Shown: positions 1-64,000 of the stretch, in pieces
Position numbering within the stretch: the stretch's first letter is position 1
Layout of the letters: the number at the start of each line of letters is the position of its first letter
Source: Rubricoccus marinus
GTDB taxonomy: Bacteria > Bacteroidota > Rhodothermia > Rhodothermales > Rubricoccaceae
Assembly: GCF_002257665.1 (NCBI RefSeq)
Contig: NZ_MQWB01000001.1
Coordinates: forward strand, 3,297,119 to 3,361,118
Direction: 5' to 3'
DNA: 64,000 nt
Position numbers and translations under genes: made by a program
Notes under the pieces: generated by a model
The model's database searches: none
The model's input: only the letters and a program-made list of their open reading frames with translations
What the model was told of the DNA's origin: nothing

Positions 1-1773
1 CGCCTTGCCGTTCGTCTTCGGCTCCGCCGTGCCGTTGACCGCAGCGTCGTGAACCTGCTTGTTCACCAGGCGCTGCTGGATGATGGACAGGAAGTTGAAC
101 CCGAGGTAGTACAGGCTCAGGCCGGACGGGAAGCGGTTGAAGAAGACGAAGAACATCAGCGGCATCATGTACATGATGACCTTCTGCTGCCCGCCCATCG
201 CGGTGCTGCCGCTCATGGACACCTTCATCTGCACGATCATGGAGAGCCCCATGAGCAGCGTGAAGCCTGCCACGAAGTCGCCGTAGAACGGGATCGTAAA
301 CGGCAGGTGCAGGATGGGGTCTGGGGCCGAGAGGTCGGCCGCCCAGAGGAAGCCCTGTTGCCGGAGGACGAGCGTGCTCTGGAAGTAGCGCCAGAGGCTG
401 ATGAGGATGGGGTACTGAAGGAGCATCGGGAGACACCCGCCGAGCGGGTTCACCTTCTCCTCCTTGTACATCTTCATCGTCGCCTCCTGCTGCTTCTGCG
501 GGTCGTCCCCGTACTTCTCCTTGATGGCGGCCATCTTGGGCTGCAGCTCGCGCATCTTCGCCGCGTTCTTGTAGCTCGCGGCCGTCAGCGGCCACAGGAG
601 GAGCTTGACCAGAAGCGCGAAGACGAGGATCGCAAGCCCGAAGCTAGAGATGATCCCCGTCAGGAAGTTGATCGTCGGCGCGATGAGGTAGCGCGCGATG
701 GGCCGCGTGATGGTCTCGCCGAAGCCGAAGTCCACGACGTCGTACAGGTCCAGCGCCGCCAGCCGCCGGAGCTCGACGGGTCCCATGTAGAGCGTGAACT
801 CCGCCTTCTGGTTCGCCCCGAGGGCGGGCATCTCCATCGTGGCGGTGTAGTCCTGCGCGAACTCGCCGCCGTCAGCCTCGCCGATCTGTGCCGCCGTGAG
901 GCGGGCGCCAGAGGTCTCCGTCCCCTCGCCGGGGAGGATGGAGGCGAGGAAGAACTTGGTCTTGACCGCCACCCACTGGATCTGGCCGGTCGCGTCGAGC
1001 GGCTCCAGCGTGCCCTCTTCGCTCAGGCGCAGCACGCTCGTATCGCCGCCGTAGCGCATGTAAGCGCCGGCCTGCGTGGTCTCCTGCTGAGCGTCGCCCT
1101 CCGCCAGAGGCAGCGCGCCGTCCCACGTCACGTCGTAGCCGTTGCCCTGCTGGAGGATGTCCGTCCCGGGCGTTTCGACGCGGAAGCCGACCTCGTACTC
1201 GTCGGGCGAGAAGGTGTAGACGAGGCGGAGCGCGCCTGTCCCGATGGGTGCCTCAAACGCGATCTCGCGCGGCGCGTCGGTCACGCGCAACGTGTCGCCC
1301 TCGAACACGCCGCCGTCCACGACGGGCTGGAAGTTCAGCGTCCGCGTGTCCACGTACGCGCCCTGCGGCGGGTTGAAGCCGAGGGCGAACGCGCCCACGG
1401 AGTCCGCGATCAACTCGACCGGCTCGCCTGTGACGGCGTTGCTGTACCGCAGGAGCTGGAGCGAGCGGAACGTGCCGCCGCGCGTGGAGAACGTCGCCCT
1501 CTGGCGATCCGAGAGCACGACGACCTCGCGCGTGGTGCCGCCGGTGGCACCTGCGAAGAGGGAGTCCGTCGGCGCGCGGAGCGCGATGGACTCGTCGGCC
1601 TCTGGCGCCGGCCCGATGGACGGCTCGCCGGCGGCTTCGACCGCCTCCGCGGTTTGGTCCACGGTCGCCTCGTCCTCCGGGCGGGGCGTCTGGGTGAGCA
1701 TCCAGACGAGGAGGAGGAGCGAGATCAGCAGGATGCCGAATACGGCACTGCGGTCGAGGCCCTGAGATTCCAC
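1..1773 (-). CDS. yidC: Membrane protein insertase YidC (3' end beyond window)
   Basis: Inserts and folds proteins in the inner membrane, alone or with SecYEG. The first 591 residues are visible; the C-terminus runs off the window. An N-terminal membrane anchor (FGILLISLLLLVW, about residues 12-24) is followed by an acidic Pro/Ala-rich linker and a periplasmic beta-rich domain. The conserved 60KD_IMP core then begins near residue 370, with helices around FLTGIISSFGLAILVFALLVK, the cytoplasmic hairpin rich in Lys/Glu (ELQPKMAAIKEKYGDDP) and the later membrane segments ending at NFLSIIQQRLVNKQ. The start is GTG at 1773; no in-frame ATG lies between it and the rnpA stop 31 bp upstream. Gene order rpmH-rnpA-yidC is the classical one, but no yidD gene sits between rnpA and yidC. 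Identification is secure. Confidence 0.96.
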   Translation of the reverse strand, partial: MESQGLDRSAVFGILLISLLLLVWMLTQTPRPEDEATVDQTAEAVEAAGEPSIGPAPEADESIALRAPTDSLFAGATGGTTREVVVLSDRQRATFSTRGGTFRSLQLLRYSNAVTGEPVELIADSVGAFALGFNPPQGAYVDTRTLNFQPVVDGGVFEGDTLRVTDAPREIAFEAPIGTGALRLVYTFSPDEYEVGFRVETPGTDILQQGNGYDVTWDGALPLAEGDAQQETTQAGAYMRYGGDTSVLRLSEEGTLEPLDATGQIQWVAVKTKFFLASILPGEGTETSGARLTAAQIGEADGGEFAQDYTATMEMPALGANQKAEFTLYMGPVELRRLAALDLYDVVDFGFGETITRPIARYLIAPTINFLTGIISSFGLAILVFALLVKLLLWPLTAASYKNAAKMRELQPKMAAIKEKYGDDPQKQQEATMKMYKEEKVNPLGGCLPMLLQYPILISLWRYFQSTLVLRQQGFLWAADLSAPDPILHLPFTIPFYGDFVAGFTLLMGLSMIVQMKVSMSGSTAMGGQQKVIMYMMPLMFFVFFNRFPSGLSLYYLGFNFLSIIQQRLVNKQVHDAAVNGTAEPKTNGKA

Positions 1774-1804
1774 GGAAAGCGGGGGTAGGGAGCGGGAGCC
1801 GTCG

Positions 1805-2377
1805 CTACGGCGCGGCGGCGTCCGGGGTGCGCTCGGTCTCGCCAGAGGCGGGACGGGCGGCCTCTGGCGCGCGCCGGCCGCCAGAGGCGAGGCGCCGCGC
1901 GAGGCGGTCGAGCGCGAGAGGAAGGTCGCGGCGGAGGTCGGCGGAGGCGGTGGCCTCGTTGCCCCGGAAGAGCAGCATCAGCGTGAGCGCCTGCCCGGGG
2001 TGGAGCTCCATCGCGGCGAAGAGGCCGTGCTGGTGCCGCCGGAAGGTCTCGCGGAGGTGCCGCCGGAGCGTCGTGCGGCCGGCGTTGGTGCGGGCGCGGC
2101 GCCCGGGCGCGAAGCCGACTTGGAACGGCGTGCGCTCACCGGTGGCCTCTTGCGGCACGAGCCGCCACTTGAGCCGCACCACGCCGACGGCGAGGCTGGA
2201 CACGTCGGTCCGGCGCCGGTCGAAGAGCGGGCGGATAAGCCGCCGCCGCTTGAGCCGCCGCGTACGCGGGAAGGTCTCCGCAGCGCCAGAGGCGCGGGCC
2301 TCGTGGGCGCTGGCCCCGTCGGCACTCGTGCCCGAGGCGTGCGGGTCGGCCTCTGGCGGGCGGCCCGCCGGACTCAC
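1805..2377 (-). CDS. rnpA: Ribonuclease P protein component
   Basis: Protein subunit of RNase P, which trims the 5' leader of pre-tRNAs. At 190 residues it is longer than the usual ~120. The conserved part starts near residue 36 ([17 protein letters not shown]) and includes the basic RNR-type helix, here diverged to [16 protein letters not shown]. About 35 extra N-terminal residues and a ~30-residue C-terminal tail are Ala/Pro/Gly-rich and partly encoded by the CCTCTGGCG repeat. The chosen start is GTG at 2377, which overlaps the rpmH stop by four bases (GTGA), giving translational coupling; an internal start would shorten the extension. Assignment rests on the basic motif and its position directly behind rpmH. 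Confidence 0.88.
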
Positions 2378-2529
2378 TTGCCCGGCTTGGCGTCGCTGAT
2401 GGTCAGCTTGTGACGGCCCTTCGCGCGGCGACGCGCGAGGAGGCTGCGGCCATTCTTGGTCGCCATCTTGGAACGGAAGCCGTGCTTGTTGGCGCGCTTG
2501 CGTCGGCTGGGCTGGTAGGTGCGCTTCAT
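2374..2529 (-). CDS. rpmH: 50S ribosomal protein L34
   Basis: A 51-residue, very basic protein of the large ribosomal subunit. The sequence starts [19 protein letters not shown] and contains [19 protein letters not shown], the family signature over its whole length, with a short C-terminal tail (ISDAKPGK). First gene of the rpmH-rnpA-yidC set; its stop overlaps the rnpA start. The 268 bp upstream (2530-2797), shared with the divergent tRNA genes, should hold its promoter, but I see no convincing -35/-10 pair there. Confidence 0.97.
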
Positions 2530-2797
2530 CGGTCGGGGAGGTCGGGGCGGGGCGTGATCACGGCCCTGCGACAAAAAAGCCGTCCTCGGGCTCACGGCGC
2601 GCGGAAGTGCGCGGAGGCGAGCTGCCGCTAGACAAGCGGCGGGCGGGACGGCCGGGGCGCAAGATACAGGGCCGCCGCGTGCGCTCCGTGAAGCCGGTTT
2701 GACTTCGCACACCAGGCGTCTTGCCCCGCGCGCCGCCGCAGGCGTACCTTGGGCGCCCCTCCAAACGGGTCCCGACCCGTACCTGGAGGCGCCGAGC

Positions 2798-2870
2798 GCG
2801 GGAATAGCTCAGTTGGTAGAGCATCAGCTTCCCAAGCTGGAGGTCGCGGGTTCGAATCCCGTTTCCCGCC
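2798..2870 (+). tRNA. tRNA-Gly (anticodon CCC)
   Basis: Cloverleaf folded by hand: acceptor GCGGGAA pairs with TTCCCGC at 2863-2869, D-arm AGCTCAGTTGGTAGAGC, anticodon stem TCAGC/GCTGG with loop TTCCCAA (anticodon CCC, reads GGG), T-arm with GGTTCGAATCC. CCA is not encoded. It stands 38 bp before tRNA-Val. Confidence 0.95.
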
Positions 2871-2878
2871 CCCTGGTC

Positions 2879-2905
2879 GCCTCTGGCGCCAGAGGCGGAT
2901 TTTTT
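2879..2905 (+). terminator. Hairpin plus T-run between two tRNA genes, built from the iterated palindrome
   Basis: GCCTCTGGCGCCAGAGGC (2879-2896) is perfectly self-complementary and is followed by GGA and six T (2900-2905), the layout of an intrinsic terminator. The stem is one copy of the 16-bp palindrome repeated across the window. It would separate transcription of tRNA-Gly from tRNA-Val, or attenuate read-through. Confidence 0.6.
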
Positions 2906-2908
2906 GTC

Positions 2909-2982
2909 GGGCGGTTAGCTCAGTTGGTTAGAGCACTTCGTTTACACCGAAGGGGTCCGGGGTTCGAGTCCCTGACCGCCCA
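2909..2982 (+). tRNA. tRNA-Val (anticodon TAC), integration target
   Basis: Acceptor GGGCGGT pairs with ACCGCCC (2975-2981), discriminator A. D-arm AGCTCAGTTGGTTAGAGC; anticodon stem CTTCG/CGAAG with loop TTTACAC (anticodon TAC); T-arm GGTTCGAGTCC. The last bases, from 2971, recur at 24811, so a mobile element entered here and left the tRNA gene intact. Confidence 0.95.
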
Positions 2983-2985
2983 CAC
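2971..2985 (+). other. attL core
   Basis: CCTGACCGCCCACAC, identical to 24811-24825 in the same orientation. It covers the 3' acceptor strand of tRNA-Val plus three bases beyond it. Flanking bases differ on both sides, so 15 bp is the full identity. Confidence 0.85.
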
Positions 2986-3030
2986 TACCAGGCCGTAAGG
3001 TCTTGCGCGCCAAGGGGGTATGCCTCCGGC

Positions 3031-3051
3031 GGTACAACATGGGTACAACAA
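3031..3051 (+). repeat. Left copy of the 21-bp end repeat (putative integrase arm site)
   Basis: GGTACAACATGGGTACAACA plus one A, itself two direct GGTACAACA units separated by TG. The same 21 bp occur at 24676-24696 in the same orientation. It starts 46 bp inside the attL core, a position typical for arm-type binding sites of tyrosine integrases. Confidence 0.7.
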
Positions 3052-3106
3052 TCGCCCGAAACGCCTGATCCGGGGCCGGGTCCACACCGAGCACACGGGC
3101 CTCGAC

Positions 3107-3847
3107 ATGAGCCTTCATGACCTGATGGGAACGGGCGGCCTAGCGGAGACGATGCGGCTCGTACGAGAGCAGCTCGCCGCGGCCTCGCACCCGCTCACGG
3201 ATCTGCCCGACTTCTCCTCCCTCGGCTCGTCGCTCCAGAGGATCAACGCGAGCAACCGGGCTCTGGCGGAGACGTTCGCCGAGGTGGGCAGGATCGCAAC
3301 GGTGCCAATGCTCTCCCTCTCTGCCCTCGACGCCGCGAAGGCGCTCGCAGCCGTCCAGACCGCTGGCCGTCCAGAAGATGTTATAGGCGTCTCCGCCGGA
3401 GTGGGCACGGCACTTGAGTCCGCTTTTGCGCCTCTGGCGCGGCAGATGCAGGTCGCGAGCGAGGCAATTCGGGCGGCCAACGGTGAGCTACCCTTCGGAG
3501 GCCAGTTCGCTCAGGCGATCTCGCCCCTTGAGTGGGTGAACGAGGCCAATACGCGGGTCCTCGAAGCGATCGAGACAGGAGAGACAGAAGCCATCTCGGC
3601 CGCTCTGAAACCGGACCGGGAGTCCGAACCGGCTCACGATGGCGCAGTGGATCTCGGCGTCAAGGGTGTCAGAGCGGAGCCTGCAGCTAAGGCTCTCTTC
3701 ATGGAGGTCTATCTCGGGTGGCTCGCCTTTGTTGTCGTCGCGATCACGGCTCAGTACGGAACGCAGGCTGGAGTCCAAGCCCTCGTCGCCTCCCTGAGCG
3801 CGATGATGCTCGACCAAGTCAGGAAGTCTCAGGAGGAGCAGCCGTAG
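3107..3847 (+). CDS. Hypothetical protein with C-terminal membrane segments
   Basis: Function not recognised. With the ATG at 3107 (MSLHDLMGTGGL) the product has 246 residues; an upstream ATG at 3020 would run through the end repeat and is less likely. Most of the chain is Ala/Leu-rich and probably helical (LAAASHPLTDLPDFSSLGSSL, AVQTAGRPEDVIGV). The C-terminus holds two likely membrane helices, around YLGWLAFVVVAITAQYG and VQALVASLSAMML, ending in a charged tail DQVRKSQEEQP. It is the first gene inside the element and reads away from the tRNA, a usual place for accessory cargo. Only one copy of the CCTCTGGCG repeat is present, fewer than in neighbouring chromosomal genes. Confidence 0.65.
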   Translation: MSLHDLMGTGGLAETMRLVREQLAAASHPLTDLPDFSSLGSSLQRINASNRALAETFAEVGRIATVPMLSLSALDAAKALAAVQTAGRPEDVIGVSAGVGTALESAFAPLARQMQVASEAIRAANGELPFGGQFAQAISPLEWVNEANTRVLEAIETGETEAISAALKPDRESEPAHDGAVDLGVKGVRAEPAAKALFMEVYLGWLAFVVVAITAQYGTQAGVQALVASLSAMMLDQVRKSQEEQP

Positions 3848-3913
3848 AGCACCATGCGCCGATGATGGTGCTGCCTCTCGCGCTCGCTCACACCATCATT
3901 TACCATCATCGCG

Positions 3914-4825
3914 ATGCTCGACGGCCAACCCTCGGAGGGTCCAGACCGCGAGGCGCTCACGCCAGAGGCCCCTCCTACTACGTGGCACGTCTGCCAAGTA
4001 TGCCTAAAGAGGCCGGCCGACAGCCCGGAGCACGTGCCGCCTCAGAGCACGGGCAACAGGGTGAGAATGAAGGCTCAGGCCTACGGGCACAAGAGCGGCC
4101 AGTACGACAACTCGCACACGGTCTACGGGGGGCTCAGCATCCGGTCTCTCTGTCAGAGGTGCAACAACAGGCTCGGCGTGCAAGTCGGAACCGAATTCAG
4201 CGAGTTCGCGAAGCGGGTGCGCCGCTCAGGGAAGCTGGTCACAGCGGGGAGCCGCGCCTACGTCGAGGCTGAGAACGTCTACCCTCAGCGTATCGCACGG
4301 CAGTTTTACCTCACGTTCCTCTCGCTGTGTAGACCCGGCCGCACCGAGTCGAATGATGCGATCCGAGAGTTTGTGCGCTACGGAGAGGAGCCGCTGCCGT
4401 CGGACGCGCCTCGCCCGTCGCTCTACCTCAACAAGTCGAACACGTATCGTGCGGCGTCTTTCGCCTCCATGTTCTCGGCCAACGGTAAAGGGTGGGCGTG
4501 GGCTGGTTGCGAGTTCGCCTTTCCAGGTCTCGGCGTGATCATGACGCTGCCCGAAGAGGAGATGCGCGGTCGCGCGCCGCTCTCTCTCATCGGCGAGACT
4601 GTCGACGTGAGGGAGTGGGCGGAGTACGGTTTCAAGGAGCGAGCTACCGTCAGGCTCGAACTCCCTGTCTTCCGGGTGGAGCACCCGCATCCGCTCGCCT
4701 TCGGCAAGGAGCGCCAAGCCGAGCGTTGGCAAGAGGAGCAGGGCATCGTGTGGATGCTCGGCGCGGAAGACGAGTCGGACGAACTGCTCAAGGCCAGTGG
4801 CTCTGTCCTCTGGCACGCTGGGTAA
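3914..4825 (+). CDS. HNH_5-like endonuclease domain protein
   Basis: 303 residues. The first 80 carry a zinc-finger nuclease pattern: CQVC near residue 28, then EHVPP, and later CQRCNNRLG. That spacing matches HNH_5-type (beta-beta-alpha metal) endonucleases, where the EH(V/I)xP histidine and the final Asn/His act in catalysis. The remaining ~200 residues have no motif I know and may bind a target. Preceded by an imperfect stem (ATGATGGTG at 3862 with CACCATCAT at 3891). In mobile-element cargo such proteins often act in defence or homing; which applies here is open. The body of the gene is almost free of the CCTCTGGCG repeat, as expected for recent arrival. Confidence 0.7.
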   Translation: MLDGQPSEGPDREALTPEAPPTTWHVCQVCLKRPADSPEHVPPQSTGNRVRMKAQAYGHKSGQYDNSHTVYGGLSIRSLCQRCNNRLGVQVGTEFSEFAKRVRRSGKLVTAGSRAYVEAENVYPQRIARQFYLTFLSLCRPGRTESNDAIREFVRYGEEPLPSDAPRPSLYLNKSNTYRAASFASMFSANGKGWAWAGCEFAFPGLGVIMTLPEEEMRGRAPLSLIGETVDVREWAEYGFKERATVRLELPVFRVEHPHPLAFGKERQAERWQEEQGIVWMLGAEDESDELLKASGSVLWHAG

Positions 4826-4873
4826 AAGTGCAGGCGCCTTGCGTAGGTTCGTTGGCTCCTGACCGCCAGACCG

Positions 4874-5275
4874 ATGCCGAAGACGCCTGCTCACCTCCGA
4901 TCCCTCCCCCCTGCCCTCGCGGCCTCGCTCACGCCAGAGGCCTCGCGCGAGCTCGCGGACTACCGCACCGGGCAGGAGCGGCGCAGGCGCGCGCGAGACG
5001 CGGGCGGATGGGCGGCCGACCCGGGGGGCGTCCCGCCGTTCCTGCAGGCGGCCGAGGCGGAGGCCTCTGGCGCGGCGGACCTCTGGCGGCGGCTGCCGAT
5101 GCCGGGACCCGGCGGCGGGTTCAGTGACGCGGAGGTCCTCGATGCCGGAAAGAAGTGCGGACTCTCGGCTGAGTCCACGCGCGAGGCGCTCGACGCGCTG
5201 CGCCGGGCCGAGCTGGTCGCATTCGCCTCTGGCGGCGGGGTCGTGACGGTCGGACCGGCGGGCGTGGACGGATGA
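4874..5275 (+). CDS. Hypothetical protein, winged-helix-like C-terminus
   Basis: 133 residues, no family recognised. The N-terminal half is rich in Arg/Ala and includes EASRELADYRTGQERRRRARDAGG, probably helical. The C-terminal ~55 residues (FSDAEVLDAGKKCGLSAESTREALDALRRAELVAFASGGGVVTVGP) read like a small winged helix: helix, turn, helix, then a beta pair. The stop overlaps the next ATG by four bases (ATGA at 5272-5275), so both are likely one operon. Three copies of the genome-wide repeat lie within it. Confidence 0.6.
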   Translation: MPKTPAHLRSLPPALAASLTPEASRELADYRTGQERRRRARDAGGWAADPGGVPPFLQAAEAEASGAADLWRRLPMPGPGGGFSDAEVLDAGKKCGLSAESTREALDALRRAELVAFASGGGVVTVGPAGVDG

Positions 5276-5652
5276 GGCGAGACCTCGACCTGATCCGGGA
5301 GATCCTTTTTGCCGTGGAAGCCAACGGACCGGGAGTGCAACTCGACTCCCTCGGCTTCCACCGCGACCGAGACGACGACCTCACCATCGCCGCCAGCGGC
5401 TACCACGTCGACCTCATGCTCGATGCCGGGTTCGTCGTCGGCCAGACCTTTGGGAGCAACGGGACGGCCTACCTCGATTGGTACGTCGCGCGTCTCACGC
5501 ACGACGGCGCGGACTACCTCGACTCCGTCCGCAGCCCTGAAGTGTACCGGCAGACGAAGAAGGGGCTCGCGAAGGTCGGTGGCTCCGCTGGGCTCGCAGT
5601 CGTGAAGCAACTGGCGGGGAGCATCTCGGCGCAGCTGATCGGTCTCGGGTGA
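5272..5652 (+). CDS. DUF2513 family protein
   Basis: 126 residues. The start MRRDLDLIREILFAVEAN, the central YHVDLMLDAGFVVG and the tail LTHDGADYLDSVRSPEVYRQTKKGL are the hallmarks of DUF2513, a small family common in phages and integrative elements that looks like a winged-helix DNA-binding fold. No biochemical role is established. Translationally coupled to the gene before it. The last ~25 residues (VVKQLAGSISAQLIGL) are hydrophobic, as in many members, and could be a membrane-contacting tail. Confidence 0.75.
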   Translation: MRRDLDLIREILFAVEANGPGVQLDSLGFHRDRDDDLTIAASGYHVDLMLDAGFVVGQTFGSNGTAYLDWYVARLTHDGADYLDSVRSPEVYRQTKKGLAKVGGSAGLAVVKQLAGSISAQLIGLG

Positions 5653-5679
5653 CGCGAGATTGAACACAGGGCGGCTCGT

Positions 5680-6387
5680 TCAACGGCGCGCGGTGACGGC
5701 CGAGATAGCAGACCGAACCGCCGAGAGGGTCGAGGACCACGAAGCGCGGACGCGCCCTCCCGCCTCGCTGTTTTGCGTGATCAATCCAGGCGACTTGCAG
5801 GACTGATCGCGTGCTAGGTCCTGCAGCTGCCGAAGCTCACTGTTCTGCTTTTCGAGCGCCTCCCGGATCCCTTTGAGTTCCTTCTCCAACGGAGACCAGT
5901 GGAGCATCATCCCGCGGTACTGCTCCAGGTCGATCGTGGTCTTCTCCTCGACGGTGCGGCTGCCGAAGCGGTAGGTCGCTGTGACGGAAAATTGCACCGG
6001 CATCGCGTCGCGGAGCGAGTCGTCTCTGAACAGGTCGTGTCCGACGCCGAGACCGTAAACGATCTCAGACCCTGGTGAGAACGAGGCTGTACCTACAGTA
6101 AACAGCTGAGAGGCCGAGATGTCCCGGCCGTCTCTGCCCCACTGGTGGAAAGAGCGGTCCATCTGGAGCCGTAGATCGTGAGCTACTGTCGTGCCTCCGT
6201 TCCGCACACGGAGGTAGTACGTCGCCCCCTCATTGAAGGTCTCGACGATGACGTGCGGCCTGGTCAGGGCCTCGCTCTGCTCACGCATGGCCTCTACCGC
6301 CGCTTCGTTCGCGAGCAAAATCCGCCTGGTGGTCCACGCGTACCACGCCGTCACGAAAAGCAGAAGAGCGGTGAGGATCTCGGTCAC
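5680..6387 (-). CDS. Hypothetical single-pass membrane protein
   Basis: 235 residues, unknown function. An N-terminal membrane helix (ILTALLLFVTAWYAWTT, residues 4-20) leads into a short helical linker and a beta-rich domain (HVIVETFNEGATYYLRVRNGGTTVAHDLRL) that resembles small Ig-like cytosolic or periplasmic domains. Near residue 165 a coiled-coil-like stretch begins (LEKELKGIREALEKQNSELRQLQDLA). The gene contains no CCTCTGGCG repeat and less extreme third-position GC than its neighbours, both pointing to recent acquisition. Its 28-bp tail-to-tail spacing with DUF2513 leaves little room for a terminator. Confidence 0.65.
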   Translation of the reverse strand: MTEILTALLLFVTAWYAWTTRRILLANEAAVEAMREQSEALTRPHVIVETFNEGATYYLRVRNGGTTVAHDLRLQMDRSFHQWGRDGRDISASQLFTVGTASFSPGSEIVYGLGVGHDLFRDDSLRDAMPVQFSVTATYRFGSRTVEEKTTIDLEQYRGMMLHWSPLEKELKGIREALEKQNSELRQLQDLARDQSCKSPGLITQNSEAGGRVRASWSSTLSAVRSAISAVTARR

Positions 6388-6438
6388 GATGTCGTGTTGG
6401 GCGATGAACGGTCTCCTAGCGTGTCTGCAGACACGTAG

Positions 6439-6456
6439 GCCTCTGGCGCCAGAGGC
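6439..6456. terminator. Iterated palindrome after the 6458-7165 gene
   Basis: GCCTCTGGCGCCAGAGGC, an 18-bp perfect palindrome two bases beyond the stop of the upstream minus-strand gene and before the start of the next. No T-run follows, so termination is a guess from position. Confidence 0.4.
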
Positions 6457-6457
6457 T

Positions 6458-7165
6458 CTACACGGCGTGGCTTCTCCCGCTTCGAAGCAGGCCTGTTAGC
6501 CTGTGATAGCGGTCGGACAGGTAGTACACCTCCCAATCCGAGAACACCGAATAGGTACGGTCGCTCTCGCGGTAGAGCACCCCGGGCTCGAGCACAAATG
6601 CCGACCGAGCGAGCCGCCGCATGACTCCAGGGATGGCATCGGCGCTCACGTCTAGCTCAGCGCAGATCTCCCCCTCGGCGGCCTCCTTGTGTCGCCCGAA
6701 CCAGACGTCCACATCCTCGTCCCCCCTCTCGTTTTCTGACTCGTGCGCGTCGAGGATCGCGAGGACTCTGATCTCACGGTAAGAGAGCGAGTCGAGCGTC
6801 GAGACCAACTCCTCGTATTCGTCGCTGCCAGCGATGGCGTCTTCTCGGACCGCCCCTAGAAGGAGATCGGCCAAAAGCCTGGTCTTCTCTCTGCGACGCG
6901 CCCGCATCGCCGCAGCGTAGGTAGAGAAGAAGGCATGGAGGAAGTCTTCCGACTCGATGACCTCCGATGTGAGCTCCACCTGGCCGAGCGCGAGGCCGTC
7001 TAAAAACGTCCGGGCTCGGTCCTCTCGGATGGCTTCTAGCTTGCCGACGATGGCGACGTCGGCCGCCGATCCGATCCCGAACGGGATGAGTTGCACGAGC
7101 GCGCGCACGGGCGTCGACGCTTCGTAGCGACTGGCGAGGCGGATCGCGAGCGTGTTCTCTTCCAT
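6458..7165 (-). CDS. Hypothetical helical cargo protein
   Basis: 235 residues, no family recognised with confidence. The N-terminus has a Gly/Ala-rich hydrophobic stretch (ALVQLIPFGIGSAADVAIVGKL) followed by helices (REDRARTFLDGLALG, FLHAFFSTYAAAMRARRREKTRLLADLLLGAV). The second half (REIRVLAILDAHESE, CAELDVSADAIPGVMRRLARSAFVLEPGVL) resembles a winged-helix reader, and the end (YYLSDRYHRLTGLL) is aromatic-rich. Such a build, hydrophobic N-terminus plus C-terminal HTH-like part, recurs in phage-borne accessory genes. Like its neighbour at 5680 it lacks the CCTCTGGCG repeat entirely. Confidence 0.6.
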   Translation of the reverse strand: MEENTLAIRLASRYEASTPVRALVQLIPFGIGSAADVAIVGKLEAIREDRARTFLDGLALGQVELTSEVIESEDFLHAFFSTYAAAMRARRREKTRLLADLLLGAVREDAIAGSDEYEELVSTLDSLSYREIRVLAILDAHESENERGDEDVDVWFGRHKEAAEGEICAELDVSADAIPGVMRRLARSAFVLEPGVLYRESDRTYSVFSDWEVYYLSDRYHRLTGLLRSGRSHAV

Positions 7166-7215
7166 CGGTACGGCCAGGAGCGGGGCGCCAGGCTACGGCG
7201 CCCCGTCCGCTTCGG

Positions 7216-8352
7216 TTACACCATCGCCGCCTCGACGGCCGCCCGGCTCCCGCTCGCGTAAGCCTCCTCTTCGATCATCTCGCGCTCGGCTTCGCGCCAG
7301 AGGCCGCGCACGGCGTTCGCCACGCCGAGGATCTCGACGTTGACCCCGCGCGTCGTGCGCTCCGCTGTGCCGCCGGTCACGGCCGTGATGCGGACCCGAA
7401 CCGGGGTGCCCTCGCGCGTGACCGTCCCGGCGCCAGAGGCCCGGAGGAGCGGGCCGAGCCACGCCGCGTGCTTCTGTTGGATGTAGCCGACGAGGACCGC
7501 GCCGCGGCGGGCGCGCGTCTCGTCTCGGTTGTCTCCGTGGGGCGCCGCGAGGACCGCGATGCGCGAGGGCTGCCCATCGCCCTCTGGCGTCACGTGCAGG
7601 ACCGTGGGGAGCGGAGCGGCGCCAGAGGCCTCCACATGGGCCGCGGCCGTCGCGATGCGGCCCTGCAAGCCGGAGACGCCGGAGAGCTTGGACGGGATGC
7701 GGAGCGAGGACGCGCCCGCGCGGACGCTGTAGGCCTCGCTCCGCTCCATCTTGAGGCCGAGCGGGAAGGTGGCGCCCGTGGCGACCCAGTGCGCGTACAC
7801 GTCGGCGGCGTCGGCCTCGACGGCGTCCTCGCGCGTGAGCCGGGCGAAGACGGCACCGTCCGCGACCGCACCGGCCACAGCGGGCGCCTCCAGTCCCTCG
7901 CGGGCCTCGGAGCCGGAGGCTGCGACCGCGCGGGCCTCGGGTGTGATGGCCTCTGGCGCGAGCGCGGCCTCCATCTGATCCGCCAGAGGCGAGGCGAAGG
8001 TCGTGAACACCGCGTCGGGCTCGGACTCGCGGAGGATGCGCGAGAGCTGGTCGGCCTCGGGGCGCGTGAGGAAGCGCGCGACGATGTGCGCCGTCTTCGG
8101 GTCGAAGCGCTCGGACTGTGCGCGGCGGGCTACGCTGTAGGTGGCGTGAGAGGGGGCGCTCGCGAGGTAGTCCGCGGCGCGCTCGGCCTCCAACTCGCGG
8201 AGGCAGGCGCGGCAGAGCGTCTCGCCGTGGACGGGGAAGAGCGGGGCGTCTTCGGCTCCGCAGTAGGAGCACTCAGGGGCGGCCTCTGGCGCGTCGTGCG
8301 AGGTGTGGAGCGCGTCGAAGTCGGAGGCGGAGAGCGGAGCGGTGCGGGGCAT
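7216..8352 (-). CDS. Hypothetical protein with N-terminal zinc ribbon
   Basis: 378 residues from the ATG at 8352, which lies 38 bp downstream of a good promoter (TACCTT at 8390-8395). Around residues 28-50 a CSYCG...LCRAC pair forms a four-cysteine zinc ribbon. The rest is Ala/Arg/Glu-rich with a late beta-rich domain (GTPVRVRITAVTGGTAERTTRGVNVEILGV). No function is recognised. It is transcribed divergently from a small HTH-like gene across an operator-like palindrome, so it is probably regulated by that element switch. It is dense in the CCTCTGGCG repeat (PEA, ASG and LWR tripeptides), unlike the two genes beside it, so it has shared this genome's habits for longer. Confidence 0.65.
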   Translation of the reverse strand: MPRTAPLSASDFDALHTSHDAPEAAPECSYCGAEDAPLFPVHGETLCRACLRELEAERAADYLASAPSHATYSVARRAQSERFDPKTAHIVARFLTRPEADQLSRILRESEPDAVFTTFASPLADQMEAALAPEAITPEARAVAASGSEAREGLEAPAVAGAVADGAVFARLTREDAVEADAADVYAHWVATGATFPLGLKMERSEAYSVRAGASSLRIPSKLSGVSGLQGRIATAAAHVEASGAAPLPTVLHVTPEGDGQPSRIAVLAAPHGDNRDETRARRGAVLVGYIQQKHAAWLGPLLRASGAGTVTREGTPVRVRITAVTGGTAERTTRGVNVEILGVANAVRGLWREAEREMIEEEAYASGSRAAVEAAMV

Positions 8353-8389
8353 GTCTGGTGCCCTTTCAGGCGGCTTGGTTGGTGATTCC

Positions 8390-8418
8390 AAGGTACAGCC
8401 CACAGCTTCATTTGTCAA
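8390..8418 (-). promoter_or_regulatory. Leftward promoter of the divergent switch
   Basis: On the minus strand TTGACA (8413-8418), a 17-bp spacer and TACCTT (8390-8395): a near-consensus sigma70-type promoter reading towards the zinc-ribbon gene. The palindrome at 8420-8448 starts two bases upstream of the -35 box. Confidence 0.7.
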
Positions 8419-8419
8419 G

Positions 8420-8448
8420 CTATCAGCCGAACTAATTACGGCTGATAG
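8420..8448. promoter_or_regulatory. Operator-like perfect inverted repeat
   Basis: CTATCAGCCG (8420-8429), nine A/T-rich spacer bases, then CGGCTGATAG (8439-8448): ten-base arms without mismatch. A third partial half-site CGGCTGTCGG lies at 8462-8471 overlapping the rightward -35 region. The AT-rich island contrasts sharply with the surroundings. Placed between two back-to-back promoters, it is a probable repressor/activator site. Confidence 0.75.
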
Positions 8449-8472
8449 GTGCATTTTTATTCGGCTGTCGGC

Positions 8473-8502
8473 TTGACATGCTGCCGCCCGTTCCCGTAGC
8501 CT
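8473..8502 (+). promoter_or_regulatory. Rightward promoter of the divergent switch
   Basis: TTGACA (8473-8478), 18 bp, TAGCCT (8497-8502), followed by the ATG at 8529. This makes 8529, not the ATG at 8478 that lies inside the -35 box, the likely start of the gene. Confidence 0.55.
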
Positions 8503-8528
8503 ACAGCTCCGACCATCCACCTGCTTTC

Positions 8529-8813
8529 ATGCCTCCAGCTCCAACCTCGAAGCCTCCCAAGAGTGGAACCATTCTCGACTCGGAGGGCCTACGGGCGGCT
8601 TGTGAGTCAGCGATTGCCGAGGCCCGTCTTACCCTAGACGAGACCGCGGCGCTGATAGCTGAACGGGTCTCTGATCGGGATAAGCCTCCGTCCCGCTCCG
8701 CCGTCTCTGGCGCGCGGCGGGAGACAGGATCGAAGGTCGCCGCTCTTCAACTCGACATCATTCGAGCACTGACTGGCGCGTCACTCGAAGGCCCGCTCTA
8801 CCGCGTAGGCTGA
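8529..8813 (+). CDS. Small putative HTH regulator of the element
   Basis: 94 residues. Pattern LTLDETAALIAERVS, PSRSAVSGARRETG, ALQLDIIRALTG reads as three helices with a turn, close to phage-repressor-type (XRE-like) folds, although the match is by eye only. It begins 27 bp after a recognisable promoter and is divergent from the zinc-ribbon gene across a perfect 10-bp-arm palindrome. The simplest model is that it binds this palindrome and sets the direction of transcription. Alternative: a small unrelated early protein. Confidence 0.55.
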   Translation: MPPAPTSKPPKSGTILDSEGLRAACESAIAEARLTLDETAALIAERVSDRDKPPSRSAVSGARRETGSKVAALQLDIIRALTGASLEGPLYRVG

Positions 8814-9005
8814 ACTTCATCGCTCGGCGTCACCTCTGACGCCTGGCACCGGGCATACCGCCCAAACACGCCGACGGCCCGCCCTCCAACAACCAAGCAA
8901 GAGGGGCGAGCCATCGGTTCCACCAGCCGAAGCCGGATCGGCGCAAACCTACGGAGCCTCGGGCTGCGAGGTTGCGCCGCCGGTCTCGGCGCAGCATCCA
9001 CACCG

Positions 9006-9959
9006 ATGCCCAAGACCAAGACCACCCCGAAGAAGACCACACGGGCCACGCCAGAGGCCTCTGGCGTCACCGCCGCGGACGCCACAGCCGCGCGCCTCTT
9101 CGCCTCGCTCCCGCCCGCGGCTCAGGTCGTCTTCCGCCGCATGGCCGACGCCGCCGAGAAGGGCGAGCACCCGCACCGGTTCGTCGGCGAGGCCGCGGCC
9201 GACCGCATCCGCCTCGCGGGCGAGAGCCCCCCCGAGGTCGTCGCGCACGCGCTCGCCTGGATCGTCGAGACGCCGGAGGTGCCCGCGTGGCTCGCCGAGC
9301 CGTTCGACGCTGCGGGCGCCACCGGCGGCGCCGTCGATGCGTGGCGCCTCGCCGGCGGCACCGACGACGACGCCCCGGTCGGCCCCCTCCTCTGCGCCCT
9401 CGCCGAGCTCGCGCAGACCGCGCCTGCGGCCGACGTGTACGCCGAGTCCTACGTCCCGTCGTCTCAGCCGTCGCGCCCGCGGCTCGGCTTCGTGCCCGGC
9501 GCCTCGCACCCCGGCAAGGGCGCGAGCGAGTGGGAGACGAAGCATTGGGAGCGCAGGCGAGACGCGGCGAAGAAAGCGGGGATGACCGAGGAGCGCCGGT
9601 GCGCGCTCACCGACACCGTCTTCCACATCCCGTTCGGGTCGCCGGTCCCCTCGCTGCTCTTCGACACCGAAGACGAGACGGCGTACAACCGCGAGGACCC
9701 GTCGGCGCCCTTGCGCAGGCGCCGCGCCTACACCGTCCACCCCGCCGTCTTCGCCGCCGGTGCCGAGGCCGTCGCGCGGGCGTTCTGGCAGCACGCGCAC
9801 GAGCTGGCCTACGAGGTCGGGGAGAAGCTCGCGGCCGCCGCCGAGACCGTCGCGATGGCGCGGCTGCTCGCCAAGCCCGACTCCATCGGGACCGAGCCGC
9901 CGGGGTCGGCCTACGTGACGACGGCGGGCGCGCCGACGGGCTGGTACGCCCCGGCGTGA
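9006..9959 (+). CDS. Hypothetical protein of the element
   Basis: 317 residues, no known family. A Lys/Thr-rich start (MPKTKTTPKKTTRATPEASGV) precedes helical stretches (DATAARLFASLPPAAQVVFRRMADAAEKG) and a central part with aromatic and charged residues (ASEWETKHWERRRDAAKKAGMTEERRCALTDTVFHIPFG). The tail is Ala/Glu-rich (EVGEKLAAAAETVAMARLLAKP). The chain reads without membrane segments or signal peptide. The preceding 192 bp (8814-9005) show no recognisable signal. It could be an element-specific DNA-metabolism or structural protein; I see no evidence to decide. Confidence 0.6.
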   Translation: MPKTKTTPKKTTRATPEASGVTAADATAARLFASLPPAAQVVFRRMADAAEKGEHPHRFVGEAAADRIRLAGESPPEVVAHALAWIVETPEVPAWLAEPFDAAGATGGAVDAWRLAGGTDDDAPVGPLLCALAELAQTAPAADVYAESYVPSSQPSRPRLGFVPGASHPGKGASEWETKHWERRRDAAKKAGMTEERRCALTDTVFHIPFGSPVPSLLFDTEDETAYNREDPSAPLRRRRAYTVHPAVFAAGAEAVARAFWQHAHELAYEVGEKLAAAAETVAMARLLAKPDSIGTEPPGSAYVTTAGAPTGWYAPA

Positions 9960-10249
9960 GCGCTGCAACAGCGAGGGCGGTCCGGGTGCGCGCGTGCCCG
10001 GACTGCCGCCGCCCCGCCAGAGGCCGCGACCGCTGCCCGGACTGCTACTTCCGCCGACTGAGAGAAGCGCTCCGCGCCAAAAGAGGGCGCCACGTTCCCC
10101 GATGCCACTGCGCCCCGCTGGACACGTTCTGGCGGGGCGCTACTGTATCTGCCTACCTCCATCCCGTGCCTTTCGCAGAGGCAAGCGCTGCTGTGCCTGA
10201 TCAATCTGGCGTATGCCCTCTCCTCTGCATGTTCTTAAACAAGAGATAG
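9956..10249 (+). CDS. Small CxxC zinc-ribbon-like protein
   Basis: 97 residues from a GTG that overlaps the stop of the preceding gene (GTGA at 9956-9959). Two CPDC motifs about 13 residues apart (ACPDCRRPARGRDRCPDCYFRRL) plus a later RCHC form a likely zinc-binding knuckle followed by a basic helix (REALRAKRGRHV). Many phages carry such small zinc proteins of unknown role. Its 3' end runs 49 bp into the convergent PIN-like gene, which lowers confidence in the C-terminal part. Confidence 0.45.
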   Translation: MSAATARAVRVRACPDCRRPARGRDRCPDCYFRRLREALRAKRGRHVPRCHCAPLDTFWRGATVSAYLHPVPFAEASAAVPDQSGVCPLLCMFLNKR

Positions 10250-11517
10250 TTCGTAAACGCTTTGTTGTACTCCGCTTCCAGGCCTGCAATGTCTTCCTGT
10301 GACACATCAGGATCTTCTTTCGCCCTTTTTAGCCTAATGGCGAGTGTGAGAAGCGAGGAACTCGCCGTTGATGAACTCCTAAACGCTCGATCTATCACTG
10401 TCGACCAAGCGTCCATCGCGGCCTCCGACTCCGGATCTGACTTGGGCTCTGGTTCAGAGCTTTGTCTTAGCTCTACGACGACCGTCTCTTCTGCGTCCAT
10501 CATCTCGACGTAATCGTCAAGCGTGAGTAGATGAAGCGTGCCCCCACCAGTTGTCGTCCTGTATTCCTCGGTTAGCTCGTCCCGTGGCATGACAGGTCCG
10601 TCATCGCCCTTGTCTGCCCACCAATTGGGCTTGGTATCGTTCGTCACGAAGACCGTGTCCGCCGCGCCGTCTGCTGAGCGGGACTCTGCCGCTTGCAGGA
10701 GCGCCTTCCAGACGAGGTAATCCCCGAGCTCGTTGCCGTTGCGCTTGTTCAGGTCCTTCTTGTCCCCGAGCGGCGGGCGTGTGAGCCTCGTCTTAGCCTC
10801 CTTCTCGACCTCGTCGTACGTGTCCTTCAGCTTCTCTACAGAGCTTTCATCCGCGAAGGACTGAACGATCGCCATCACGGGGTCCTTCTCGCGAATCACG
10901 ACCTCGGCGTCCTCGATGAGCTCGTCCAGAGATTCCTGAGCTTGCTTCGCTGCTTGCTTGAGCGCCTCGTCGGCGTCTCTCAGGCGCTCAATCGCATCAT
11001 TCGCGGGACCGGCTAGGGCGAAAGGGGCGAAGGTGTCCGGTAGGTGCAAGTCCTGATCCCCCTTCGCCCTTCCCGCTTTCGACTTCAGCGTGCGCAGCGC
11101 CTCCAACTCGCCCGCGAGCTTCTCGGCCCTGTTGCTGAGGTACTCCCTCAAGGAGTGCTCAGGCACCACGAGCCGCCCGGCCTCGTGCGCCTGGACGAAC
11201 AGCCCCGCGATGGCGTTCTGCGTCTGGGCCGTCTTGCCGTATAGCGCGAGGAGGACGTTCGCGTCCAGGACGAGCAGCCCGGTCTCCAGCGCGCCCTGAA
11301 GCTCTCCGCGCTCAAAGTTGAGCGTGTCCAGGGGGGAAGGGAATGCGTCTTCGTAGGGGTGAGTGGACGGCAAGGCTCTAGCGTTCGTGGCAGGGACAAA
11401 CAGCAGATCTGGCCCCCCGTTCCTCGCTGCTGTGCGGTGCCGCCAGAGGCGGTACGTGCGGAGCCTCTGGCGTGAGGCCTGTGCGAGCGCGGCAGACCGT
11501 AGACTCCACTCCTCCAC
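10201..11517 (-). CDS. PIN-like domain nuclease (PIN_8 type)
   Basis: The domain starts at LLVLDANVLLALYG with the first catalytic Asp. It continues with VVPEHSLREYLSNR (acidic residue and Asn), a helical insert, then GDYLVWKALLQAA and VFVTNDTKPNWW carrying the later acidic residues. This is the layout of the PIN-like family PF18476, predicted RNases found in defence and abortive-infection loci. The middle (IERLRDADEALKQAAKQAQESLDELIEDAEVVI) is a coiled coil. The start is uncertain: ATG 11604 overlaps the divergent gene, GTG 11517 avoids it, and TTG 11373 would place the domain close to the N-terminus as in relatives. The coding part has no CCTCTGGCG repeat, so it is probably imported cargo. 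Confidence 0.7.
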   Translation of the reverse strand: MEEWSLRSAALAQASRQRLRTYRLWRHRTAARNGGPDLLFVPATNARALPSTHPYEDAFPSPLDTLNFERGELQGALETGLLVLDANVLLALYGKTAQTQNAIAGLFVQAHEAGRLVVPEHSLREYLSNRAEKLAGELEALRTLKSKAGRAKGDQDLHLPDTFAPFALAGPANDAIERLRDADEALKQAAKQAQESLDELIEDAEVVIREKDPVMAIVQSFADESSVEKLKDTYDEVEKEAKTRLTRPPLGDKKDLNKRNGNELGDYLVWKALLQAAESRSADGAADTVFVTNDTKPNWWADKGDDGPVMPRDELTEEYRTTTGGGTLHLLTLDDYVEMMDAEETVVVELRQSSEPEPKSDPESEAAMDAWSTVIDRAFRSSSTASSSLLTLAIRLKRAKEDPDVSQEDIAGLEAEYNKAFTNYLLFKNMQRRGHTPD

Positions 11518-11535
11518 CAGAAAGAGGCTTCTCTG

Positions 11536-12042
11536 ATGAATCGGCTTCTGCTCTCCGCACTCTGCCTCACCGCGCTGGCGCTTCCCACGCTCGCTCATGC
11601 CCAAGACACCTGCGCGCCGCCGGCGGATTCTCTCGCGGCGTGGCTAGAGGAATACCGATCCGTCTACAGGACCCTTGAGGTCGCGACCGAGCTCACGCCG
11701 CGCAACTCGGAACAGGGAAAAGGCCTACAGGAGCTGTCGGACCAAGTCGGGAAAGCGCTCGCCGTCCTATCGGAAATGGAACCGCTCGTGAGGATAGCAG
11801 AGGTCACGACAGAGCCGGCCGTGCGCGAAATCGCATGGGAGGCGTACTACATCAGCGCGGAGTTTATCGGCGTCGTCGGCCTTGGGCCGCGCACCGCTGA
11901 GGATGGCGGCTCGTTCATGTCAGCGTTCAACCGGACGGTGCGCGAGACCAACCGGATCCAAGAACGTGTAGAACGCGAGCACGAGGCGTCGTGGGCTCCA
12001 TGCGCCGACAGGGGCGCCTTCGGGCGCCACCGAAACCGCTGA
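11536..12042 (+). CDS. Secreted hypothetical protein
   Basis: 168 residues. A textbook signal peptide (MNRLLLSALCLTALALPTLAHA, cleavage before QDTC) precedes a small helical domain (SLAAWLEEYRSVYRTLEVATEL, GLQELSDQVGKALAVLSEMEPL). Only two Cys appear in the mature part, one at each end, and could pair. Function unknown. It is divergent from the PIN-like gene with a short gap and, like it, has no CCTCTGGCG repeat, so the two may have arrived together. A periplasmic protein inside a phage-like element suggests a lysogenic-conversion or surface-exclusion role, which is only inference. Confidence 0.65.
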   Translation: MNRLLLSALCLTALALPTLAHAQDTCAPPADSLAAWLEEYRSVYRTLEVATELTPRNSEQGKGLQELSDQVGKALAVLSEMEPLVRIAEVTTEPAVREIAWEAYYISAEFIGVVGLGPRTAEDGGSFMSAFNRTVRETNRIQERVEREHEASWAPCADRGAFGRHRNR

Positions 12043-12182
12043 CGCTGTGTCGTAGAGCGAAGGCGCCCGCTGCGGCTGGCGACCGTGCCAGCCGAGCGGG
12101 CGGGAGTGGGCTCCGGCGTCGTTGCCGTGGGAGTGCGAGCCGACACGAGGAAGCTAGGCGATGGGGTGCGCCAGCGGCCCGC

Positions 12183-12683
12183 CTACGCAGCCCCAAACCT
12201 CAACGCGAACGTCCCGAGGTCGCCGAGCCACCCGCCGTCCTTAAAGACGACGGCGCGCCAGAGGCCGGGGCCCTCTTGCTCCTCGAATGCGCCGCGCGCG
12301 AAGACGGCCCCCACGTGCTCGGTGTTCTCGCGGCGGTACCTCTCCAGAGGCTCGTGCCGCACCTCAATGATGTCGGAGGCGTGGCGATCGTGACCGAGCA
12401 CGAGGGCGCGGTACCAGACGAGGCAGCTCTCGGGTCCGAGCTCGATGCCGTGGCCCCCACTATAGCTGACAGGCGGACCGACTCCAGACGCGATAGGCTC
12501 GGAGACGAGCCTATCGACGACTGCGACCGCGAGGCGGAGCGCTCGCTCGGCGTGGGGATGGTGGGTGCAGGAGGAAGCGGTGAGGTCGGGGACCATTCGG
12601 GTACCTAGGGGTGTGAGCCAGGCGTAAGGCAACCCTCGTGCCATTCCGGTGGGGGTTCCCTGGAGGGCACCCATGCAGAACAT
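12183..12683 (-). CDS. Hypothetical protein, last gene of the long operon
   Basis: Up to 166 residues, no family recognised. Three possible ATGs: 12683 (inside the 17-bp palindrome), 12644 and 12596. The conserved-looking part starts with the last (MVPDLTASSCTHHPHAERALRLAVAVVDRLV) and contains several Cys and His (SSCTHHPH, ESCLVWYRALVLGHDRH). It is separated from the gene upstream by 135 bp filled with iterons. The leftward operon ends here. Position behind a tape-measure gene would suit a minor tail component; the sequence does not show it. Confidence 0.5.
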   Translation of the reverse strand: MFCMGALQGTPTGMARGLPYAWLTPLGTRMVPDLTASSCTHHPHAERALRLAVAVVDRLVSEPIASGVGPPVSYSGGHGIELGPESCLVWYRALVLGHDRHASDIIEVRHEPLERYRRENTEHVGAVFARGAFEEQEGPGLWRAVVFKDGGWLGDLGTFALRFGAA

Positions 12684-12686
12684 GGG
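12670..12686. repeat. 17-bp palindrome, copy A
   Basis: CCCATG-CAGAA-CATGGG. The same 17 bp in opposite orientation are at 19101-19117. Copy A borders the left edge of iteron array A. Confidence 0.75.
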
Positions 12687-12693
12687 CGCGATC

Positions 12694-12840
12694 TACCGTC
12701 CCTACCGTCCGCCCCGTCTCAGCCCCCCTCAAAACGAAGCCTCTGGCGCTGCAAACGCCGGTTCTGAGGCGGACGGTCGCCCAAACCCCTACCGTCCGCG
12801 ACCGTCCGCCAAAGGCCCCTACCGTCCGCCTACCGTCCGC
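12694..12840. repeat. Iteron array A (9-bp unit ACCGTCCGC)
   Basis: Units at about 12695 (degenerate), 12704, 12770 (reverse), 12791, 12801, 12821 and 12832. The array spans the 3' end of the 12819-13349 gene and the gap after it. The same unit forms array B 6 kb away. Confidence 0.75.
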
Positions 12841-13349
12841 CCGTCGGTACCCCGCTCGCCAACGACCCGCGCCCGCGCACGCACGCTCGCGCTGCCGCCG
12901 ATGGGCGCCGTCGCGACGACCCCCTCGACGTCGCGGAGCGTCGCGCTGAGGATCGTGTCCGCCAGAGCAGAGCGGAGCCACGCCACGGCCAAGCGGTCGG
13001 GTAGCGCCTCTGGCGGCGCGAGGAACGGCCGACCGTCGCCACCGGAGACGAGCGGGATCTCGGCGCCAGAGGCCCGCAGCGTCGGCAGCTCCGCCGCGTT
13101 CAGCGCGCGGAACACCTCGGCCTCGGCGCACGCCTCGTCGGGCGAGAGGCCGAGCACACGCGCCGCGGCCATCGACGGGGCGAGCGCGTCCGAGGGCTCG
13201 ACGACGTACGCGGCCGAGAGCGCGGCGTAGCGGCCCAGCCGGTGCAAACGGCGCCTCTGGCGGCGCGAGGCCTCGGCGCGGCGTGCGCGGCGGTAGAGGG
13301 CGACGGAGAGCGCTGCCAGAGGCGCCGAGATGAGGGGGAGCACTGTCAC
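12819..13349 (-). CDS. Hypothetical protein behind the tape-measure gene
   Basis: About 176 residues, GTG start overlapping the tape-measure stop (GTGA). The N-terminus VTVLPLISAPLAALSVALYRRARR is a likely membrane helix with a basic stop-transfer, followed by RRQRRRLHRLGRYAALSAAYVVEPSDALAPSM and an Ala/Leu-rich region. The last residues (GERGTDGRTVGGR) are written by iterons of array A, so the C-terminus doubles as a DNA signal. In tailed phages the gene after the tape measure usually encodes a distal tail protein; nothing in this sequence resembles one, so its function stays unknown. Confidence 0.55.
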   Translation of the reverse strand: MTVLPLISAPLAALSVALYRRARRAEASRRQRRRLHRLGRYAALSAAYVVEPSDALAPSMAAARVLGLSPDEACAEAEVFRALNAAELPTLRASGAEIPLVSGGDGRPFLAPPEALPDRLAVAWLRSALADTILSATLRDVEGVVATAPIGGSASVRARARVVGERGTDGRTVGGR

Positions 13350-16252
13350 AGTCCTGCGGAGGACGTGGGGCGGCCACCGGAACCCATCCGCCCGGCGGCG
13401 CCCGAGCCGCGCGTCCGCGCCTGCTGGTCCTCGCGGACGCGGATCTCGGAGATCAGCCGGTCCAACCCGTGGCCGTTGACCTCGACGGTGATCTCGGGAG
13501 AGGCCACGTTCGGCGCGGCGACGTTGACCGTCGTGCCCCCCGGCTGGATGCCCCGGCCGGCGTACCCGTTCGGGTTGGGACCTACTGGCGGGGCGCCTTG
13601 ACCCGCGACGTAGAGCCCGGCGGTGCCGGAGGCCTCGGAGCCGCTGGCGCCAGAGGCCTCGGACGCGCTTGGGATCTTCGGCGCGGAGTAGGACTGCCCG
13701 CCGATGGCGGCGATCTGGACCGCGCCCGCGGCGCCCGCGAGCCCCGCCGCGATGAGCCCGGCTGGGACGAGGGGCTTCGTGGTCGCTAGCGCGTTCAGGA
13801 TCGCGAGGGCGGTGTCGATCTTCGCCGTCCGCAGCGCGGCGGCCTTCTGGACCTCGAACGCCCTTTCGGCCCGCGCGGCGTCGCCCGCAGCGCGCTCTTC
13901 GGCCTCCTTCACGGCGTTCCTCGACGCCTGGATCGACTCCTCCGTCGCGTCGGTGCCCACCCGCTCGGCCTCCCGCCTCGCCTCGCCGACCGCCTGCGCG
14001 CTCTCCCTCGCTTCGGCGTCGGCCTCGCGTGCCTTGTTCGCCGCGTGCTGCGCCAGCAACCCCGTCACCTCCGAGACGACCGCGACGGCCTGCTGGGCCT
14101 GGTCTGAGACGAGCTGGATGTCGGCCGCGAGCGAGGCCCCCCAGTCGTGACCTGCTACCGCGGCGGCGTCGAACTCGTCTCCCAGCGCGCGGACGTCGTC
14201 GGCGAGGCCCGCGAGCCTCCGGCGCTCCTCGTCGGAGGTCGCGGCCCCGTAGGCCTCCCCGAGCCGCTGCAGCGCGGCCTCCGCCTGGTCCACCGACGCG
14301 ACAAGGTCGCTCTGGATGGCGAGGATCACGCGCTGCAGGGAGGCGTCGGCATCGCGCGTGTCGACCTCGATGGGAAGCTGGCGCACGCCGCCCACGCCGG
14401 CGCCGCGGACGGCCTCGAAGCCGCTGGCGAGCGCGCCGTTCTCCTCTCCGTTCCGGAGGGCGTCCCGTGCGCCGGTGGGGTCGCCTTCTGAGAGCCGCCT
14501 CTGGCGGCGCATCGCGAGGTCGAGGATCCTCTCGGAGGCGTCCGCCATCCGCTCGGTCTCGACGCGCTGACGGGCGATCCGCTCGGCGAGGTCGGTCTCC
14601 ACCAGGACCCGGTTCCGGGCCGCGGCGGCCCTCCGCTCCGCCTCGCTGCCGAGCAGCTCGGTCTCCAGAGTGATCCCCTCGATCACGCCGAGGTTGACGA
14701 GGTCGAGCGCGTTTGCCTCGCGTTTGGCCTCGACGTATGCCTTCGCGGCGTCGAGCCGGAGCTTGTCGGCGGCGGCGCCGACCTTCTCGGCCGCCAGCGG
14801 GCCCAGCTTCGCTTTCAGCGCGTCGAGCGAGGCGGCGAGGCGTGATGCCGTGACGAGGATGCCGTCGAGCTTCTCCTCGTAGTCCGCCGCGGCGTCCGAC
14901 GCCTCGCGCATGGCGCCAGAGGCCTTCCCCCCAGCGTCCCCGAGCGAGTCGCCCGCGGCGTCTGCCGACTCCCCGAGGTCGTTCAGCGAGTCCTCGAGCT
15001 CGCCGATCTCGCCCTCGGCCTCGTCCAGCCCCGTCACCTCCGGGAGGTTCAGCTCCGGCACGAGCCCGCGCCCGAGGATGTCGCCGAGCTCGTCGAGCCG
15101 CTCGTTGATCCGCGTCAGCGAGACGTGTGCCTCCTTGAACCCCGCCTTGTCGCCGGTCCACTTGTTCCACGACTTGCTCAGGCCCTCGATGGCCCACTGC
15201 GCGCGGAGCGCCCACCGCTCCAGGCTCAGCAGGCTCCAGAGCGCGGCCTCCAGCGCCATGCGGAAGACGCCGAGCGAGCTCCCCTCGCCCCCTCCGACGC
15301 GGTCAAGCGTGCGCCCGAGGCTGAGCGCGGTCTTGGCCACCTGCAGGAGTTGGTCGACGTAGACCCACGCCTGCTTCGCCGCGTCGGCGATGGCCGTGCC
15401 GGTCCGCCGCACCATCTGCACGAAGCCCTCGTCCCGCGCGATGGCGGTGAGCTTGCTCGCGAGCCGTCCGAGCACGCCGCGGAGCCCGTCGCCGAGCGCC
15501 TCCTTGAGGTCGCCGACGGCGTTCTCCATCTGGCGGAACTCGTCGACCGTGGCCTCGGCGAGGCCGCCCGCGTTGGCGGCGATGATCTCGCTCAAGAGGC
15601 GGACCTTGTCCAGCCCCTCGGCGCTGTTAAACGCCGCCTTCTGCGTCTCGGTCAGCGAGACGCCGACCTCGGTGAGCGCGCCGGCGCCGGAGACGAGCGC
15701 GCGGCCCATCAGCATGGCGACCTGGTTGAGGTCGCCGATGGGCTTGCCCGCCTTCTCGGCGAACGCCGCGAGGTCCACGAGCCCTTGCGTGAGGAGCCCG
15801 GCGCCCTCGGGTCCGGCGGCCTCCTTGAACGAGAGGAGCACGGACTGCGCCGAGGTGATGAGCTCGTCGCCGAAGTTGCTGTTGTCCTGCGTCTCGGCCG
15901 CGAGGTCGGAGAGCGACCGCCGCGCGGCCTCCAGGCCTCCGGCGGCCTCCAGCGCGGCGGGTTCGAGGTTCTTCAGCGACTGCTCCAGGCGGCGGTCCGC
16001 GATCTGCTGGATGCCGGCGAGCTTGACGGACTCAGAGAGGAGTCGAAAGCCCGCGCGGAGGGCGTTTACGGCGCCCTGCACGCTGACGTAGCCCGCGGCG
16101 AGTCCGACGAGCGCCTTCTTCAGCCCGCCCATCCGTTTCTGTGAGGTGTCGGCGGCAGACCCGACGGAGAGCACGCCTGTTCGGGCGGCCTGGGTGCCTT
16201 TGAGGACGCCTCTGGCGTCGAGGTCGAGCATGACGACCACGCGGTTCTTCAT
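13346..16252 (-). CDS. Phage tail tape-measure-like protein
   Basis: 968 residues from the ATG at 16252. The N-terminal part (LKGTQAARTGVLSVGSAADTSQKRMGGLKKALVGLAAGYVSVQGAVNALRAGF) and AAETQDNSNFGDELITSAQSVLLSFKEA are typical of TP901-type tape-measure proteins, with long helical and coiled-coil stretches after. The C-terminal hydrophobic Ala/Gly segment (TALAILNALATTKPLVPAGLIAAGLAGAAGAVQIAAIGGQ) is the usual tape-measure ending. These proteins fill the tail tube and set its length. Unusually, no tail tube, sheath or baseplate gene is visible nearby, and the gene sits in the same operon as the primase. It starts within the stop of the upstream gene (ATGA). Confidence 0.85.
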   Translation of the reverse strand: MKNRVVVMLDLDARGVLKGTQAARTGVLSVGSAADTSQKRMGGLKKALVGLAAGYVSVQGAVNALRAGFRLLSESVKLAGIQQIADRRLEQSLKNLEPAALEAAGGLEAARRSLSDLAAETQDNSNFGDELITSAQSVLLSFKEAAGPEGAGLLTQGLVDLAAFAEKAGKPIGDLNQVAMLMGRALVSGAGALTEVGVSLTETQKAAFNSAEGLDKVRLLSEIIAANAGGLAEATVDEFRQMENAVGDLKEALGDGLRGVLGRLASKLTAIARDEGFVQMVRRTGTAIADAAKQAWVYVDQLLQVAKTALSLGRTLDRVGGGEGSSLGVFRMALEAALWSLLSLERWALRAQWAIEGLSKSWNKWTGDKAGFKEAHVSLTRINERLDELGDILGRGLVPELNLPEVTGLDEAEGEIGELEDSLNDLGESADAAGDSLGDAGGKASGAMREASDAAADYEEKLDGILVTASRLAASLDALKAKLGPLAAEKVGAAADKLRLDAAKAYVEAKREANALDLVNLGVIEGITLETELLGSEAERRAAAARNRVLVETDLAERIARQRVETERMADASERILDLAMRRQRRLSEGDPTGARDALRNGEENGALASGFEAVRGAGVGGVRQLPIEVDTRDADASLQRVILAIQSDLVASVDQAEAALQRLGEAYGAATSDEERRRLAGLADDVRALGDEFDAAAVAGHDWGASLAADIQLVSDQAQQAVAVVSEVTGLLAQHAANKAREADAEARESAQAVGEARREAERVGTDATEESIQASRNAVKEAEERAAGDAARAERAFEVQKAAALRTAKIDTALAILNALATTKPLVPAGLIAAGLAGAAGAVQIAAIGGQSYSAPKIPSASEASGASGSEASGTAGLYVAGQGAPPVGPNPNGYAGRGIQPGGTTVNVAAPNVASPEITVEVNGHGLDRLISEIRVREDQQARTRGSGAAGRMGSGGRPTSSAGL

Positions 16253-16938
16253 GGGTAGGGGGTGCTGGGTTTGGCGGTGCGGCGCTCGCGGACCGATGCC
16301 GCGACGCCGCCGGTGTAGAGCCACGCGAGCGCGTCGATGAGCGGCGCGCGCATGAGGTCGAGGTAGGCCGGGGCGTCGAGGCCGCCGAGCGCGAGGTCGA
16401 GGCCCGGTGCGGATCCGGTCGAGGCGGGCGTGAGCGTGCGGTACATGAGGTCCCCGGCCTCGCCAGAGGCGGCCTGCGCGTCGGCGGCGGCGAGGGCGAG
16501 CCACGCCTCGACGGCGCCAGAGGCCCACGCCCGCGCCGTCTCGGCCGGGCACTCCGCGAGTGCTGAGAGCACGCCGTCGGCGCCTGCGTAGCAGACCGGG
16601 AGCGCGCGGGCGAGCTCGTCGCGGGTGGCGCAGTCGAGGACCGAGGGGCTGTCGCCAGAGGGGCCGCTTTCTGGCCTCGCCATCGCGAGCGGGTCGGTCG
16701 CGAACGGGTGCCAGCGGACGGTGCCCTCGGCGTAGCCGTAGGAGCCGAGCGCGTGGGCGAGACGGCGGATGCGGCCGAGCGACGGCGCTTCTGGCGCGAG
16801 CGCGAACGGTCCGGAGGGGTCGGCGAGACGGCGTGCCCATTTGCGGAGACGGCGGCGCTCGCGGAAGCCGGGACGCTTGGCGGCCTCTGGCGCGGTTGCG
16901 GCGCGGGTCTCGTCGTGGGGTGAGTCGGCGGCCATCAT
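16249..16938 (-). CDS. Hypothetical protein upstream of tape measure
   Basis: 229 residues from ATG 16938, overlapping the preceding stop (ATGA) and itself overlapping the tape-measure start. Sequence is Ala/Arg/Pro-rich with helical stretches (RRRLRKWARRLADPS, RIRRLAHALGSYGYAEGTV, DAPAYLDLMRAPLIDALAWLYTGG). In siphoviruses the two genes before the tape measure encode tail assembly chaperones, often joined by a programmed frameshift. Position and tight overlap suit that role, but I could not identify a slippery site or homologous motif, so the link is contextual only. Confidence 0.55.
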   Translation of the reverse strand: MMAADSPHDETRAATAPEAAKRPGFRERRRLRKWARRLADPSGPFALAPEAPSLGRIRRLAHALGSYGYAEGTVRWHPFATDPLAMARPESGPSGDSPSVLDCATRDELARALPVCYAGADGVLSALAECPAETARAWASGAVEAWLALAAADAQAASGEAGDLMYRTLTPASTGSAPGLDLALGGLDAPAYLDLMRAPLIDALAWLYTGGVAASVRERRTAKPSTPYP

Positions 16939-17453
16939 GCGAGGGGGGTGCGGCGCTCGCGCGCCAGGCGGGCGCCCTCGACGTAGCCCACGGCGAGGAG
17001 CACGTGGGCGAGCGCGATCTGGAGAAGGCTCCCCTCTGGCGCTCGCGCGAAGTCGCGCCGGAGCCGCGGCACGTCGGCCGGTAGCTCTGGAGGCTCTGGC
17101 GCGAGGTGGGGCCACGCGCTGAGATCTTCGGGCTGGTACCCTTCCGGGTGGAGCGCGTCGAGTGCCTCGGACCAGGCAGAGAGCGCAGCATCGGCGGCCT
17201 CTGGCCACGGGTCGGCGCCAGAGACCCGGCACTCGTCGCGATAGGCGTGGAGCGCCTGCTCTATCGCGGCCGTCCGGGCGTCGCGCGCGGTGTCCGTCAT
17301 GGCCTCCTGAGCGTCCAATTCGTCGGCGCAGACGTCGGCGGCGGGGTCGCCCGTCGCGCGCGTTGCGTCGGCGAAGAAGAGCATCCACGCGGATCGGTGC
17401 CGGTCGCGCGCGGCGTCCTCGATGCGGGAGAGTCGGGTGGATGTACTAGGCAT
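16935..17453 (-). CDS. Hypothetical protein, possible tail-assembly partner
   Basis: 172 residues from ATG 17453 (MPSTSTRLSRIEDAARDRHRS), overlapping the preceding gene by 8 bp and the following by 4. The protein is acidic and helical (ADVCADELDAQEAMTDTARDARTAAIEQALHAYRDECRV), with a C-terminal LLQIALAHVLLAVGYVEGARLARERR helix. No known domain. Tight coupling suggests equal expression with the two genes after it; see the entry at 16249 for the chaperone possibility. Confidence 0.55.
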   Translation of the reverse strand: MPSTSTRLSRIEDAARDRHRSAWMLFFADATRATGDPAADVCADELDAQEAMTDTARDARTAAIEQALHAYRDECRVSGADPWPEAADAALSAWSEALDALHPEGYQPEDLSAWPHLAPEPPELPADVPRLRRDFARAPEGSLLQIALAHVLLAVGYVEGARLARERRTPLA

Positions 17454-17715
17454 CGGTAGAGGGGGATGCAGCCTCACAGCGCTCGCGGTCGCGGCGGTCA
17501 GCGAGGCGCTCGGTGAGCGGCGGCGAGATGCGGACACAGCCCCAGACGACAGGACGCGGGGACGCGGCCTCGTCCATCGCGAGGCGGGTCTCGACGGCGG
17601 GCTCTTCGGTGCCGTCGGCGTTCACGGTATAGAAGTGGAGCACAGGGTCGGAGGGCGAGGAGACCTCGGCGGCGGCGCGTTCGGCGCGGGCGAGGCGGGA
17701 GCGGATGGACGGCAT
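17446..17715 (-). CDS. Small hypothetical protein
   Basis: 89 residues (MPSIRSRLARAERAAAEVSSPSDPVLHFYTVNADGTEEPAVETRL). A basic helix leads to a beta-rich middle and a charged C-terminus. Found in the middle of the coupled operon, two bp after the upstream stop and overlapping the next start. No function recognised. Confidence 0.5.
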   Translation of the reverse strand: MPSIRSRLARAERAAAEVSSPSDPVLHFYTVNADGTEEPAVETRLAMDEAASPRPVVWGCVRISPPLTERLADRRDRERCEAASPSTDA

Positions 17716-17717
17716 GG

Positions 17718-18092
17718 TCAGGCGGATGCGGGGGAAGACGTGAAGCCTCTGGCGGTGCCGCCTCTGGCGCCAGAGGCCTCGGCGGTGCGAGAGGCGGCAC
17801 CCGTTGCAGGCGTCTCGGCGGCGGCCTCTAACGACGCCTCCAGAGCGGCGAGACGGGCCTCCAGCTCACCGGTCTCGATGAGGCGGGCGTACGCGCCGGA
17901 GGCCTGTGTGAGCGCGTGGACGGCTCGGAGCACGCCGTCGATGTTGCCGCGCTCGGCGGAGTCCATCAGCACGGCCTCGGCGGCTTCGACGGCGCGCCAG
18001 AGGCGGCCACGCATCCCGCTAAGGGTCCCTTTCGTGCGCCGCTGTCGCTTCGCGAGGCGGGCGAGATGGGTGTTGTTGCGATCTACGGGCAT
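17718..18092 (-). CDS. Small helical protein, possible DNA-packaging/HTH type
   Basis: 124 residues from ATG 18092. The first 80 are helical and basic (NNTHLARLAKRQRRTKGTLSGMRGRLWRAVEAAEAVLMDSA, VHALTQASGAYARLIETGELEARLAALE), reminiscent in shape of small terminase-like or DNA-binding phage proteins; I cannot assign it more closely. The C-terminal 45 residues are Ala/Gly/Thr-rich and contain EASGARGG, encoded by one perfect copy of the 16-bp palindrome at 17761-17776, one of only two such copies seen inside a gene. Confidence 0.55.
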   Translation of the reverse strand: MPVDRNNTHLARLAKRQRRTKGTLSGMRGRLWRAVEAAEAVLMDSAERGNIDGVLRAVHALTQASGAYARLIETGELEARLAALEASLEAAAETPATGAASRTAEASGARGGTARGFTSSPASA

Positions 18093-18703
18093 CTTTGACG
18101 GGGCTGTCGAGGGGATCCCCCCCCTCTCTGTGTGGATGGCGCGCGGCTGGACGTGTCCGCGGACACCTTTGAGGGCGTTGGCGTGCGAGCCTCTGGCGGC
18201 GGCGACGTGCGACCGAAGACGAGGCGGGCGGCGTCGCGGCCGTGCTCGTTCGTGCGCGCCTCCCACCCAGCCAGGCGGCGGAGCGTGTCGGCGTCCCACT
18301 TGGCCACGCGCTTCGGCTCGACGAGCGCGACCGCCCAGCCGTGCGAGGCGCAGAGGTCGGCGTAGAAGCCCGTCAGGAGGTCGGTGTGCCCCACGGCACG
18401 CGCGATGCGGTCTCGCTCGCCTCGGTTCGCGTTCCGGTTGCGCGCGTAGATGGGGAGCGGGCGCGAGTCCTCGATCCAGACGCCGCGCACCAAGACGGCG
18501 CCTGCAGCGTGCTCCCGCGCGAGGGCGTCGAGGTGCCGCACCGTCGCCAGAGGCCCAGCGGACGCGACGGACACGAGGCGGCCATCGGCACCGTCGGCGA
18601 GGGCGAGGCCTGTTGTGGTACCAGGGTCTATGCCCAGGTACAGAACGCGGGGCGGGTTCGGTGGCAGCATCTCAGAAGGGGGCATCGGTGGAGAGTCGGA
18701 CAT
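18083..18703 (-). CDS. RuvC-like (RNase H fold) junction-resolving nuclease
   Basis: About 206 residues. YLGIDPGTTTGLAL supplies the first catalytic Asp of the RNase H fold; VWIEDSRPL gives the central acidic residue; WEARTNEHGRDAARLVFG matches the terminal HxxDA of RuvC-type resolvases. It would cut branched DNA made during replication or recombination, before packaging in phages. ATGs at 18703, 18685 and 18670 are possible; the first overlaps the primase by 32 bp, the last starts just behind its stop. The C-terminal 40 residues are low complexity. Its place straight after the primase fits a DNA-processing unit. Confidence 0.75.
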   Translation of the reverse strand: MSDSPPMPPSEMLPPNPPRVLYLGIDPGTTTGLALADGADGRLVSVASAGPLATVRHLDALAREHAAGAVLVRGVWIEDSRPLPIYARNRNANRGERDRIARAVGHTDLLTGFYADLCASHGWAVALVEPKRVAKWDADTLRRLAGWEARTNEHGRDAARLVFGRTSPPPEARTPTPSKVSADTSSRAPSTQRGGGSPRQPRQRCP

Positions 18704-21488
18704 CCGAGAGCGGGAACGATGTCGGCATCCCGTCCACGTCGACCGAGACGCGCCCGGCCTCTGGCGCAGCGGAGACGGTCCCATTCCCTTGCGGCGTGCT
18801 GACGACGTCGCCTGGCGCGAGCGGCGCGACAGCGGACCCCTTGGAAGGAGACCGTCGGATACCGTCCCGACCGTCCGCACCGTCCGCTTGTCCGTTTCCT
18901 GCGCGTACGGGGCGATAATTGGCGGACGGTTGGGCGGACGGTCGGACGGTCGGAGGCGGACGGTTGGGAGCGTCGGCGGACGGTTGCGGACGGTCGGCGA
19001 ATCCTATACCGTCCGCCTCGAAATCAACGCTCGCGCCGTCGCCAGAGGCGATTTCGGAAGCGTCCGGGACGGAGGCGGACGGTGCGGACGGTTGTGTGCG
19101 CCCATGTTCTGCATGGGCATCCTCGACCTGCCTCAGCACCCAGAGGCGCGAGCGGTCCTTCCCGCCGCGGGCGCGCTCGCTGTCGATGCCGACGGCGCGG
19201 AGCGGAGGCGCGGAGCGGGTCACGGCCGACGAGAGCGCGCGCGGCGTGCGGGGCCAGCCGTGTGGCATCCGGCGCTTCTCGTCCTCCTCGCGGTGGAGCA
19301 GCGTGAGCCGGTCCAGCAGTTCGCCGGACGTGCCGGTGAAGAAGACCGCCCCGGCCTCTGGCGCGGCGGCGTCGCGGAGCGCGCGGATGAGCGTGGCCAC
19401 AGGGTCCGCGTCGAGGGCGGCCTCGACCAGCTCGTCTTTCGCGCTGTCGAAGGCGGACAGGAACGTGCCAGGCCCGAACGGGAGGCCCCCGGCGTCTTCG
19501 CACGCGATCACCCAGCGGGCGGCGTCGGCGAGGCGTGGCAGACGATCCGGATGCGTGTGGGGCAGGCGCTCCAGCCCGAGTGCCGCGGCGTCGAGGAGCG
19601 CGCCGAGGATGCGAGGATGCGCCTCCTGAAACGCGGAGTCCAGCGCCGACTCGGTGCGCCTGTTCTCGTCGGGGATGCGCTCCAGCGTGACGGCAAGCGT
19701 CCGCTCGGCGAGGTCGGGTCGGCTCACCGCGTCGCCGATGGCCGTCAGGATCTGGCGGCTCGTCGTGTTGAAGATCTGCTCCTCGTCGTCGGTGTGGAGC
19801 ATACGCGTCGCGTAGCCGCCTCCGGTGGCGAGCCTGCACATCACGTCCGAAAGCGCGGGCGAGATCGTGCTCACGTTGTCGTAGACGAGCACGGCCGAGG
19901 ACTGCGCCGAGATGAACGCCTCTCGCTCGTTGCGCGGGAGCGAGCGGAGCGCGGCGACGTTGGGGTCGATGACGGAGCGGATGATCCGCGCCGCCGTGCT
20001 CTTGCCCGTCCCCTGCTCTCCTGAGAGGCCGAGGATGGGGTACGGGCCTCGGCCGCGGAGCGCGATGAGCAGCCAAGCGGTGAGGAGCACAGACGCCGTC
20101 GGCGTCGCGTTGACGAACTCGCCCAACTCGCTCACTTCTCCACCGGAGACGGGCTCTGGCAACGGGAGCGCCCCGCTGCGGCGTACGAAGCGGACGGGGC
20201 AGGCCTCTGGCGCGATGATGGACCAGCCTCCGGGGCGGGTCTCGACCACGCGGCCGGACTCGTCGCCGAGGTCGAGGTAGAGCCTCAGCACGCCGCCCTC
20301 GTCTTCGGCCTCGGCCACGCGGACGGCCGTCCGGTGCTCGGACCCCTCGTAGAGCGCGACGCCGGTGAGCACGCCGAGCGCGTCCTCGGTCGCCTGCCCG
20401 CCGGGCGTGCGCCCCTCCTCCTCGTAGTAGAGCCGGTGGAGGTAGGACTTCACGCGGGTCGAGCGCAGCGGCAGCGATTCCCGGCCTCCCGCGGGGTTGG
20501 GCAGCGTGGCGTAGGGCTTCCCCTCGGCGTCGTGCCAGAGGTCGAGCCGCGCGCGGGCGATCTCCACCAGGCCCGTCGACGCGGACGGCGGGCGGCCTTT
20601 CTTCTCCTTCGGCTCCTCTGAGGGCTCGTCGCGCGCCAGAGGCGAGTCCGCAAACGTGGGGGCGTCTCGCACGAGGGCCTTGAGCGCATCCGCCGTGCCG
20701 CCAGAGGCCAGCCAGTCGGACACGTCTCCCTTGACGGGCATCGGCGCGCCCGTGGCGAGCGCGGAGAGGTCCGGGACGACGACCGAGGCCGCGGTCCCGG
20801 AGAGCGACGCCGCGACGGTTCGGGCGTGCGTGCGGCCCGTCGCGTCGTTGTCCGGGATCAGGACCACGTGCGCCGACGCCAGAGGCGCCGTGTGCTCCTC
20901 GCCCCACTTCCCTGCCCCGCCGTCGTTGCACGTCGCGACGAAGCCGAGGTCCGCGAGACGGTCGGCGTCCTTCTCGCCCTCGACCACGAACACGCGGCGG
21001 CCGTCGGCGACGGCTTGGAGGACCTCGGGCAGGCGGTAGAGTGGACGTTCGGTGCCGTCGAGGTTGTAGAGCCACCGCTGAGAGCCCGCGCCCCGACGGC
21101 GGACGGTGAACGTCTTGGCGTGGCCACGGGCCGGATGCCCTCGCTTCGGCTCCTTGCGCACCTTCTCGAAAAGCGTCGCGCCAGAGGCGTCGGTGTATAC
21201 GTGCCGGGCCGTGACCTCGTGGCCGTCGCCCTTCGGGTCCCACTTGGGTACCTCATCTTCGCGGTCGTAGAAGTCGGCGGGCTGCAGGCCGAGCGCGCCC
21301 GCGATGGCGCCGAAGTCGCATCCGCGCTGGCACTTGACGAGCGTGCGGCCGTCGTTGCCTTGCTGCAGCGTGAGGCTCGGGTTGGTGTCGTCGTGAGACG
21401 GGCACCGCAGCAGCACGTTGGAGCCGGAGCGGCGCCCTGGCTTCCCTGTCTTGGCCTCAATGAGGGCTTGGATCTCGGGTGTTTTCAT
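18672..21488 (-). CDS. Primase-helicase (CHC2 zinc finger, TOPRIM, AAA helicase)
   Basis: 938 residues from the ATG at 21488, which overlaps the preceding stop (ATGA). Residues ~28-60 hold a CHC2 zinc finger (CPSHDD...CQRGC). A TOPRIM domain follows near 165-250 (VFVVEGEKDADRL, LIPDNDATG, GDVSDWL). A P-loop helicase region lies near 490-620, with Walker A GLSGEQGTGKST and Walker B VLVYDNV. The architecture matches replication proteins of P4-like satellites and integrative elements: it can prime and unwind at its own origin. Its 3' coding part (residues ~800-890, PQPSADAPNRPPPTVRPSAQ) is low complexity and is written by iteron array B, so the gene carries a probable origin inside itself. Confidence 0.9.
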   Translation of the reverse strand: MKTPEIQALIEAKTGKPGRRSGSNVLLRCPSHDDTNPSLTLQQGNDGRTLVKCQRGCDFGAIAGALGLQPADFYDREDEVPKWDPKGDGHEVTARHVYTDASGATLFEKVRKEPKRGHPARGHAKTFTVRRRGAGSQRWLYNLDGTERPLYRLPEVLQAVADGRRVFVVEGEKDADRLADLGFVATCNDGGAGKWGEEHTAPLASAHVVLIPDNDATGRTHARTVAASLSGTAASVVVPDLSALATGAPMPVKGDVSDWLASGGTADALKALVRDAPTFADSPLARDEPSEEPKEKKGRPPSASTGLVEIARARLDLWHDAEGKPYATLPNPAGGRESLPLRSTRVKSYLHRLYYEEEGRTPGGQATEDALGVLTGVALYEGSEHRTAVRVAEAEDEGGVLRLYLDLGDESGRVVETRPGGWSIIAPEACPVRFVRRSGALPLPEPVSGGEVSELGEFVNATPTASVLLTAWLLIALRGRGPYPILGLSGEQGTGKSTAARIIRSVIDPNVAALRSLPRNEREAFISAQSSAVLVYDNVSTISPALSDVMCRLATGGGYATRMLHTDDEEQIFNTTSRQILTAIGDAVSRPDLAERTLAVTLERIPDENRRTESALDSAFQEAHPRILGALLDAAALGLERLPHTHPDRLPRLADAARWVIACEDAGGLPFGPGTFLSAFDSAKDELVEAALDADPVATLIRALRDAAAPEAGAVFFTGTSGELLDRLTLLHREEDEKRRMPHGWPRTPRALSSAVTRSAPPLRAVGIDSERARGGKDRSRLWVLRQVEDAHAEHGRTQPSAPSASVPDASEIASGDGASVDFEADGIGFADRPQPSADAPNRPPPTVRPSAQPSANYRPVRAGNGQADGADGRDGIRRSPSKGSAVAPLAPGDVVSTPQGNGTVSAAPEAGRVSVDVDGMPTSFPLSDVRLSTDAPF
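18861..19092. repeat. Iteron array B (9-bp unit ACCGTCCGC / GCGGACGGT)
   Basis: Forward units near 18861 (degenerate), 18870, 18879 and 19008. Reverse units at 18922, 18934, 18943 (8 of 9), 18956, 18976, 18986, 19075 and 19084. AT-richer patches (GATAATTGG at 18914, CCTATACC near 19003) lie inside. The array sits within the 3' coding part of the primase-helicase gene. Confidence 0.8.
19100..19118. repeat. 17-bp palindrome, copy B
   Basis: GCCCATGTTCTGCATGGGC: seven-base arms around TTCTG. The inner 17 bp are the exact reverse complement of copy A at 12670. It borders the right edge of array B, mirror-wise to copy A. Confidence 0.75.
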
Positions 21489-21826
21489 GCCACCCACCCG
21501 AGAGAGTCGTCGGCGCGCGCGGCCTCTATGGCCGCGCGGCGCGCGTGGGCCTCCGTCGCGGGGTCGGCGAAGCGGACGCCTGCCGTCCCACGAAGGAACG
21601 GCAGGGCCACGCGCCCACCTCGGACGAGGGCGGAGATGACGATGGGGCCGACAGTGATGTCGACCTCGATGACGCGGACGCGCCGCGAGAGCGAGAACGC
21701 GCCCGTTGCGACGGCGGAGATGGCGGGCACCTGTTGCGGGCTAGGAGCCTCTGGCGGTCGCGTCGCCAGAGGCGGGCGTCCGAACAAGCGGCACGCCGCG
21801 GCTCCGGTTGTGGAGGCGTCTCTCAT
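21485..21826 (-). CDS. Small protein upstream of primase, SpoVG-like region
   Basis: 113 residues, ATG 21826. The N-terminal 45 residues are Ala/Pro-rich; the core (RVRVIEVDITVGPIVISALVRGGRVALPFLRGTAGVRFADPATEAHARRAAIEAAR) resembles the beta-sheet and final helix of SpoVG-type nucleic-acid-binding proteins found in many mobile elements. The resemblance is by eye. Coupled on both sides by ATGA overlaps. Confidence 0.5.
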   Translation of the reverse strand: MRDASTTGAAACRLFGRPPLATRPPEAPSPQQVPAISAVATGAFSLSRRVRVIEVDITVGPIVISALVRGGRVALPFLRGTAGVRFADPATEAHARRAAIEAARADDSLGWVA

Positions 21827-22065
21827 GCGGCCACCCGGACGCGCGCGGCGGGTGCCGTGCGGGTGAAGAGACGGGCCGGACGCCGAGGCCTCTGGCGAGC
21901 GCGCGAGGCCGCTGGCGCCAGATAGCGCGCGAGGTCCGCGGGGCTCGCGTGGATGTCGTCCACGGCTGTCGTCGCGAACGCGAGGGCTCCCGTAGGCGTG
22001 AAGCGGAGGAGCGTAGGACCGCCCTCGGGGACCTTGGTGAGGGCTGGGCGTGTTGTATGTTGCAT
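21823..22065 (-). CDS. Small hypothetical protein
   Basis: 80 residues from ATG 22065 (MQHTTRPALTKVPEGGPTLLRFTPTGALAFATTAVDDIHASPADLARYL), with a basic Arg/Ala tail. First gene of the coupled primase operon, downstream of the hairpin at 22127-22167. Function unknown. Confidence 0.5.
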   Translation of the reverse strand: MQHTTRPALTKVPEGGPTLLRFTPTGALAFATTAVDDIHASPADLARYLAPAASRARQRPRRPARLFTRTAPAARVRVAA

Positions 22066-22126
22066 CTGCGTCGTCGGATACGGCACCCGATTTGACTTGG
22101 CGGTCAGGGTGCCTGTTGATGAAAGC

Positions 22127-22167
22127 GAGAAGCCCCGCCCGGCCTGATGGCCAGTGCGGGGCTTCTC
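22127..22167 (-). terminator. Strong hairpin between HTH gene and primase operon
   Basis: GAGAAGCCCCGC (22127-22138) and GCGGGGCTTCTC (22156-22167) pair over twelve bases; the loop has its own GGCC/GGCC pair. It starts four bases after the stop of the HTH gene (22172) on the minus strand, followed by GCTTTCATC, weakly T-rich. Likely a terminator or attenuator that sets how much transcription enters the replication operon. Confidence 0.7.
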
Positions 22168-22171
22168 ATGT

Positions 22172-22483
22172 TTACGGGGTTGGCGGACGGGCCGGGACGT
22201 GCCCGGCGTCCATGAACGCGAAGACCTCGGACGTCCGGTAGCGAATGGTCTGCCCCTGCTTGACATAGGGGAGCCGCCTCTCGCTCCGGAGGTGCCGGAG
22301 CTGCCGCTTCGAGAGGCCCGTCTCGCGCGTGACCTCGGCGTCGGTCATGAACTCCCCCAGCCTCGAGCGGCGGAGGATCTCTGGCAGCGTAGCGAGGAGG
22401 TCGCTCGCTGTGGACTTCCCGATCTCAGCGCCGATCTCGGCGACGGACGCGGGGATGAGCGCGATGGAATCGGGGAACTGCAT
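22172..22483 (-). CDS. Excisionase-like HTH_17 (MerR-type) DNA-binding protein
   Basis: 103 residues from ATG 22483. The C-terminal 55 residues are a helix-turn-helix of excisionase type: EFMTDAEVTRETGLSKRQLRHLRSERRLPYVKQGQTIRYRTSEVFAFMDAG, with the classic VTRETGLSKRQLRHLR recognition region and the IRYR wing. Such proteins direct excision with the integrase or activate element genes. An upstream ATG (22525) would add 14 residues. It precedes the primase operon and follows the integrase pair, the usual place of an Xis/AlpA regulator in P4-like elements. Confidence 0.8.
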   Translation of the reverse strand: MQFPDSIALIPASVAEIGAEIGKSTASDLLATLPEILRRSRLGEFMTDAEVTRETGLSKRQLRHLRSERRLPYVKQGQTIRYRTSEVFAFMDAGHVPARPPTP

Positions 22484-22663
22484 GGCGAAGGGGCGTGGCT
22501 CTCGTTCACCATTATACGCCCTCATTCACAACATCCCGGCCTCATTCTGTCGCCGTTTGGCGTTTCCTCCGATCCGCGCCGGAGGCCCGGACGAGGAGGA
22601 CAGAGGCCCGAAATAGAGCCCTGCAGGGCCGAAACAAGCCCGACCATTTCTGAACCTACCGCG

Positions 22664-23416
22664 TCAGCCCTTCGGATTCCGCGGTGACCGGAGCACGAAG
22701 GTGAGATCGAGGGGCAGCTCGAACTCTCCCTCCACCATCCGCCGGCGCGCTGTGGCGACCGAGACGCTCATCTCCTCCGCGACGGCCTCCACGAGAGCCG
22801 TGGGGTAGTGCGGCCCCTTGCCGCGGCGCGTCCTCAGCCGGTAGTCCAAGCGGTTCGGTTGGCCCTCGGCCGTCAGGCGCGTCGCGATCCGGGCCGCGAG
22901 CTCGTGAGCCGGGAGCCGCTTGGGTAGCCCGCCGAGGATCGAGAGATCGGCCCCGGTCTTGAACCTCCTGTGGCGAGCCGGGAGGGGGTTCTCAGGGTCA
23001 ATGAAGTAGGCGGCGACGTACCTCGCTGCGTTCTCGCGTACGGTCGGATGCCAACGCTCAGGCGAGGGGGCGATGTCGGCCTCCGTCAGCCCGACATCTT
23101 CGAATCCTTCTCTCATCTCACGGTCCCCACTCGGCGTTGCGAGCGTGTAGGCGCCGGATTTGTTGTAGAGCGCCCGGTGCACCGCGAGCGAGGCCTCGTG
23201 GCTCTGCTTCCACCACGCGGTGAAGCCGTCAATGTGCCCCTCCGCCATCGCGCCCCTCGCCTCCTCGACTGCCACAGGGATGAACGCCGCGATGGGCTCA
23301 AGCGGTACGCGACCGAGGGAGATCTCGTTGTAGAGGAACGCCCCTGTGAAGGCGAACAGCTCCTTTCGCAGGCGAGAGGACAGGTGGTCCAGCGGTGCAG
23401 GGGCGTCTTTACTCAT
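22664..23416 (-). CDS. Hypothetical protein coupled to integrase
   Basis: 250 residues, starting 8 bp inside the integrase 3' end. N-terminal helices (LRKELFAFTGAFLYNEISLG), an aromatic middle (HIDGFTAWWKQSHEASLAVHRALYN) and a C-terminal AVAEEMSVSVATARRRMVEGEF that looks like a helix-turn-helix. Function unknown; the overlap suggests it is co-expressed with the integrase, perhaps as a recombination directionality or control protein. Mostly free of the CCTCTGGCG repeat. The 138 bp after it (22526-22663) show no clear signal. Confidence 0.6.
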   Translation of the reverse strand: MSKDAPAPLDHLSSRLRKELFAFTGAFLYNEISLGRVPLEPIAAFIPVAVEEARGAMAEGHIDGFTAWWKQSHEASLAVHRALYNKSGAYTLATPSGDREMREGFEDVGLTEADIAPSPERWHPTVRENAARYVAAYFIDPENPLPARHRRFKTGADLSILGGLPKRLPAHELAARIATRLTAEGQPNRLDYRLRTRRGKGPHYPTALVEAVAEEMSVSVATARRRMVEGEFELPLDLTFVLRSPRNPKG

Positions 23417-24650
23417 CGGTCCAGAGGGAGTCGGTCAGGGAATCCACCGCGTCGCGGTCGAAGGAGGAGAGGTAGGCCTGCGTCGTCTTGAGGTCGGTGT
23501 GCCCGAGCGCTTTCGAGACGGCGTAGAGGTCGCCCGACTGGCGGGCGAAGTCGGCGAAGCTGTGGCGCGCGACGTGGGAGGAGAGCCCGGTCGGGTCGAG
23601 GCCGGCTAGGCGCGCGAGCTCCTTGAGGAGCTTGTTCACTTGCGTCGACGCCGAGGCGATGCGGCGGCGGACGCCTACGGGGTCCGCGTCGTCGCCGGGC
23701 TTCAGCAGCGGGACGAGGTAGCGGCCGTAGCGGGCGCGGCCTCTGGCGTCGCGGGCCTCCACGCCAGAGGCAAGCCGACGCGCGACGCGGAGCGCGGCGG
23801 GCGGGAGCCGGACCGACTGCGCGTGCTCGGTCTTCATCATGGTATAGGTGAGGCGGTCGCCGGCGACGTTCTCGGGAGTCAGCCGCAGCGCGTCCGAGAT
23901 GCGGACGCCGGCGCCGTAGTACTGCAGCGCGAAGAGGTCGCGCGTGGCCGCGAGCCGGGTGCCGTCTGCGACGCCGTCGGCGGGCCCGAGCGCGAGGAGC
24001 CTCTGCACGTCGCCAGGCGAGAGGCGACGGCGGGAGACTGGCGCCGACTTCGGCATCTTGAAGCGGAGGAACGGGTCGCCGCCGGGCTCCAGGTCCCCCT
24101 CGCGGATCGCAAGGCGGGCGAGGCGCCGGAGCCGCTCCAGCTCCTTGCGAACGGTGTTCGTCCCGTTCCCCTCTTCCGTGCGCATGTAGGCTGCGAAGGC
24201 GTCGAGGCGGTCCGGCGTGAGCGCGCCCCACGTGAGCGGCCAGCCGAGCGCGTCGGAGAGCTTCCGCCTCAGCGTCCGGTACTTCTTCCCCTCCCAGACC
24301 TGCGCGCCGCGGGCGAGGCGTTCGAGGTAGCGGTCGAAGAAGTCCGAGAGCGAGGCCGCGCCCGCCCCGTCGATGGCGGCGATCACGGCCTCGGCGGAGT
24401 CGGCCGAGAGCGCGGCCGTCTGCGCCCTGTTGAGGAGGTCGGAGAGCGTGGCGTTGAACGCCGTGGAGAGCGCGTGCCCGCCGCGGACCTTCTTCTTGAC
24501 GTCGTTCCAGTCGGCGGGCTTCACCTCGACGCCGGTGCCGGTGTAGAAGCGGGAGCGGCGGGCGTGCGTCACGCGGATCCACACAGGTGCCTCCCCGTTG
24601 GGCCGGGTCTTCGAGGTGCGGTGGACGAGGGAGACGGACGGCGCGGCCAT
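23409..24650 (-). CDS. Tyrosine recombinase/integrase
   Basis: 413 residues from ATG 24650. The N-terminal arm-binding domain has the Bacteroidetes form (VSLVHRTSKTRPNGEAPVWIRVTHARRSRFYTGTGVEVKPADWN), then a SAM-like core-binding domain (FFDRYLERLARG...TNTVRKELERLRRL) and the catalytic domain. Catalytic residues: Arg in YYGAGVRISDALRL, His/Arg in SSHVARHSFADFAR, His in ALGHTDLKTTQAYL, Tyr in the same segment. It integrates and excises the element at tRNA-Val. The gene reads inward from the right end, 160 bp from attR, with one arm-type repeat directly upstream of its start, where Int binding could also repress its promoter. Confidence 0.95.
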   Translation of the reverse strand: MAAPSVSLVHRTSKTRPNGEAPVWIRVTHARRSRFYTGTGVEVKPADWNDVKKKVRGGHALSTAFNATLSDLLNRAQTAALSADSAEAVIAAIDGAGAASLSDFFDRYLERLARGAQVWEGKKYRTLRRKLSDALGWPLTWGALTPDRLDAFAAYMRTEEGNGTNTVRKELERLRRLARLAIREGDLEPGGDPFLRFKMPKSAPVSRRRLSPGDVQRLLALGPADGVADGTRLAATRDLFALQYYGAGVRISDALRLTPENVAGDRLTYTMMKTEHAQSVRLPPAALRVARRLASGVEARDARGRARYGRYLVPLLKPGDDADPVGVRRRIASASTQVNKLLKELARLAGLDPTGLSSHVARHSFADFARQSGDLYAVSKALGHTDLKTTQAYLSSFDRDAVDSLTDSLWTDE

Positions 24651-24675
24651 CGGGGGCGGGTCACGCCAGAGGCCT

Positions 24676-24696
24676 GGTACAACATGGGTACAACAA
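24676..24696 (+). repeat. Right copy of the 21-bp end repeat
   Basis: GGTACAACATGGGTACAACA plus A, identical to 3031-3051. It lies 26 bp upstream of the integrase start and 114 bp inside attR. Confidence 0.7.
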
Positions 24697-24810
24697 AGGC
24701 CGGCGCGGGGCGTCGGGGAGCGGGTACGGACGTGCCAGGATCGGGCGTGATTCCCGGTTCGTGGCACCGTGCGGCGCAAGGTAGCGCCGACCGCGCCGCG
24801 GTCTCGGGTA

Positions 24811-24825
24811 CCTGACCGCCCACAC
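24811..24825 (+). other. attR core
   Basis: CCTGACCGCCCACAC, duplicating the 3' end of tRNA-Val. It marks the right border; 24826 onward is the original chromosome. Confidence 0.85.
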
Positions 24826-24934
24826 CGCGCCAGAGGCCGCTGGCGCACCGAGGATCGCGCCCGTGTTGCAGGGCCGTAGCGTGGAGGGTTGGCCTGGAAT
24901 GCCCGTACGTTGGCGGCCCCTCTGCCCCGCTCCG

Positions 24935-26047
24935 ATGCTTCGTCCCTGGCTCGCTCTCCTCCTCTTCCCCGTCGCCGTCTGCGCCCAAGACGCGCCAGCG
25001 GCAAACCCGGCCTCTGGCGAGGGCGTGACCGTGATGGAGTACGAGCCGCGCTCCACGCTCGTCGTGCCCGAGACGCGACTCACGCGCGCCTCCGTCCCGT
25101 TCGTGGACGCCCACGCGCACCTCTGGCGCGCCGGGACGATGAGCGCCGACGACATGGCGGAGCTTATCGGCGAGATGGACGCGATGAACATGGCCGTCAT
25201 GGTCAACCTCAGCGGCGGCAGCGGCGAGCGCCTGCGCGAGAGCATCGCCAACACCGAGCGCCACGCGCCGGGCCGGATCGTCCACTTCGCCAACGTCGAC
25301 TTCGACAGCATCGGCACGCCGGGATGGAGCGAGCGCGCCGAGGCGCAGTTCCGTGAGGACGTAGCCTCTGGCGCCAGAGGCCTGAAGATCTTTAAGAGCC
25401 TCGGGCTCTCGGTCACCGATAGCGACGGGCAGCGCGTGGCCGTGGACGATCCGCGCATCGCGCCCGTGTGGGAGGCCGCGGGCGAACTGGGCGTGCCGGT
25501 CCTCATCCACTCCGCCGACCCCGCGCCGTTCTGGGAGCCGTACAATGCGCACAACGAGCGCTACTACGAGCTGACCGAGCGGCCCAACCGGCGCCAGATC
25601 GCTCCGCCGTCGTTCGAGGACGTGATCGGGGAGCAGCACGCTGTCTTCCGGCGCCACCCCCAAACGACGTTTATCAACGCGCACCTCGGCTGGTATGGCA
25701 ACGACCTCGCGCGGCTGGGAGAGCTCCTGGACGAGCATCCCAACGTGGTCACCGAACTCGGCGCCGTTCTCGCCGAACTGGGCCGCCAGCCCCGCACCGC
25801 ACGGCAGTTCCTGATCGACTACCAGGACCGCGTCCTGATGGGCAAGGACTCCTACGCGCCAGAGGAGTACCACGTCTACTTCCGCGTCTTCGAGACCGAC
25901 GACGACTACATCGAGTACTACCGCCGCCGCCACGCCAACTGGCGCCTCTACGGCCTGGACCTCCCCGCCGACGTGCTCGCGAAGGTCTACGCCGGCAACG
26001 CCCGGCGCATCATCCCCGGCCTGGACGCCAGCGCGTTCGCAGAGTAG
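24935..26047 (+). CDS. Secreted amidohydrolase (amidohydrolase 2 family)
   Basis: 370 residues. The chosen ATG (24935) gives a signal peptide MLRPWLALLLFPVAVCAQ. The TIM-barrel metal site is visible as FVDAHAHLW near residue 55, HFANVDFD, then VLIHSADP, FINAHLGW and a final Asp in MGKDSYAP. Family members hydrolyse or decarboxylate small ring or amide compounds; substrate unknown. Residues around VASGARGLK are encoded by a perfect 16-bp palindrome (25365-25380), so the repeat is tolerated inside a conserved fold. First intact chromosomal gene right of the element. Confidence 0.82.
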   Translation: MLRPWLALLLFPVAVCAQDAPAANPASGEGVTVMEYEPRSTLVVPETRLTRASVPFVDAHAHLWRAGTMSADDMAELIGEMDAMNMAVMVNLSGGSGERLRESIANTERHAPGRIVHFANVDFDSIGTPGWSERAEAQFREDVASGARGLKIFKSLGLSVTDSDGQRVAVDDPRIAPVWEAAGELGVPVLIHSADPAPFWEPYNAHNERYYELTERPNRRQIAPPSFEDVIGEQHAVFRRHPQTTFINAHLGWYGNDLARLGELLDEHPNVVTELGAVLAELGRQPRTARQFLIDYQDRVLMGKDSYAPEEYHVYFRVFETDDDYIEYYRRRHANWRLYGLDLPADVLAKVYAGNARRIIPGLDASAFAE

Positions 26048-26205
26048 CGCCTCTGGCGAAACTCGGCGCCCTCCCCAAACGGGTGTCATCGCGAGCGGAG
26101 CGCGGCGATCCCGTGACGCCGAGTGCGGACCACCCAGGTCGCCGGGGCGCGGAGCCTGCCCTGATCACAGCCGTACAAGCTCCACGTGAGGACACAGGGA
26201 TGCCG

Positions 26206-26231
26206 CCTCTGGCGCCAGAGGCCTCTGGCGA
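26206..26231. terminator. Compound iterated palindrome between convergent genes
   Basis: A perfect 16-bp palindrome at 26206-26221 is extended by a third half-site (GCCTCTGGCG) to 26230. It lies between the ends of the amidohydrolase and oxyR, a place for a two-way terminator. No T-run. Confidence 0.4.
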
Positions 26232-26237
26232 GACACC

Positions 26238-27146
26238 TCAACGGGCCAGCGCTGCGCCCGCCGCTTCACGAACAGCATCTGCGTAGGCCGCCACGAGCGT
26301 GCGCCGGAGGTGCGTCCGGCCCGTCACCAGTCGCACCTCGCGCTGGGGAATGGGCTCCGCCAGAGGCCGCACGCGCCTCGCCTCGTCGGCGGTGAGGTAG
26401 AGCGTCGAGAGCTCGGGCAAAAGCGTCACGCCGCCGGCGCGGTCCACCATGCGGCGGAGCGTTTCGAGGTTGCCGCTCTCGAACCGCACGTTCCGGCCGG
26501 TGCCCTTGGTCGGCGCCGCGCCGCACAGGTGGAGCACCTGATCGCGGAAGCAGTGCCCCTCACTCAGCAGCCAGACCTCCTCTGGCGCCAACCGGTCGCA
26601 CGCGACGACCTCGTGCGACGCCAGAGGATGCTCGGCGCCCACGTACGCCACGAACTGCTCGGTGTAGAGCGGCTCTGTGTGGAGCCCCGCCGCCCGCTCG
26701 TCCGTCGCCACAATCCCCGCGTCGATCCGCTCGGTCGCCAGGTGGTCCAGGATGGACTCGGTCGTGAGCTCGTGGATGGAGAGCGAGACGTGCGGGTAGC
26801 GCTCCGCAAACGGTCCGGTGACGAGCGGGAGGAGGCACGCCGCGACGGTCGGGATCACGCCTATGCGGAGTTCGCCTGCGGGCTCGTTGCTCTGCTCATC
26901 CGTAAGCGCGGCCAGCCCTTCGGCCTCGCGCAACACGGCCCGGGCGCGCACGAGCGCCTCGGCGCCCGCCTCGGTCGGCACCACGGGCTGCCGGCTCCGG
27001 TCGAAGAGCACGATCCCGAGTTCTTCCTCCAGTCGCTTGAGCCCGGCGCTGAGCGTGGGCTGCGAGACGTAGCACGCCTCGGCGGCCCGGCCGAAGTGGC
27101 GGTGGGTGTCGATGGCGACGGCGTAGCGGAGTTGCGAGAGGGTCAA
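26238..27146 (-). CDS. oxyR: Hydrogen peroxide-inducible regulator OxyR
   Basis: 302 residues, LysR family. N-terminal winged HTH (LRYAVAIDTHRHFGRAAEACYVSQPTLSAGLKRLEEELG) and a substrate-like domain with the OxyR redox pair: SEGHCFRDQVLHLC, where the first Cys is oxidised by H2O2 and pairs with the second nine residues on, as Cys199/Cys208 of E. coli. That pair separates it from other LysR proteins. It is divergent from katA with 109 bp between, which hold OxyR-like half-sites. Expected role: activate katA and neighbours under peroxide stress and control itself. Confidence 0.93.
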   Translation of the reverse strand: MTLSQLRYAVAIDTHRHFGRAAEACYVSQPTLSAGLKRLEEELGIVLFDRSRQPVVPTEAGAEALVRARAVLREAEGLAALTDEQSNEPAGELRIGVIPTVAACLLPLVTGPFAERYPHVSLSIHELTTESILDHLATERIDAGIVATDERAAGLHTEPLYTEQFVAYVGAEHPLASHEVVACDRLAPEEVWLLSEGHCFRDQVLHLCGAAPTKGTGRNVRFESGNLETLRRMVDRAGGVTLLPELSTLYLTADEARRVRPLAEPIPQREVRLVTGRTHLRRTLVAAYADAVREAAGAALAR

Positions 27147-27150
27147 ATCG

Positions 27151-27195
27151 ATAGGGATGAGCTATCAGAGGATACGCAGAATCGATTTGATCTAT
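27151..27195. promoter_or_regulatory. Probable OxyR binding region
   Basis: ATAG-N7-CTAT at 27151-27165 is a perfect OxyR half-site pair. A second, ATCG-N7-CTAT (27181-27195), lies 30 bp further centre to centre, instead of the usual 22. Located between oxyR and katA starts. Confidence 0.6.
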
Positions 27196-27255
27196 GGGTC
27201 TGCGCGTCCTACTCTGTAGGCCTGAGATCCCCTCCCCATTCCGAACCCTCTCTAT

Positions 27256-28809
27256 ATGGCGACCGAGCCCACCAAGAAAAACGGCCCCCTCCTCACCACT
27301 GCGGACGGTGCGCCCATCGCCGATCAGGAGAACTCCCTGACGGCAGGCCCGCGCGGCCCGCTCCTGATGCAGGACGTGGTTCTGCAGGAGCAGATGCAGC
27401 GGTTCAACCGCGAGCGCGTGCCCGAGCGCGTGGTCCACGCCAAGGGCTCCGGCGCCTACGGCACGTTTACCGTCACGAACGACATCTCGAAGTACACGCG
27501 CGCCGCGATGTTCTCCGAGGTCGGCAAGGAGACCGAGCTCTCGATCCGGTTCTCGACGGTCGCCGGTGAGCGCGGCGCGGCGGATGCCGAGCGCGACCCG
27601 CGCGGCTTCGCGGTCAAGTTCTACACCGAGGAAGGCAACTGGGACCTCGTCGGCAACAACACGCCGGTGTTCTTTGTGCGCGACCCGTACAAGTTCGCCA
27701 TGTTCATCCACTCGCAGAAGCGGCACCCGCACACCAACCTGCGCGATGCCGACATGCAGTGGGACTTCTGGAGCCTCTGCCCCGAAAGCCTCCACCAGGT
27801 GACGTGGCTCTTCGGTGACCGCGGGATTCCGAAGACGTACCGCCACATGAACGGGTACGGCTCGCACACCTACTCCCTCATCAACGCCGAGGGCGAGCGC
27901 GTCTGGGTCAAGTTCCACTTCAAGACGGACCAGGGCATCGAGTGCCTGACCAACGAGGAGGCCGCCGACCTCATCGCACAGGACCGCGAGAGCCACCAGC
28001 GCGACCTCTGGGAGGCCATCGACAACGGCGACTTCCCAACGTGGACGGCCTACATCCAGGTGATGACGCAGGAGCAGGCCGCCGAGGTGGACTACAACCC
28101 GTTCGACCTCACCAAGGTGTGGCCGCACGGCGACTTCCCGCTGATCGAGGTCGGCAAGCTGGAGCTCAACCGGAACCCCAACAACTACCACCACGAGGTG
28201 GAGCAGGCGGCGTACAACCCGAGCTCGCTCGTGCCCGGCATCGGGCCGAGCCCGGACAAGATGCTCCAGGGCCGCCTGATGAGCTACCAGGACGCGCACC
28301 TCTACCGCATCGGCGTCAACTACCGCGACCTTCGCGTCAACCGCCCGAGAACCGAGGTGCGGAGCTACATGCGCGACGGCCAGTTCGGCGGCCAGCTCGA
28401 CGAGGGCACCGGCCACCCGAACTACTACCCCAACTCGGTGGAGGGCGCCCCGCGCCCGGACCCGAGCTACGCGGAGCCCGCGTGGCACCTGGGTGACGTG
28501 ACCGTGGAGCGCTACAACTCCCGCGAGGATCACGACGACTTCTCGCAGGCCGCGGCGCTCTACCACCTCATGGACGAGGACGCCAAGGAGCGCCTGGTGC
28601 AGTCGCTCGCCGGCGCGATGGCGGGCGTGACGCGCCAGGAGATCATCGACCGCCAGCTCGGCCACTTCGACAACGTGGACGAGGAGTACGGCCGCCGCGT
28701 CCGCGAGGCCGTGACCGCCGCCCGCAACGCCGGTGGCGACGGGCAGTCGCTCGACGCCGCGATGGCCGTCCGCGACGCCGTCCCCGAGGGCGAGGCGCAG
28801 CGCGACTAG
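27256..28809 (+). CDS. katA: Monofunctional haem catalase
   Basis: 517 residues, small-subunit clade 3 type, cytosolic (no signal peptide). Active-site His in PERVVHAKGSGAYG, Asn in LVGNNTPVFFVRDP, haem-proximal Tyr in RLMSYQDAHLYRIGVNY. It turns 2 H2O2 into water and oxygen. Divergent from oxyR; followed by a strong terminator, then an ankyrin gene. It contains no copy of the CCTCTGGCG repeat over 1.5 kb, in contrast with most neighbours, which may reflect codon constraint in a highly expressed gene or later acquisition. Confidence 0.96.
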   Translation: MATEPTKKNGPLLTTADGAPIADQENSLTAGPRGPLLMQDVVLQEQMQRFNRERVPERVVHAKGSGAYGTFTVTNDISKYTRAAMFSEVGKETELSIRFSTVAGERGAADAERDPRGFAVKFYTEEGNWDLVGNNTPVFFVRDPYKFAMFIHSQKRHPHTNLRDADMQWDFWSLCPESLHQVTWLFGDRGIPKTYRHMNGYGSHTYSLINAEGERVWVKFHFKTDQGIECLTNEEAADLIAQDRESHQRDLWEAIDNGDFPTWTAYIQVMTQEQAAEVDYNPFDLTKVWPHGDFPLIEVGKLELNRNPNNYHHEVEQAAYNPSSLVPGIGPSPDKMLQGRLMSYQDAHLYRIGVNYRDLRVNRPRTEVRSYMRDGQFGGQLDEGTGHPNYYPNSVEGAPRPDPSYAEPAWHLGDVTVERYNSREDHDDFSQAAALYHLMDEDAKERLVQSLAGAMAGVTRQEIIDRQLGHFDNVDEEYGRRVREAVTAARNAGGDGQSLDAAMAVRDAVPEGEAQRD

Positions 28810-28830
28810 CGCCCCGTCTGGTTCGCCTCT

Positions 28831-28867
28831 GGCGCCCCGGTGGTCGTGTCCACCGGGGCGCCGTTTT
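28831..28867 (+). terminator. Terminator after katA
   Basis: GGCGCCCCGGTGG (28831-28843), loop TCGTGT, CCACCGGGGCGCC (28850-28862), then GTTTT. Thirteen perfect pairs plus a T-run: a canonical intrinsic terminator. Confidence 0.85.
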
Positions 28868-28939
28868 GTTCGGCCTCTGGCGGCCCGCTCCGAGCGCCGC
28901 CGAGCGCGCCAGAGGCTCCGCTTTGCTACGATCCCCTCT

Positions 28940-29443
28940 ATGTCTGCTCCCATCGACCCCGCCACCGTCGACTACCACGAGATCGCCCGCCGCGGCGATG
29001 CCGAAGTGCTCGGCGTATTTCTCGACGCCGGCCTCGACCCCGACCTCCGCGACGCCAGAGGCTACTCGCTGCTCATGATCGCGGCGTACAGCGACCAGGA
29101 GCCGACGACGACGCTGCTCCTCGCCAGAGGCGCCGACCCCGACGGGGCGGACCCGGCAGGCAACACGCCGCTGATGGGCATGGCGTTCAAAGGCTACCCC
29201 GACCGCGCGCGGCAGCTCCTTGCCTCTGGCGCCGACCCCAACGCGCGCAACGGCTCGGGCGCGACGGTCCTCATGACGGCCGCGATGATGGGCACGCCCG
29301 CCTTTGTGCAGCTCCTCCTCGACCACGGCGCCGATGCCGCGCTGACCGATCCGCAGGGGCGGACGGCGCTCGACATCGCGCGCGGGATGGGCCGCGAGGA
29401 CGTGGCGCAGGTGCTCGCCGGGACGCCCGCCCCTGGCGCGTAA
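28940..29443 (+). CDS. Ankyrin-repeat protein next to catalase
   Basis: 167 residues from ATG 28940. Four ankyrin repeats follow an N-terminal helix: DLRDARGYSLLMIAAYSDQ, GADPDGADPAGNTPLMGMAFKGY, GADPNARNGSGATVLMTAAMMG, GADAALTDPQGRTALDIARGMG. No signal peptide, so cytosolic. In Pseudomonas, a small ankyrin protein (AnkB) encoded beside katB supports catalase activity; the same neighbourhood suggests a similar helper role here. The katA terminator lies between, so it probably has its own promoter. Two repeats contain the CCTCTGGCG-derived ARG and ASG tripeptides. Confidence 0.88.
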   Translation: MSAPIDPATVDYHEIARRGDAEVLGVFLDAGLDPDLRDARGYSLLMIAAYSDQEPTTTLLLARGADPDGADPAGNTPLMGMAFKGYPDRARQLLASGADPNARNGSGATVLMTAAMMGTPAFVQLLLDHGADAALTDPQGRTALDIARGMGREDVAQVLAGTPAPGA

Positions 29444-29506
29444 CCAGCGCCGTCGCCTCTGGCGCAAGAGGCCGGGTCTAGCTTGGTGCTTGCCCTCGCG
29501 CCGCCC

Positions 29507-30169
29507 ATGAAAGCCCAGCTGGTCACCGAGTTCATCGGGACGTTTTTCCTCGTGCTCACGATCGGGCTCACGGTCCTGATCGGGACCGACTTCGCGCCCA
29601 TCGCGATTGCGGCGTCGCTGATCGCGATGATCTACATGGGCGGGCACGTCTCGAAGGCGCACTACAACCCGGCGATCACGCTCGCCTTCTGGCTGCGCGG
29701 CACGTTTCCCGCCAGAGGCATCGCGCCGTACATCGCGGCGCAGGTGGGGGCGTCCGTCCTGGCGTCGCTGGCGGTCCACGGCGTGACGGATCAGTTTCTG
29801 GTCGTCTCGCCGGGCGTGGGCACGGGTCTGGGCTCGTTTGCGCTCCTGGAGTTCCTGTTCACCTTCGCGCTCGCGCTCGTCATCCTCAACGTGGCGACGG
29901 CGCCGACGCTGGAGGGCAACGGCCACTACGGCATCGCCATCGGCTTTATCGTGATGGGCGGGGCCTACGCGGCGGGGCCCATCTCGGGCGGCGCCTTTAA
30001 CCCGGCCGTCGCGCTCGGACCCGCGCTCGTCAACCTCGTCTTCGGGCAGGAGGGCGCGCTGTCCGGGCTGTGGGTCTACCTCGTCGCCACGAGCGCCGGG
30101 GCCGCGCTCGCCGTCCCGGCCTACTTCGCGATGAACGGCCGCGACGCGCCAGAGGCCTCTGGCGGGTGA
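29507..30169 (+). CDS. MIP/aquaporin family channel
   Basis: 220 residues from ATG 29507. Six membrane helices are expected; both half-helix signatures are present, HYNPAITLAF near residue 55 and AFNPAVALG near 165. The fold passes water or small neutral solutes; H2O2-permeable members are known. Position behind oxyR, katA and an ankyrin gene makes peroxide or water traffic under oxidative or osmotic stress a reasonable guess. I cannot read glycerol versus water selectivity from sequence by eye. The last residues (DAPEASGG) are encoded by a back-to-back repeat pair. Confidence 0.9.
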   Translation: MKAQLVTEFIGTFFLVLTIGLTVLIGTDFAPIAIAASLIAMIYMGGHVSKAHYNPAITLAFWLRGTFPARGIAPYIAAQVGASVLASLAVHGVTDQFLVVSPGVGTGLGSFALLEFLFTFALALVILNVATAPTLEGNGHYGIAIGFIVMGGAYAAGPISGGAFNPAVALGPALVNLVFGQEGALSGLWVYLVATSAGAALAVPAYFAMNGRDAPEASGG

Positions 30170-30229
30170 GCCTCTGGCGCGATGCCTCTGGCGCGCGCCG
30201 TAGACTTAGGCACGCATCCGCCCCGACCG

Positions 30230-30844
30230 ATGGCTCTCCCCGCGACTTCCCTTCTCCCCACGACGCCAGAGGCCTACCTCGACTGGGAGGAGGCGCAACT
30301 GGAGCGCCACGAGTTCTACCGCGGCGAGGTGTTCGCGATGGCCGGCGGCTCGTTCCGGCACTCGCAGCTGACGGCGAACGCAACCGGCGAGCTACGTAAC
30401 GCGCTGCGCGGATCGGGTTGCCAGGTGCTCTCCAGCGACATGCGCGTTCTCGTCCGCGCCAACGGCCTGTACACGTACCCGGACCTCTCAGCGATCTGCG
30501 GCGAGCCCGAGTTTGAGACCGACCGCGAGACCACGCTGACAAACCCCGTCCTCATCATCGAGGTGCTCTCGGACTCGACCGAGTCCTACGACCGGGGCGC
30601 CAAGTTCCGGCTGTACCGCGAGATCCCGTCGCTGGTGGAGTACGTGCTGATCTCGCAGAAGGAGCGCGCCGTCGACGTGTTCCGGCGCGACGCCAGAGGC
30701 TGGCTCGTCGTGGAGCCGGACGCCGACAGCGTCGAATTCGTCTCCGTCGGCGCGACGCTCAGCCTGGACGACCTGTACGAGGGCGTGACGGTCGATGCGG
30801 CCGAGCACCCCACCCCCGGCGAGGCCTCTGGCGAACGCGGGTAG
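30230..30844 (+). CDS. Uma2 family (DUF820) PD-(D/E)XK nuclease-like protein
   Basis: 204 residues. Family pattern complete: YLDWEEAQLERHEFYRGEVFAMAGGSFRHSQL at the start, YTYPDLSAICG, NPVLIIEVLSDSTESYDRGAKFRLYREIPSLVEYVLISQ with the catalytic Asp and Glu. Members are predicted restriction-like nucleases that occur in many copies in cyanobacteria and some Bacteroidota; the biological job is unknown. Stand-alone gene on the plus strand. Confidence 0.88.
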   Translation: MALPATSLLPTTPEAYLDWEEAQLERHEFYRGEVFAMAGGSFRHSQLTANATGELRNALRGSGCQVLSSDMRVLVRANGLYTYPDLSAICGEPEFETDRETTLTNPVLIIEVLSDSTESYDRGAKFRLYREIPSLVEYVLISQKERAVDVFRRDARGWLVVEPDADSVEFVSVGATLSLDDLYEGVTVDAAEHPTPGEASGERG

Positions 30845-30874
30845 CCCGCGCCAGAGGCCTCTGGCGGAGCCACG

Positions 30875-31930
30875 TCAGCAGCAGCTTCCCATCGGGGCGC
30901 CGTCGCCAGAGGCCGGAGCCGGGGCGCAGTCGAAGAGGCCGAAGTGCGTGCTGCGGTCGCCGAGCACGTCGAAGTAGGCGCCGAAGCGGGTGTTCTGCAC
31001 CATCGCGGCGGAGTTGCCGCAGACGAGCATCGGGCGGCCGGCCTCGAAGACGTGGTGGTCGTCGAGCGTGAACGCGTGGCGCTGGCCCTCGATGCCGCCC
31101 TTGTAGATCGCGACCTGGCCGTAGTCCTCGCACTGGTCCTCGATGAGGTCGGGCAGCTTAAAGGCGCGGACCGTGCGCGAGGTGAACACCGCGTTGCCCA
31201 GCATGTCGCGGAGCGCGGGGTCCTCGACCTCCAGCGGGCGCTCGCTGACCGTCCGCACGTCGGCCCAGCCGAGGGCGGCCATCATGCGGCGGAAGTCCTC
31301 GCCGTACATCGCGCCGCCCAAGCACTCGCCGACGAGGATGGGGTCGGCCTGGGCCTCTGGCGAGAGGCGCCGGTCCACGAACACGTCCGAGAAGTAGAGC
31401 TCGCCGCCAGGCTTGAGCACGCGCGTGATCTCGCGGAAGACCTGTTCCTTCTCGCTCGCGAGGTTGAGCACGCAGTTGGAGATCACCACGTCCACGCTCT
31501 CGTCCTCGACGCCAGAGGCCGCGAGGTCCTCGATGATGCCGAGGCGGAAGTCAGTCGTGGGCGCGTCGAACCCGAGCGACTCGGCGACGGCGGCTTGGTG
31601 GCGGCGCGCCACGTCGATCTGCGCCTCGGTCATGTCGATGCCGATCACGCGGCCCTCGGGCCCGGCGAGCGCGGCGGCGACGAACGCGTCACGGCCGGTC
31701 CCGCAGCCGAGGTCGAGGATCGTCTGGCCGGTGAGCGCGCCCGGGATGGGCGAGCCGCAGCCGTAGAACTTGCTCAGCACCTCATCGGGCAGGAGCGAGA
31801 GGATCGGCTTGTGGTGCTCGGGGACGGCCTCGTCAGAGCAGCAGGCGGTGGTGAGCAGGTCGTCGGACGTTTTCAGCGTCTCGCCGTAGTACTCGCGGAC
31901 CTGGGCGTGGACGGTGGCGGTGGCTTCCAT
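30875..31930 (-). CDS. arsM: Arsenite methyltransferase-like SAM enzyme
   Basis: 351 residues from ATG 31930. N-terminal VREYYGETLKTSDDLLTTACC carries the Cys pair typical of ArsM; SKFYGCGSPIP, ILDLGCGTGRDAF (SAM binding), and VISNCVLNLASEKEQVFREITRVLKPGGELYFSDVF with the As(III)-binding Cys follow. The C-terminus has further Cys (LVCGN, FDCAPAP, final GSCC). It would methylate arsenite to volatile or less toxic species. No other ars gene is nearby, so an unlinked role or alternative substrate is possible. Confidence 0.85.
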   Translation of the reverse strand: MEATATVHAQVREYYGETLKTSDDLLTTACCSDEAVPEHHKPILSLLPDEVLSKFYGCGSPIPGALTGQTILDLGCGTGRDAFVAAALAGPEGRVIGIDMTEAQIDVARRHQAAVAESLGFDAPTTDFRLGIIEDLAASGVEDESVDVVISNCVLNLASEKEQVFREITRVLKPGGELYFSDVFVDRRLSPEAQADPILVGECLGGAMYGEDFRRMMAALGWADVRTVSERPLEVEDPALRDMLGNAVFTSRTVRAFKLPDLIEDQCEDYGQVAIYKGGIEGQRHAFTLDDHHVFEAGRPMLVCGNSAAMVQNTRFGAYFDVLGDRSTHFGLFDCAPAPASGDGAPMGSCC

Positions 31931-32065
31931 GTGGGGAGTGGCGGTGTAGGGGGCAGACGGTCGGGTCCGCGTCGTGATCGCGCGGAGGATAGCCGTTTCG
32001 CCAGAGGCCCGCTGTCGGCCGGACACCGAATCCGCCTCTGGCGCCAGAGGCGCTACCGCGGCGTT

Positions 32066-32743
32066 CTACCGCACCGCCACGCCCGCGACGTGCGGCGCGA
32101 CGAGCCCGGCGCGGAGGTGGAACCGCTCGGCGTCGACGCGCGCGAAGCCGGCCCGATCGATCATCGCGAGGGTGTCCTGATCCGGGCGGCAGCCGTCAGC
32201 GAGCGCGCCCCACGGGCGCCGCAGGCGCCTTTGCCAGCGCCGGAGTACCGAGGCCTCTGGCGCCGCGACGTGCTCGATAAACACGAACCGCCCGCCGGGC
32301 TTGAGCACACGCTGGACCTCCGCGAGAACGCCCGCCACGCTGTCCACGGAGCAGAGCACGAGCGTGCTCACCACGGCGTCTGCGCTCGCGTCCGCCAGAG
32401 GCAGCCGCTCCGCCACGCCGCCGACGATCTCCAGGTCCAGGCCTCTGGCGCCAGCGGCCCTCCGCAGGCGTGGGTGGAAGTGCACGTTGGGCTCCACGGC
32501 GATCCAGCGCACGCCAGAGGCTCCGGCTTCTGCGCCGAGGTACTCCGCGTTTGGCCCGGCGCCCGCGCCGATCTCGACGACCGTCCCCGAGAGGCCGCCC
32601 AGAAGCAGCCTCTTGCGAGCGCCGTAGAGGCGCCGGTCCGTCCCCCCTCCGTGTGCCAGGAGCCACGCGAAAAACGCTTTGCCCAGACCGCGTCGGACCT
32701 CGCCCGCCTCTGGCGGCGTACGCTCGCTTCCCTCTATCTCCAT
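32066..32743 (-). CDS. Class I SAM-dependent methyltransferase
   Basis: 225 residues from ATG 32743. SAM-binding loop GTVVEIGAGAGPNAEYL, acidic end WIAVEPNVHFHPRL, then VAERLPLADASADAVVSTLVLCSV and RVLKPGGRFVFIEHV: the UbiE/METTL7-like type. The middle LRRWQRRLRRPWGALADGCRPDQDT also matches METTL7-like proteins. Substrate unknown; thiol methylation is the activity of human METTL7 and is only a lead. Divergent from dodecin with 13 bp between starts. Confidence 0.82.
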   Translation of the reverse strand: MEIEGSERTPPEAGEVRRGLGKAFFAWLLAHGGGTDRRLYGARKRLLLGGLSGTVVEIGAGAGPNAEYLGAEAGASGVRWIAVEPNVHFHPRLRRAAGARGLDLEIVGGVAERLPLADASADAVVSTLVLCSVDSVAGVLAEVQRVLKPGGRFVFIEHVAAPEASVLRRWQRRLRRPWGALADGCRPDQDTLAMIDRAGFARVDAERFHLRAGLVAPHVAGVAVR

Positions 32744-32756
32744 TCCCCTATCCGAC

Positions 32757-32975
32757 ATGGCACTCGCCAAAATCATCGAGGTCTCGTCCTCGTCCCAGAC
32801 CAGCTTCGACGACGCCGTCAAGAACGCATACGCAGAGGTCGCCCAGACCGTCCGCAACGTCAAGAGCGTCTACGTACAGGACTTCCTCTACGAGCCCGGA
32901 GAGGCCGACGAGACCGGCGGTCGCTTCCGCGTCCACTGCAAGGTGACGTTCATGGTCGAGAACGCGAACGACTAA
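32757..32975 (+). CDS. Dodecin
   Basis: 72 residues: MALAKIIEVSSSSQTSFDDAVKNAYAEVAQTVRNVKSVYVQDFLYE...RFRVHCKVTFMVEN. This is the dodecin fold, one helix on a three-stranded sheet, forming a dodecamer that stores flavin (FMN/riboflavin) or CoA-type ligands. It is a single gene with a terminator hairpin at 33021-33051. Confidence 0.9.
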   Translation: MALAKIIEVSSSSQTSFDDAVKNAYAEVAQTVRNVKSVYVQDFLYEPGEADETGGRFRVHCKVTFMVENAND

Positions 32976-33020
32976 GCGTTCCCCCCGCTTTTTGCAGCGT
33001 CCCCGTTGGAACGCCGCTGT

Positions 33021-33051
33021 GAGCCCCGGTTGCCGTGCGCAGCCGGGGCTC
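33021..33051. terminator. Two-way terminator between dodecin and lipoprotein
   Basis: GAGCCCCGG (33021-33029) pairs with CCGGGGCTC (33043-33051), loop of 13. It overlaps the lipoprotein stop on the minus strand and ends dodecin on the plus strand. Confidence 0.65.
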
Positions 33052-33259
33052 ATTCGATCACGGCGTCGGGCTCCAGTTCCGCCTCGGGCGCGAGGTCGGA
33101 GCTCGGCGCTTGTTCGGCCTCTGGCGCGAGCGTTGCGTCGGGCGCGAGGTCGCCGTCGGCCTGCACGGGGTCGGCGCCTTCGAGCACGAGATCGGGATCC
33201 TCCTCAGCCCCGCACGCCGCCAGAGGCAGCAAGAGGGCGAGAGCGGCGAGACGAATCAT
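33050..33259 (-). CDS. Small acidic lipoprotein
   Basis: 69 residues. Lipoprotein signal MIRLAALALLLPLAAC with the lipobox LAAC, then an acidic repeat-like tail (DLVLEGADPVQADGDLAPDATLAPEAEQAPSSDLAPEAELEPD) with several LAPEA units. The start overlaps the stop of the upstream GT87-like gene (ATGA). Function unknown; the tail looks unstructured. Confidence 0.7.
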   Translation of the reverse strand: MIRLAALALLLPLAACGAEEDPDLVLEGADPVQADGDLAPDATLAPEAEQAPSSDLAPEAELEPDAVIE

Positions 33260-34590
33260 CAGGAGGTGGCGAGAGAAGGCCTCAGTGTACGGCGCCAGAG
33301 GCCGAGCCCGACGAGCACGAGCACGGCCATCCACAGCCTCGCGAGGTAGAGGTCGATGCACGCGCGCGGGAGCGTCTCGATCAGGCTCGCCATCATCGGC
33401 GGCGGCGGGCGCTGCGCGAAAAACGCCAGCGCGCACAGCGCCACCACCCACCGCGCCAGAGGCGGCCTCTGGCGCGCCTCGGCGAGCGCGACGAGCAGCA
33501 GCGGGACCGCGAGCACGAACGTGTGCTCCCAGCCCAGCGGAACCACCGCCGGTAGGACCGCGAGCACGACAAGCCCCGCACGCACGATCCCTGCCCCTCC
33601 GCTCCACACGCTCAGGATCGCCGCGCCCACGACCAGCGCGCCGACCGCGCCAGCCACGAGCGTAGCCTCTGGCGACGCGGGCATCATCCCCGACGCCGTT
33701 ACGATCTCGATGGGAAGGTCCAGACGCGTAACCGTCGCCTGGATCGACGTGCTGAGTGCGCCGGGATCCGTGAGGCCGGAGAACGCGGGGAAGCGCTCCA
33801 GCGCGTACTCGCGGTAGAGCGCCCACGGCACCCACGGCAGCAGCGCCAGAGGCAGCGCCAGCCATCCCGCCGCCGCGCCCCCCACGAGCCCGCGCCAGCG
33901 GCGCCAGTCGCTCGCCTCTGGCGACCTCGCGCGCAGCCGCCCGAGCCCGAGCGGGAGCAGCGCCAGAGGCAGCACCTTGAGCCAGAAGCCGCCCGCAAGC
34001 GCGAGCGCGCCCCAACCGGGCCTCTGGCGCTGGCAGAGGTGCAGAAACGCGAGCGCCGAGAGCAGTACGAGCACGTTGACCTGCGCGTACTTCAGGTTCT
34101 GAAAGACGGGGGCGGACGCGAGGCCGGTGATGAGGAGCGCGATGCGTGTCGCCCGGTCCAGGCGCGAGCCCGTCTCGCGCTCCCACAGCCGCAGCGCCCA
34201 CGCAAACGCGGCGGCGAGCCCCCCGAAGATCAGCGGCCCACTGGCGATGTAGCCCGCCACGCCCGAGACCCACGTCGTCGGCCAGAAGGCGAGCACGGCG
34301 GGCGGCGGGTAGAAGTATTCCGCGTCGGCGTAGAGCGTGAGCGGGTCGCTGAAAAAGCGCAGCGCGGCCTCGTGGAACCAGCTGTAGTCCACCAGGAAGT
34401 GCCACGGCTCGGCCAGCGCGAAGCGGTAGAACGTCGCCGCGAGGTAGACCGGCATAACGGGCAGCCAGAGCGCCGAGAGCGCCGCCACCGCCGCGAGGTG
34501 CGGCTGGCGCCTGAGCTCTTGCAGCGCACCTTTCACGCCTCTGGCGCGGGTCGCTGCGTCGTCTCCGCCAGAGGCCTCAGACGAACGCAT
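33259..34590 (-). CDS. Integral membrane GT87-like (DUF2029) glycosyltransferase
   Basis: 443 residues, about ten membrane helices (AAVAALSALWLPVMPVYLAATF, AGYIASGPLIFGGLAAAFAWAL, VNVLVLLSALAFLHL, WGALALAGGFWLKVLPLALLPLGL). The first loop has the acidic DYSWFHEAALRFFSDPLTLYADAEYFYPPP, and LKYAQVNVLVL and GGFWLKVLPL are family-typical. GT87 enzymes move sugars from polyprenyl phosphate. The first ~25 residues are soluble. It overlaps the TauE gene by 14 bp and the lipoprotein by one, so the three read as one operon. Confidence 0.78.
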   Translation of the reverse strand: MRSSEASGGDDAATRARGVKGALQELRRQPHLAAVAALSALWLPVMPVYLAATFYRFALAEPWHFLVDYSWFHEAALRFFSDPLTLYADAEYFYPPPAVLAFWPTTWVSGVAGYIASGPLIFGGLAAAFAWALRLWERETGSRLDRATRIALLITGLASAPVFQNLKYAQVNVLVLLSALAFLHLCQRQRPGWGALALAGGFWLKVLPLALLPLGLGRLRARSPEASDWRRWRGLVGGAAAGWLALPLALLPWVPWALYREYALERFPAFSGLTDPGALSTSIQATVTRLDLPIEIVTASGMMPASPEATLVAGAVGALVVGAAILSVWSGGAGIVRAGLVVLAVLPAVVPLGWEHTFVLAVPLLLVALAEARQRPPLARWVVALCALAFFAQRPPPPMMASLIETLPRACIDLYLARLWMAVLVLVGLGLWRRTLRPSLATS

Positions 34591-35404
34591 TCCACAGCAG
34601 GCGCACGGCCACGATCCCTGCGAACAGCCCGAACGCCCACCGCACCCACTTCACGTTGACGCGGTGCGCCGTCGAAACGCCAAACCGGGCCGTCACCATC
34701 GCGGGCAGCGCGAGCGCGAGCGCGTACGGCACGTGGACGTAGCCGACGGCGCCAGAGGGCACGGGCGCGGCCAATCCCCGAACCGCGTACATCGCCACGC
34801 CCACGGCGGTGATCAGCACGATGGCGGCGGTCGAGGTCCCTGCGGCGGCCTTGAGCGGAAGCCGCAAGGGCCCATTGAACGCAGGCACGAGGACCACGCC
34901 TCCGCCCACGCCCGCCGCGCTGGAGAGCGCGCCCGCCGCGGCGCCCGTCCCGATCAGCGCGCTCCAGCTCCGCCGCGCGCCAGAGGCCGTGATCGCGCCG
35001 CCCCCGTGGCTCTTCTTCGTCAGCATCCGCGCCACTACCACCAAGAGCACCACGCCGAGCACGATCTGGAACACGCGCTTGGAGTACCACGGCTGCGTGG
35101 TCACCAGCAGCGTCATCAGCACAACGGCAACGGCGGCGATCGCGCCCGTCGTCAGCGCCGTCCGCCAGTCCACAGCGCCTGCCTTGTTCTGCGCGACGGC
35201 GCCGCTGGCGCTCGCTGCGAGCGTGCAGAACAGGCTGGAGCCCAGCGTCAGCGGCGTCAAGACAGGGTCCTCAATGCCGATGCCCTGAAGTACGAAGAAC
35301 AGGACGGGGCCGAAGATGATGCCCCCGCCAACGCCTACCAGCCCGGCCACGAACCCGCCCAGCGCGCCCGCGGCGATCAACAGGGCGAGAACGGTCAGCG
35401 ACAT
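34577..35404 (-). CDS. TauE/SafE family permease
   Basis: 275 residues from ATG 35404. Eight membrane helices in two similar halves: LIAAGALGGFVAGLVGVGGGIIFGPVLFF at the start and ALIGTGAAAGALSSAAGVGGGVVLVPAF in the middle, each with the Gly-rich GVGGG motif. The family exports sulfite, sulfoacetate or other organic acids, or imports them. No sulfur genes nearby. Overlaps the downstream GT87-like gene by 14 bp. Confidence 0.85.
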   Translation of the reverse strand: MSLTVLALLIAAGALGGFVAGLVGVGGGIIFGPVLFFVLQGIGIEDPVLTPLTLGSSLFCTLAASASGAVAQNKAGAVDWRTALTTGAIAAVAVVLMTLLVTTQPWYSKRVFQIVLGVVLLVVVARMLTKKSHGGGAITASGARRSWSALIGTGAAAGALSSAAGVGGGVVLVPAFNGPLRLPLKAAAGTSTAAIVLITAVGVAMYAVRGLAAPVPSGAVGYVHVPYALALALPAMVTARFGVSTAHRVNVKWVRWAFGLFAGIVAVRLLWNAFV

Positions 35405-35529
35405 GGGTGGGGCTCTGTGAAACGGCACGATACCGCCAGAGGCTGTATCTCGCCTCTGGCGCGTCGGCCTCTAACGGACTCGCCGCCCCTACGCACAGCT
35501 CGCCCGAGGCCTCTGGCGAGCACCGCGGC

Positions 35530-37869
35530 TCAGCGCACGATGGTGATGCGGGCCGTCGCCACAGCGCCCGAGGCCGACTGCGCACGGACCACGTACACGC
35601 CCGACGCCAGAGGCGCTCCAGCGTCGCTGCGGCCGTCCCAGGCGATCGCCTCTGGCGAGGTCCCGGCGAGGCCCGTCGCCAGCGTGCGGACGCGGCGGCC
35701 GAGCACGTCGAAAACAGCCACCTCCACGGCCTCTGGCGCTGCGAGCGTGACGCCGACGGTCATCGTCCCGCGCGAGGGGTTCGGAGAGACGCTCAAGCTC
35801 AGCTCCCCCGCCAGAGCCGCGGGCGACTCGCCAGAGGTCGGCAGGGGAGCGGAAAACGTGGAGACGCCCGCGTGGCCTACCGAGAGCGCCACCACGCCCG
35901 GCTGGACAAACTCCACGCCCGTGACCACGTCGCCGATCTGCTGGGAGGAGGAGGTCGGCGTGAAGCGTGGGAAGGGGGGCGTGGACGGCACGTTGGCCAC
36001 GTTGTACGAATAGACGCCGTTGCCCGCCACGACGAGCACGTCGCCCAGACCCGCCAGAGGCACCTGGTTGGAGCCCGCTACGTCGAACGCGCCCTTTACG
36101 GATGCGGCGGCAGGGTCCGAGACGTCGACAACGGTGATGAAGCCGCCAGCGCCGTTCGTATACAGGCGGTCGCCGGCACGCGCGAGGCGGAAGCGAGAGC
36201 CGCGGAGGTCGAGGCTGGAGAGCGCCTGCGGTGCCGAGGGCGTGCTCATGTCGTACAGGCGGAGCCGGGTGTCGTTCACGTCGGAGACCCAGACCACCGG
36301 GCCGGTTCCGCCCACGTCTGCCGCGCCCGCCGGCGGCGTGATGGTCGCGATCTGGACCGGCGATGCCGGATTGTCAAGCGACAGGACGTACACGGTCTGC
36401 GCGTCATCGAGCGCGAGAAGGAACTTCCCGTCTTCCGTAACAGACACGGTCCGAATCGGCGTGTTGCGGAGCACGTTCGCCGTGGTCGTCATCGTCGTCT
36501 TGTCGATCGCCCAGATGCCTGCGAAGCCATCGGCGGCGTACAGGTGGTTGAGTTGCAGCGCGACGTCGGTCGTGTAGTTCCACTGCGACGTGTGCGCCCG
36601 GTTCATGAACGGCTCTAGCCGCTCTGGACCGCCGCCCACCGGCACCACGCGCTCCAGCGCCATCACCCCGGAGCCCGCTTGCGCGGAGTAAATGATGTCT
36701 GTCTCGTCATCTACAACGAGGTCTTGCGCCAGGCCACCGCCTTGCAGGAAGCCGCGCAGATTCTGCCCGGACACGCTCCCCTGATGGATGCCACTATAGA
36801 AGTCCGAGACGAGAAATGTGTTGCCCTGCACGGCGACCCGGTTGGCGCCGCTGGCGCTGAACGCGGTGCTCGTCTCCCTTCGGCGGACGTATACGGGGGC
36901 CGCGGGATCGCTCGCGTTCACGAACTGGACCCCACCAAAAAGGCCTGCCACGAGAATCTGGTTGCCAGACCAGAGAAGGTCCAGCGGGTCCGCCCGGCTG
37001 CTGAGCGTCACCGTGCCGAGCTCTACCGGGACATCGGGGTTGTCCAGGCTGTACAGCTTCACCAACCCGCGCCCGGCGGAGTTGCGCTGCCCAACCGCGA
37101 GCGTCCCCGCGTCGCTGATCCCCACGGCACCCACGTACGCCGTAACCGACGTGTTGCCCAAAGCCGGGCCCTCTGGCGCCGAAACGTCCACGATGCCGAG
37201 TCCGGCGTCGTTGAGCGCGAGGTAGGCGTAGCCGCCGCGGATCGCGATATCCTCCGGGAAGGAAGGAGTCTCCACCGCTCCCACCTGAACGGGGGCGTCC
37301 GCGTCCGCGACCGAGATCACGCGGAGCGAGAGGCTGGGCCCCTCTGCCGTGTTGTACGTCCCGACGTATGCGTAGTCATCCTGCACCAGGACAGATGTGG
37401 CCGCGAGGCCCGTCACCGATCCGCGGCGCACCGGGGCCGCGGGGTCCGAGAGGTCCACGATGAACAGCCCGGTTTCGGTGTTCAAGAAGTGCGTCAGCAT
37501 GAGGTATACCATGTCGCCCTGCGTCGCCATGTCGCTGATAACGCCCGGGAACACCAACTCGCCGACTACGGACACCTGCCCCGACGTGGAGAGGTCTAGG
37601 GTCTGGAGCACGCTCCCCTGCATCGTCACGCCAACGCCGCTGCTCGTAAACGCGACCGAGCGAGCGTAGCCGTACGGCCACCGCGCCAGAGGCTCAAGCC
37701 CTCCGCCCGCGCCGAAGCCCTCCGGGGCGACGTTGTTCACGTTCGCCGGCAGTTGCGGGACCGGTGGGAAAAACGCGTCCGGCTGAGCGCTGGCGCCGGT
37801 GAGGCCGAGCGAGCCGCCAGAGGCGAACAGGAGGGCGAACGCGGCCAGTACGAGGTGGCGCATGGTCAT
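35530..37869 (-). CDS. Secreted LVIVD/beta-propeller protein with type IX-like sorting domain
   Basis: 779 residues. Signal peptide MTMRHLVLAAFALLFASGGSLGLTGASAQ, then many ~45-residue blades of LVIVD type (LFIVDLSDPAAPVRRGSVTG, LGIVDVSAPEGPALGN, VKLYSLDNPDVPVELGTV, VQFVNASDPAAPVYVRR, ITVVDVSDPAAASVKG). The end is a FlgD-like sorting domain (LSVSPNPSRGTMTVGVTLA, VFDVLGRRVRTLATG, ASGVYVVRAQS). It is exported and probably anchored or released at the cell surface. What it binds is unknown. Confidence 0.83.
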   Translation of the reverse strand: MTMRHLVLAAFALLFASGGSLGLTGASAQPDAFFPPVPQLPANVNNVAPEGFGAGGGLEPLARWPYGYARSVAFTSSGVGVTMQGSVLQTLDLSTSGQVSVVGELVFPGVISDMATQGDMVYLMLTHFLNTETGLFIVDLSDPAAPVRRGSVTGLAATSVLVQDDYAYVGTYNTAEGPSLSLRVISVADADAPVQVGAVETPSFPEDIAIRGGYAYLALNDAGLGIVDVSAPEGPALGNTSVTAYVGAVGISDAGTLAVGQRNSAGRGLVKLYSLDNPDVPVELGTVTLSSRADPLDLLWSGNQILVAGLFGGVQFVNASDPAAPVYVRRRETSTAFSASGANRVAVQGNTFLVSDFYSGIHQGSVSGQNLRGFLQGGGLAQDLVVDDETDIIYSAQAGSGVMALERVVPVGGGPERLEPFMNRAHTSQWNYTTDVALQLNHLYAADGFAGIWAIDKTTMTTTANVLRNTPIRTVSVTEDGKFLLALDDAQTVYVLSLDNPASPVQIATITPPAGAADVGGTGPVVWVSDVNDTRLRLYDMSTPSAPQALSSLDLRGSRFRLARAGDRLYTNGAGGFITVVDVSDPAAASVKGAFDVAGSNQVPLAGLGDVLVVAGNGVYSYNVANVPSTPPFPRFTPTSSSQQIGDVVTGVEFVQPGVVALSVGHAGVSTFSAPLPTSGESPAALAGELSLSVSPNPSRGTMTVGVTLAAPEAVEVAVFDVLGRRVRTLATGLAGTSPEAIAWDGRSDAGAPLASGVYVVRAQSASGAVATARITIVR

Positions 37870-37948
37870 ATGTGTGCGGGCGTGTGTCCTTCAAGATAGA
37901 GCGGCGTTCGGGTTTTCCAGAGCCCGAGGCTGTGCAGACCGCGTCCGT

Positions 37949-38965
37949 TCACGCGTTGACCTCCGGCCGACGGGCCTCTGGCGCTAAGGCTTCTGGCGGC
38001 ACAGCACGTGGCTTCAGCCGGCGCCAACCCAACGCGCCCCACAGTGCGAACCCGATGCCGTTGAGCCAGCCGTGGCGCGGCACCATCCACTCCACGTCCG
38101 GCGCTCCGATGCCGAGCCCATCGCCGAGGTGGAACCAGAGGGCCAGAACCATCGCGAGGAGAAGCGAGCCGCCGGAGACGCCCACGAACACGCCGCCCCA
38201 GCGGTCGTCCATGCGAGGCGCGAGGCCCAGGGCGAGCGCGCCAAGCCCGATGGCGCCGACGGTGAGCAGGAGCACGCCCAGCGTTTCCGCGGCCGTGCCG
38301 CCTGCTGGCGTCCGCGACAGCGCGATGCCGAGCGCGACGAGCGGTGTCCCTGCCAGAACAGCGCTCGCGAGAACCGTATATGCGAGGTGAGCGCCTGTCC
38401 ACCTCTGGCGGATCTCGCGCCCTAAAAACCCCGCCCAAAGGGGCGCGATCACGGCGGCGTAGTGGAAGTGGATGGCGGTGAGAAGCACCACGAGCGGCCC
38501 GTACGGTCCCGGATCGATCCCCCACCGCGACATCGTGAGCCATGCCGCACCGCCGGGCAACGCCACGAGACCGAGCGCGAGCACGACCTCTTCGGCGCGC
38601 CAGAGGCCCTCGCGCCGCATCGCGAGAAGCCGGCGCGCGCCCTCGGCCGCAACCAAAAGAGAAAACGCGGCCCAGCCCAGCGTGAGCACGCCCGCGCGCA
38701 TCCCGGTCGGCGCGAGAAACGCTGCCGCACCGAGCAACGAGGCCGCGAGAACCGAGCGCGAGGCCAGCCGCATCGCGAGGGAATCATTGTCCCACAGGTC
38801 GCACGTGCTCTCCAGCAGCATGGGCACGGCGACGAGCACGGCCAGCAGCACCAGCCTTGACACGAGGTCGAACACGCCGGCCCCTGGCGCCAGAGGCACC
38901 CACAACAACACACACCAGACGAGGGCGCCCACGAACGAGGCGCGGGCAAAGCGGCGAGACGGCAT
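37949..38965 (-). CDS. YndJ-like integral membrane protein
   Basis: 338 residues, eight to ten membrane helices. Conserved polar motifs inside helices: VVLLTAIHFHYAAVIAPLWAGF and VEWMVPRHGWLNGIGFALWGALGW, resembling the Bacillus YndJ family, which often has these His pairs. Function unknown. The C-terminal tail (PRAVPPEALAPEARRPEVNA) is low complexity and partly made by the repeat. Separate from neighbours. Confidence 0.65.
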   Translation of the reverse strand: MPSRRFARASFVGALVWCVLLWVPLAPGAGVFDLVSRLVLLAVLVAVPMLLESTCDLWDNDSLAMRLASRSVLAASLLGAAAFLAPTGMRAGVLTLGWAAFSLLVAAEGARRLLAMRREGLWRAEEVVLALGLVALPGGAAWLTMSRWGIDPGPYGPLVVLLTAIHFHYAAVIAPLWAGFLGREIRQRWTGAHLAYTVLASAVLAGTPLVALGIALSRTPAGGTAAETLGVLLLTVGAIGLGALALGLAPRMDDRWGGVFVGVSGGSLLLAMVLALWFHLGDGLGIGAPDVEWMVPRHGWLNGIGFALWGALGWRRLKPRAVPPEALAPEARRPEVNA

Positions 38966-39018
38966 GGGCGGAGAACGGCGGTGGCACGCGCAAGATGCAC
39001 CCGCCTCTGGCGCGGAGC

Positions 39019-39060
39019 GGGTACTGGGTACTGGGTACTGGGTACTGGGTACTGGGTACT
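39019..39060 (+). repeat. Heptad tandem repeat GGGTACT x6
   Basis: Six perfect head-to-tail copies and a partial seventh (GGGTA). Copy number is probably variable between strains. Confidence 0.9.
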
Positions 39061-39303
39061 GGGTAAAGCTGTCCCGCGCTCGCCTCTGGCGCCAGAGGAT
39101 TCCTGAGGCTTACCTGCGAGGTCCCCTTCCCTCGGGAGAGAGACAGGGTGAGGACCGGTTCGACCGCCAGAGGCCTCTGGCGTGACTCGAAGCCGTCCTG
39201 AGCGCTGGGCGTATGCGACGCGCCCCTACGGGCGAACGGAGGCGGCGCCAGAGGCGGATGGCGAACGGGGCCTCTGGCGGAACAAATCAGCCGGCGCTCC
39301 TCC

Positions 39304-39338
39304 TCATCCCTCATCCCTCATCCCTCATCCCTCATTCC
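39304..39338 (+). repeat. Heptad tandem repeat TCATCCC
   Basis: Four exact copies (39304-39331) and an altered fifth. On the other strand the unit is GGGATGA, sharing the GGG-N4 pattern with the repeat at 39019. Confidence 0.85.
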
Positions 39339-39473
39339 CCGGAAGGCCACGGCCGAAAGCCCGCCGGTCGGGTAGACTGCACACGCCGCGAGAGGCCTGC
39401 TCCGTTGCGCCGGTTGGAAACAGCCCGGGCGACGCTCCGTAGGTCCCGGCTCCGGTCTTCTCTTCCCGCACCC

Positions 39474-40619
39474 ATGCGCCTGACTGCCTTTTTCCTTCTC
39501 CTCGTGCTGATCGGCTGCGACCGTTCCGCGCAGTCCCAGCAGCCCCAAAGCGTAGACGCGCCCCTAGGCGAAGTCGCCGACGCGCTCGAACGCACCAACG
39601 TCGAGATCGACTCCGGCCGGCGGACCGCGATCACGCGCGCCGTGGAGGCGGCGTCGCCGGCGGTCGTCTCGGTCAACGTGATCGAGGTGCGGCAGGTGCG
39701 CGTCCGCGACCCGTTTGCGGGCTTTTTCGGACGCGTGCCGGACCAGGTGTACCAGCAGCAGGTGCAGGGACTGGGCTCCGGCTTCGTGATCTCGCCAGAC
39801 GGCTACATCGTGACCAACGATCACGTGGCGGGCAACGCCACCAAGATCACGGTCGCCTTCCCCGACGGGAAGACGATGGACGCGCAACTGATCGGCAGTG
39901 ACCCGGAGACCGACATCGCGCTGATCAAAGTCACGCCAGAGGAGGACCTGCCGTTTCTCGACTTCGAGAATCGCGAGGACGCCATCGTGGGTGAGTGGGC
40001 CATCGCGCTGGGCAACCCGTTCGGTCTGTTCGAGGCCGCCGAGCCCAGCGTGACCGTTGGCGTGGTGAGTGCCGTGGGCCGCGACTTCCCCATGCAGGAG
40101 GGCCGCACGTTCCGCGACATGATCCAGACCGACGCGGCCATCAACTCCGGCAACTCCGGCGGGCCGCTCGTGGACGCGACGGGCCGCGTGCTGGGCATGA
40201 ACACCTTCATCTTCTCGCGCACGGGCGGCTCGGTCGGCATCGGCTTCGCCGTCCCGGCGTGGCGCATCGAGCGCGTGGTGGAGGAGCTCCGGACCTCTGG
40301 CGTGGTGAACCGCTCGTTCTACTCCGGCCTCAACGTGCAGCCCATCAACGCGCGCATCGTGCAGGCGCTCGGGCTCAACGACGCCAGAGGCCTCATCGTG
40401 GCGAGCGTGGACCCGGACAGCCCGGCCGACCGCGCCGGCCTCCGCCCGTACGACATCATCGTGCGCATCGCGGGCGAGACCATCGGCGAGGTACGCAATC
40501 CACGCGGCTATATCCAGGATCGCCTTATCGACAACCGCGCGGGCGACACCGTCACGCTCGGCATCGTGCGCGATGGGCGCGAGCAAAACGTCAACCTGAC
40601 CCTCGGCGCGAGCGGATGA
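39474..40619 (+). CDS. DegP/HtrA-like serine protease, lipoprotein
   Basis: 381 residues from ATG 39474. Lipoprotein signal MRLTAFFLLLVLIGC; trypsin-like domain with catalytic His in YIVTNDHVAGN, Asp in DPETDIALIKV and Ser in INSGNSGGPLV; one C-terminal PDZ domain (NARGLIVASVDPDSPADRAGLRPYDIIVRIAGETIGEV). It degrades or refolds damaged envelope proteins. Residue stretch NDARGL is encoded through the repeat. Its stop overlaps the start of the next lipoprotein gene (ATGA), so both are co-translated. Confidence 0.93.
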   Translation: MRLTAFFLLLVLIGCDRSAQSQQPQSVDAPLGEVADALERTNVEIDSGRRTAITRAVEAASPAVVSVNVIEVRQVRVRDPFAGFFGRVPDQVYQQQVQGLGSGFVISPDGYIVTNDHVAGNATKITVAFPDGKTMDAQLIGSDPETDIALIKVTPEEDLPFLDFENREDAIVGEWAIALGNPFGLFEAAEPSVTVGVVSAVGRDFPMQEGRTFRDMIQTDAAINSGNSGGPLVDATGRVLGMNTFIFSRTGGSVGIGFAVPAWRIERVVEELRTSGVVNRSFYSGLNVQPINARIVQALGLNDARGLIVASVDPDSPADRAGLRPYDIIVRIAGETIGEVRNPRGYIQDRLIDNRAGDTVTLGIVRDGREQNVNLTLGASG

Positions 40620-41785
40620 CCCAGCCTTCCCGCCCGACCAATCGCCTCTGGCGCCGTAGCCGGCGCGTTCTCGCGGCCCTCGCTCTCGTCCCGTTGCTCG
40701 CGCTGACCGCCTGCCTGCCCGGCAGCGGACGCCAGAACACGCGCGCGCTCGCGCCCGCCGATTCCGCCGCGGCTGGGCTCGCTTCGGCAGTGCCCGTAGA
40801 CTCACTCGTGGAAGTGTGGTCGCTGCCGATGGGCGAGGTGGCCGAGGTGCCGTCCAACATCGCGTGGATCCAGCCGGACTCCGCCTCTGGCGCGCGCCTG
40901 GCAGTGGTGGAAACGAAGAACGGTGCCGTCCACACCGTCAGCGCCAGCGGCGAGCGGGGGCCGGTATGGAGCGTGGGCGAGGAGCGGTACCCCTACCTCG
41001 CGGGCGTCGTCGGCGATACCGTCGTGGTGCTCTCGCGCGGCGTACCGGCGCTGGAGTGGGTGACGGCCTCTGGCGTGGCGCGGAGCGTGCCCGTCCCCGA
41101 GGGCGCTACGGCGGCGTTCGTGGACCGCACGCGTACCATCGTGCGCGTGGGCGGTGGGCCGAGCGAAGTATCTCCCGCGCTCGTGTCCCTCAGCGCAAGC
41201 GGCGACGAGACCGGGCGCTTCACGTTTGCTCAGCCATGGCGCGCCTGGGGCTTTGTCCGCCCCTGGGGCGACTCCGTTCTCGCGCTGTCCGGCTACCGGC
41301 CAGTCGCCGACGTGCTCACGCCAGAGGCCTCTGGCGCCGGCGCGCTCGACACGCTCGCGTTTGCCGGCTTCGACTCGCCGCAGCTCGTGCGCAGCTACCA
41401 GTTCATGACCGGCGAGGTCGACGAGCCGCCGCTGCTCTCGCCCGCGGCCGCCGCGCTGGGCGAGAGGCTGTACGTGCTCAACGTGCGGAGTGAGCGCGTC
41501 CGCATCGACGTGTACGACCGCCGCGGCCAGCTCGTGCGCGTGCTCCAGGGCGCGGTCCCCCTCAGCGCCGAAGGGAAGCAACAGGTGCTGGACGTCTACC
41601 CCGCCGATCTCGCCGTCCGGCAGACCGCCTCTGGCGCGGTCGAGATCGCGCTGCTGATGAAGCGCGACCGCGGCCTCTTCCAGCGCGCCGACGCGCGCGT
41701 TCTCCTGTACCGGTGGGCGCCCCAGCCGCTAGAGGCCTCTGGCGTGACGAACCGAGATTCGAGCGAGGTATCGGCAGTTCGGTAA
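40616..41785 (+). CDS. Lipoprotein with beta-propeller-like domain
   Basis: 389 residues. After a basic start (TNRLWRRSRR) comes a lipobox signal (VLAALALVPLLALTAC). The body has repeated beta segments (GARLAVVETKNGAVHTVSASGERG, YLAGVVGDTVVVLSRGVPALEWV, LYVLNVRSERVRIDVYDRRGQLVRVL), the last resembling the 6-bladed NHL/DUF-type surface proteins of Bacteroidota. Function unknown. Coupled to the protease upstream, maybe an envelope quality-control partner. Confidence 0.7.
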   Translation: MTQPSRPTNRLWRRSRRVLAALALVPLLALTACLPGSGRQNTRALAPADSAAAGLASAVPVDSLVEVWSLPMGEVAEVPSNIAWIQPDSASGARLAVVETKNGAVHTVSASGERGPVWSVGEERYPYLAGVVGDTVVVLSRGVPALEWVTASGVARSVPVPEGATAAFVDRTRTIVRVGGGPSEVSPALVSLSASGDETGRFTFAQPWRAWGFVRPWGDSVLALSGYRPVADVLTPEASGAGALDTLAFAGFDSPQLVRSYQFMTGEVDEPPLLSPAAAALGERLYVLNVRSERVRIDVYDRRGQLVRVLQGAVPLSAEGKQQVLDVYPADLAVRQTASGAVEIALLMKRDRGLFQRADARVLLYRWAPQPLEASGVTNRDSSEVSAVR

Positions 41786-41825
41786 AGCGGCGCTAGACTT
41801 GGCGCCTACCTGCTCCCCGTCTGCC

Positions 41826-42491
41826 ATGCCACGACTCTCCGCCCTCGCCCTCGTTCTGGCACTCGCCGCCTGCGAACCCGCACCCGACGCACCCGAGCCG
41901 GAGGCCTCCCCCGCTCCCGCCGAGGTCACGCCAGAGGCCGCGCCTGCGATGGAGGCGAGCACGATCTCCGCGGACGACAGCACTTCCGCCCGCCTCACGG
42001 CGCCCGTGCGCGTGGACGGCGCCTGCCCGTTCGAGGGCTGCATGTACGGCACGTGGACGGCCTCTGGCGAGACGGCGGTGTACACCGCCGCCGGAGACAC
42101 CACGAGCCGCGCGTTTACGGTCCCCGCCGGGACGGAGATAGAAGCCGACCGCGGCTTCGCGCTCGTCACCCGCCTCGGGCAGATTCTGGTGGAGCGCGAT
42201 GCCGTGATTTACCTCGCGTCTGGTGGAGAGCAGCCTGTCGCCGCGGGCGACACGCTTCTCGTGCTAGATCCCGAGGGCGAGGGCAGCTCCCGCGTGTGGG
42301 CAAACGGCGTCCTCGGCTTCTCCGGCGTGGATGTGGACATGAACGGCCCCGGCGGCGAAGGCCCCGCGCTCCGGACGCTTCGCCCCGCCGAGTACCAGTG
42401 GTGGGCCCACGTCCGCCTCGCCGATGGCCGCGAGGGCTGGCTGTGGATGGACCGCACCCCCAGCGTGAGTGGCGCCGACGCCTTCGGTTGA
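41826..42491 (+). CDS. Hypothetical lipoprotein
   Basis: 221 residues. Signal MPRLSALALVLALAAC, then a ~30-residue Pro/Ala/Glu linker and a compact beta-rich domain with a Cys pair (CPFEGCMYGTW) and a tryptophan-rich end (YQWWAHVRLADGREGWLWMD). The last part looks SH3-like, as in proteins that sit on peptidoglycan. No known family. Forty bp after the preceding stop. Confidence 0.7.
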   Translation: MPRLSALALVLALAACEPAPDAPEPEASPAPAEVTPEAAPAMEASTISADDSTSARLTAPVRVDGACPFEGCMYGTWTASGETAVYTAAGDTTSRAFTVPAGTEIEADRGFALVTRLGQILVERDAVIYLASGGEQPVAAGDTLLVLDPEGEGSSRVWANGVLGFSGVDVDMNGPGGEGPALRTLRPAEYQWWAHVRLADGREGWLWMDRTPSVSGADAFG

Positions 42492-42520
42492 CCGGGTGGC
42501 GACCGCGCTGGCGAACCCTG

Positions 42521-42536
42521 CCTCTGGCGCCAGAGG
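42521..42536. repeat. Perfect 16-bp palindrome after lipoprotein gene
   Basis: CCTCTGGCGCCAGAGG, 30 bp after the stop at 42491. Confidence 0.8.
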
Positions 42537-42731
42537 CCCGAATCTCTCGTGCCGCCACAGGCGCTAGAACGTTCTCCGCCTGGAGGCATCCGCTGGAGCC
42601 CGCGCGGCACCTTGGAAGCCGTGCGGAGATCATGTCTCTGCGGAACAGCGCCCCCCGCATCGCGTGGACCACGCCCCTCTGACGACGCCCGTTAGAGGCG
42701 ACGACCGCGGCAGGCGCCGCACACGCACGAC

Positions 42732-44255
42732 ATGGCCGACGCACCTCAGATCTCCACCCTCGGCGCGCTCCGCGCCAGCGGCTACGCGCCCCGTTCCGTC
42801 AAGGACGAAGTGCGGGCCAACCTTATCGCCAAGCTGCAGTCCGGCGAGGAGGTCTTCCCCGGCATCCTCGGCTTTGACCGGACGGTCATCCCGCAGGTGC
42901 AAAACGCGATCCTTGGCAAGCACGATTTCATCCTGCTCGGCCTCCGCGGCCAGGCCAAGAGCCGCTTGGTGCGCCTGCTCCCCACCCTTCTCGACGAGTG
43001 GGTGCCGGTCTTGGAAGGCTCCGAGATCCACGACGATCCTCTGGCGCCGGTCTCCAAGTTCGGCCGCGACCTCGTGGCCGCCAGAGGCGACGAGGCGCCC
43101 GTCGGGTGGCTGCACCGCAGCGAGCGCTACGGCGAAAAGCTGGCCACGCCGGACACCTCCATCGCCGACCTCATCGGCGACATCGACCCCATCAAGGCGG
43201 CCACGCAGCAGCTCACCTACGCGGACGAGGAGGTGATCCACTTTGGCATCATCCCGCGCACGCACCGCGGCATCTTCGCCATCAACGAGCTCCCGGATTT
43301 GCAGCCGCGCATCCAGGTGGGACTGCTCAACGTGATGGAGGAGCAGGACGTGCAGATCCGCGGCTTCAACGTGCGGCTCCCGCTGGACCTCATGATGGTG
43401 TTCACTGCCAACCCCGAGGATTACACCAACCGCGGCAGCATCATCACGCCGCTCAAGGACCGCATCGACAGCCAGATCCTGACGCACTACCCGCGCGATC
43501 TGGAGATCGGCATCGAGATCACGCGCCAGGAAGCGTGGCAGGACCGCGCGGCCTCTGGCGGCGTGACCGTTCGCGTCCCCCACATCTTCCGCGAGATCGT
43601 GGAGCAGGTCGCCTTCGAGGCGCGCGAGAGCGAGTACGTGGACCAGAAATCCGGCGTGAGCGCTCGCCTGACCCGCGCGGCTCTGGAGGACTTGGTGAGC
43701 GCGGCCGAGCGCCGCGCGATCCTCAACGGCGAGACCGAAACCACGCTCCGTGCGACGGACCTGATGTCCATCGAGCCCGCCGTGACCGGCAAGGTCGAAC
43801 TCGTCTATGAAGGCGAGCAGGAAGGCGCGCAAGGCGTCGCGCGCGCCCTGATCGGCCGCGCCGTGGCGGCGACCCTCCCCCGCTACCTCCCCGACCCCGC
43901 CGACAAAGCCGAGGGCCGGAAGGCCTATGCCGACGTACTCGCGTGGTTCGCGAAGGGGAACGGCATCGAGATCGGACCCGAGATGCCGTTCGACGCCTAC
44001 GCGCGCGTCCTCGATTCCGTGGATGGCCTCGCGGCACTTGTCAGCAAGCACACGACCTCGGCCACGCCTGCCGAGAAGGCCAGCATGATGGAGCTCGCGC
44101 TGGACTCCTTGCACCAGCGCTCCCTCCTCGGCAAGGACCTCGCCGACGGCGGGACCGGGTATTCCGATATGATGGGCTCCGTCCTCTCTGGCCTCGGATC
44201 CTTTGGAGAGGAGGACGACGACGAGGATTACGAGGACTGGCGCCGCCGCGGCTAA
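42732..44255 (+). CDS. MoxR/ChlI-like AAA+ ATPase
   Basis: 507 residues. Walker A LLGLRGQAKSRLVRLL, Walker B-like GIFAINELPDLQPRIQVGLLNVMEE, sensor region MMVFTANPEDYTNRGSIITPLKDRID: the magnesium-chelatase/MoxR clade. The family works as chaperone motors, usually with a VWA-domain partner encoded next door; here the next gene is a CRTAC1-type protein and no VWA gene is in the window. C-terminal 100 residues are helical (LGSFGEEDDDEDYEDW at the end, very acidic). Motif for Walker A is GQAKS, short of the usual GTGKT but normal for this subgroup. Confidence 0.85.
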   Translation: MADAPQISTLGALRASGYAPRSVKDEVRANLIAKLQSGEEVFPGILGFDRTVIPQVQNAILGKHDFILLGLRGQAKSRLVRLLPTLLDEWVPVLEGSEIHDDPLAPVSKFGRDLVAARGDEAPVGWLHRSERYGEKLATPDTSIADLIGDIDPIKAATQQLTYADEEVIHFGIIPRTHRGIFAINELPDLQPRIQVGLLNVMEEQDVQIRGFNVRLPLDLMMVFTANPEDYTNRGSIITPLKDRIDSQILTHYPRDLEIGIEITRQEAWQDRAASGGVTVRVPHIFREIVEQVAFEARESEYVDQKSGVSARLTRAALEDLVSAAERRAILNGETETTLRATDLMSIEPAVTGKVELVYEGEQEGAQGVARALIGRAVAATLPRYLPDPADKAEGRKAYADVLAWFAKGNGIEIGPEMPFDAYARVLDSVDGLAALVSKHTTSATPAEKASMMELALDSLHQRSLLGKDLADGGTGYSDMMGSVLSGLGSFGEEDDDEDYEDWRRRG

Positions 44256-44360
44256 ACATCTGGCGGATCTGGCACCGTCAGAGGAGGACATGGGCGTCTG
44301 GCTTTGCCCCATAGTGAAAGGGACGGATCCGTTACTTCGCAGTCTTCGCCCCCACCGCCC

Positions 44361-46328
44361 ATGCTTCGCCGCGTCCTCCTCGGCCTCCTCTTTCTGCCGG
44401 CGACCTCTGGCGCGCAGACGTTCACGGCCGTCACCCTGCCGCCCGATCTTGTAGGCGGGCTCGCGCCCGCGATCGTCGACATCGACGGCGATGGCCGCAC
44501 CGACGTCTTGTCCGGCCAGTCCGTGGCGCGTCAGACCGATGGGGGATGGGAGGTGTCCGTTCTCGATGACCAGTTGGCGCTCGGAGTCCTCGTCGCGGAT
44601 TGGAGCGGCGACGGCGCCCGCGAGGTGGCTGTGCTCGGCGCCTACCGCGTCCGCCCCGCGCGGTGGAACCGCGCCAGAGGCGCGCTGGAGCCTCTGGCGG
44701 GGACAGGTCTGGAGACGCCCCGGTTCAACCTCATCCAGGGCTCCGTCCTCCTCGACGACGACCGCGACGGCAGGCTCGACCTTCTCATCGGCAACGACGG
44801 CCCGCCGGACGTGCTGCTGCGCCAGAGGATCGGCGGCACGTTTGACGACCTCAGTGCAAGCGTACTTCCCGGGACGGAAGGCGGCACCTATGGCATGGCC
44901 GCGGCCGACTTCGATCGGGACGGAGACCTCGACGTGGCCGTGGGGCTTTGCGCGCCTCTCCCGGCTCATAACCTGCTCTACCTCCGAGGCGCCTCTCGCT
45001 ACACCGAAGTGGGAGCGAGCACGCAGACGGACGACCCGCGTGCGAGTTGGGGCATGGCGTGGCTGGATTACGACGGCGATGGCTGGCTCGACCTGTTCGT
45101 CGCCAACATGCCCATCGACGTCGACGGGCAAACCTCCGACGGCGCCAACGGACTCTTCCGTAACAACCAGGACGGCACTTTTACCGATGTAGCGGGCGAC
45201 GCTGGCGTGGCAGGCCCTACGGGCGAGAACAGTTGGAGTGCCGTCGCAGCCGACTTCGACAACGACGGCTGGACCGACCTTGCCGTGGCCAACCGCCGCA
45301 GCGGCACCGGCGCCGCTCAACCCTGGCGGCTCTGGCGCAACACCGGAGGGCAGTTCGAGGATGTCACGCCCGGCTCGGGCCTGGGGAGCGTGGAGACTAT
45401 CTTTATCGGCGCGGGCGACGTCGACGGGGACGGGTGGGTCGACCTCGTGGGCGAGCAGTCCAACCTCCCCGTTCTCCTCCGCAACGGTGGCGGCACCAAC
45501 GCATGGCTCGGCGTGCGCCTGCGCGGCCTCGCCTCCAACACCGAGGGGATCGGCGCGCGAGTCGAGGTGGCCTCTGGCGGGCGGACGCAGGTGCGCGAGA
45601 TCACCGGGGGCGACGGGTTCATGGCGCAGAGCCACGCGCTCGAAGCGCACGTCGGGCTCGGGACCGAGACAACGGCCAACGTGACCGTCCGCTGGCCCAG
45701 CGGGCAGGTCGACGTGGTGACGGGCGTGACGGCCAACCAGCGCATCACCATCGTCGAAGGCGAGGGGCGCAACGACGCGCCAGAGGCCTTCGCGCTGATC
45801 GCGCCCGCCTCTAGCGCCGAACTCGCCAGCACCGAGCCGGCCACCTTTTCGTGGGCGCCCTCCGCCGACGAGGGGCCGGTGACGTACTCGCTCCTGATCG
45901 AGCACGATGGGGGAACGGCCCTGACCTATTCGACGACCGAGACATCGTTCACCGTCCCCCAGAACGACTTGTTTCCCGGTCCTTTCTCGTGGGCGGTCGT
46001 CGCGAACGACGGGCGTAGCGAGCGGACGAGCCTGGAGGCGCGCGCGTTCTCGTTCGTGGTCGTGGATGCGGCAGAGGAGACGCCAGAGGCCGGGCCGGCG
46101 CTCACGCTCGGGCCCAACCCAGCCCGCAGTCACCTCCGCGTGCAGGTCGCGGACCCGGCCCCGGCGACGCTGACGGTCCTCGACGCGCGAGGCCGCCGCG
46201 TGCTCACCGAGCGCGTGGCAGCGGGCGAGGCGACGCTGGACCTCCGCGCGCTACCTCCGGGCGCCTACACCGTCCGCGTAGAGTCAACGAGTGGCGTCTC
46301 GACCGCGCCTTTCGTGCTCGCGCGCTGA
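44361..46328 (+). CDS. Secreted CRTAC1-like FG-GAP/VCBS protein with sorting domain
   Basis: 655 residues from ATG 44361. Signal MLRRVLLGLLFLPATSGAQ. Repeated Ca-binding FG-GAP blades (IVDIDGDGRTDVLSG, LDDDRDGRLDLLIGNDG, ADFDRDGDLDVAVG, LDYDGDGWLDLFVANM, ADFDNDGWTDLAVANR, GDVDGDGWVDLVGE), an ASPIC/UnbV domain (NAWLGVRLRGLASNTEGIGARVEVASGGRTQVREITGGDGFMAQSH), a fibronectin-like region and a type IX-like ending (LTLGPNPARSHLRVQV, TVLDARGRRVLTERV). Large surface or released protein; ligand unknown. Confidence 0.9.
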   Translation: MLRRVLLGLLFLPATSGAQTFTAVTLPPDLVGGLAPAIVDIDGDGRTDVLSGQSVARQTDGGWEVSVLDDQLALGVLVADWSGDGAREVAVLGAYRVRPARWNRARGALEPLAGTGLETPRFNLIQGSVLLDDDRDGRLDLLIGNDGPPDVLLRQRIGGTFDDLSASVLPGTEGGTYGMAAADFDRDGDLDVAVGLCAPLPAHNLLYLRGASRYTEVGASTQTDDPRASWGMAWLDYDGDGWLDLFVANMPIDVDGQTSDGANGLFRNNQDGTFTDVAGDAGVAGPTGENSWSAVAADFDNDGWTDLAVANRRSGTGAAQPWRLWRNTGGQFEDVTPGSGLGSVETIFIGAGDVDGDGWVDLVGEQSNLPVLLRNGGGTNAWLGVRLRGLASNTEGIGARVEVASGGRTQVREITGGDGFMAQSHALEAHVGLGTETTANVTVRWPSGQVDVVTGVTANQRITIVEGEGRNDAPEAFALIAPASSAELASTEPATFSWAPSADEGPVTYSLLIEHDGGTALTYSTTETSFTVPQNDLFPGPFSWAVVANDGRSERTSLEARAFSFVVVDAAEETPEAGPALTLGPNPARSHLRVQVADPAPATLTVLDARGRRVLTERVAAGEATLDLRALPPGAYTVRVESTSGVSTAPFVLAR

Positions 46329-46335
46329 GGCCGAG

Positions 46336-46351
46336 CCTCTGGCGCCAGAGG
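46336..46351. terminator. Iterated palindrome exactly between two convergent stops
   Basis: CCTCTGGCGCCAGAGG fills the gap between the end of the CRTAC1-like gene (46328) and the end of the GIY-YIG gene (46352). Best place in the window to test a two-way terminator role. Confidence 0.5.
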
Positions 46352-46756
46352 CTAGAGCGGGTTGAGCGCAGGCAGGAGCGAGCGCCGCAGGTCGGCTTCC
46401 AGAGTGCGGGCCTCCGCCCCGTCGCGCGTGACCACCCAGGCGAACGAGCACCGCGCGTCGATGTAACTCCGGCACGCTCGCTTGGCCACGCGCGGGTGCC
46501 GGATGCGCTCGCCATGCTCGGCCTCGTACGCGAACTGCGCGCGGTCTAGAAAGAGGTACTGCGCGAACATGTTGACGATCTGGCCGCTGGCGTGGTCTTT
46601 CAGGCGCCGCCGCAGGCTGCCCTTCCCGTTTCGCCCTGCCATGCCGATGTAGATCGCCTCGTCGCCGTCGTAGATGACATACGCGCCCGGAGAATCGGGC
46701 ACGGCGGACCAGTCCACGTCGGCGAAACGGTAGCGGCCGGAGAGGGAACGGTCCAT
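46352..46756 (-). CDS. GIY-YIG nuclease domain protein
   Basis: 134 residues. SPGAYVIYDGDEAIYIGMAGRNGKGSLRRRLKDH is the GIY-YIG core (GAYVIY and IYIG) with the catalytic Arg in the RRRLKDH helix; the metal-binding Glu is in RTLEADLRRSLLP and the Asn in the final LNPL. The family cuts DNA in repair, restriction and mobility. A single-domain form, so target unknown. Confidence 0.85.
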   Translation of the reverse strand: MDRSLSGRYRFADVDWSAVPDSPGAYVIYDGDEAIYIGMAGRNGKGSLRRRLKDHASGQIVNMFAQYLFLDRAQFAYEAEHGERIRHPRVAKRACRSYIDARCSFAWVVTRDGAEARTLEADLRRSLLPALNPL

Positions 46757-46783
46757 GAGCCGTGGGCGCCAGAGGCGGGGTGG

Positions 46784-46799
46784 CCTCTGGCGCCAGAGG
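46784..46799. repeat. Perfect 16-bp palindrome after ALDH gene
   Basis: CCTCTGGCGCCAGAGG, two bases beyond the ALDH stop on the minus strand; possible terminator. Confidence 0.7.
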
Positions 46800-46801
46800 C
46801 G

Positions 46802-48268
46802 CTACTTCGCCGAGAAGCGGTACGTGCGCGGCTGGTGCTGGATGGAGACCCACTGCACAGTCGAGAAGGCGTCCAGCGCCCACTTCCCGCCAAAGCGCCC
46901 GAGGCCGCTGGCGCCCATGCCGCCAAAGGCGACGTGCGGCTCGTCGTTGACGGACATGTCGTTGACGTGGATCATGCCGGTCTTGACGCGCCGCGCGAGG
47001 CGCAGGCCGCGCTCGGTGTTGCCGGTGAAGACCGACCCTGAGAGGCCGTAGTCGGTCGCGTTGGCGATCTCCAGCGCCTCCTCGTCGCTCTCGAACGTCA
47101 GGATCGGCGCCAGAGGCCCGAAGATCTCCTCGGACGCGGCGGACATGTCCTGCGTCACGCCCGTGAGGACTGTAGGCTCGATCACGCGGCCCTCATGGCC
47201 GCCGCCGAGCGCAACCGTCGCGCCGGCCTCTTTCGTCCGCTTCAGGATGTCAAGGATGGACTCCAGTTGGTCGTCGTCGATGATGGGGCCGACAAACGTC
47301 TGGCCGTCGGACGGGTCGCCGGCCTGGAGGGCGCGGACAGTGCCCAGGAACGCCTCGGTAAAGGCGTCCGCGAGGGAGGCGTGCACGGCGATGCGGTTGA
47401 GCGCGATGCAGATCTGGCCCTGGTGGAGAAACTTGCCGAACGCGGCGGCGCGAGCGGCCTGCTCCACGTCGGCGTCGTCCAGGACGAGCATGATGTTGTT
47501 GCCGCCCAGCTCCAGCTCGACGCGCTTGAGGTGCTTGCCGGCCTGCTCCGCGATGCCCTTCCCCACCTTGGTGGAGCCCGTAAACGAGATCACGCGCGGG
47601 ACCGGGTGAGTCACGATGGCGTCGCCGATCTCGCTGCCCGAGCCGGGCAGCACGTTGAGCATCCCGGCTGGCAACCCGGCCTCCTCGAAGATGGCGCCGA
47701 TGATCGTCCCGCCCGTCACGGCCGTGTTGGACGCCGGCTTGAGCACGACCGCGTTGCCGGCTCCAAGCGCGGGCGCCACGCTGCGCATCGAGAGGTGAAA
47801 CGGGAAGTTCCACGGCGAGATCACGCCCACCACGCCGACCGGCTGGCGGTACACGCGGTTCTCCTTGCCGGGCGTGACGGAGGGGTACAGCTCGCCTTCC
47901 ATGCGGAGCGGGAAGGTCGCGGCCTCTTGCGTGATGCCGATCGCGTTGCTGATCTCGAAACCTGCCTTGAGCTTCGTGCTGCCGGACTCCTTGACGAGCC
48001 AGTCGGTGATCTCCTCGCGGCGCTGCTCAATGACCTCGGCGGCCTTGGCGAGGATGGCCTGCCGCTTCGTGGGCAGCATCTCCATCCACTCGGCCTGCGC
48101 GGCCTCGGCGGCGCGGTAGGCGGCGTCCACGTCGTCTTTGGTCGCCTGGGCGACGTCGAGAAGCGTCTCGTCGGTAAACGGGTCGGTGGCCGGGGCCGTC
48201 TCGCCAGAGGCGGCGGCGCGCCATTCGCCGCCGATGTAGAGTTGGGCGAGGGTGCTGTAGCGGTCCAT
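46802..48268 (-). CDS. NAD(P)-dependent aldehyde dehydrogenase
   Basis: 488 residues. ALDH superfamily: cofactor region VISPWNFPFHLSMRSVAPALGAGNAVVLKPAS, ISFTGSTKVGKGIAEQAG, catalytic Glu in VELELGGNN, catalytic Cys in HQGQICIALNR, and EEIFGPLAPIL near the end. The aromatic-type context (LHQGQICIALNRIAVH) resembles benzaldehyde/vanillin dehydrogenases, though the substrate cannot be fixed. Single gene; terminator-like palindrome at its end. Confidence 0.92.
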   Translation of the reverse strand: MDRYSTLAQLYIGGEWRAAASGETAPATDPFTDETLLDVAQATKDDVDAAYRAAEAAQAEWMEMLPTKRQAILAKAAEVIEQRREEITDWLVKESGSTKLKAGFEISNAIGITQEAATFPLRMEGELYPSVTPGKENRVYRQPVGVVGVISPWNFPFHLSMRSVAPALGAGNAVVLKPASNTAVTGGTIIGAIFEEAGLPAGMLNVLPGSGSEIGDAIVTHPVPRVISFTGSTKVGKGIAEQAGKHLKRVELELGGNNIMLVLDDADVEQAARAAAFGKFLHQGQICIALNRIAVHASLADAFTEAFLGTVRALQAGDPSDGQTFVGPIIDDDQLESILDILKRTKEAGATVALGGGHEGRVIEPTVLTGVTQDMSAASEEIFGPLAPILTFESDEEALEIANATDYGLSGSVFTGNTERGLRLARRVKTGMIHVNDMSVNDEPHVAFGGMGASGLGRFGGKWALDAFSTVQWVSIQHQPRTYRFSAK

Positions 48269-48332
48269 GTGCGGTGCGGGGATGTTTACGCCGTTGCCTA
48301 GCCTCTGGCGGCGGGCGGTGTTCCGCCAGAGG

Positions 48333-48348
48333 CCTCTGGCGCCAGAGG
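48333..48348. repeat. Perfect 16-bp palindrome with extra half-sites
   Basis: Within 48301-48350 there are four half-sites in series (GCCTCTGGCG, CGCCAGAGGC, then the palindrome). Located upstream of ALDH. Confidence 0.75.
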
Positions 48349-48505
48349 CGAGGACCGCTTCAGTTACCGTCCAGAGCGCACTACTTGCAGTGTGGCGTCG
48401 GACGCTGCGCAGCCCTTTGGTGACAGGCTAAAACCCTCGTCGCTCCGCTCTGTCGGGATGACAAGGTTGAGAGACAGTGGCCCTCTGACGCCAGAGGGCG
48501 CCGTG

Positions 48506-49033
48506 CTATTCCTCCTGAGCGCGTGCGCGCCGAGCTCGCCATTCAGGCCAGAACAACTCGTACCACGCCGCATCGTCGGCGTCGGGCTCCTTCGGATCGG
48601 ACCGTTGATAGAGCGCCTCGACCTTATCTGCGAACGCGCAAACATGACCGACCCATTCTGTCCTCAAGATCTCGGCTGTCCCGCCTGCAGGTGTTTGGAT
48701 CACAACGTTCTTGCCTCGGTGGAATACAAGCGCATCCTTCCCAGCCGAGCAGCCAGCGATGTTCACCAAGCCGTGGTCTTCCGATAGCCACCACATGTGG
48801 CCGCAGTGAGGAAAGAGATCATCCGTGACCGGATCCTCTTTCGGATGGTCCTGCTCTAGCGTCCTCAGCAGGTTCATGGCTGCAGCGCTGACGCAGAGGT
48901 CGTCCGAGCCGGTCGCCCACGCAGAGCGGCCATCAAGATCGAACACTACATCTCCATGAGCGCAGAGGTCGTGAGTTGAGTCAATGCCTTCCAGCCAGCG
49001 GACATTCTCTACGTCAAGTCGGATGGTGTCCAT
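48506..49033 (-). CDS. Hypothetical protein
   Basis: 175 residues from ATG 49033 (MDTIRLDVENVRWLEGIDSTHDLCAHGDVVFDLDG). Likely alpha/beta, with several Cys/His (DLCAHG, FPHCGHMWW, VGHVCAF) and a Trp-rich acidic end (DDAAWYELFWPEWRARRARAQEE). It resembles in shape the small immunity or SMI1-type proteins, without a clear match. The gene has no copy of the CCTCTGGCG repeat, so it may be an import. Confidence 0.6.
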   Translation of the reverse strand: MDTIRLDVENVRWLEGIDSTHDLCAHGDVVFDLDGRSAWATGSDDLCVSAAAMNLLRTLEQDHPKEDPVTDDLFPHCGHMWWLSEDHGLVNIAGCSAGKDALVFHRGKNVVIQTPAGGTAEILRTEWVGHVCAFADKVEALYQRSDPKEPDADDAAWYELFWPEWRARRARAQEE

Positions 49034-49200
49034 ACAGTTCGGTGTGTCTCTAGAAGACGAGACTAACCCCCAGAAGGCTCTCGTCCCTGACGCCAGAGGC
49101 GAGGATTCCCCGCGAAAGGCCCGAACCGGCCTCTGGCGGTGCCGACCTTGCGAATCCGCGCCAGAGGCGCCGCGTACCCGGCGCAGATCCCGCACTCCGC

Positions 49201-51081
49201 ATGTCTAGCACGACGACCACCGTTCAGGTCCCCGAGGTCACCATCCTCTTCGCCGGCGACTCCGGCGATGGAATGCAGCTCACCGGCAGCCAGTTCACGC
49301 TCGCCACCGCGCTCGCCCGCAACGACCTCGCGACGCTCCCCGACTTCCCCGCCGAGATCCGCGCCCCCGCAGGCACGCTCTACGGCGTGAGTGGCTTCCA
49401 GCTCCACTTCGGCTCCGGCGACATCCACACGCCCGGCGACGAAGTGGACCTGCTGGTGGCGATGAACCCGGCGGCGCTGCACGTCAACCTGCACCGCGTG
49501 CGCGAGGGCGGGGCCGTGCTCGTCAACACGAGCAGCTTCGAGGCGCGCGACCTCAAGCTGGCGGGGCTCGACGAGAACCCGCTCGAAAACGGGTCGCTCG
49601 ACGGCTACCAGCTGTTCGAGGTGGAGCTGACGAGGCTCACGCGAGAGGCTCTGGCCGATACGGACCTCTCGCTCAAGGAGGTCGACCGCTGCAAAAACAT
49701 GTTCGCCCTCGGCCTCGCGCTGTGGATGTACACGCGGCCCATCGACCCCGCGCGCGAGTGGGTGCGGAAGAAGTTTGCCAAGGTCCCCGAGATCCGCGAC
49801 GCCAACCTCACGGCGCTCGAAAAAGGCGTCCACTACGGCGACATCACCGAGGCCTTCGCCAACCGCTACGAGGTCGCGCCCGCTGAGCTCGCGCCCGGGA
49901 CGTACCGCGCGATCAAGGGCAACGACGCCCTCGCACTCGGCCTCACGGCCGCAGGCCAGAAGAGCGGGCTCGGCATCTTCTACGCCACCTACCCCATCAC
50001 GCCCGCGAGCGATCTGCTCCACGCGCTTTCGCGCTACAAGGCCTCTGGCGTGAAGACGTTTCAGGCCGAGGACGAGATCGCCGCGATCGGCGCCGCGATC
50101 GGCGCGGCGTTTGGCGGCAACCTGGGCGTAACGGCGACATCCGGCCCCGGTATGGCGCTCAAGTCTGAGTTCATGGGGCTCGCGACGATGACCGAGTTGC
50201 CGCTCGTCATCATCGACGTGCAGCGCGCCGGCCCGAGCACCGGGATGCCAACCAAGACCGAGCAGAGCGACCTCATGATGGCCGTCTACGGCCGCAACGG
50301 CGAAGCGCCGACGCCTGTCCTGGCCGCCCGCACCCCGGGCGACTGCTTCGAGGTGGCCTACAACGCCTGCCGCGTCGCCGCGCGCTTTATGACGCCCGTC
50401 ATCGTGCTCTCCGATGGCTACCTCGGCAACGGGTCGGAGCCCTGGCGCATCCCCGAGGCCAGCGGCCTCGCGGACTTCGACGTGACGTTCGCAGAAGGCG
50501 ATACGGCACCGAAGGACGAAAATGGCGCCCTCCTCCCCTATGCGCGCGACGAGGCGACGCTTGCGCGTCCGTGGGCGCGGCCGGGCACGAAGGGCCTGGA
50601 GCACCGCATCGGCGGGCTGGAGAAAGACGCCCTCACCGGCGGCGTGAGCTACGACCCGGAAAACCACCAGCACATGACCGACACGCGCGCCGAGAAGCTG
50701 GAGCGGCTCGCCGCCGAGCTCGCGCCCGTCGAGGTCGAAGGCGACCAGGAGGGCGACGTGCTCGTCGTGGCCTGGGGCTCCACCTATGGCGCCGTGAAGG
50801 CCGGCGTAGAGCGTGCCCGCGAGCAGGGCGTGACGGCGGGCCACCTCCACCTCCGGTGGCTCAACCCGATGCCGCCCGCGCTCCCCGAGACGTTCGCGAA
50901 GTACCGCCGCGTCCTCGTGCCGGAGCTCAACCACGGCCAACTCATCCGCCTCTTGCGCGAGCGTTACCTGCTCGATGCCGTGAGCCTCGCCAAGATCCAG
51001 GGCCTCCCGTTCAGCGCCCGCGAGATCGGCGCGGCCGTCGTGGAGCTTGCCACGTCCGAGACGCCAGAGGCCGTCGCGTAA
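49201..51081 (+). CDS. korA: 2-oxoacid:ferredoxin oxidoreductase alpha (gamma-alpha fusion)
   Basis: 626 residues. The N-terminal gamma-type domain ([29 protein letters not shown]...) is fused to the pyrimidine-binding alpha domain ([80 protein letters not shown]). With KorB it makes succinyl-CoA from 2-oxoglutarate with low-potential electrons on ferredoxin. This replaces the usual OGDH complex. Sits directly before korB. Confidence 0.94.
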
Positions 51082-51148
51082 AGCGTATTGCGTGATGCGC
51101 GAGGGGCACCTACCGAGGCCTCTGGCGCAGATGCACACCCACCCCGAC

Positions 51149-52576
<1,428 letters not shown>

Positions 52577-52592
52577 GCCTGTGACGGCCGGG

Positions 52593-52608
52593 CCTCTGGC
52601 GCCAGAGG
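52593..52608. repeat. Perfect 16-bp palindrome after korB
   Basis: CCTCTGGCGCCAGAGG, 16 bp after the korB stop; terminator position. Confidence 0.75.
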
Positions 52609-52768
52609 CCTGGTACGCACGGCTCTAGACGCGGCGCGTAGGGCCGTCGCACGAGGAGCCGGCGATTCGCGGCGCGCCCAGGCCGCACGCTGGACTCGGC
52701 CGTGGCGGCGTTTGGAGGCCACACCGCGCCAGAGGCCGTTCTACCTTTGGCGCCACCGACCCATCGTC

Positions 52769-54076
52769 GTGTCCCGCCTCCTTCTCGCTGTGCCTCTGGC
52801 GCTCGCCGTCGCCACCGCGGCCTGCGGCGCCGACGCCCCCGCCCCTATGCCCGACGCCTCCGGCGACACCGCCGCCTCTGGCGCTGACACGCTGTTTTCG
52901 ACCGGCGGAACGGTCCAGATGGACTCCGCGACCGTCGCGCGGCTTATCGCCGAGGACCCGCTGTGGGAGGACGCGCTCCGCATCCACTACGACGCGCTGA
53001 TCATGGACGGCCACATCGACACGCCGACGGAGATGCTGCTGCGGCGCTACCGCTTTGCGAGCCGGCACCGCGCCAGAGGCGGGAGCGCGCACGTCGACCT
53101 GCCGCGCATGATCGAGGGCGGGCTCGACGCCCCGTTTTTCGCCATCTGGGTCAGCCGCGACCTCGGCGAGGGCGAGAACGCCACTCGGCGAGCGACCGAC
53201 ATGGTCGCGGAGATCGAGCGCCAGATCACGGCCGCCTCTGGCGTCGAGATCGCACGGACGGCCGCCGACGTGCGCCGCGTCACCGCCAGAGGCGACAAGG
53301 TGGTGCTGCTCGGCCTGGAAGGCGGCCACGCGCTCGCGGGCAGCGTGGACGTGCTGCGCGACCTCGCAGCCGCAGGCGTGCGCTACGTCACGCTCACACA
53401 CACCAACTCGAACAAGCTCGCCGACTCCTCCCAGGACCGCCCGATCCACGACGGCCTGAGCGAACTGGGCGAGGAGATGGTCCGCGAGATGAACCGGATG
53501 GGCGTGCTCGTGGACGTGTCGCACGTGAGCGACGCCACCCTGGACGACGTGCTGCGCGTCAGCACCGCGCCCGTCATCGCGAGCCACTCGTCGGCCCGCG
53601 CGCTCGTGGACAACCCGCGCAACCTCTCGGACGACCAGATGCGCGCCATCGCGGCCTCTGGCGGGGTCGTGATGATCAACTACTACAACCCGGTCGTCAA
53701 CCGCCGCCTCACGCCCGAGGTCATGGAAGCCGCGCGCCAGAGGCTGGAGCGCACCTACGGCGGCGACGGCGCCAAGCTGTGGACCGCCGTGCGCGAGGAG
53801 CAGCAGGCGCGCAAGATCCCCGAGCCGACCCTGGACGACGTGGTGGCCCACATCGAGCACGCGGTCCAAGTCATCGGCGCTGACCACGTCGGCCTGGGCT
53901 CGGACTTCGACGGCGTGCCCCGCCTGCCCGATGGGCTGGGCGACGTGACGCGGCTGCCGTGGGTCACCTATGGCCTCTTGCGCGGCGGGATGTCCGAGAC
54001 CGACGTGCGAAAGGTGCTCGGCCTGAGCACGCTTCGGGTTCTGGAAGACGCGGAGCGCGTAGCCAACACGCCGTAA
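52769..54076 (+). CDS. Membrane dipeptidase (M19 family), lipoprotein
   Basis: 435 residues from GTG 52769, which gives the lipoprotein signal VSRLLLAVPLALAVATAAC; the ATG at 52712 would put 19 extra residues in front. Zinc site of renal-dipeptidase type: MDGHIDTPTEML, Glu in LLGLEGGHALAG, His in VDVSHVSDATLDD and VIASHSSARALVDNPRNLSDDQM, Asp in VGLGSDFDGVPRLPDGL. It cleaves dipeptides, in some members D,L-forms, outside the inner membrane. Confidence 0.92.
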   Translation: MSRLLLAVPLALAVATAACGADAPAPMPDASGDTAASGADTLFSTGGTVQMDSATVARLIAEDPLWEDALRIHYDALIMDGHIDTPTEMLLRRYRFASRHRARGGSAHVDLPRMIEGGLDAPFFAIWVSRDLGEGENATRRATDMVAEIERQITAASGVEIARTAADVRRVTARGDKVVLLGLEGGHALAGSVDVLRDLAAAGVRYVTLTHTNSNKLADSSQDRPIHDGLSELGEEMVREMNRMGVLVDVSHVSDATLDDVLRVSTAPVIASHSSARALVDNPRNLSDDQMRAIAASGGVVMINYYNPVVNRRLTPEVMEAARQRLERTYGGDGAKLWTAVREEQQARKIPEPTLDDVVAHIEHAVQVIGADHVGLGSDFDGVPRLPDGLGDVTRLPWVTYGLLRGGMSETDVRKVLGLSTLRVLEDAERVANTP

Positions 54077-54097
54077 GGACCCGCTGCCTGGGTGACT

Positions 54098-54114
54098 GCC
54101 GCTGCGCCAGCGGC
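54098..54114. terminator. Hairpin between convergent dipeptidase and MBL genes
   Basis: GCCGCTG-CGC-CAGCGGC, seven pairs with a three-base loop, between two gene ends. No T-run; modest support. Confidence 0.35.
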
Positions 54115-54129
54115 CTCTGGCACCAGCGG

Positions 54130-54930
54130 CTACGCGCCGGCCGTGATTTGGAGGCCGTCGTAGCCCAGCCGCACGCCCTCAGGCAGCATCGCGTCGGCTT
54201 CTGCGTGGAGCACGTCGTGCGTCATGTGGACCAGCCACGTCTGGCGTGCGCCGATTTGCGCCGCGATGCCGGCGGCCTCCTCGAACGAGAGGTGCGTCGG
54301 GTGCGGCGTCGGCCGGAGCCCGTCGAGGACGAGCACGTCCACGCCTTCCAATAGCTCCAGGCTTTCGTCCGGTATGCGGCTCACATCGGTGAGGTACGCC
54401 AGAGGCCCGATGCGCCAGCCGAGGATGGGGAGATCGCCGTGGAAAACAGGGACCGGGATCACCTCCACCGTGGCCTCTGGCGCCGAACGGCTCGCGACCG
54501 TGAAGGCGTCCTCCACGGGCTGGAGCTCCAGGCGCGAGACGCCGGGATAGGTGCCGTCGCGGAAGATGTAGCTGAACATCTGCTCCAGCGCCGCGGCGGT
54601 GCGCGGGAGCGTGAGGACCGGGATCGGCGTGCGGTCGCGGAAAAAGAACGGCCGCAGGTCGTCCAGGCCGACGACGTGGTCGAAGTGCTCGTGCGTTACC
54701 AGCACGGCGTCCACGGTGCTCACCCCCCCGGCGAAGGCCTGTTGCCGGAAGTCCGGCCCGGCGTCGATCTGGAGGTGTACCGGCCCCGCGCTGGTGTGCG
54801 CGACCACGTGCGCCGAGGTCCGGAGCCGTGTGTCGCGCGGATCGTCGGATGTGCAGACCGCGCAGCTGCAGCCAATGATGGGCACACCGACGGATGTCCC
54901 CGTCCCGAGCAAGGTCGCGTCTACCCTCAT
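54130..54930 (-). CDS. MBL-fold metallo-hydrolase (PhnP-like)
   Basis: 266 residues. Start ATLLGTGTSVGVPIIGCSCAVCTSDDPRD (GTGTSxGVPxxGCxCxVC) is the PhnP/MBL signature. The metal site is THEHFDHVVGLDDLRPF, VPVFHGDLPILGWRIGPLAYLTDVS, and a late His (WLVHMTHDVL). Acts as a phosphodiesterase on cyclic phosphates in PhnP; no phn genes are nearby, so the substrate is open. Common in Bacteroidota. Confidence 0.88.
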   Translation of the reverse strand: MRVDATLLGTGTSVGVPIIGCSCAVCTSDDPRDTRLRTSAHVVAHTSAGPVHLQIDAGPDFRQQAFAGGVSTVDAVLVTHEHFDHVVGLDDLRPFFFRDRTPIPVLTLPRTAAALEQMFSYIFRDGTYPGVSRLELQPVEDAFTVASRSAPEATVEVIPVPVFHGDLPILGWRIGPLAYLTDVSRIPDESLELLEGVDVLVLDGLRPTPHPTHLSFEEAAGIAAQIGARQTWLVHMTHDVLHAEADAMLPEGVRLGYDGLQITAGA

Positions 54931-55015
54931 GCCTCCGGCGCCAGAGGCCGCTGGCGCATGGCGAGCGTTCCCTCTGCGCGAACGTGGCGCGCGAACGCGT
55001 TTGGACGCGCGCGCA

Positions 55016-55321
55016 TCACGCGTCGTCCTCGCCAGAGGTGCCCGCGAGCGCGTCTACGCCCGCGTCGAGCTCGCTCCACACGTCGTCTACGACCGCGCGA
55101 ACTGCGGGTCGCAAGTACAGCTCATCGTGCGGAAGCTCTCGCATCGACTCCGCGAGCACGACCAGTTGCGCCTCTGGCGGGTGCAGCTTGTTGAGCACCA
55201 CCACCTCGCGCCCAGCAACGGTGCACAGGCCGCCGCGGAACGTGCCGCGCTCGCGCCGCACGCGCACGTCGAGCGTGCGCAGGGCGTCTTCGAGTTCGCG
55301 GAGGACGGTGGCGGGCTTCAC
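55016..55321 (-). CDS. Conserved hypothetical small protein
   Basis: 101 residues: MKPATVLRELEDALRTLDVRVRRERGTFRGGLCTVAGREVVVLNKLHPPEAQLVVLAESMRELPHDELYLRPAVRAVVDDVW. A compact alpha/beta domain with one Cys; no known function, but the pattern (GxFxGGxCxVxGxxxVVLNKxxPxExQ) is of a small family I recall near RNase E/G genes of Bacteroidota-type genomes. It follows rne on the same strand. Confidence 0.65.
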   Translation of the reverse strand: MKPATVLRELEDALRTLDVRVRRERGTFRGGLCTVAGREVVVLNKLHPPEAQLVVLAESMRELPHDELYLRPAVRAVVDDVWSELDAGVDALAGTSGEDDA

Positions 55322-55397
55322 AGCGGGGTGCGGCGGGGTGGAACAGACGAACGCGCGCGAGAGGCGGATCCACCGCGCGCCAACGTAAAGCGGCCGG

Positions 55398-55413
55398 CCT
55401 CTGGCGCCAGAGG
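55398..55413. repeat. Perfect 16-bp palindrome after the RNase E/G gene
   Basis: CCTCTGGCGCCAGAGG, 39 bp beyond the rne stop on the minus strand. Confidence 0.75.
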
Positions 55414-55451
55414 CCGACCGCGGAGTCTACCGAGTGCGGAGCGCTCGGGCT

Positions 55452-58400
55452 CTAGTCGTCGCCGAGGGGGTACTTCGAGCGCAGCGGGCGCCCGGACTTC
55501 TCATCGACAACCTCGAACGAGAGCGGGTCCACCTTCGGGTCGTCCACGACGCTGAACGGGACGTTGCGGAGGCGGAACCGGAGCCGCGTGAGCGGGCTCG
55601 GGAAGCCGCGCCGCAGGTACGAGCCCATGAGAGGGTGCACGCTCACCACGATGGGCTTGCGAGCGAACTTCGCGTCCACGTTGTCGCGGTAGTGCGCGAG
55701 CCAGTCGCGGACGCGCTCGGCCAACTGGACCGGGCTGACGTCTTCGGACGGGCGCGAGCTCTCGCGGCGGGATTCCCCACGGCGGGACTCGCCGCGGCGC
55801 GAACGGCCGCCGCCAGAGGCCTCACGGCGTCCGCTCTGGCGCGGCTCTTCCTGCGCCTCCGGCGCGGGCTCCGGGTGGTCGCGCTCGGGCTGCACGATCT
55901 CGGTCGCGCCAGCGGCCTCCATCGCGTCCATGCCTTCGCTGTCGTCCTGCGCGGTGATGCTCGGGCGGAGCCTCTGGCGCGTGATCTGCATCACGCCGAA
56001 GTCGCTCATGCCGATCACCTTGGTGACGGCGCGGTCCTTGGCGAACTCCTTCTTGATCGCGTCGGTCACCTTGCGGCGGTCGCGGTCGTGGCGGAGGTCG
56101 ATAAAGTCCACGCAGATGATGCCGCCGAGGTCACGCAGGCGGAGCTGGCGGCCGATCTCCTTGGCGGCCTCCATGTTGACCGCGAGCAGGTTCTCCTCCG
56201 CGCGGCGCTTGCCACGCCCGGCGCGGCCCGAGTTCACGTCTACGACGTGCATCGCCTCGGTGTGCTCGATGATGAGGTAGCCTCCGCCCTTCATGTTGAC
56301 GCGCTCGGAGAACGCCTCTTCAACCTGCTTCTCGATTCCGCAGGCGCGGAAGACGGGCTGGTTGGAGCGGTGCATCTGCACCTTGTCCACCATGTCCGGC
56401 GCCACGGCCTTGACGTAGTTCTGCAGCTTGCGGTGCAGGTGCGGGTCGTCGATCAGGATGCGGTCGAAGTCCGACGTGAACAGGTCCCGCATGATGGACG
56501 AGACCATGTCCAGATCCTCATGCAGGAGGATCGGCGGCTCGGCGTTCCCGTTGTCCAGCTTCGCCTCGATCTTGTTCCACTTGTTAATGAGCAAGCGGAG
56601 GTCCTGGTCCAGCGCCTTCGCGTCCTGCCCACCTGCGACCGTGCGCACGATGACGCCACAGTTGGCCGGCTTGAGGCTGGAGGCCAGCGCGCGCAAGCGG
56701 CGGCGCTCCTTAGAGCTCTCGATCTTCTTCGAGACCGCCACGTAGTCCGCAGCGGGCACGAGGACGAGGAAGCGGCCCGCGAGCGAGATGTCGGTCGAGA
56801 CGCGGCTGCCCTTCGAGGAGATGGGCTCCTTGGTGATCTTGACGAGCACGCGGCTTCCGCGCTTCAGCAGGTCCTCGGCTTTGCCGTTCCACTGCGGAGC
56901 ACCTTTCTGGCCGCCACTGCGGCCGTTGCCGTTGCGTCCGCCTCTGGCGCCGCTGCGGCCGCGGTCGCGGGTGTCCTCGCTGCGCCCGCCGTCGTCGCTG
57001 CGGCGCTCGGAAGAGCGTCCACCACGGCTGCCCCGCGAGGAGCGGCTGTCGTCGTCCGAGTCGTCGTCCTTGCTGGACGATCCGCGGCCACCCCGGCGGC
57101 TACGGGAGCCTCTGGCGTCGTCGCTGTCGGCGTCGTCGTCCTTTTTGGAGCGGCTGCGGCGGGAGTCGCCGCTATCCGAGTCGTCGTCGCTCGTGGAGCG
57201 GGACCGGCGGCGTGAGCGCGAGTCGTCGCCAGATGCGTCGTCGTCGCTGCTGTCCGAGCGGGAGCGGCGGCGCGAGCGGCCGTTGTCGTCCTCGGAGGAG
57301 GAATCGGAATCCTCATCCTTCCGGCTGCGGCCCCGACGCGAGCGGCCAGAGTCCTCGTTGGAGTCGTCGTCGCTCTTGGAACGGCTGCGGCGTGAGCGGC
57401 CCGAGTTCTCGCCAGAGGCGTCGTCCTCACTGTCCGAGCGAGAGCGGCGCGAGCGCGGCTCGTCGTCCTGCTCTTCCTCCTTCGGCGCAGAGCGCCGCGA
57501 AGAGCGGCTGGGCGTCGAGAGGTCGATGGTGTGCTTGGCGGCGTGCGAGACGGGCTTCGCTTCCGCGGCGGGCTCGTCGGCCTCTGGCGCGGGGGCGTCC
57601 TCGGTCTTCTTCCGCGAGCGCGTGCGCTTCGGCTTCTCGGCCTTCTCCTCGGCTCCAGAGTCATCGCCAGAGGCCTCTGGCGTCTCGTCCTTCTTCTTGC
57701 GCGAGCGGCTGCGGGTGCGCTTCGGCTTCTCGTCCTCCGAGGCCTCGTCGGCCTCACGCTTCTCGTGGTCGGACTTCTCCTGCTTCGGCGTGCGGACGCG
57801 GCCCTTGGGCTTCTCGTCGGCTTCGTCGCCGGAGGCGTCGTCCGCTTCCTTTGCCTTGGACCGGCTGCGGGTGCGCTTCGGCTTCTCCTCCGAGGCGACC
57901 TCATCGTTGGACTCGTCGGCCTTTTTCTTGGAGCGGCTACGCGTGCGCTTGGGCTTCTCAGCCTCTGGCGCCTCGTCGGCATCGTTCGCGTCGGCGCCAG
58001 AGGCGTCGTCGGGCGCATCGGCCTTCTTCTTGCGCAAGCGGGTGCGCTTGGGCTTCTCCGCCTGCTCGTCGGAGGCAGCCTCTTCAGCGCCGCCGTCTAC
58101 GTCCTCCTTCTTCTTGCGCGAGCGCGTCTTGCGCTTCGGCTTCGGCGCCTCCTCGGCCTCTGGTGCGTCGCCGTCGGTCTTCGGGGCGTCGTCCTCCGCG
58201 GGCGCGTCGTCGGTTTTCTTCTTGGAGCGGGTGCGCGTGCGCTTCGGCTTCTCGGCCTCTGGCGCCTCGTCGGTGTCCTTGTTCTCGTCGCCAGAGGCGG
58301 GCTCCGGAGCGGGCTTGGGGGCCGGCTTCGGGCGGACCGAGCCGGACTTCTGCGTCAGGTCGATCACGTGCGGCAGGCGGCGTTCCTCCTGCTCCTCCTC

Positions 58401-58877
58401 TTCCTCGGTCTTGCGGCCGTCGCGGCCACTGCCTCCGCGCCGTCCCCGTCCGCCACGGCGGCGGCGGCGGCTCCGCGAGCGGCCCGTGCGGGCGGTTTTG
58501 GACTCGTCGGCGGCGTCCTCGACCTCGAGGGTTTCCTCCACGTCGGGCTCGCTCTCGTCGTCGGCGACACGCTTCTGCGGCGCCTTCGCGAGGATGGGGG
58601 CTTCCAGGCCGGGCACGTCCTCGCCGGCCATGACGAACAGCTGCGGCGCGTTCTCCGTCAGGTCCGAGAAGTGCAGGAACGCGTCCTGCTTCTGCCCGAT
58701 GTCGACAAACGCGGCGTGGATCTGGCCCATCACCTTGGCGACTTTGCCCAGGTAGATGTTGCCCAGCGTGCGGACGTTATCGGGGTGCTCGACGTACAGC
58801 TCGGCCAACTGGCCGTCTTCTACAATCGCGATGCGAGCGCGGTCTTTGCTCGCGTTGATGACGATCTCCTTCTTCAT
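55452..58877 (-). CDS. rng: RNase E/G family endoribonuclease with giant insertion in the S1 domain
   Basis: 1141 residues. RNase E/G starts normally (MKKEIVINASKDRARIAIVEDGQLAELYVE, GNIYLGKVAKVMGQIHAAFVDIGQKQDAFLHFSDL), then at about residue 75 leaves the S1 domain for ~590 residues of low-complexity KPKRTRSRSKKK, acidic and Ser/Arg-rich sequence. At about 664 the S1 fold resumes (LLKRGSRVLVKITKEP, SLAGRFLVLVP). The catalytic part follows, with VVDVNSGRAGRGKRRAEEN (Asp ~880) and GGIICVDFIDL (Asp ~924), spaced as D303/D346 of E. coli RNase E. The Zn-link CPxC after QRLRPS is missing. It processes rRNA and mRNA 5' ends. Promoter should be in the 616-bp gap upstream. Confidence 0.9.
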   Translation of the reverse strand: MKKEIVINASKDRARIAIVEDGQLAELYVEHPDNVRTLGNIYLGKVAKVMGQIHAAFVDIGQKQDAFLHFSDLTENAPQLFVMAGEDVPGLEAPILAKAPQKRVADDESEPDVEETLEVEDAADESKTARTGRSRSRRRRRGGRGRRGGSGRDGRKTEEEEEQEERRLPHVIDLTQKSGSVRPKPAPKPAPEPASGDENKDTDEAPEAEKPKRTRTRSKKKTDDAPAEDDAPKTDGDAPEAEEAPKPKRKTRSRKKKEDVDGGAEEAASDEQAEKPKRTRLRKKKADAPDDASGADANDADEAPEAEKPKRTRSRSKKKADESNDEVASEEKPKRTRSRSKAKEADDASGDEADEKPKGRVRTPKQEKSDHEKREADEASEDEKPKRTRSRSRKKKDETPEASGDDSGAEEKAEKPKRTRSRKKTEDAPAPEADEPAAEAKPVSHAAKHTIDLSTPSRSSRRSAPKEEEQDDEPRSRRSRSDSEDDASGENSGRSRRSRSKSDDDSNEDSGRSRRGRSRKDEDSDSSSEDDNGRSRRRSRSDSSDDDASGDDSRSRRRSRSTSDDDSDSGDSRRSRSKKDDDADSDDARGSRSRRGGRGSSSKDDDSDDDSRSSRGSRGGRSSERRSDDGGRSEDTRDRGRSGARGGRNGNGRSGGQKGAPQWNGKAEDLLKRGSRVLVKITKEPISSKGSRVSTDISLAGRFLVLVPAADYVAVSKKIESSKERRRLRALASSLKPANCGVIVRTVAGGQDAKALDQDLRLLINKWNKIEAKLDNGNAEPPILLHEDLDMVSSIMRDLFTSDFDRILIDDPHLHRKLQNYVKAVAPDMVDKVQMHRSNQPVFRACGIEKQVEEAFSERVNMKGGGYLIIEHTEAMHVVDVNSGRAGRGKRRAEENLLAVNMEAAKEIGRQLRLRDLGGIICVDFIDLRHDRDRRKVTDAIKKEFAKDRAVTKVIGMSDFGVMQITRQRLRPSITAQDDSEGMDAMEAAGATEIVQPERDHPEPAPEAQEEPRQSGRREASGGGRSRRGESRRGESRRESSRPSEDVSPVQLAERVRDWLAHYRDNVDAKFARKPIVVSVHPLMGSYLRRGFPSPLTRLRFRLRNVPFSVVDDPKVDPLSFEVVDEKSGRPLRSKYPLGDD
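56889..58655 (-). other. Disordered insertion inside the S1 domain of RNase E/G
   Basis: Codes for residues ~75 to ~663 of the ribonuclease. Contains about ten versions of EKPKRTRSRSKKK, an Arg-rich block (SRSRRRRRGGRGRRGG), then a Ser/Asp/Arg zone (SRSDSEDDASGENSGRSRRSRSKSDDD...). Codons are partly repetitive, so length may vary among strains. Confidence 0.85.
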
Positions 58878-59493
58878 GGAGGTGTGGGTGGCGTCTGCGG
58901 CGCACGCGGACGGGCGCTCCGCCAGAGGCGGAATGCGGGGCCTCTGGCGCGAGCAGTGTGCTCGCGGCGAGCGGTCCGTTCATGGAGAACGGTCCGGTCG
59001 CGGAGGCGGCCGTCGGGGCCGGGGACGCAGTGGAAGGCCTGGGGCGGACGGCGCGGCGCCCCACGGCGGCACGCGCGATCCAGCCGGTCAGCGCGCTCAG
59101 GAGGAGCGCGCCGAGGAACAGGCCGAAGTCGGGGGAAAGGGGGGAGCGCATGGGATGGGACCGCATCGCCCAGGGTGGGCGGCTCCAGAGGAGCGGGGCG
59201 GCGCCAGAGGCGTCCTGACAGTCTGTGGGGAGCCCGGCGCGTCTTCAACACAAAACCATAGCGCGCGGGGCTCGGTAAGGGAAGCTACGGGGCGGCAGGC
59301 CCGAGAACGGCCGCGATCCGTGAGACGCGTCGTATCCGCGCCGTCTTCCCCATTCTCGCGGCTCCGTATCGCGAACCTCGCCCGTCGGACTCCGTTCGAA
59401 TCCGACGCGCCTGATTCCAGGTGCCTCTCTGTTTTGTTATCTGCGGCCCCGCCTTGTCGGGATGAGTGGGCCGCCCGCCTCCTTTCCCCAACG
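58878..59493. other. Long gap between rng and citrate synthase
   Basis: 616 bp. Only weak coding signal: a small minus-strand frame from 59166 with a membrane helix (FGLFLGALLLSALTGWIARAA) that runs into the rng start. Two half-sites of the iterated repeat are near 58919 and 58939. The right half (59270-59493) is less GC-rich and should hold the citrate synthase promoter. No RNA gene seen. Confidence 0.7.
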
Positions 59494-60669
59494 ATGGCCC
59501 AGACCCCCACCCAGACCCCCGCCGGAAGCGCTGCCGACGCGAAGCCCAAGCAGGCCGCCGGCCTCGCAGGCGTCGTCGCCCTCGATTCCGGTATCTCGTT
59601 CATCGACGGCGCCAAGGGCGAGCTGCTCTACCGCGGCTACGAGATCAGTGACCTCGCGAAGAACACGGACTTCGAGGAGGTCGCGTACTTGCTGTGGAAC
59701 GGGGACCTCCCCTCGCAGAGCGAGCTGAACGAGCTCCAGAGCCAGCTCCGCGCCGAGCGCGCGCTGCACCCGGACCTCCTCGACCACCTCCGGCACCACA
59801 CGCCCGAGAACACGAACCCGATGGCGGCGCTCCGCACCGCCGTCTCGATGCTCGCGCACTACGACGAGGAGGCGGATGACATGAGCCGCGAGGCCAACGT
59901 CCGCAAGGCTGTCCGCCTTACGGCCAAGATGCCGACCATCGTGGCCGCGTTCGACCGCATCCGCAAGGGCAAGGAGCCTGTGGCCCCGAGCGGCGAGGGA
60001 TCTGCCGCGGCCGACTTCCTCTACATGCTCAACGGCGAGAAGCCGGGCCCGAGCGCGGAGGCCATCATGGACGCCGCCCTCGTGCTCCACGCTGAGCACG
60101 GCCTGAACGCGAGCACGTTCGCCGCCCGCGTGATCGGCGCGACGCTGAGCGACATGTACTCCGCCATCACCGGCGCGATTGGCGCGCTGAAGGGGCCGCT
60201 CCACGGCGGCGCCAACATCAAGGTGATGGAGATGCTGCTCGACATCGACGAGAAGGGCGCCAACGCGACGGACTACATCGACGACATGCTCTCCCGCAAG
60301 GAGAAGGTCATGGGCATCGGCCACCGCGTCTACACCGCGCTCGACCCTCGTGCGACGATCCTCCGCGACATGTTGGAGGACCTCTCCGACGAGAAGGGCG
60401 ACCGCAAGTGGATGGAGATGAGCGACACCATCCGCCAGCACGTCCTCGACGCCAAGGGCCTCAACGCCAACGTCGACTTCTACTCGGCAAGCGTCTACTA
60501 CCTCCTCGGCATCGAGACCGACCTCTACACGCCGATCTTCGCCCTCAGCCGCATCACCGGCTGGACGGCGCACCTCTTGGAGCAGTGGGAGGACAACCGC
60601 CTCATCCGCCCCCGCGCGGGCTACAACGGGCCGAAGGGCCTGACGGTCACGCCTCTGGCGGAGCGGTAG
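59494..60669 (+). CDS. gltA: Citrate synthase
   Basis: 391 residues. All active-site regions are present: GLAGVVALDSGISFIDGAKGELLYRGYEISDL, His in LKGPLHGGANIKVMEML, His in VMGIGHRVYTALDPRA, Asp in NANVDFYSASVYYLLGI, and Arg in the ITGWTAHLLEQWEDNRLIRP end. First step of the TCA cycle from acetyl-CoA and oxaloacetate. The N-terminal 22 residues (AQTPTQTPAGSAADAKPKQ) are a short low-complexity extension. Only one repeat copy, at the very end. Terminator at 60735-60771. Confidence 0.95.
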   Translation: MAQTPTQTPAGSAADAKPKQAAGLAGVVALDSGISFIDGAKGELLYRGYEISDLAKNTDFEEVAYLLWNGDLPSQSELNELQSQLRAERALHPDLLDHLRHHTPENTNPMAALRTAVSMLAHYDEEADDMSREANVRKAVRLTAKMPTIVAAFDRIRKGKEPVAPSGEGSAAADFLYMLNGEKPGPSAEAIMDAALVLHAEHGLNASTFAARVIGATLSDMYSAITGAIGALKGPLHGGANIKVMEMLLDIDEKGANATDYIDDMLSRKEKVMGIGHRVYTALDPRATILRDMLEDLSDEKGDRKWMEMSDTIRQHVLDAKGLNANVDFYSASVYYLLGIETDLYTPIFALSRITGWTAHLLEQWEDNRLIRPRAGYNGPKGLTVTPLAER

Positions 60670-60980
60670 AGAATGCACGCCGCCAGCCTTTGGAGCGCCT
60701 CCGGCGCCAGAGGCCGAGCGACGGCAGCGCCTGCGGGGCGCGGGGCTTCGGCTTCGCGCCCCGTTTCTATTCGCGCCTCTGGCGCCAGAGGCGCAACGGG
60801 GACTCGTCGGTGCGCGGCTACGAGGATTCCACCAGAGGCCTCTGGCGCACGCCGCGCGGCCCCGTCGTACCTTCGCGGGGCACGTCCGGCGGCACTCCCC
60901 GCCGAACTTTCACTCTGGAGTGAAACCTGGCACACCGGTCCGGGTTGCTCTATTCCGCCGGTTAATCCCCCCTTTTCGGT
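60670..60980. other. Gap between gltA and sdhC
   Basis: 311 bp: terminator hairpin (60735-60771), perfect 16-bp palindrome (60776-60791), a changed copy (CCTCCGGCGCCAGAGG at 60699), a further pair near 60835, then an AT-richer leader before sdhC. No gene seen. Confidence 0.75.
60735..60771 (+). terminator. Terminator after citrate synthase
   Basis: GGGGCGCG (60735-60742) pairs with CGCGCCCC (60755-60762), followed by GTTTCTATT. The iterated palindrome sits five bases further (60776), so two stem-loops stand in series. Confidence 0.7.
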
Positions 60981-61400
60981 ATGGCCACCGCCGTTCAAGA
61001 CGCTCCGGGCACGCTCGCCTACACGCCCAAGCCCGTACAGAGCTACAAGATGCGGGTCGGCATGTTTGCCTGGATCCTGCACCGCCTCACCGGGCTCGCG
61101 CTCGTGGGCTACCTCGTAGTCCACATCTGGGGCCTCAAGGCGATCACCAACCCCGAGGCGTACAACGCCCTGATCGCGAGCTACCACGCGCCCATATTCA
61201 AGGTGGGTGAGTTCTTGCTCCTCGGCGCGGTGATCTACCACGCCCTCAACGGGATGCGGATTGTGCTCATCGACTTTGTGGGCTGGAGCCCGAACCAGAA
61301 AAAGCTTTTCTGGTCGCTTGGCGCCATCGCCGCCGTCCTTTTCGCCGTCGGTGGGTACCCCTCCATCGCCGCCCTCGTCGACCACTTCACCACCGGCTGA
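60981..61400 (+). CDS. sdhC: Succinate dehydrogenase cytochrome b subunit
   Basis: 139 residues, three membrane helices. HRLTGLALVGYLVVHIWGL (first helix with the HRxTG motif and haem His region), GEFLLLGAVIYHALNGMRIVLIDF (second, with the HALNGxR motif), and LFWSLGAIAAVLFAVGGYPSIA (third). Membrane anchor carrying haem b and the quinone site. First gene of sdhCDAB. Confidence 0.92.
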   Translation: MATAVQDAPGTLAYTPKPVQSYKMRVGMFAWILHRLTGLALVGYLVVHIWGLKAITNPEAYNALIASYHAPIFKVGEFLLLGAVIYHALNGMRIVLIDFVGWSPNQKKLFWSLGAIAAVLFAVGGYPSIAALVDHFTTG

Positions 61401-61401
61401 G

Positions 61402-61992
61402 ATGGCTAGCAAGTACGGCGCCACCGCCCGATCCAGCGCCTTCCAGTGGTTCCTCCACCGGATCACGGGCACCTTCCTCGTCTTTCTGCTCATCACCCAC
61501 TTCTGGGTGCAGCACTACGACCGCACAACGGCCAGCATCTCGCACTCGGTCGTCACGGCCGAGGAGGCAGAGGCCGGCATCGGCCCACTTTACACCGACG
61601 AGGCCGCGGCCGCCGTCCGCGCCTTCAAGGAGCGCGAGGGCACCGCGACGCCAGAGGCCCCGCGCACCGTCCCGGCTCAGAGCGAGCGCTTCGGCGAGCG
61701 TGAGGGCGACGCCCCCGGCCCGACGCACCCGCCCGGCGAGAACGCCTCCGTCACGTCCTACGACGTGCTGATGCTTCGACTCGCGGACCCCGTCTACGCT
61801 GGGCTCTGGAAGGCTTTCAACCTGCTCTTCCTGGCCTTTGCTCTGCACCACGGCTTCTACGGGCTCAACAACGTCATCACCGATTACGTCCGCAACGACA
61901 TGCTGCGGGTCGGCCTTGCCGCGCTGTCCTGGACGGTCGCGCTTGTGCTCTTCCTGATCGGTGCCTACTCCGTCATCGTCGCTGGCCTCTAG
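61402..61992 (+). CDS. sdhD: Succinate dehydrogenase membrane anchor subunit, with insert
   Basis: 196 residues, ATG 61402 one base after the sdhC stop. First helix AFQWFLHRITGTFLVFLLITHFWVQHY; then about 75 extra soluble residues (EEAEAGIGPLYTDEAAAAVRAFKEREG...AQSERFGEREGDAPGPTHPP); then helices LWKAFNLLFLAFALHHGFYGLNNVI and VGLAALSWTVALVLFLIGAYSVIVA. SdhD subunits usually have ~115-130 residues with a short loop here. Haem-ligand His candidates are in both helix pairs. Confidence 0.88.
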   Translation: MASKYGATARSSAFQWFLHRITGTFLVFLLITHFWVQHYDRTTASISHSVVTAEEAEAGIGPLYTDEAAAAVRAFKEREGTATPEAPRTVPAQSERFGEREGDAPGPTHPPGENASVTSYDVLMLRLADPVYAGLWKAFNLLFLAFALHHGFYGLNNVITDYVRNDMLRVGLAALSWTVALVLFLIGAYSVIVAGL

Positions 61993-62043
61993 CGCCAGAG
62001 GCGCCCGGAGCGCTTTCCCCTCGCCTCTGGCGACCCTAAACCC

Positions 62044-63783
62044 ATGACCTTCTCCCACGACATCGTCATCGTCGGCGCCGGAGGCGCCGGACTGATGGCC
62101 GCGCTCTACGCCGCCGAAGGCGGCGCCGACGTCGCCGTCGTTTCCAAGCTCCACCCGCTCCGCTCGCACACGGGCGCCGCGCAGGGCGGCATCGGCGCCG
62201 CGCTGGGCAACGAGGAGGAGGACAACTGGCTCTGGCACGCCTTCGACACCACGAAGGGCTCGGACTATCTGGGCGACCAGGACGCCATCGAGCAGATGTG
62301 CCAGGACGCGCCGCGCACCATCATCGAGTTGGAGCACTACGGCGTGCCGTTTAGCCGCACCAAGGCAGGCAAGATCGCGCAGCGCCGTTTTGGCGGGCAC
62401 ACGCGCAACTTCGGTGAGGCCCCCGTCCGCCGCGCGTGCTACGCGGCCGACCGCACCGGCCACATGATCCTGCACACGCTCTACGAGCAGTGCGTCAAGA
62501 AAAACGTCAACTTCTACGACGAGTACCAGGTGCTCGATCTCATCCGCGACGGCGACGGTCCCGTGGCAGGCTGCGTGGCCTATGAGATCCTGACCGGCGA
62601 GGTCCACACCTTCCACGCCAAGATCACCTGCTTCGCGACGGGCGGCTACGGCCGCGCGTTCAAGACGACGAGCAACGCCCACGCCGGAACCGGCGACGGC
62701 TTCGCGATCGCGCTCCGCGCAGGCCTCCCGCTGGAGGACATGGAGTTCATCCAGTTCCACCCCACGGGCCTCTACCGCCTCGGCATCCTCATCACCGAGG
62801 GCGCCAGAGGCGAGGGCGGCATCCTCCGCAACTCGGAGGGGGAGCGGTTCATGGAGCGCTACGCGCCGACGGTCAAGGACCTCGCGCCGCGTGACATGGT
62901 GAGCCAGTGCATTTACAAGGAGATCCGCGAGGGCCGCGGCGTCAACGGCCGCGACCACGTCGTGCTCGACATGACGCACGTTGGCAAAGAAGTCCTGGAG
63001 CACAAGCTGCCCGAGATCAGCACCTTTAGCCGCGTCTACCTGGGCATCGACCCCGTTAAGCAGCCCATTCCGGTGGCGCCGACGTGCCACTACGCGATGG
63101 GCGGCATCCCGACCAACGTGGACGGGCAGGTCATGGCCTCTGGCGACCGCTCCGACGTTGTGGAGGGGATGTACGCCTGCGGCGAGTGCGCGTGCGTGAG
63201 CGTCCACGGCGCCAACCGTCTGGGCACCAACTCCCTGCTCGACCTCGTCGTCTTCGGACGACGCACGGGCATGGCGATGGCGAAGGCCATCAAGGAAGGC
63301 CAGGGCCACAACGCCATGACCGATGCGCCAGAGGCCCGCACGCGCGAGATGCTCGACGGCATCCTCTCGCGCACGAACGGCGAGCGCGCGGTGTCCATCC
63401 GCACGGACCTGCAGGAGACCATGATGAAGAACGTCTCGGTCTACCGCACCGACGAGACGCTCGGCGAGGCGCTGGACGACCTCCAGACGCTCCGCGAGCG
63501 CGCCGCGACGGTCACCTGCGACGACAAGGGCAAGCGGTTCAACACCGACCTCATGGACGCCGTCGAGATCCAGTTCATGGTGGACTACGCCGAGGCCATC
63601 ACGGTCAGCGCCCGCAACCGGACCGAGAGCCGTGGCGCTCACCTCCGCGAGGACTACTCGGACCGCAACGACGACCAGTGGCTCAAGCACACCATGTTCT
63701 GGAGCGACCAGAAGGGCGGCACCGAGCTCGGCTACAAGGACGTCATCATCACCCAGTTCCAGCCCAAGGAGCGGAAGTACTAG
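62044..63783 (+). CDS. sdhA: Succinate dehydrogenase flavoprotein subunit
   Basis: 579 residues. FAD-binding [21 protein letters not shown]; covalent FAD His in [39 protein letters not shown]; active-site [24 protein letters not shown], with the catalytic Arg; [20 protein letters not shown] near the end. It oxidises succinate to fumarate. The Arg in TEGARGEGG is encoded by AGA inside a copy of the CCTCTGGCG repeat. Third gene of the operon, 51 bp after sdhD. Confidence 0.96.
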
Positions 63784-63793
63784 CCCAGGGAAT

Positions 63794-63858
63794 GGGGACT
63801 GGCGACTGGGGACTGGCAGAACACGCCCCCCGGTCCCCAACCCCTAGTCCCTAGTCCC
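63794..63858. repeat. Heptad repeats forming an inverted pair between sdhA and sdhB
   Basis: Three copies of GGGGACT-like heptads (63794-63814, the middle GGCGACT), then CCCCTAGTCCCTAGTCCCC (63841-63859), the complementary heptads. They may fold into a stem inside the operon mRNA and lower or stabilise downstream expression. Confidence 0.75.
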
Positions 63859-63865
63859 CCACACA

Positions 63866-64000
63866 ATGGAAATCAAAGCTGCTGCTCCCACCGCTGCCGA
63901 TAAGGCCGCCAAAGCTGAGCGCACCCACAAGGCGCCAGAGGCCGAGATGACGCTCACCGTCAAGGTGAAGCGCTACGACCCCGAGAAGGACGCCCGCCCC
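63866..64000 (+). CDS. sdhB: Succinate dehydrogenase iron-sulfur subunit (partial)
   Basis: The first 45 residues are inside the window: MEIKAAAPTAADKAAKAERTH, KAPEAEM, then TLTVKVKRYDPEKDARP, which begins the 2Fe-2S domain of SdhB (typically KxxRYDPEx...P). The ~25-residue Ala/Lys-rich N-terminal extension is unusual for SdhB. Identification rests on operon position and this start. Confidence 0.85.
   Translation, partial: MEIKAAAPTAADKAAKAERTHKAPEAEMTLTVKVKRYDPEKDARP

Follow-up and report, generated by a model that had tools for sequence, protein, structure and literature searches.

Does this locus carry a replication origin divided between two iteron arrays, in the manner of satellite P4, and which protein would read the iterons? 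The window, i.e. the whole 64-kb stretch of DNA analysed, contains an integrated element of ~21.85 kb, in which a preliminary description had noted two arrays of the same 9-bp unit (A and B), each flanked by the same palindrome.

Iteron arrays and palindromes of the integrated element

The element is inserted at a tRNA-Val gene and bounded by 15-bp direct repeats CCTGACCGCCCACAC; the copy at 24811-24825 consists of 13 bp of the tRNA-Val 3' end and the two next bases. The 21-bp direct repeat GGTACAACATGGGTACAACAA found just inside both ends is likely to be an arm-type site of the integrase (Table 1). The part of the element's ORFs that was scanned showed no recognisable genes for portal, protease, capsid or terminase, and the element may be a satellite, plasmid-like or a decayed prophage. 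The product of the 176-aa gene, whose 3' end reaches into array A, gave no match in the family search. The 968-aa product was considered as a tape measure protein from its likeness by eye and rejected, since it had no Pfam, PHROG or NCBIfam match. The 18-bp palindrome GCCTCTGGCGCCAGAGGC, present e.g. at 2879-2896 of the window, has 873 copies in the whole genome, 0 copies in a relative of the same genus and 0-4 in other members of the family; it is a lineage-specific, HIP1-like over-represented palindrome.

Table 1 Features of the element and its integration site (window positions)
Feature	Position	Strand	Remarks
tRNA-Val, integration site	2909-2983		
Integrated element, ~21.85 kb	2971-24825	.	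Flanking direct repeats of 15 bp, CCTGACCGCCCACAC (2971-2985, 24811-24825)
21-bp direct repeat GGTACAACATGGGTACAACAA	3031-3051 and 24676-24696	+ (3031-3051)	Just inside both element ends; likely integrase arm-type site
PIN-like domain protein	10201-11604		Cargo region; PF18476, E 5.7e-30
Palindrome A, CCCATGCAGAACATGGG	12670-12686	+	Exact match
Array A	12695-12841	+	7 ACCGTCC cores, 6 full ACCGTCCGC
Predicted gene, 176 aa	12819-13349	-	Reading frame, GC by codon position
Predicted gene, 968 aa	13346-16252	-	Reading frame, GC by codon position
RuvC-like Holliday junction resolvase	18083-18670	-	phrog_1770, E 1.3e-11
Primase-helicase	18672-21497	-	phrog_6088, E 1.6e-30
Array B	18861-19092	-	12 ACCGTCC cores, 10 full 9-mers; within primase-helicase coding sequence
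Palindrome B	19101-19117	-	Exact match; same 17 bp as palindrome A, opposite orientation
C-terminal winged-helix-like region	19149-19397	-	Model residues ~400-482, covered by SaPI5 Rep match
HTH excisionase-type regulator	22172-22525	-	phrog_66, E 6.1e-6; TIGR01764 sub-threshold
Tyrosine integrase	23409-24656	-	PF00589, E 2e-14; start codon inferred

The unit ACCGTCCGC occurs 24 times in the window versus 2.34 times expected, a number matched in none of 100 dinucleotide shuffles. In Markov simulations (20 x 64 kb), the largest 240-bp cluster of any 9-mer contained 3 or 4 copies. Elsewhere in the 4.43-Mb genome, the spaced-pair pattern of the unit was found as isolated pairs only, and arrays A and B are therefore the only arrays found in the genome. 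The common unit of the preliminary description was thus confirmed, and so were the location of array B inside the primase-helicase gene and the 17-bp palindrome flanking both arrays in opposite orientation. The palindrome, CCCATGN5CATGGG, has exactly two sites in the 4.43 Mb, those at arrays A and B. It does not seem to be a motif of the family: CCCATGCAGAACATGGG was met in just two other viral contigs, without ACCGTCC arrays, which corresponds to chance level.

The claim that the whole arrangement is symmetric holds for the outer ends of the arrays, where an inverted 45-bp module (palindrome, 8 nt, unit and unit with a 9-bp period) is common to A and B with 38/45 positions identical. It was overstated for the interior, since the orientation of the units beyond these modules is mixed (++-++++ in array A and +++------+-- in array B). 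The units form sub-groups. The lowest GC content found, 57.5% per 40 bp, corresponds to the 8th percentile of the element, and there is no strongly AT-rich segment between the units.

The primase-helicase and its plasmid homologues

The primase-helicase consists of a TOPRIM primase, a SaPI/D5-type helicase, a C-terminal winged helix and a disordered tail ending in DAPF; array B occupies the 3' coding end of the gene, directly after the winged-helix region. Searches starting from the sequence gave little information on the helicase: no Pfam family covered it (weak P-loop matches only), a sequence-based search of solved structures yielded nothing but P-loop hits, e.g. ABC transporters, and a search of genome contigs with the single helicase protein yielded no relative. 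The AlphaFold2 model of the helicase and C-terminal region (482 residues, alignment of 41 sequences) reached a mean pLDDT of 91.6 and a pTM of 0.91. In the PDB, it was matched best by 7ola, the primase-helicase of SaPI5 (Foldseek E 3.4e-9; Z 20.7 for model residues 1-480, with 370 aligned residues and an rmsd of 5.3), and next by the poxvirus D5/E5 proteins. Judged by this model, the protein is a D5/SF3-type initiator helicase with a C-terminal DNA-binding domain, related by fold at 10% identity. We propose the winged-helix-like region as the putative reader of the iterons.

The PF ending was found in 15 of the 69 helicases collected, mostly after acidic residues, and in 8 of ~1756 other long ORFs of the same loci (a count from which the helicases were subtracted by hand). 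Most of the PF-ending helicases come from Bacteroidota and are therefore not independent events. The single-stranded DNA-binding protein (SSB) of the host ends in DDDLPF, and the xPF end of these primase-helicases may be an SSB-like tail in function as well as in appearance.

Homologues of the primase-helicase also occur on circular plasmids. The Streptomyces circular theta plasmid pFP11 encodes a full-length homologue (35% identity, E 9e-68) and carries nine copies of GGGACGCA, eight of them 555-800 bp past the stop codon of this gene. Similarly, 10-11 copies of a unit lie 475-740 bp past the stop on two further circular plasmids of Streptomyces. The 3' zones of the homologues on pH6Ac, M. 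bullatum p3, pM44602 and pSTA7437.02 were devoid of an array. For RepA of pFP11, binding to the iterons of the plasmid is reported (PMC3583192), and this RepA is likely to be the product of the ORF homologous to the primase-helicase. pFP11 also contains a tandem repeat CTGAAGAC with 16 copies in 226 bp (L181, 274-500), located away from the replication gene.

Arrays in related elements

In 14 elements of the first-examined class, including that of the window, the helicase gene was inspected at its 3' end, and most of them have arrays of short repeats in the last 300 nt of the gene, straddling the stop or past it. The unit differs in each element, e.g. GTGACGTTT in G044, GGCGGACAA in G024, GGTGACAGC in G019a and GTGCGCCGG in G204; the repeats of G077 are weak and below four exact copies. 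G204 is a circular contig of 14.9 kb (127-bp exact terminal overlap) with the array directly after the helicase stop. The 3' zone of the helicase gene of Microbacterium phage Zeta1847 has no array, just a 3-copy repeat. In G024a, a second and different array ATCGTCAGATC with ~9 copies lies 330-580 bp past the helicase stop (L037, ~1170-1430; 21172-21427 of the joined G024a region), and it is missing from the near-identical G024b.

In the wider set of 69 non-redundant proteins with 67 testable loci, an array, defined as at least four copies of one 8-mer between -400 and +300 of the helicase stop, was present in 29/67 loci versus 182/5746 control windows (3.2%). The position of array B is thus conserved in relatives. 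Iterons with different sequences, as they were contrasted with those of P4, are indeed the rule insofar as each element has a unit of its own. The units are nevertheless not unrelated: the core CGTC is contained in 20/30 of them (a list that takes in P4 and pFP11), compared with ~5% of random 8-mers in an approximate random model.

A natural variation of the unit was found in G015a, G015b and G019b (L044-L047, L042-L043), in which a primase of the same kind is combined with another type of helicase. The cores of these helicases are ~97% identical, and the units CCAGAGGGCCAC, CCAGATGATCAC and CCAGATGGCCAC have swapped centres, all copies being changed together. The stretch presumed to be the recognition helix, placed by eye, differs along with the unit. 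These three sequences suggest a co-evolution of reader and iteron and offer natural material for studies of iteron reading by winged helices and of the splitting of incompatibility groups.

Paired arrays, for which the preliminary description had suggested a search among relatives, do recur and are the exception. A distal cluster of at least three copies of the element's own unit, at least 600 bp away, was detected in 4 of the 29 array-bearing elements (0/29 with reversed 8-mers as controls), which is a lower bound since many contigs are short. Apart from the window element, these are L114 (7+9 copies of one unit, the 7-copy distal array 8.7 kb upstream), L090 (4+4 copies of one unit, the distal four 5.7 kb upstream) and, weakly, L095 with 3 distal copies; L101 has a second array ~0.8 kb away. 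The second array of L114 and that of L090 are intergenic and follow the integrase gene; like capsid-forming PICIs, these two elements have genes for phage portal and capsid proteins. The viral search with the L114 protein returned its own contig only. No palindrome common to the paired arrays was found in the other relatives with a second array, and the relatives found include none that is closer and has array A.

A candidate bipartite origin and known replicons

We consider it fairly probable that the element is a replicon of the SaPI/P4 type whose arrays bind its own primase-helicase, array B being the core origin and array A either an additional origin or an enhancer that acts in cis. The primase-helicase would bind both arrays and initiate replication of the presumably excised circular element; its C-terminal winged helix would read the ACCGTCC(GC) unit, and helicase hexamers may load themselves at array B, a mechanism already put forward for the Rep protein of SaPI. 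We take array B, whose position is conserved in the family, as the core, since relatives mostly have the equivalent of this array alone. Array A, 6 kb off, might then be a second origin or an enhancer or handcuffing site that pairs with B by looping, on the model of P4 ori and crr. The duplicated 45-bp module suggests that a defined complex forms at each outer end. In favour of this reading are the position of arrays in 29/67 loci, the units sharing CGTC, the SaPI5 fold, pFP11, the circular G204, the P4 layout and the paired relatives; DNA binding, origin activity, the cooperation of A with B and the choice of the firing array are inferred. What counts against it is the single array of most relatives and the lack of a strongly AT-rich melting region, a segment always present in the PICI origins of E. 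coli (PMC6092414).

The single arrays also speak for another explanation, namely that array B alone is the origin, and that array A arose from it by duplication or transplantation and has no function of its own. Only the 3'-end array is present in 25 of the 29 array-bearing elements, and a duplication would leave just such a block as the 45 bp (38/45) shared by A and B. This explanation seems unlikely to us, however, as 7 cores of array A are still intact (6 of them in full units) and arrays are also paired in P4 and in L114 and L090, where the second one is intergenic and follows the integrase gene.

In iteron plasmids, the iterons frequently have a part in copy-number control and gene expression too, and the arrays might accordingly be operators or partition/incompatibility sites (autoregulation, centromere) instead of replication starts. 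Several points argue against such a role: array B adjoins no promoter but is located where the helicase gene has its 3' end, the element has no recognisable ParB-like gene, and the precedents, SaPI Rep and the Streptomyces plasmids, bind such arrays as origins. We regard this role as improbable. The palindromes were also considered as ends of a 6.4-kb transposon or invertible segment, since inverted 17-bp repeats bound the region 12670-19117 with the arrays just inside. We rejected this as hardly credible: one end would lie in the primase-helicase frame, neither a transposase between the palindromes nor a target duplication beside them was seen, and in relatives the array is present although a second end is missing.

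Beyond the candidate bipartite origin of this element, a broader generalization is conceivable, which we put forward tentatively and would not call probable. Mobile replicons of one family, found as integrative elements, satellites and plasmids, may have the origin written into their own initiator gene, at its 3' end, so that the same few hundred bases serve as disordered linker and as iterons. In Bacteroidota the linker would have xPF as its SSB-like tail, by which the replisome of the host could be recruited, and in a minority of the elements a second array with the same unit would create a bipartite origin, P4 crr occupying the ancestral origin position.

Among known systems, SaPI5 provides the best structural match, which spans the helicase and the C-terminal domain (7ola), and in SaPI/PICI elements, too, the helicase gene has iterons at its 3' end (PMC7581432, PMC6092414). 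In contrast to SaPI/PICI, where the iterons are downstream, array B is within the coding sequence; the element studied here also differs in its TOPRIM primase, in the second array 6 kb away and in having no clear AT-rich core. Plasmid pFP11 is similar in its full-length homologue of the primase-helicase with a downstream iteron array, whereas this array is beyond the stop, the PrimPol-type primase is encoded by a separate gene and only one array is present. Iterons inside the coding sequence of an initiator gene, as in array B, are found in gene O of phage lambda; unlike the primase-helicase, O is itself no helicase and recruits that of the host, and lambda has a single array.

As regards the layout in two arrays, the analogy to P4 was borne out. 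In P4 (NC_001609), crr consists of two 120-bp repeats with the type-1 iterons TGTTCACC 46-345 bp beyond the alpha stop, and the type-1 repeats of ori are annotated at 9310-9413, 4.7 kb away; array B is thus positioned like crr and array A like ori. In both cases one iteron occurs at two places, with one array adjoining the helicase gene at its 3' end. P4 differs in that its second array is on the other side of the helicase gene and its ori has type-2 repeats in addition; its annotation lists no shared palindrome. The possible relation to P4 alpha was not upheld: the primase-helicase showed no sequence relation to it (hhalign probability 5.7, Walker A region only), and the closest solved structure is that from SaPI5. 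The element is P4-like in design and, judged by sequence, not a member of the P4 family. SaPI origins, P4 crr/ori and the iterons of Streptomyces plasmids are linked by their position, SaPI and the plasmids also by the fold or sequence of the initiator, and the paired arrays described here offer a ready test of why P4 needs crr as a second site.

Follow-up and report, generated by a model that had tools for sequence, protein, structure and literature searches.

A long, predicted disordered insertion within the S1 domain of RNase E/G in Rubricoccus marinus and its relatives

The locus and the enzyme core

The window analysed here is a stretch of 64,000 nucleotides from Rubricoccus marinus SG-29T (family Rubricoccaceae, Rhodothermota), whose published draft genome (PMC5609423) has an assembly of 4,430,441 bases in 15 contigs. 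On the reverse strand of the window lies a gene for RNase E/G, the only such gene that a PF10150 search finds in the genome. Its reading frame begins with ATG and contains no internal stop codons. The gene and the parts of its protein are listed below in coordinates of the window; f1 denotes the protein's own family, and f13, f3 and so forth denote other families of our sample.

55452..58877 (-), complete RNase E/G gene, 1141 aa, stop codon at 55452-55454
58653..58877 (-), residues 1-75: N-terminal strands and first half of S1 (homology to E. coli RNase E 2-74; AlphaFold)
56880..58652 (-), residues 76-666: the whole S1 insert, ~591 aa (homology, family alignment, AlphaFold)
58518..58652 (-), residues 76-120: conserved block A, a short helix (77-83) followed by acidic ...APQKRVADDESEPDVEETLEVE (alignment of eight genomes, dN/dS, models)
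58407..58487 (-), residues 131-157: basic Arg/Gly/Ser-rich stretch, composition conserved in eight genomes
58383..58406 (-), residues 158-165: acidic run EEEEEQEE, nearly invariant in the eight-genome alignment
58341..58376 (-), residues 168-179: first IDL motif, LPHVIDLTQKSG, found in 8/8 f1 and 3/3 f13 inserts
57594..58250 (-), residues 210-428: eight degenerate basic repeats of the form KPK(R/G), at intervals of 24-36 residues, in alternation with acidic stretches
57507..57539 (-), residues 447-457: second IDL motif, HTIDLS (motif search)
56892..57506 (-), residues 458-662: Arg/Ser/Asp/Gly-rich low-complexity stretch (sequence, composition, AlphaFold)
55953..56879 (-), residues 667-975: remaining half of S1, together with the 5'-sensor and the RNase H and DNase I parts (homology)
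55740..55952 (-), residues 976-1046: second disordered stretch, at the position of the zinc link CPxCxGxG (no CxxC; pLDDT below 50)
55455..55733 (-), residues 1049-1141: small domain, the protein ending ~13 residues beyond it

The protein matches TIGR00757 (RNaseEG) in two stretches (417.5 bits against a cut-off of 325.95), and PF10150 matches residues 698-969 (E 5.8e-96; 321.5 bits against a curated cut-off of 25.5). The catalytic residues D880, N882 and D924, which correspond to E. coli Asp303, Asn305 and Asp346, are present and are invariant in 40 sequences; the 5'-sensor pair R745-T746 (E. coli Arg169-Thr170) is present as well. The residues of the S1 uracil pocket flank the insert: F57 and F67 precede it, and K689-G690 follow it (E. 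coli Phe57, Phe67 and Lys112-Gly113). Since the protein ends soon after the small domain, it has no C-terminal scaffold.

Position and predicted disorder of the insert

A reading of this locus from sequence only had claimed that some 590 disordered, charged and repeat-bearing residues interrupt the S1 domain of the enzyme. The interruption is real. Compared by phmmer with solved structures, the protein aligns with E. coli RNase E over residues 3-74 (E. coli 2-74) and again over residues 667-975 (E. coli 90-397); that is, about 592 residues lie between S1 residues 73 and 667, where E. coli has 16 (73 to 90). In Caulobacter RNase E (PDB 4OXP) the same two points of S1 are chain positions 94 and 166, with 71 residues between them. 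Because 4OXP aligns at the same points, we conclude that the insert lies at the joint where alpha-proteobacterial RNase E is known to carry its insertion.

Structure prediction, which the sequence-only reading had proposed as a check, agrees with it on disorder. In an AlphaFold2 model built from 40 homologous sequences, S1 strands are predicted before the insert (41-50, 55-59, 65-69) and after it (676-683, 692-694), with pLDDT mostly 73-95. Over residues 94-661 pLDDT is almost everywhere below 50, with no secondary structure. A second model, of a relative with a 324-aa insert, gives the same picture, and in both models helix 77-83 is the only helix predicted in the insert. The nearest folds by Foldseek include E. 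coli RNase E (E 2.4e-34) and 4OXP (E 1.4e-8). The insert is 50% charged, neutral overall and only 4% hydrophobic or aromatic; its charge blocks are 2.4 times those of shuffled sequence (z 10).

Insert length among relatives

PF10150 is found in 108 of 114 genomes of the order. For 59 sampled proteins, 50 from Rhodothermales and 9 from outside the order, we measured how many residues are inserted at the S1 joint. All eight sampled f1 genomes carry 324-591 aa at this joint, with shared blocks and the same start codon, so that alignment with relatives, another check proposed beforehand, bears out the insert too. Elsewhere in the order the lengths are 388-436 aa in f13, 279-287 in f3, 185-258 in f11, 124 in f9, 101-114 in f2, 115 in f4, 78-113 in f5, 74-92 in f56, 77-96 in f10, 81 in f12, 26-46 in f7 and 42-81 in f8. 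Outside the order they are 29-92, with the exception of one Chlorobiota genome at 372.

A tree built from the conserved parts places f1, f13 and f3 together (88/88 support), and all three have long inserts. Family f11 and the Chlorobiota case fall elsewhere on this tree, and long inserts therefore arose or were kept more than once. The Chlorobiota case (MAG 277c_20; L099 / L124) is an independent, charged insert of 372 aa at the same S1 joint, in a protein that has kept its zinc link. When the genome contigs were searched with the family alignment, only four loci were returned, L124 among them; this search picked up low-complexity patterns. Apparent N-terminal extensions of ~240-264 aa in two relatives were rejected: TTG starts in their genes line up with the ATG of the Rubricoccus marinus gene.

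A sequencing or assembly artefact, which the earlier reading had named as a way in which it might fail, is ruled out by these eight genomes, since every sampled member of the family carries an insert at this place. The computational evidence establishes the existence of the insert, its predicted disorder, its modular conservation (see below) and its inheritance throughout the family.

Conserved modules and selection

The f1 inserts share an order of modules: the 45-residue block A, the basic Arg/Gly/Ser stretch, EEEEEQEE and a (L/S)PxVIDLT-like motif, with a second IDL motif deeper within most of them. The eight f1 inserts together hold 16 copies of the IDL motif, against 0.08 expected from shuffling. 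We searched the Rubricoccus marinus genome by sequence with the IDL region and found only RNase E itself; VIDLT occurs at one other site in the genome, in a short protein with no obvious RNA role. No homology of the low-complexity sequence of the insert to known scaffolds could be demonstrated.

We estimated dN/dS by the method of Nei and Gojobori in four pairs with unsaturated synonymous sites. Block A gives 0.06-0.14, the 62 residues that follow it 0.14-0.58 and the enzyme core 0.13-0.27; for the variable part (residues 183-650), whose alignment is unsure, the ratio is about 0.8-1 in most pairs. Judged by these ratios and by the alignment, parts of the insert are under purifying selection, namely the acidic block, the Arg/Gly stretch, EEEEEQEE and the IDLT motifs, and in block A this selection is about as strong as in the enzyme core. 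The fast-changing remainder of the insert retains its composition and its charge blocks. Throughout the f1 and f13 inserts, the fraction of charged residues is 0.39-0.50 and charges nearly cancel to a net of 0, hydrophobic and aromatic residues amount to 4-11%, and charge blocks have z between 4.5 and 14.5. This insert has eight KPK(R/G) repeats, its counterpart in the sister species has four and the others have between none and three; among the eight, synonymous sites have diverged while the peptide has been kept.

Growth of the insert through the iterated element CGCCAGAGGC was considered and found unconvincing, with 10 copies against 5.9 expected. This 10-mer is a feature of the genome at large: it has 212 copies in the window and 14,176 in the genome, against 61 for a reversed-pattern control. 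It occurs about once per 310 bases on both strands, also within genes (for example at 55811, 56940, 57665 and 57673), and its edges are sharp, with 212 exact copies in the window against 89 with one mismatch. A genome of the same genus has 99 copies and other family members have 8-77, near the control level. CGCCAGAGGC is a species-specific, HIP1-like iterated motif.

The zinc link and the place of the putative scaffold

The cysteines of the zinc link, CPxCxGxG, are absent from 50/50 Rhodothermales proteins and present in 9/9 from outside the order, and this order-wide absence may reflect a single loss. In most families the site is taken by a longer disordered or coiled-coil-like stretch; in f7 it holds 106-158 residues whose sequence looks coiled-coil-like by eye. 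In E. coli, mutation of the zinc-link motif prevents tetramer formation and lowers activity (PMC2631609). The link is a feature of the E. coli-type quaternary structure, and not of the profile families TIGR00757 and PF10150.

Families with large S1 inserts have short C-terminal tails, and the clade of f1, f13 and f3 has no C-terminal scaffold. Conversely, f5 and f56 (L141-L150, L152-L155) combine small S1 inserts with charged C-terminal tails of 197-449 aa. Some f5 tails end in (S)NRF(M/V)KIDL(R/T), which resembles the SRFVIDLT motif of the f13 inserts. With a motif profile trained only on f1 and f13, two f5 tails rank at the top of 78 segments (p 0.001 and 0.0025), a link that is weak after correction and post hoc, the broader pattern having been written after the f5 tails were seen. 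Because only these two stand out in 78 tests, the idea of a shared motif is tentative. Two f56 tails also share the ending FSS(Q/H)H, and one f5 tail is similar. A wider scenario, which we would not yet call probable, is that after loss of the zinc link the families of Rhodothermales placed a large disordered region at the S1 loop, at the zinc-link joint or at the C-terminus, keeping a common IDL docking motif, and that the degradosome of Rubricoccaceae would thus be built from inside the RNA-binding domain.

A proposed relocated scaffold and its alternatives

We lean, with modest confidence, towards the reading that this is a functional RNase E/G whose scaffold has been relocated to the beta3-beta4 loop of S1, where it would concentrate RNA and partners at the RNA entry site. 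The insert probably does the job of the C-terminal tail of E. coli RNase E. The two halves of S1 are likely to fold together around the insert, given their homology, the intact pocket residues and the AlphaFold model, so that the loop would be held at the mouth of the RNA channel. Its alternating positive and negative blocks and Arg/Gly stretches could make weak contacts with RNA and favour self-association, so that RNA and enzyme would be concentrated much as they are in BR-bodies. The conserved IDL motifs may dock partner proteins, perhaps a DEAD-box helicase or PNPase, and the acidic block A, lying beside S1, may compete with RNA for the channel and tune activity, as has been proposed for the acidic helix of Caulobacter. 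A role in RNA binding, condensate formation or partner recruitment fits the make-up of the insert and its conserved motifs.

Several observations count in favour of a relocated scaffold. The insert is present in all eight f1 genomes and in f13 and f3, a clade with no scaffold at the C-terminus; selection on block A, the preserved composition and charge blocks and the excess of IDL motifs suggest function; and RhlB binding and the acidic helix in Caulobacter, together with the charge-block disordered regions of BR-bodies, offer precedents. The genome encodes PNPase and three DEAD-box RNA helicases, and of these proteins two helicases and PNPase have tails that are rich in Arg and Gly or of similarly charged low complexity. 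The C-terminal tail of helicase L128 (contig C1, near 3544845), with EKPRKKRRR, EASGDD and KKKRSRSRSRRRK, is like the insert in its composition and in its short repeats; the tails of helicase L127 and PNPase L156 are Arg/Gly-rich. Against the scaffold reading, the genome encodes RNase Y (C1:89985-91685), and RNase E may therefore not be the main hub of decay; no match to RNase J rises above the family cut-off in the genome. Family f7, moreover, evidently manages with S1 inserts of 26-46 aa.

The main rival, which we consider rather unlikely, is neutral expansion around a small functional part: the S1 loop would tolerate disorder and repeat expansion, and only the proximal 100 residues, from block A to the first IDL motif, would be functional. 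The range of lengths, from 324 to 591 aa in the family and from 26 to 591 in the order, is what such growth would produce, as are the near-neutral dN/dS of residues 183-650 in most pairs and the changing number of KPK repeats between this species, its sister and the others. However, all members keep the composition, the neutral net charge and the charge blocks, most inserts contain a further IDL motif deep in their sequence, and every family member retains more than 320 aa. An autoinhibitory or substrate-selecting arm, in which the acidic block together with the charged loop would sit in the RNA channel of S1, or gate it, and serve no scaffold role, would fit the finding that few segments of the protein are as constrained as block A, which adjoins the S1 pocket. 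It has a parallel in the Caulobacter insert, where a helix lies in the RNA site and presents acidic side chains there (PMC4245959). Yet 591 residues and IDL motifs would be superfluous for gating, and AlphaFold gives no confident placement of block A in the channel; we regard such an arm as improbable. To removal of the insert by protein splicing or as an intron, or to misassembly, we give almost no weight. Nothing but the extreme length speaks for it, while no Pfam domain, intein domains included, is found within the insert, no Rfam match, introns included, occurs at 54900-59400 up to E 1, and eight independent genomes carry the insert in the same frame with shared blocks under purifying selection.

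A survey of 2011 described RNase E/G of Bacteroidetes/Chlorobi as 503-570 aa long and judged them, by size, unable to form a degradosome (PMC3071783). The enzymes of Rhodothermales reach well over 1000 aa and carry scaffold-like regions at three different places. If the relocated scaffold is confirmed, the attachment site of the scaffold would be free to evolve, and Rubricoccus marinus would be a cultured organism in which to study how a scaffold works if it is attached where RNA enters the enzyme. The order-wide loss of the zinc link also raises the question of how these enzymes form tetramers.

Comparison with known systems

RNase E homologues have reportedly been sorted into five types by Ait-Bara and Carpousis. 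The sequence-only reading had held the present architecture to be undescribed, which is too strong, since S1 insertions are described in alpha-proteobacteria and plants and the disordered regions of BR-bodies are known. Voss et al. (2014) reported charged, disordered S1 insertions of ~50-150 aa in alpha-proteobacterial and plant RNase E (PMC4245959), and a 50-aa insertion in Wolbachia RNase E has been called typical of alpha-proteobacteria. What is new, as far as the literature consulted shows, is the length of the insert (about four times), its lineage and its modular conservation.

The closest likeness is to Caulobacter crescentus RNase E (4OXP), whose insertion is charged, predicted disordered and at the same S1 joint. 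An N-terminal fragment containing that insertion binds RhlB, and in the crystal structure the insertion is partly helical, with an acidic helix where RNA binds E. coli RNase E (PMC4245959). It is far shorter, with 71 residues between the aligned points against ~592 here, and its sequence bears no recognisable likeness to ours; moreover, Caulobacter keeps the zinc link and a C-terminal scaffold, both absent from the Rubricoccus marinus enzyme. Arabidopsis chloroplast RNase E/G, likened here by description only, also has a charged S1 insertion, shorter as described and important for activity, which its deletion reduces (cited in PMC4245959).

In Caulobacter and Sinorhizobium, charge-block disordered regions of RNase E form BR-bodies. 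Those regions share with our insert great length and alternating charge blocks; they are C-terminal and experimentally shown, whereas the one in Rubricoccus marinus is internal and predicted. Finally, the enzyme resembles the type I RNase E of E. coli in its catalytic core, in the 5'-sensor and in the residues that form the S1 pocket. The E. coli enzyme has a zinc link, and its long scaffold is C-terminal, with 16 residues at the joint in S1, whereas here the scaffold-like region lies within S1.
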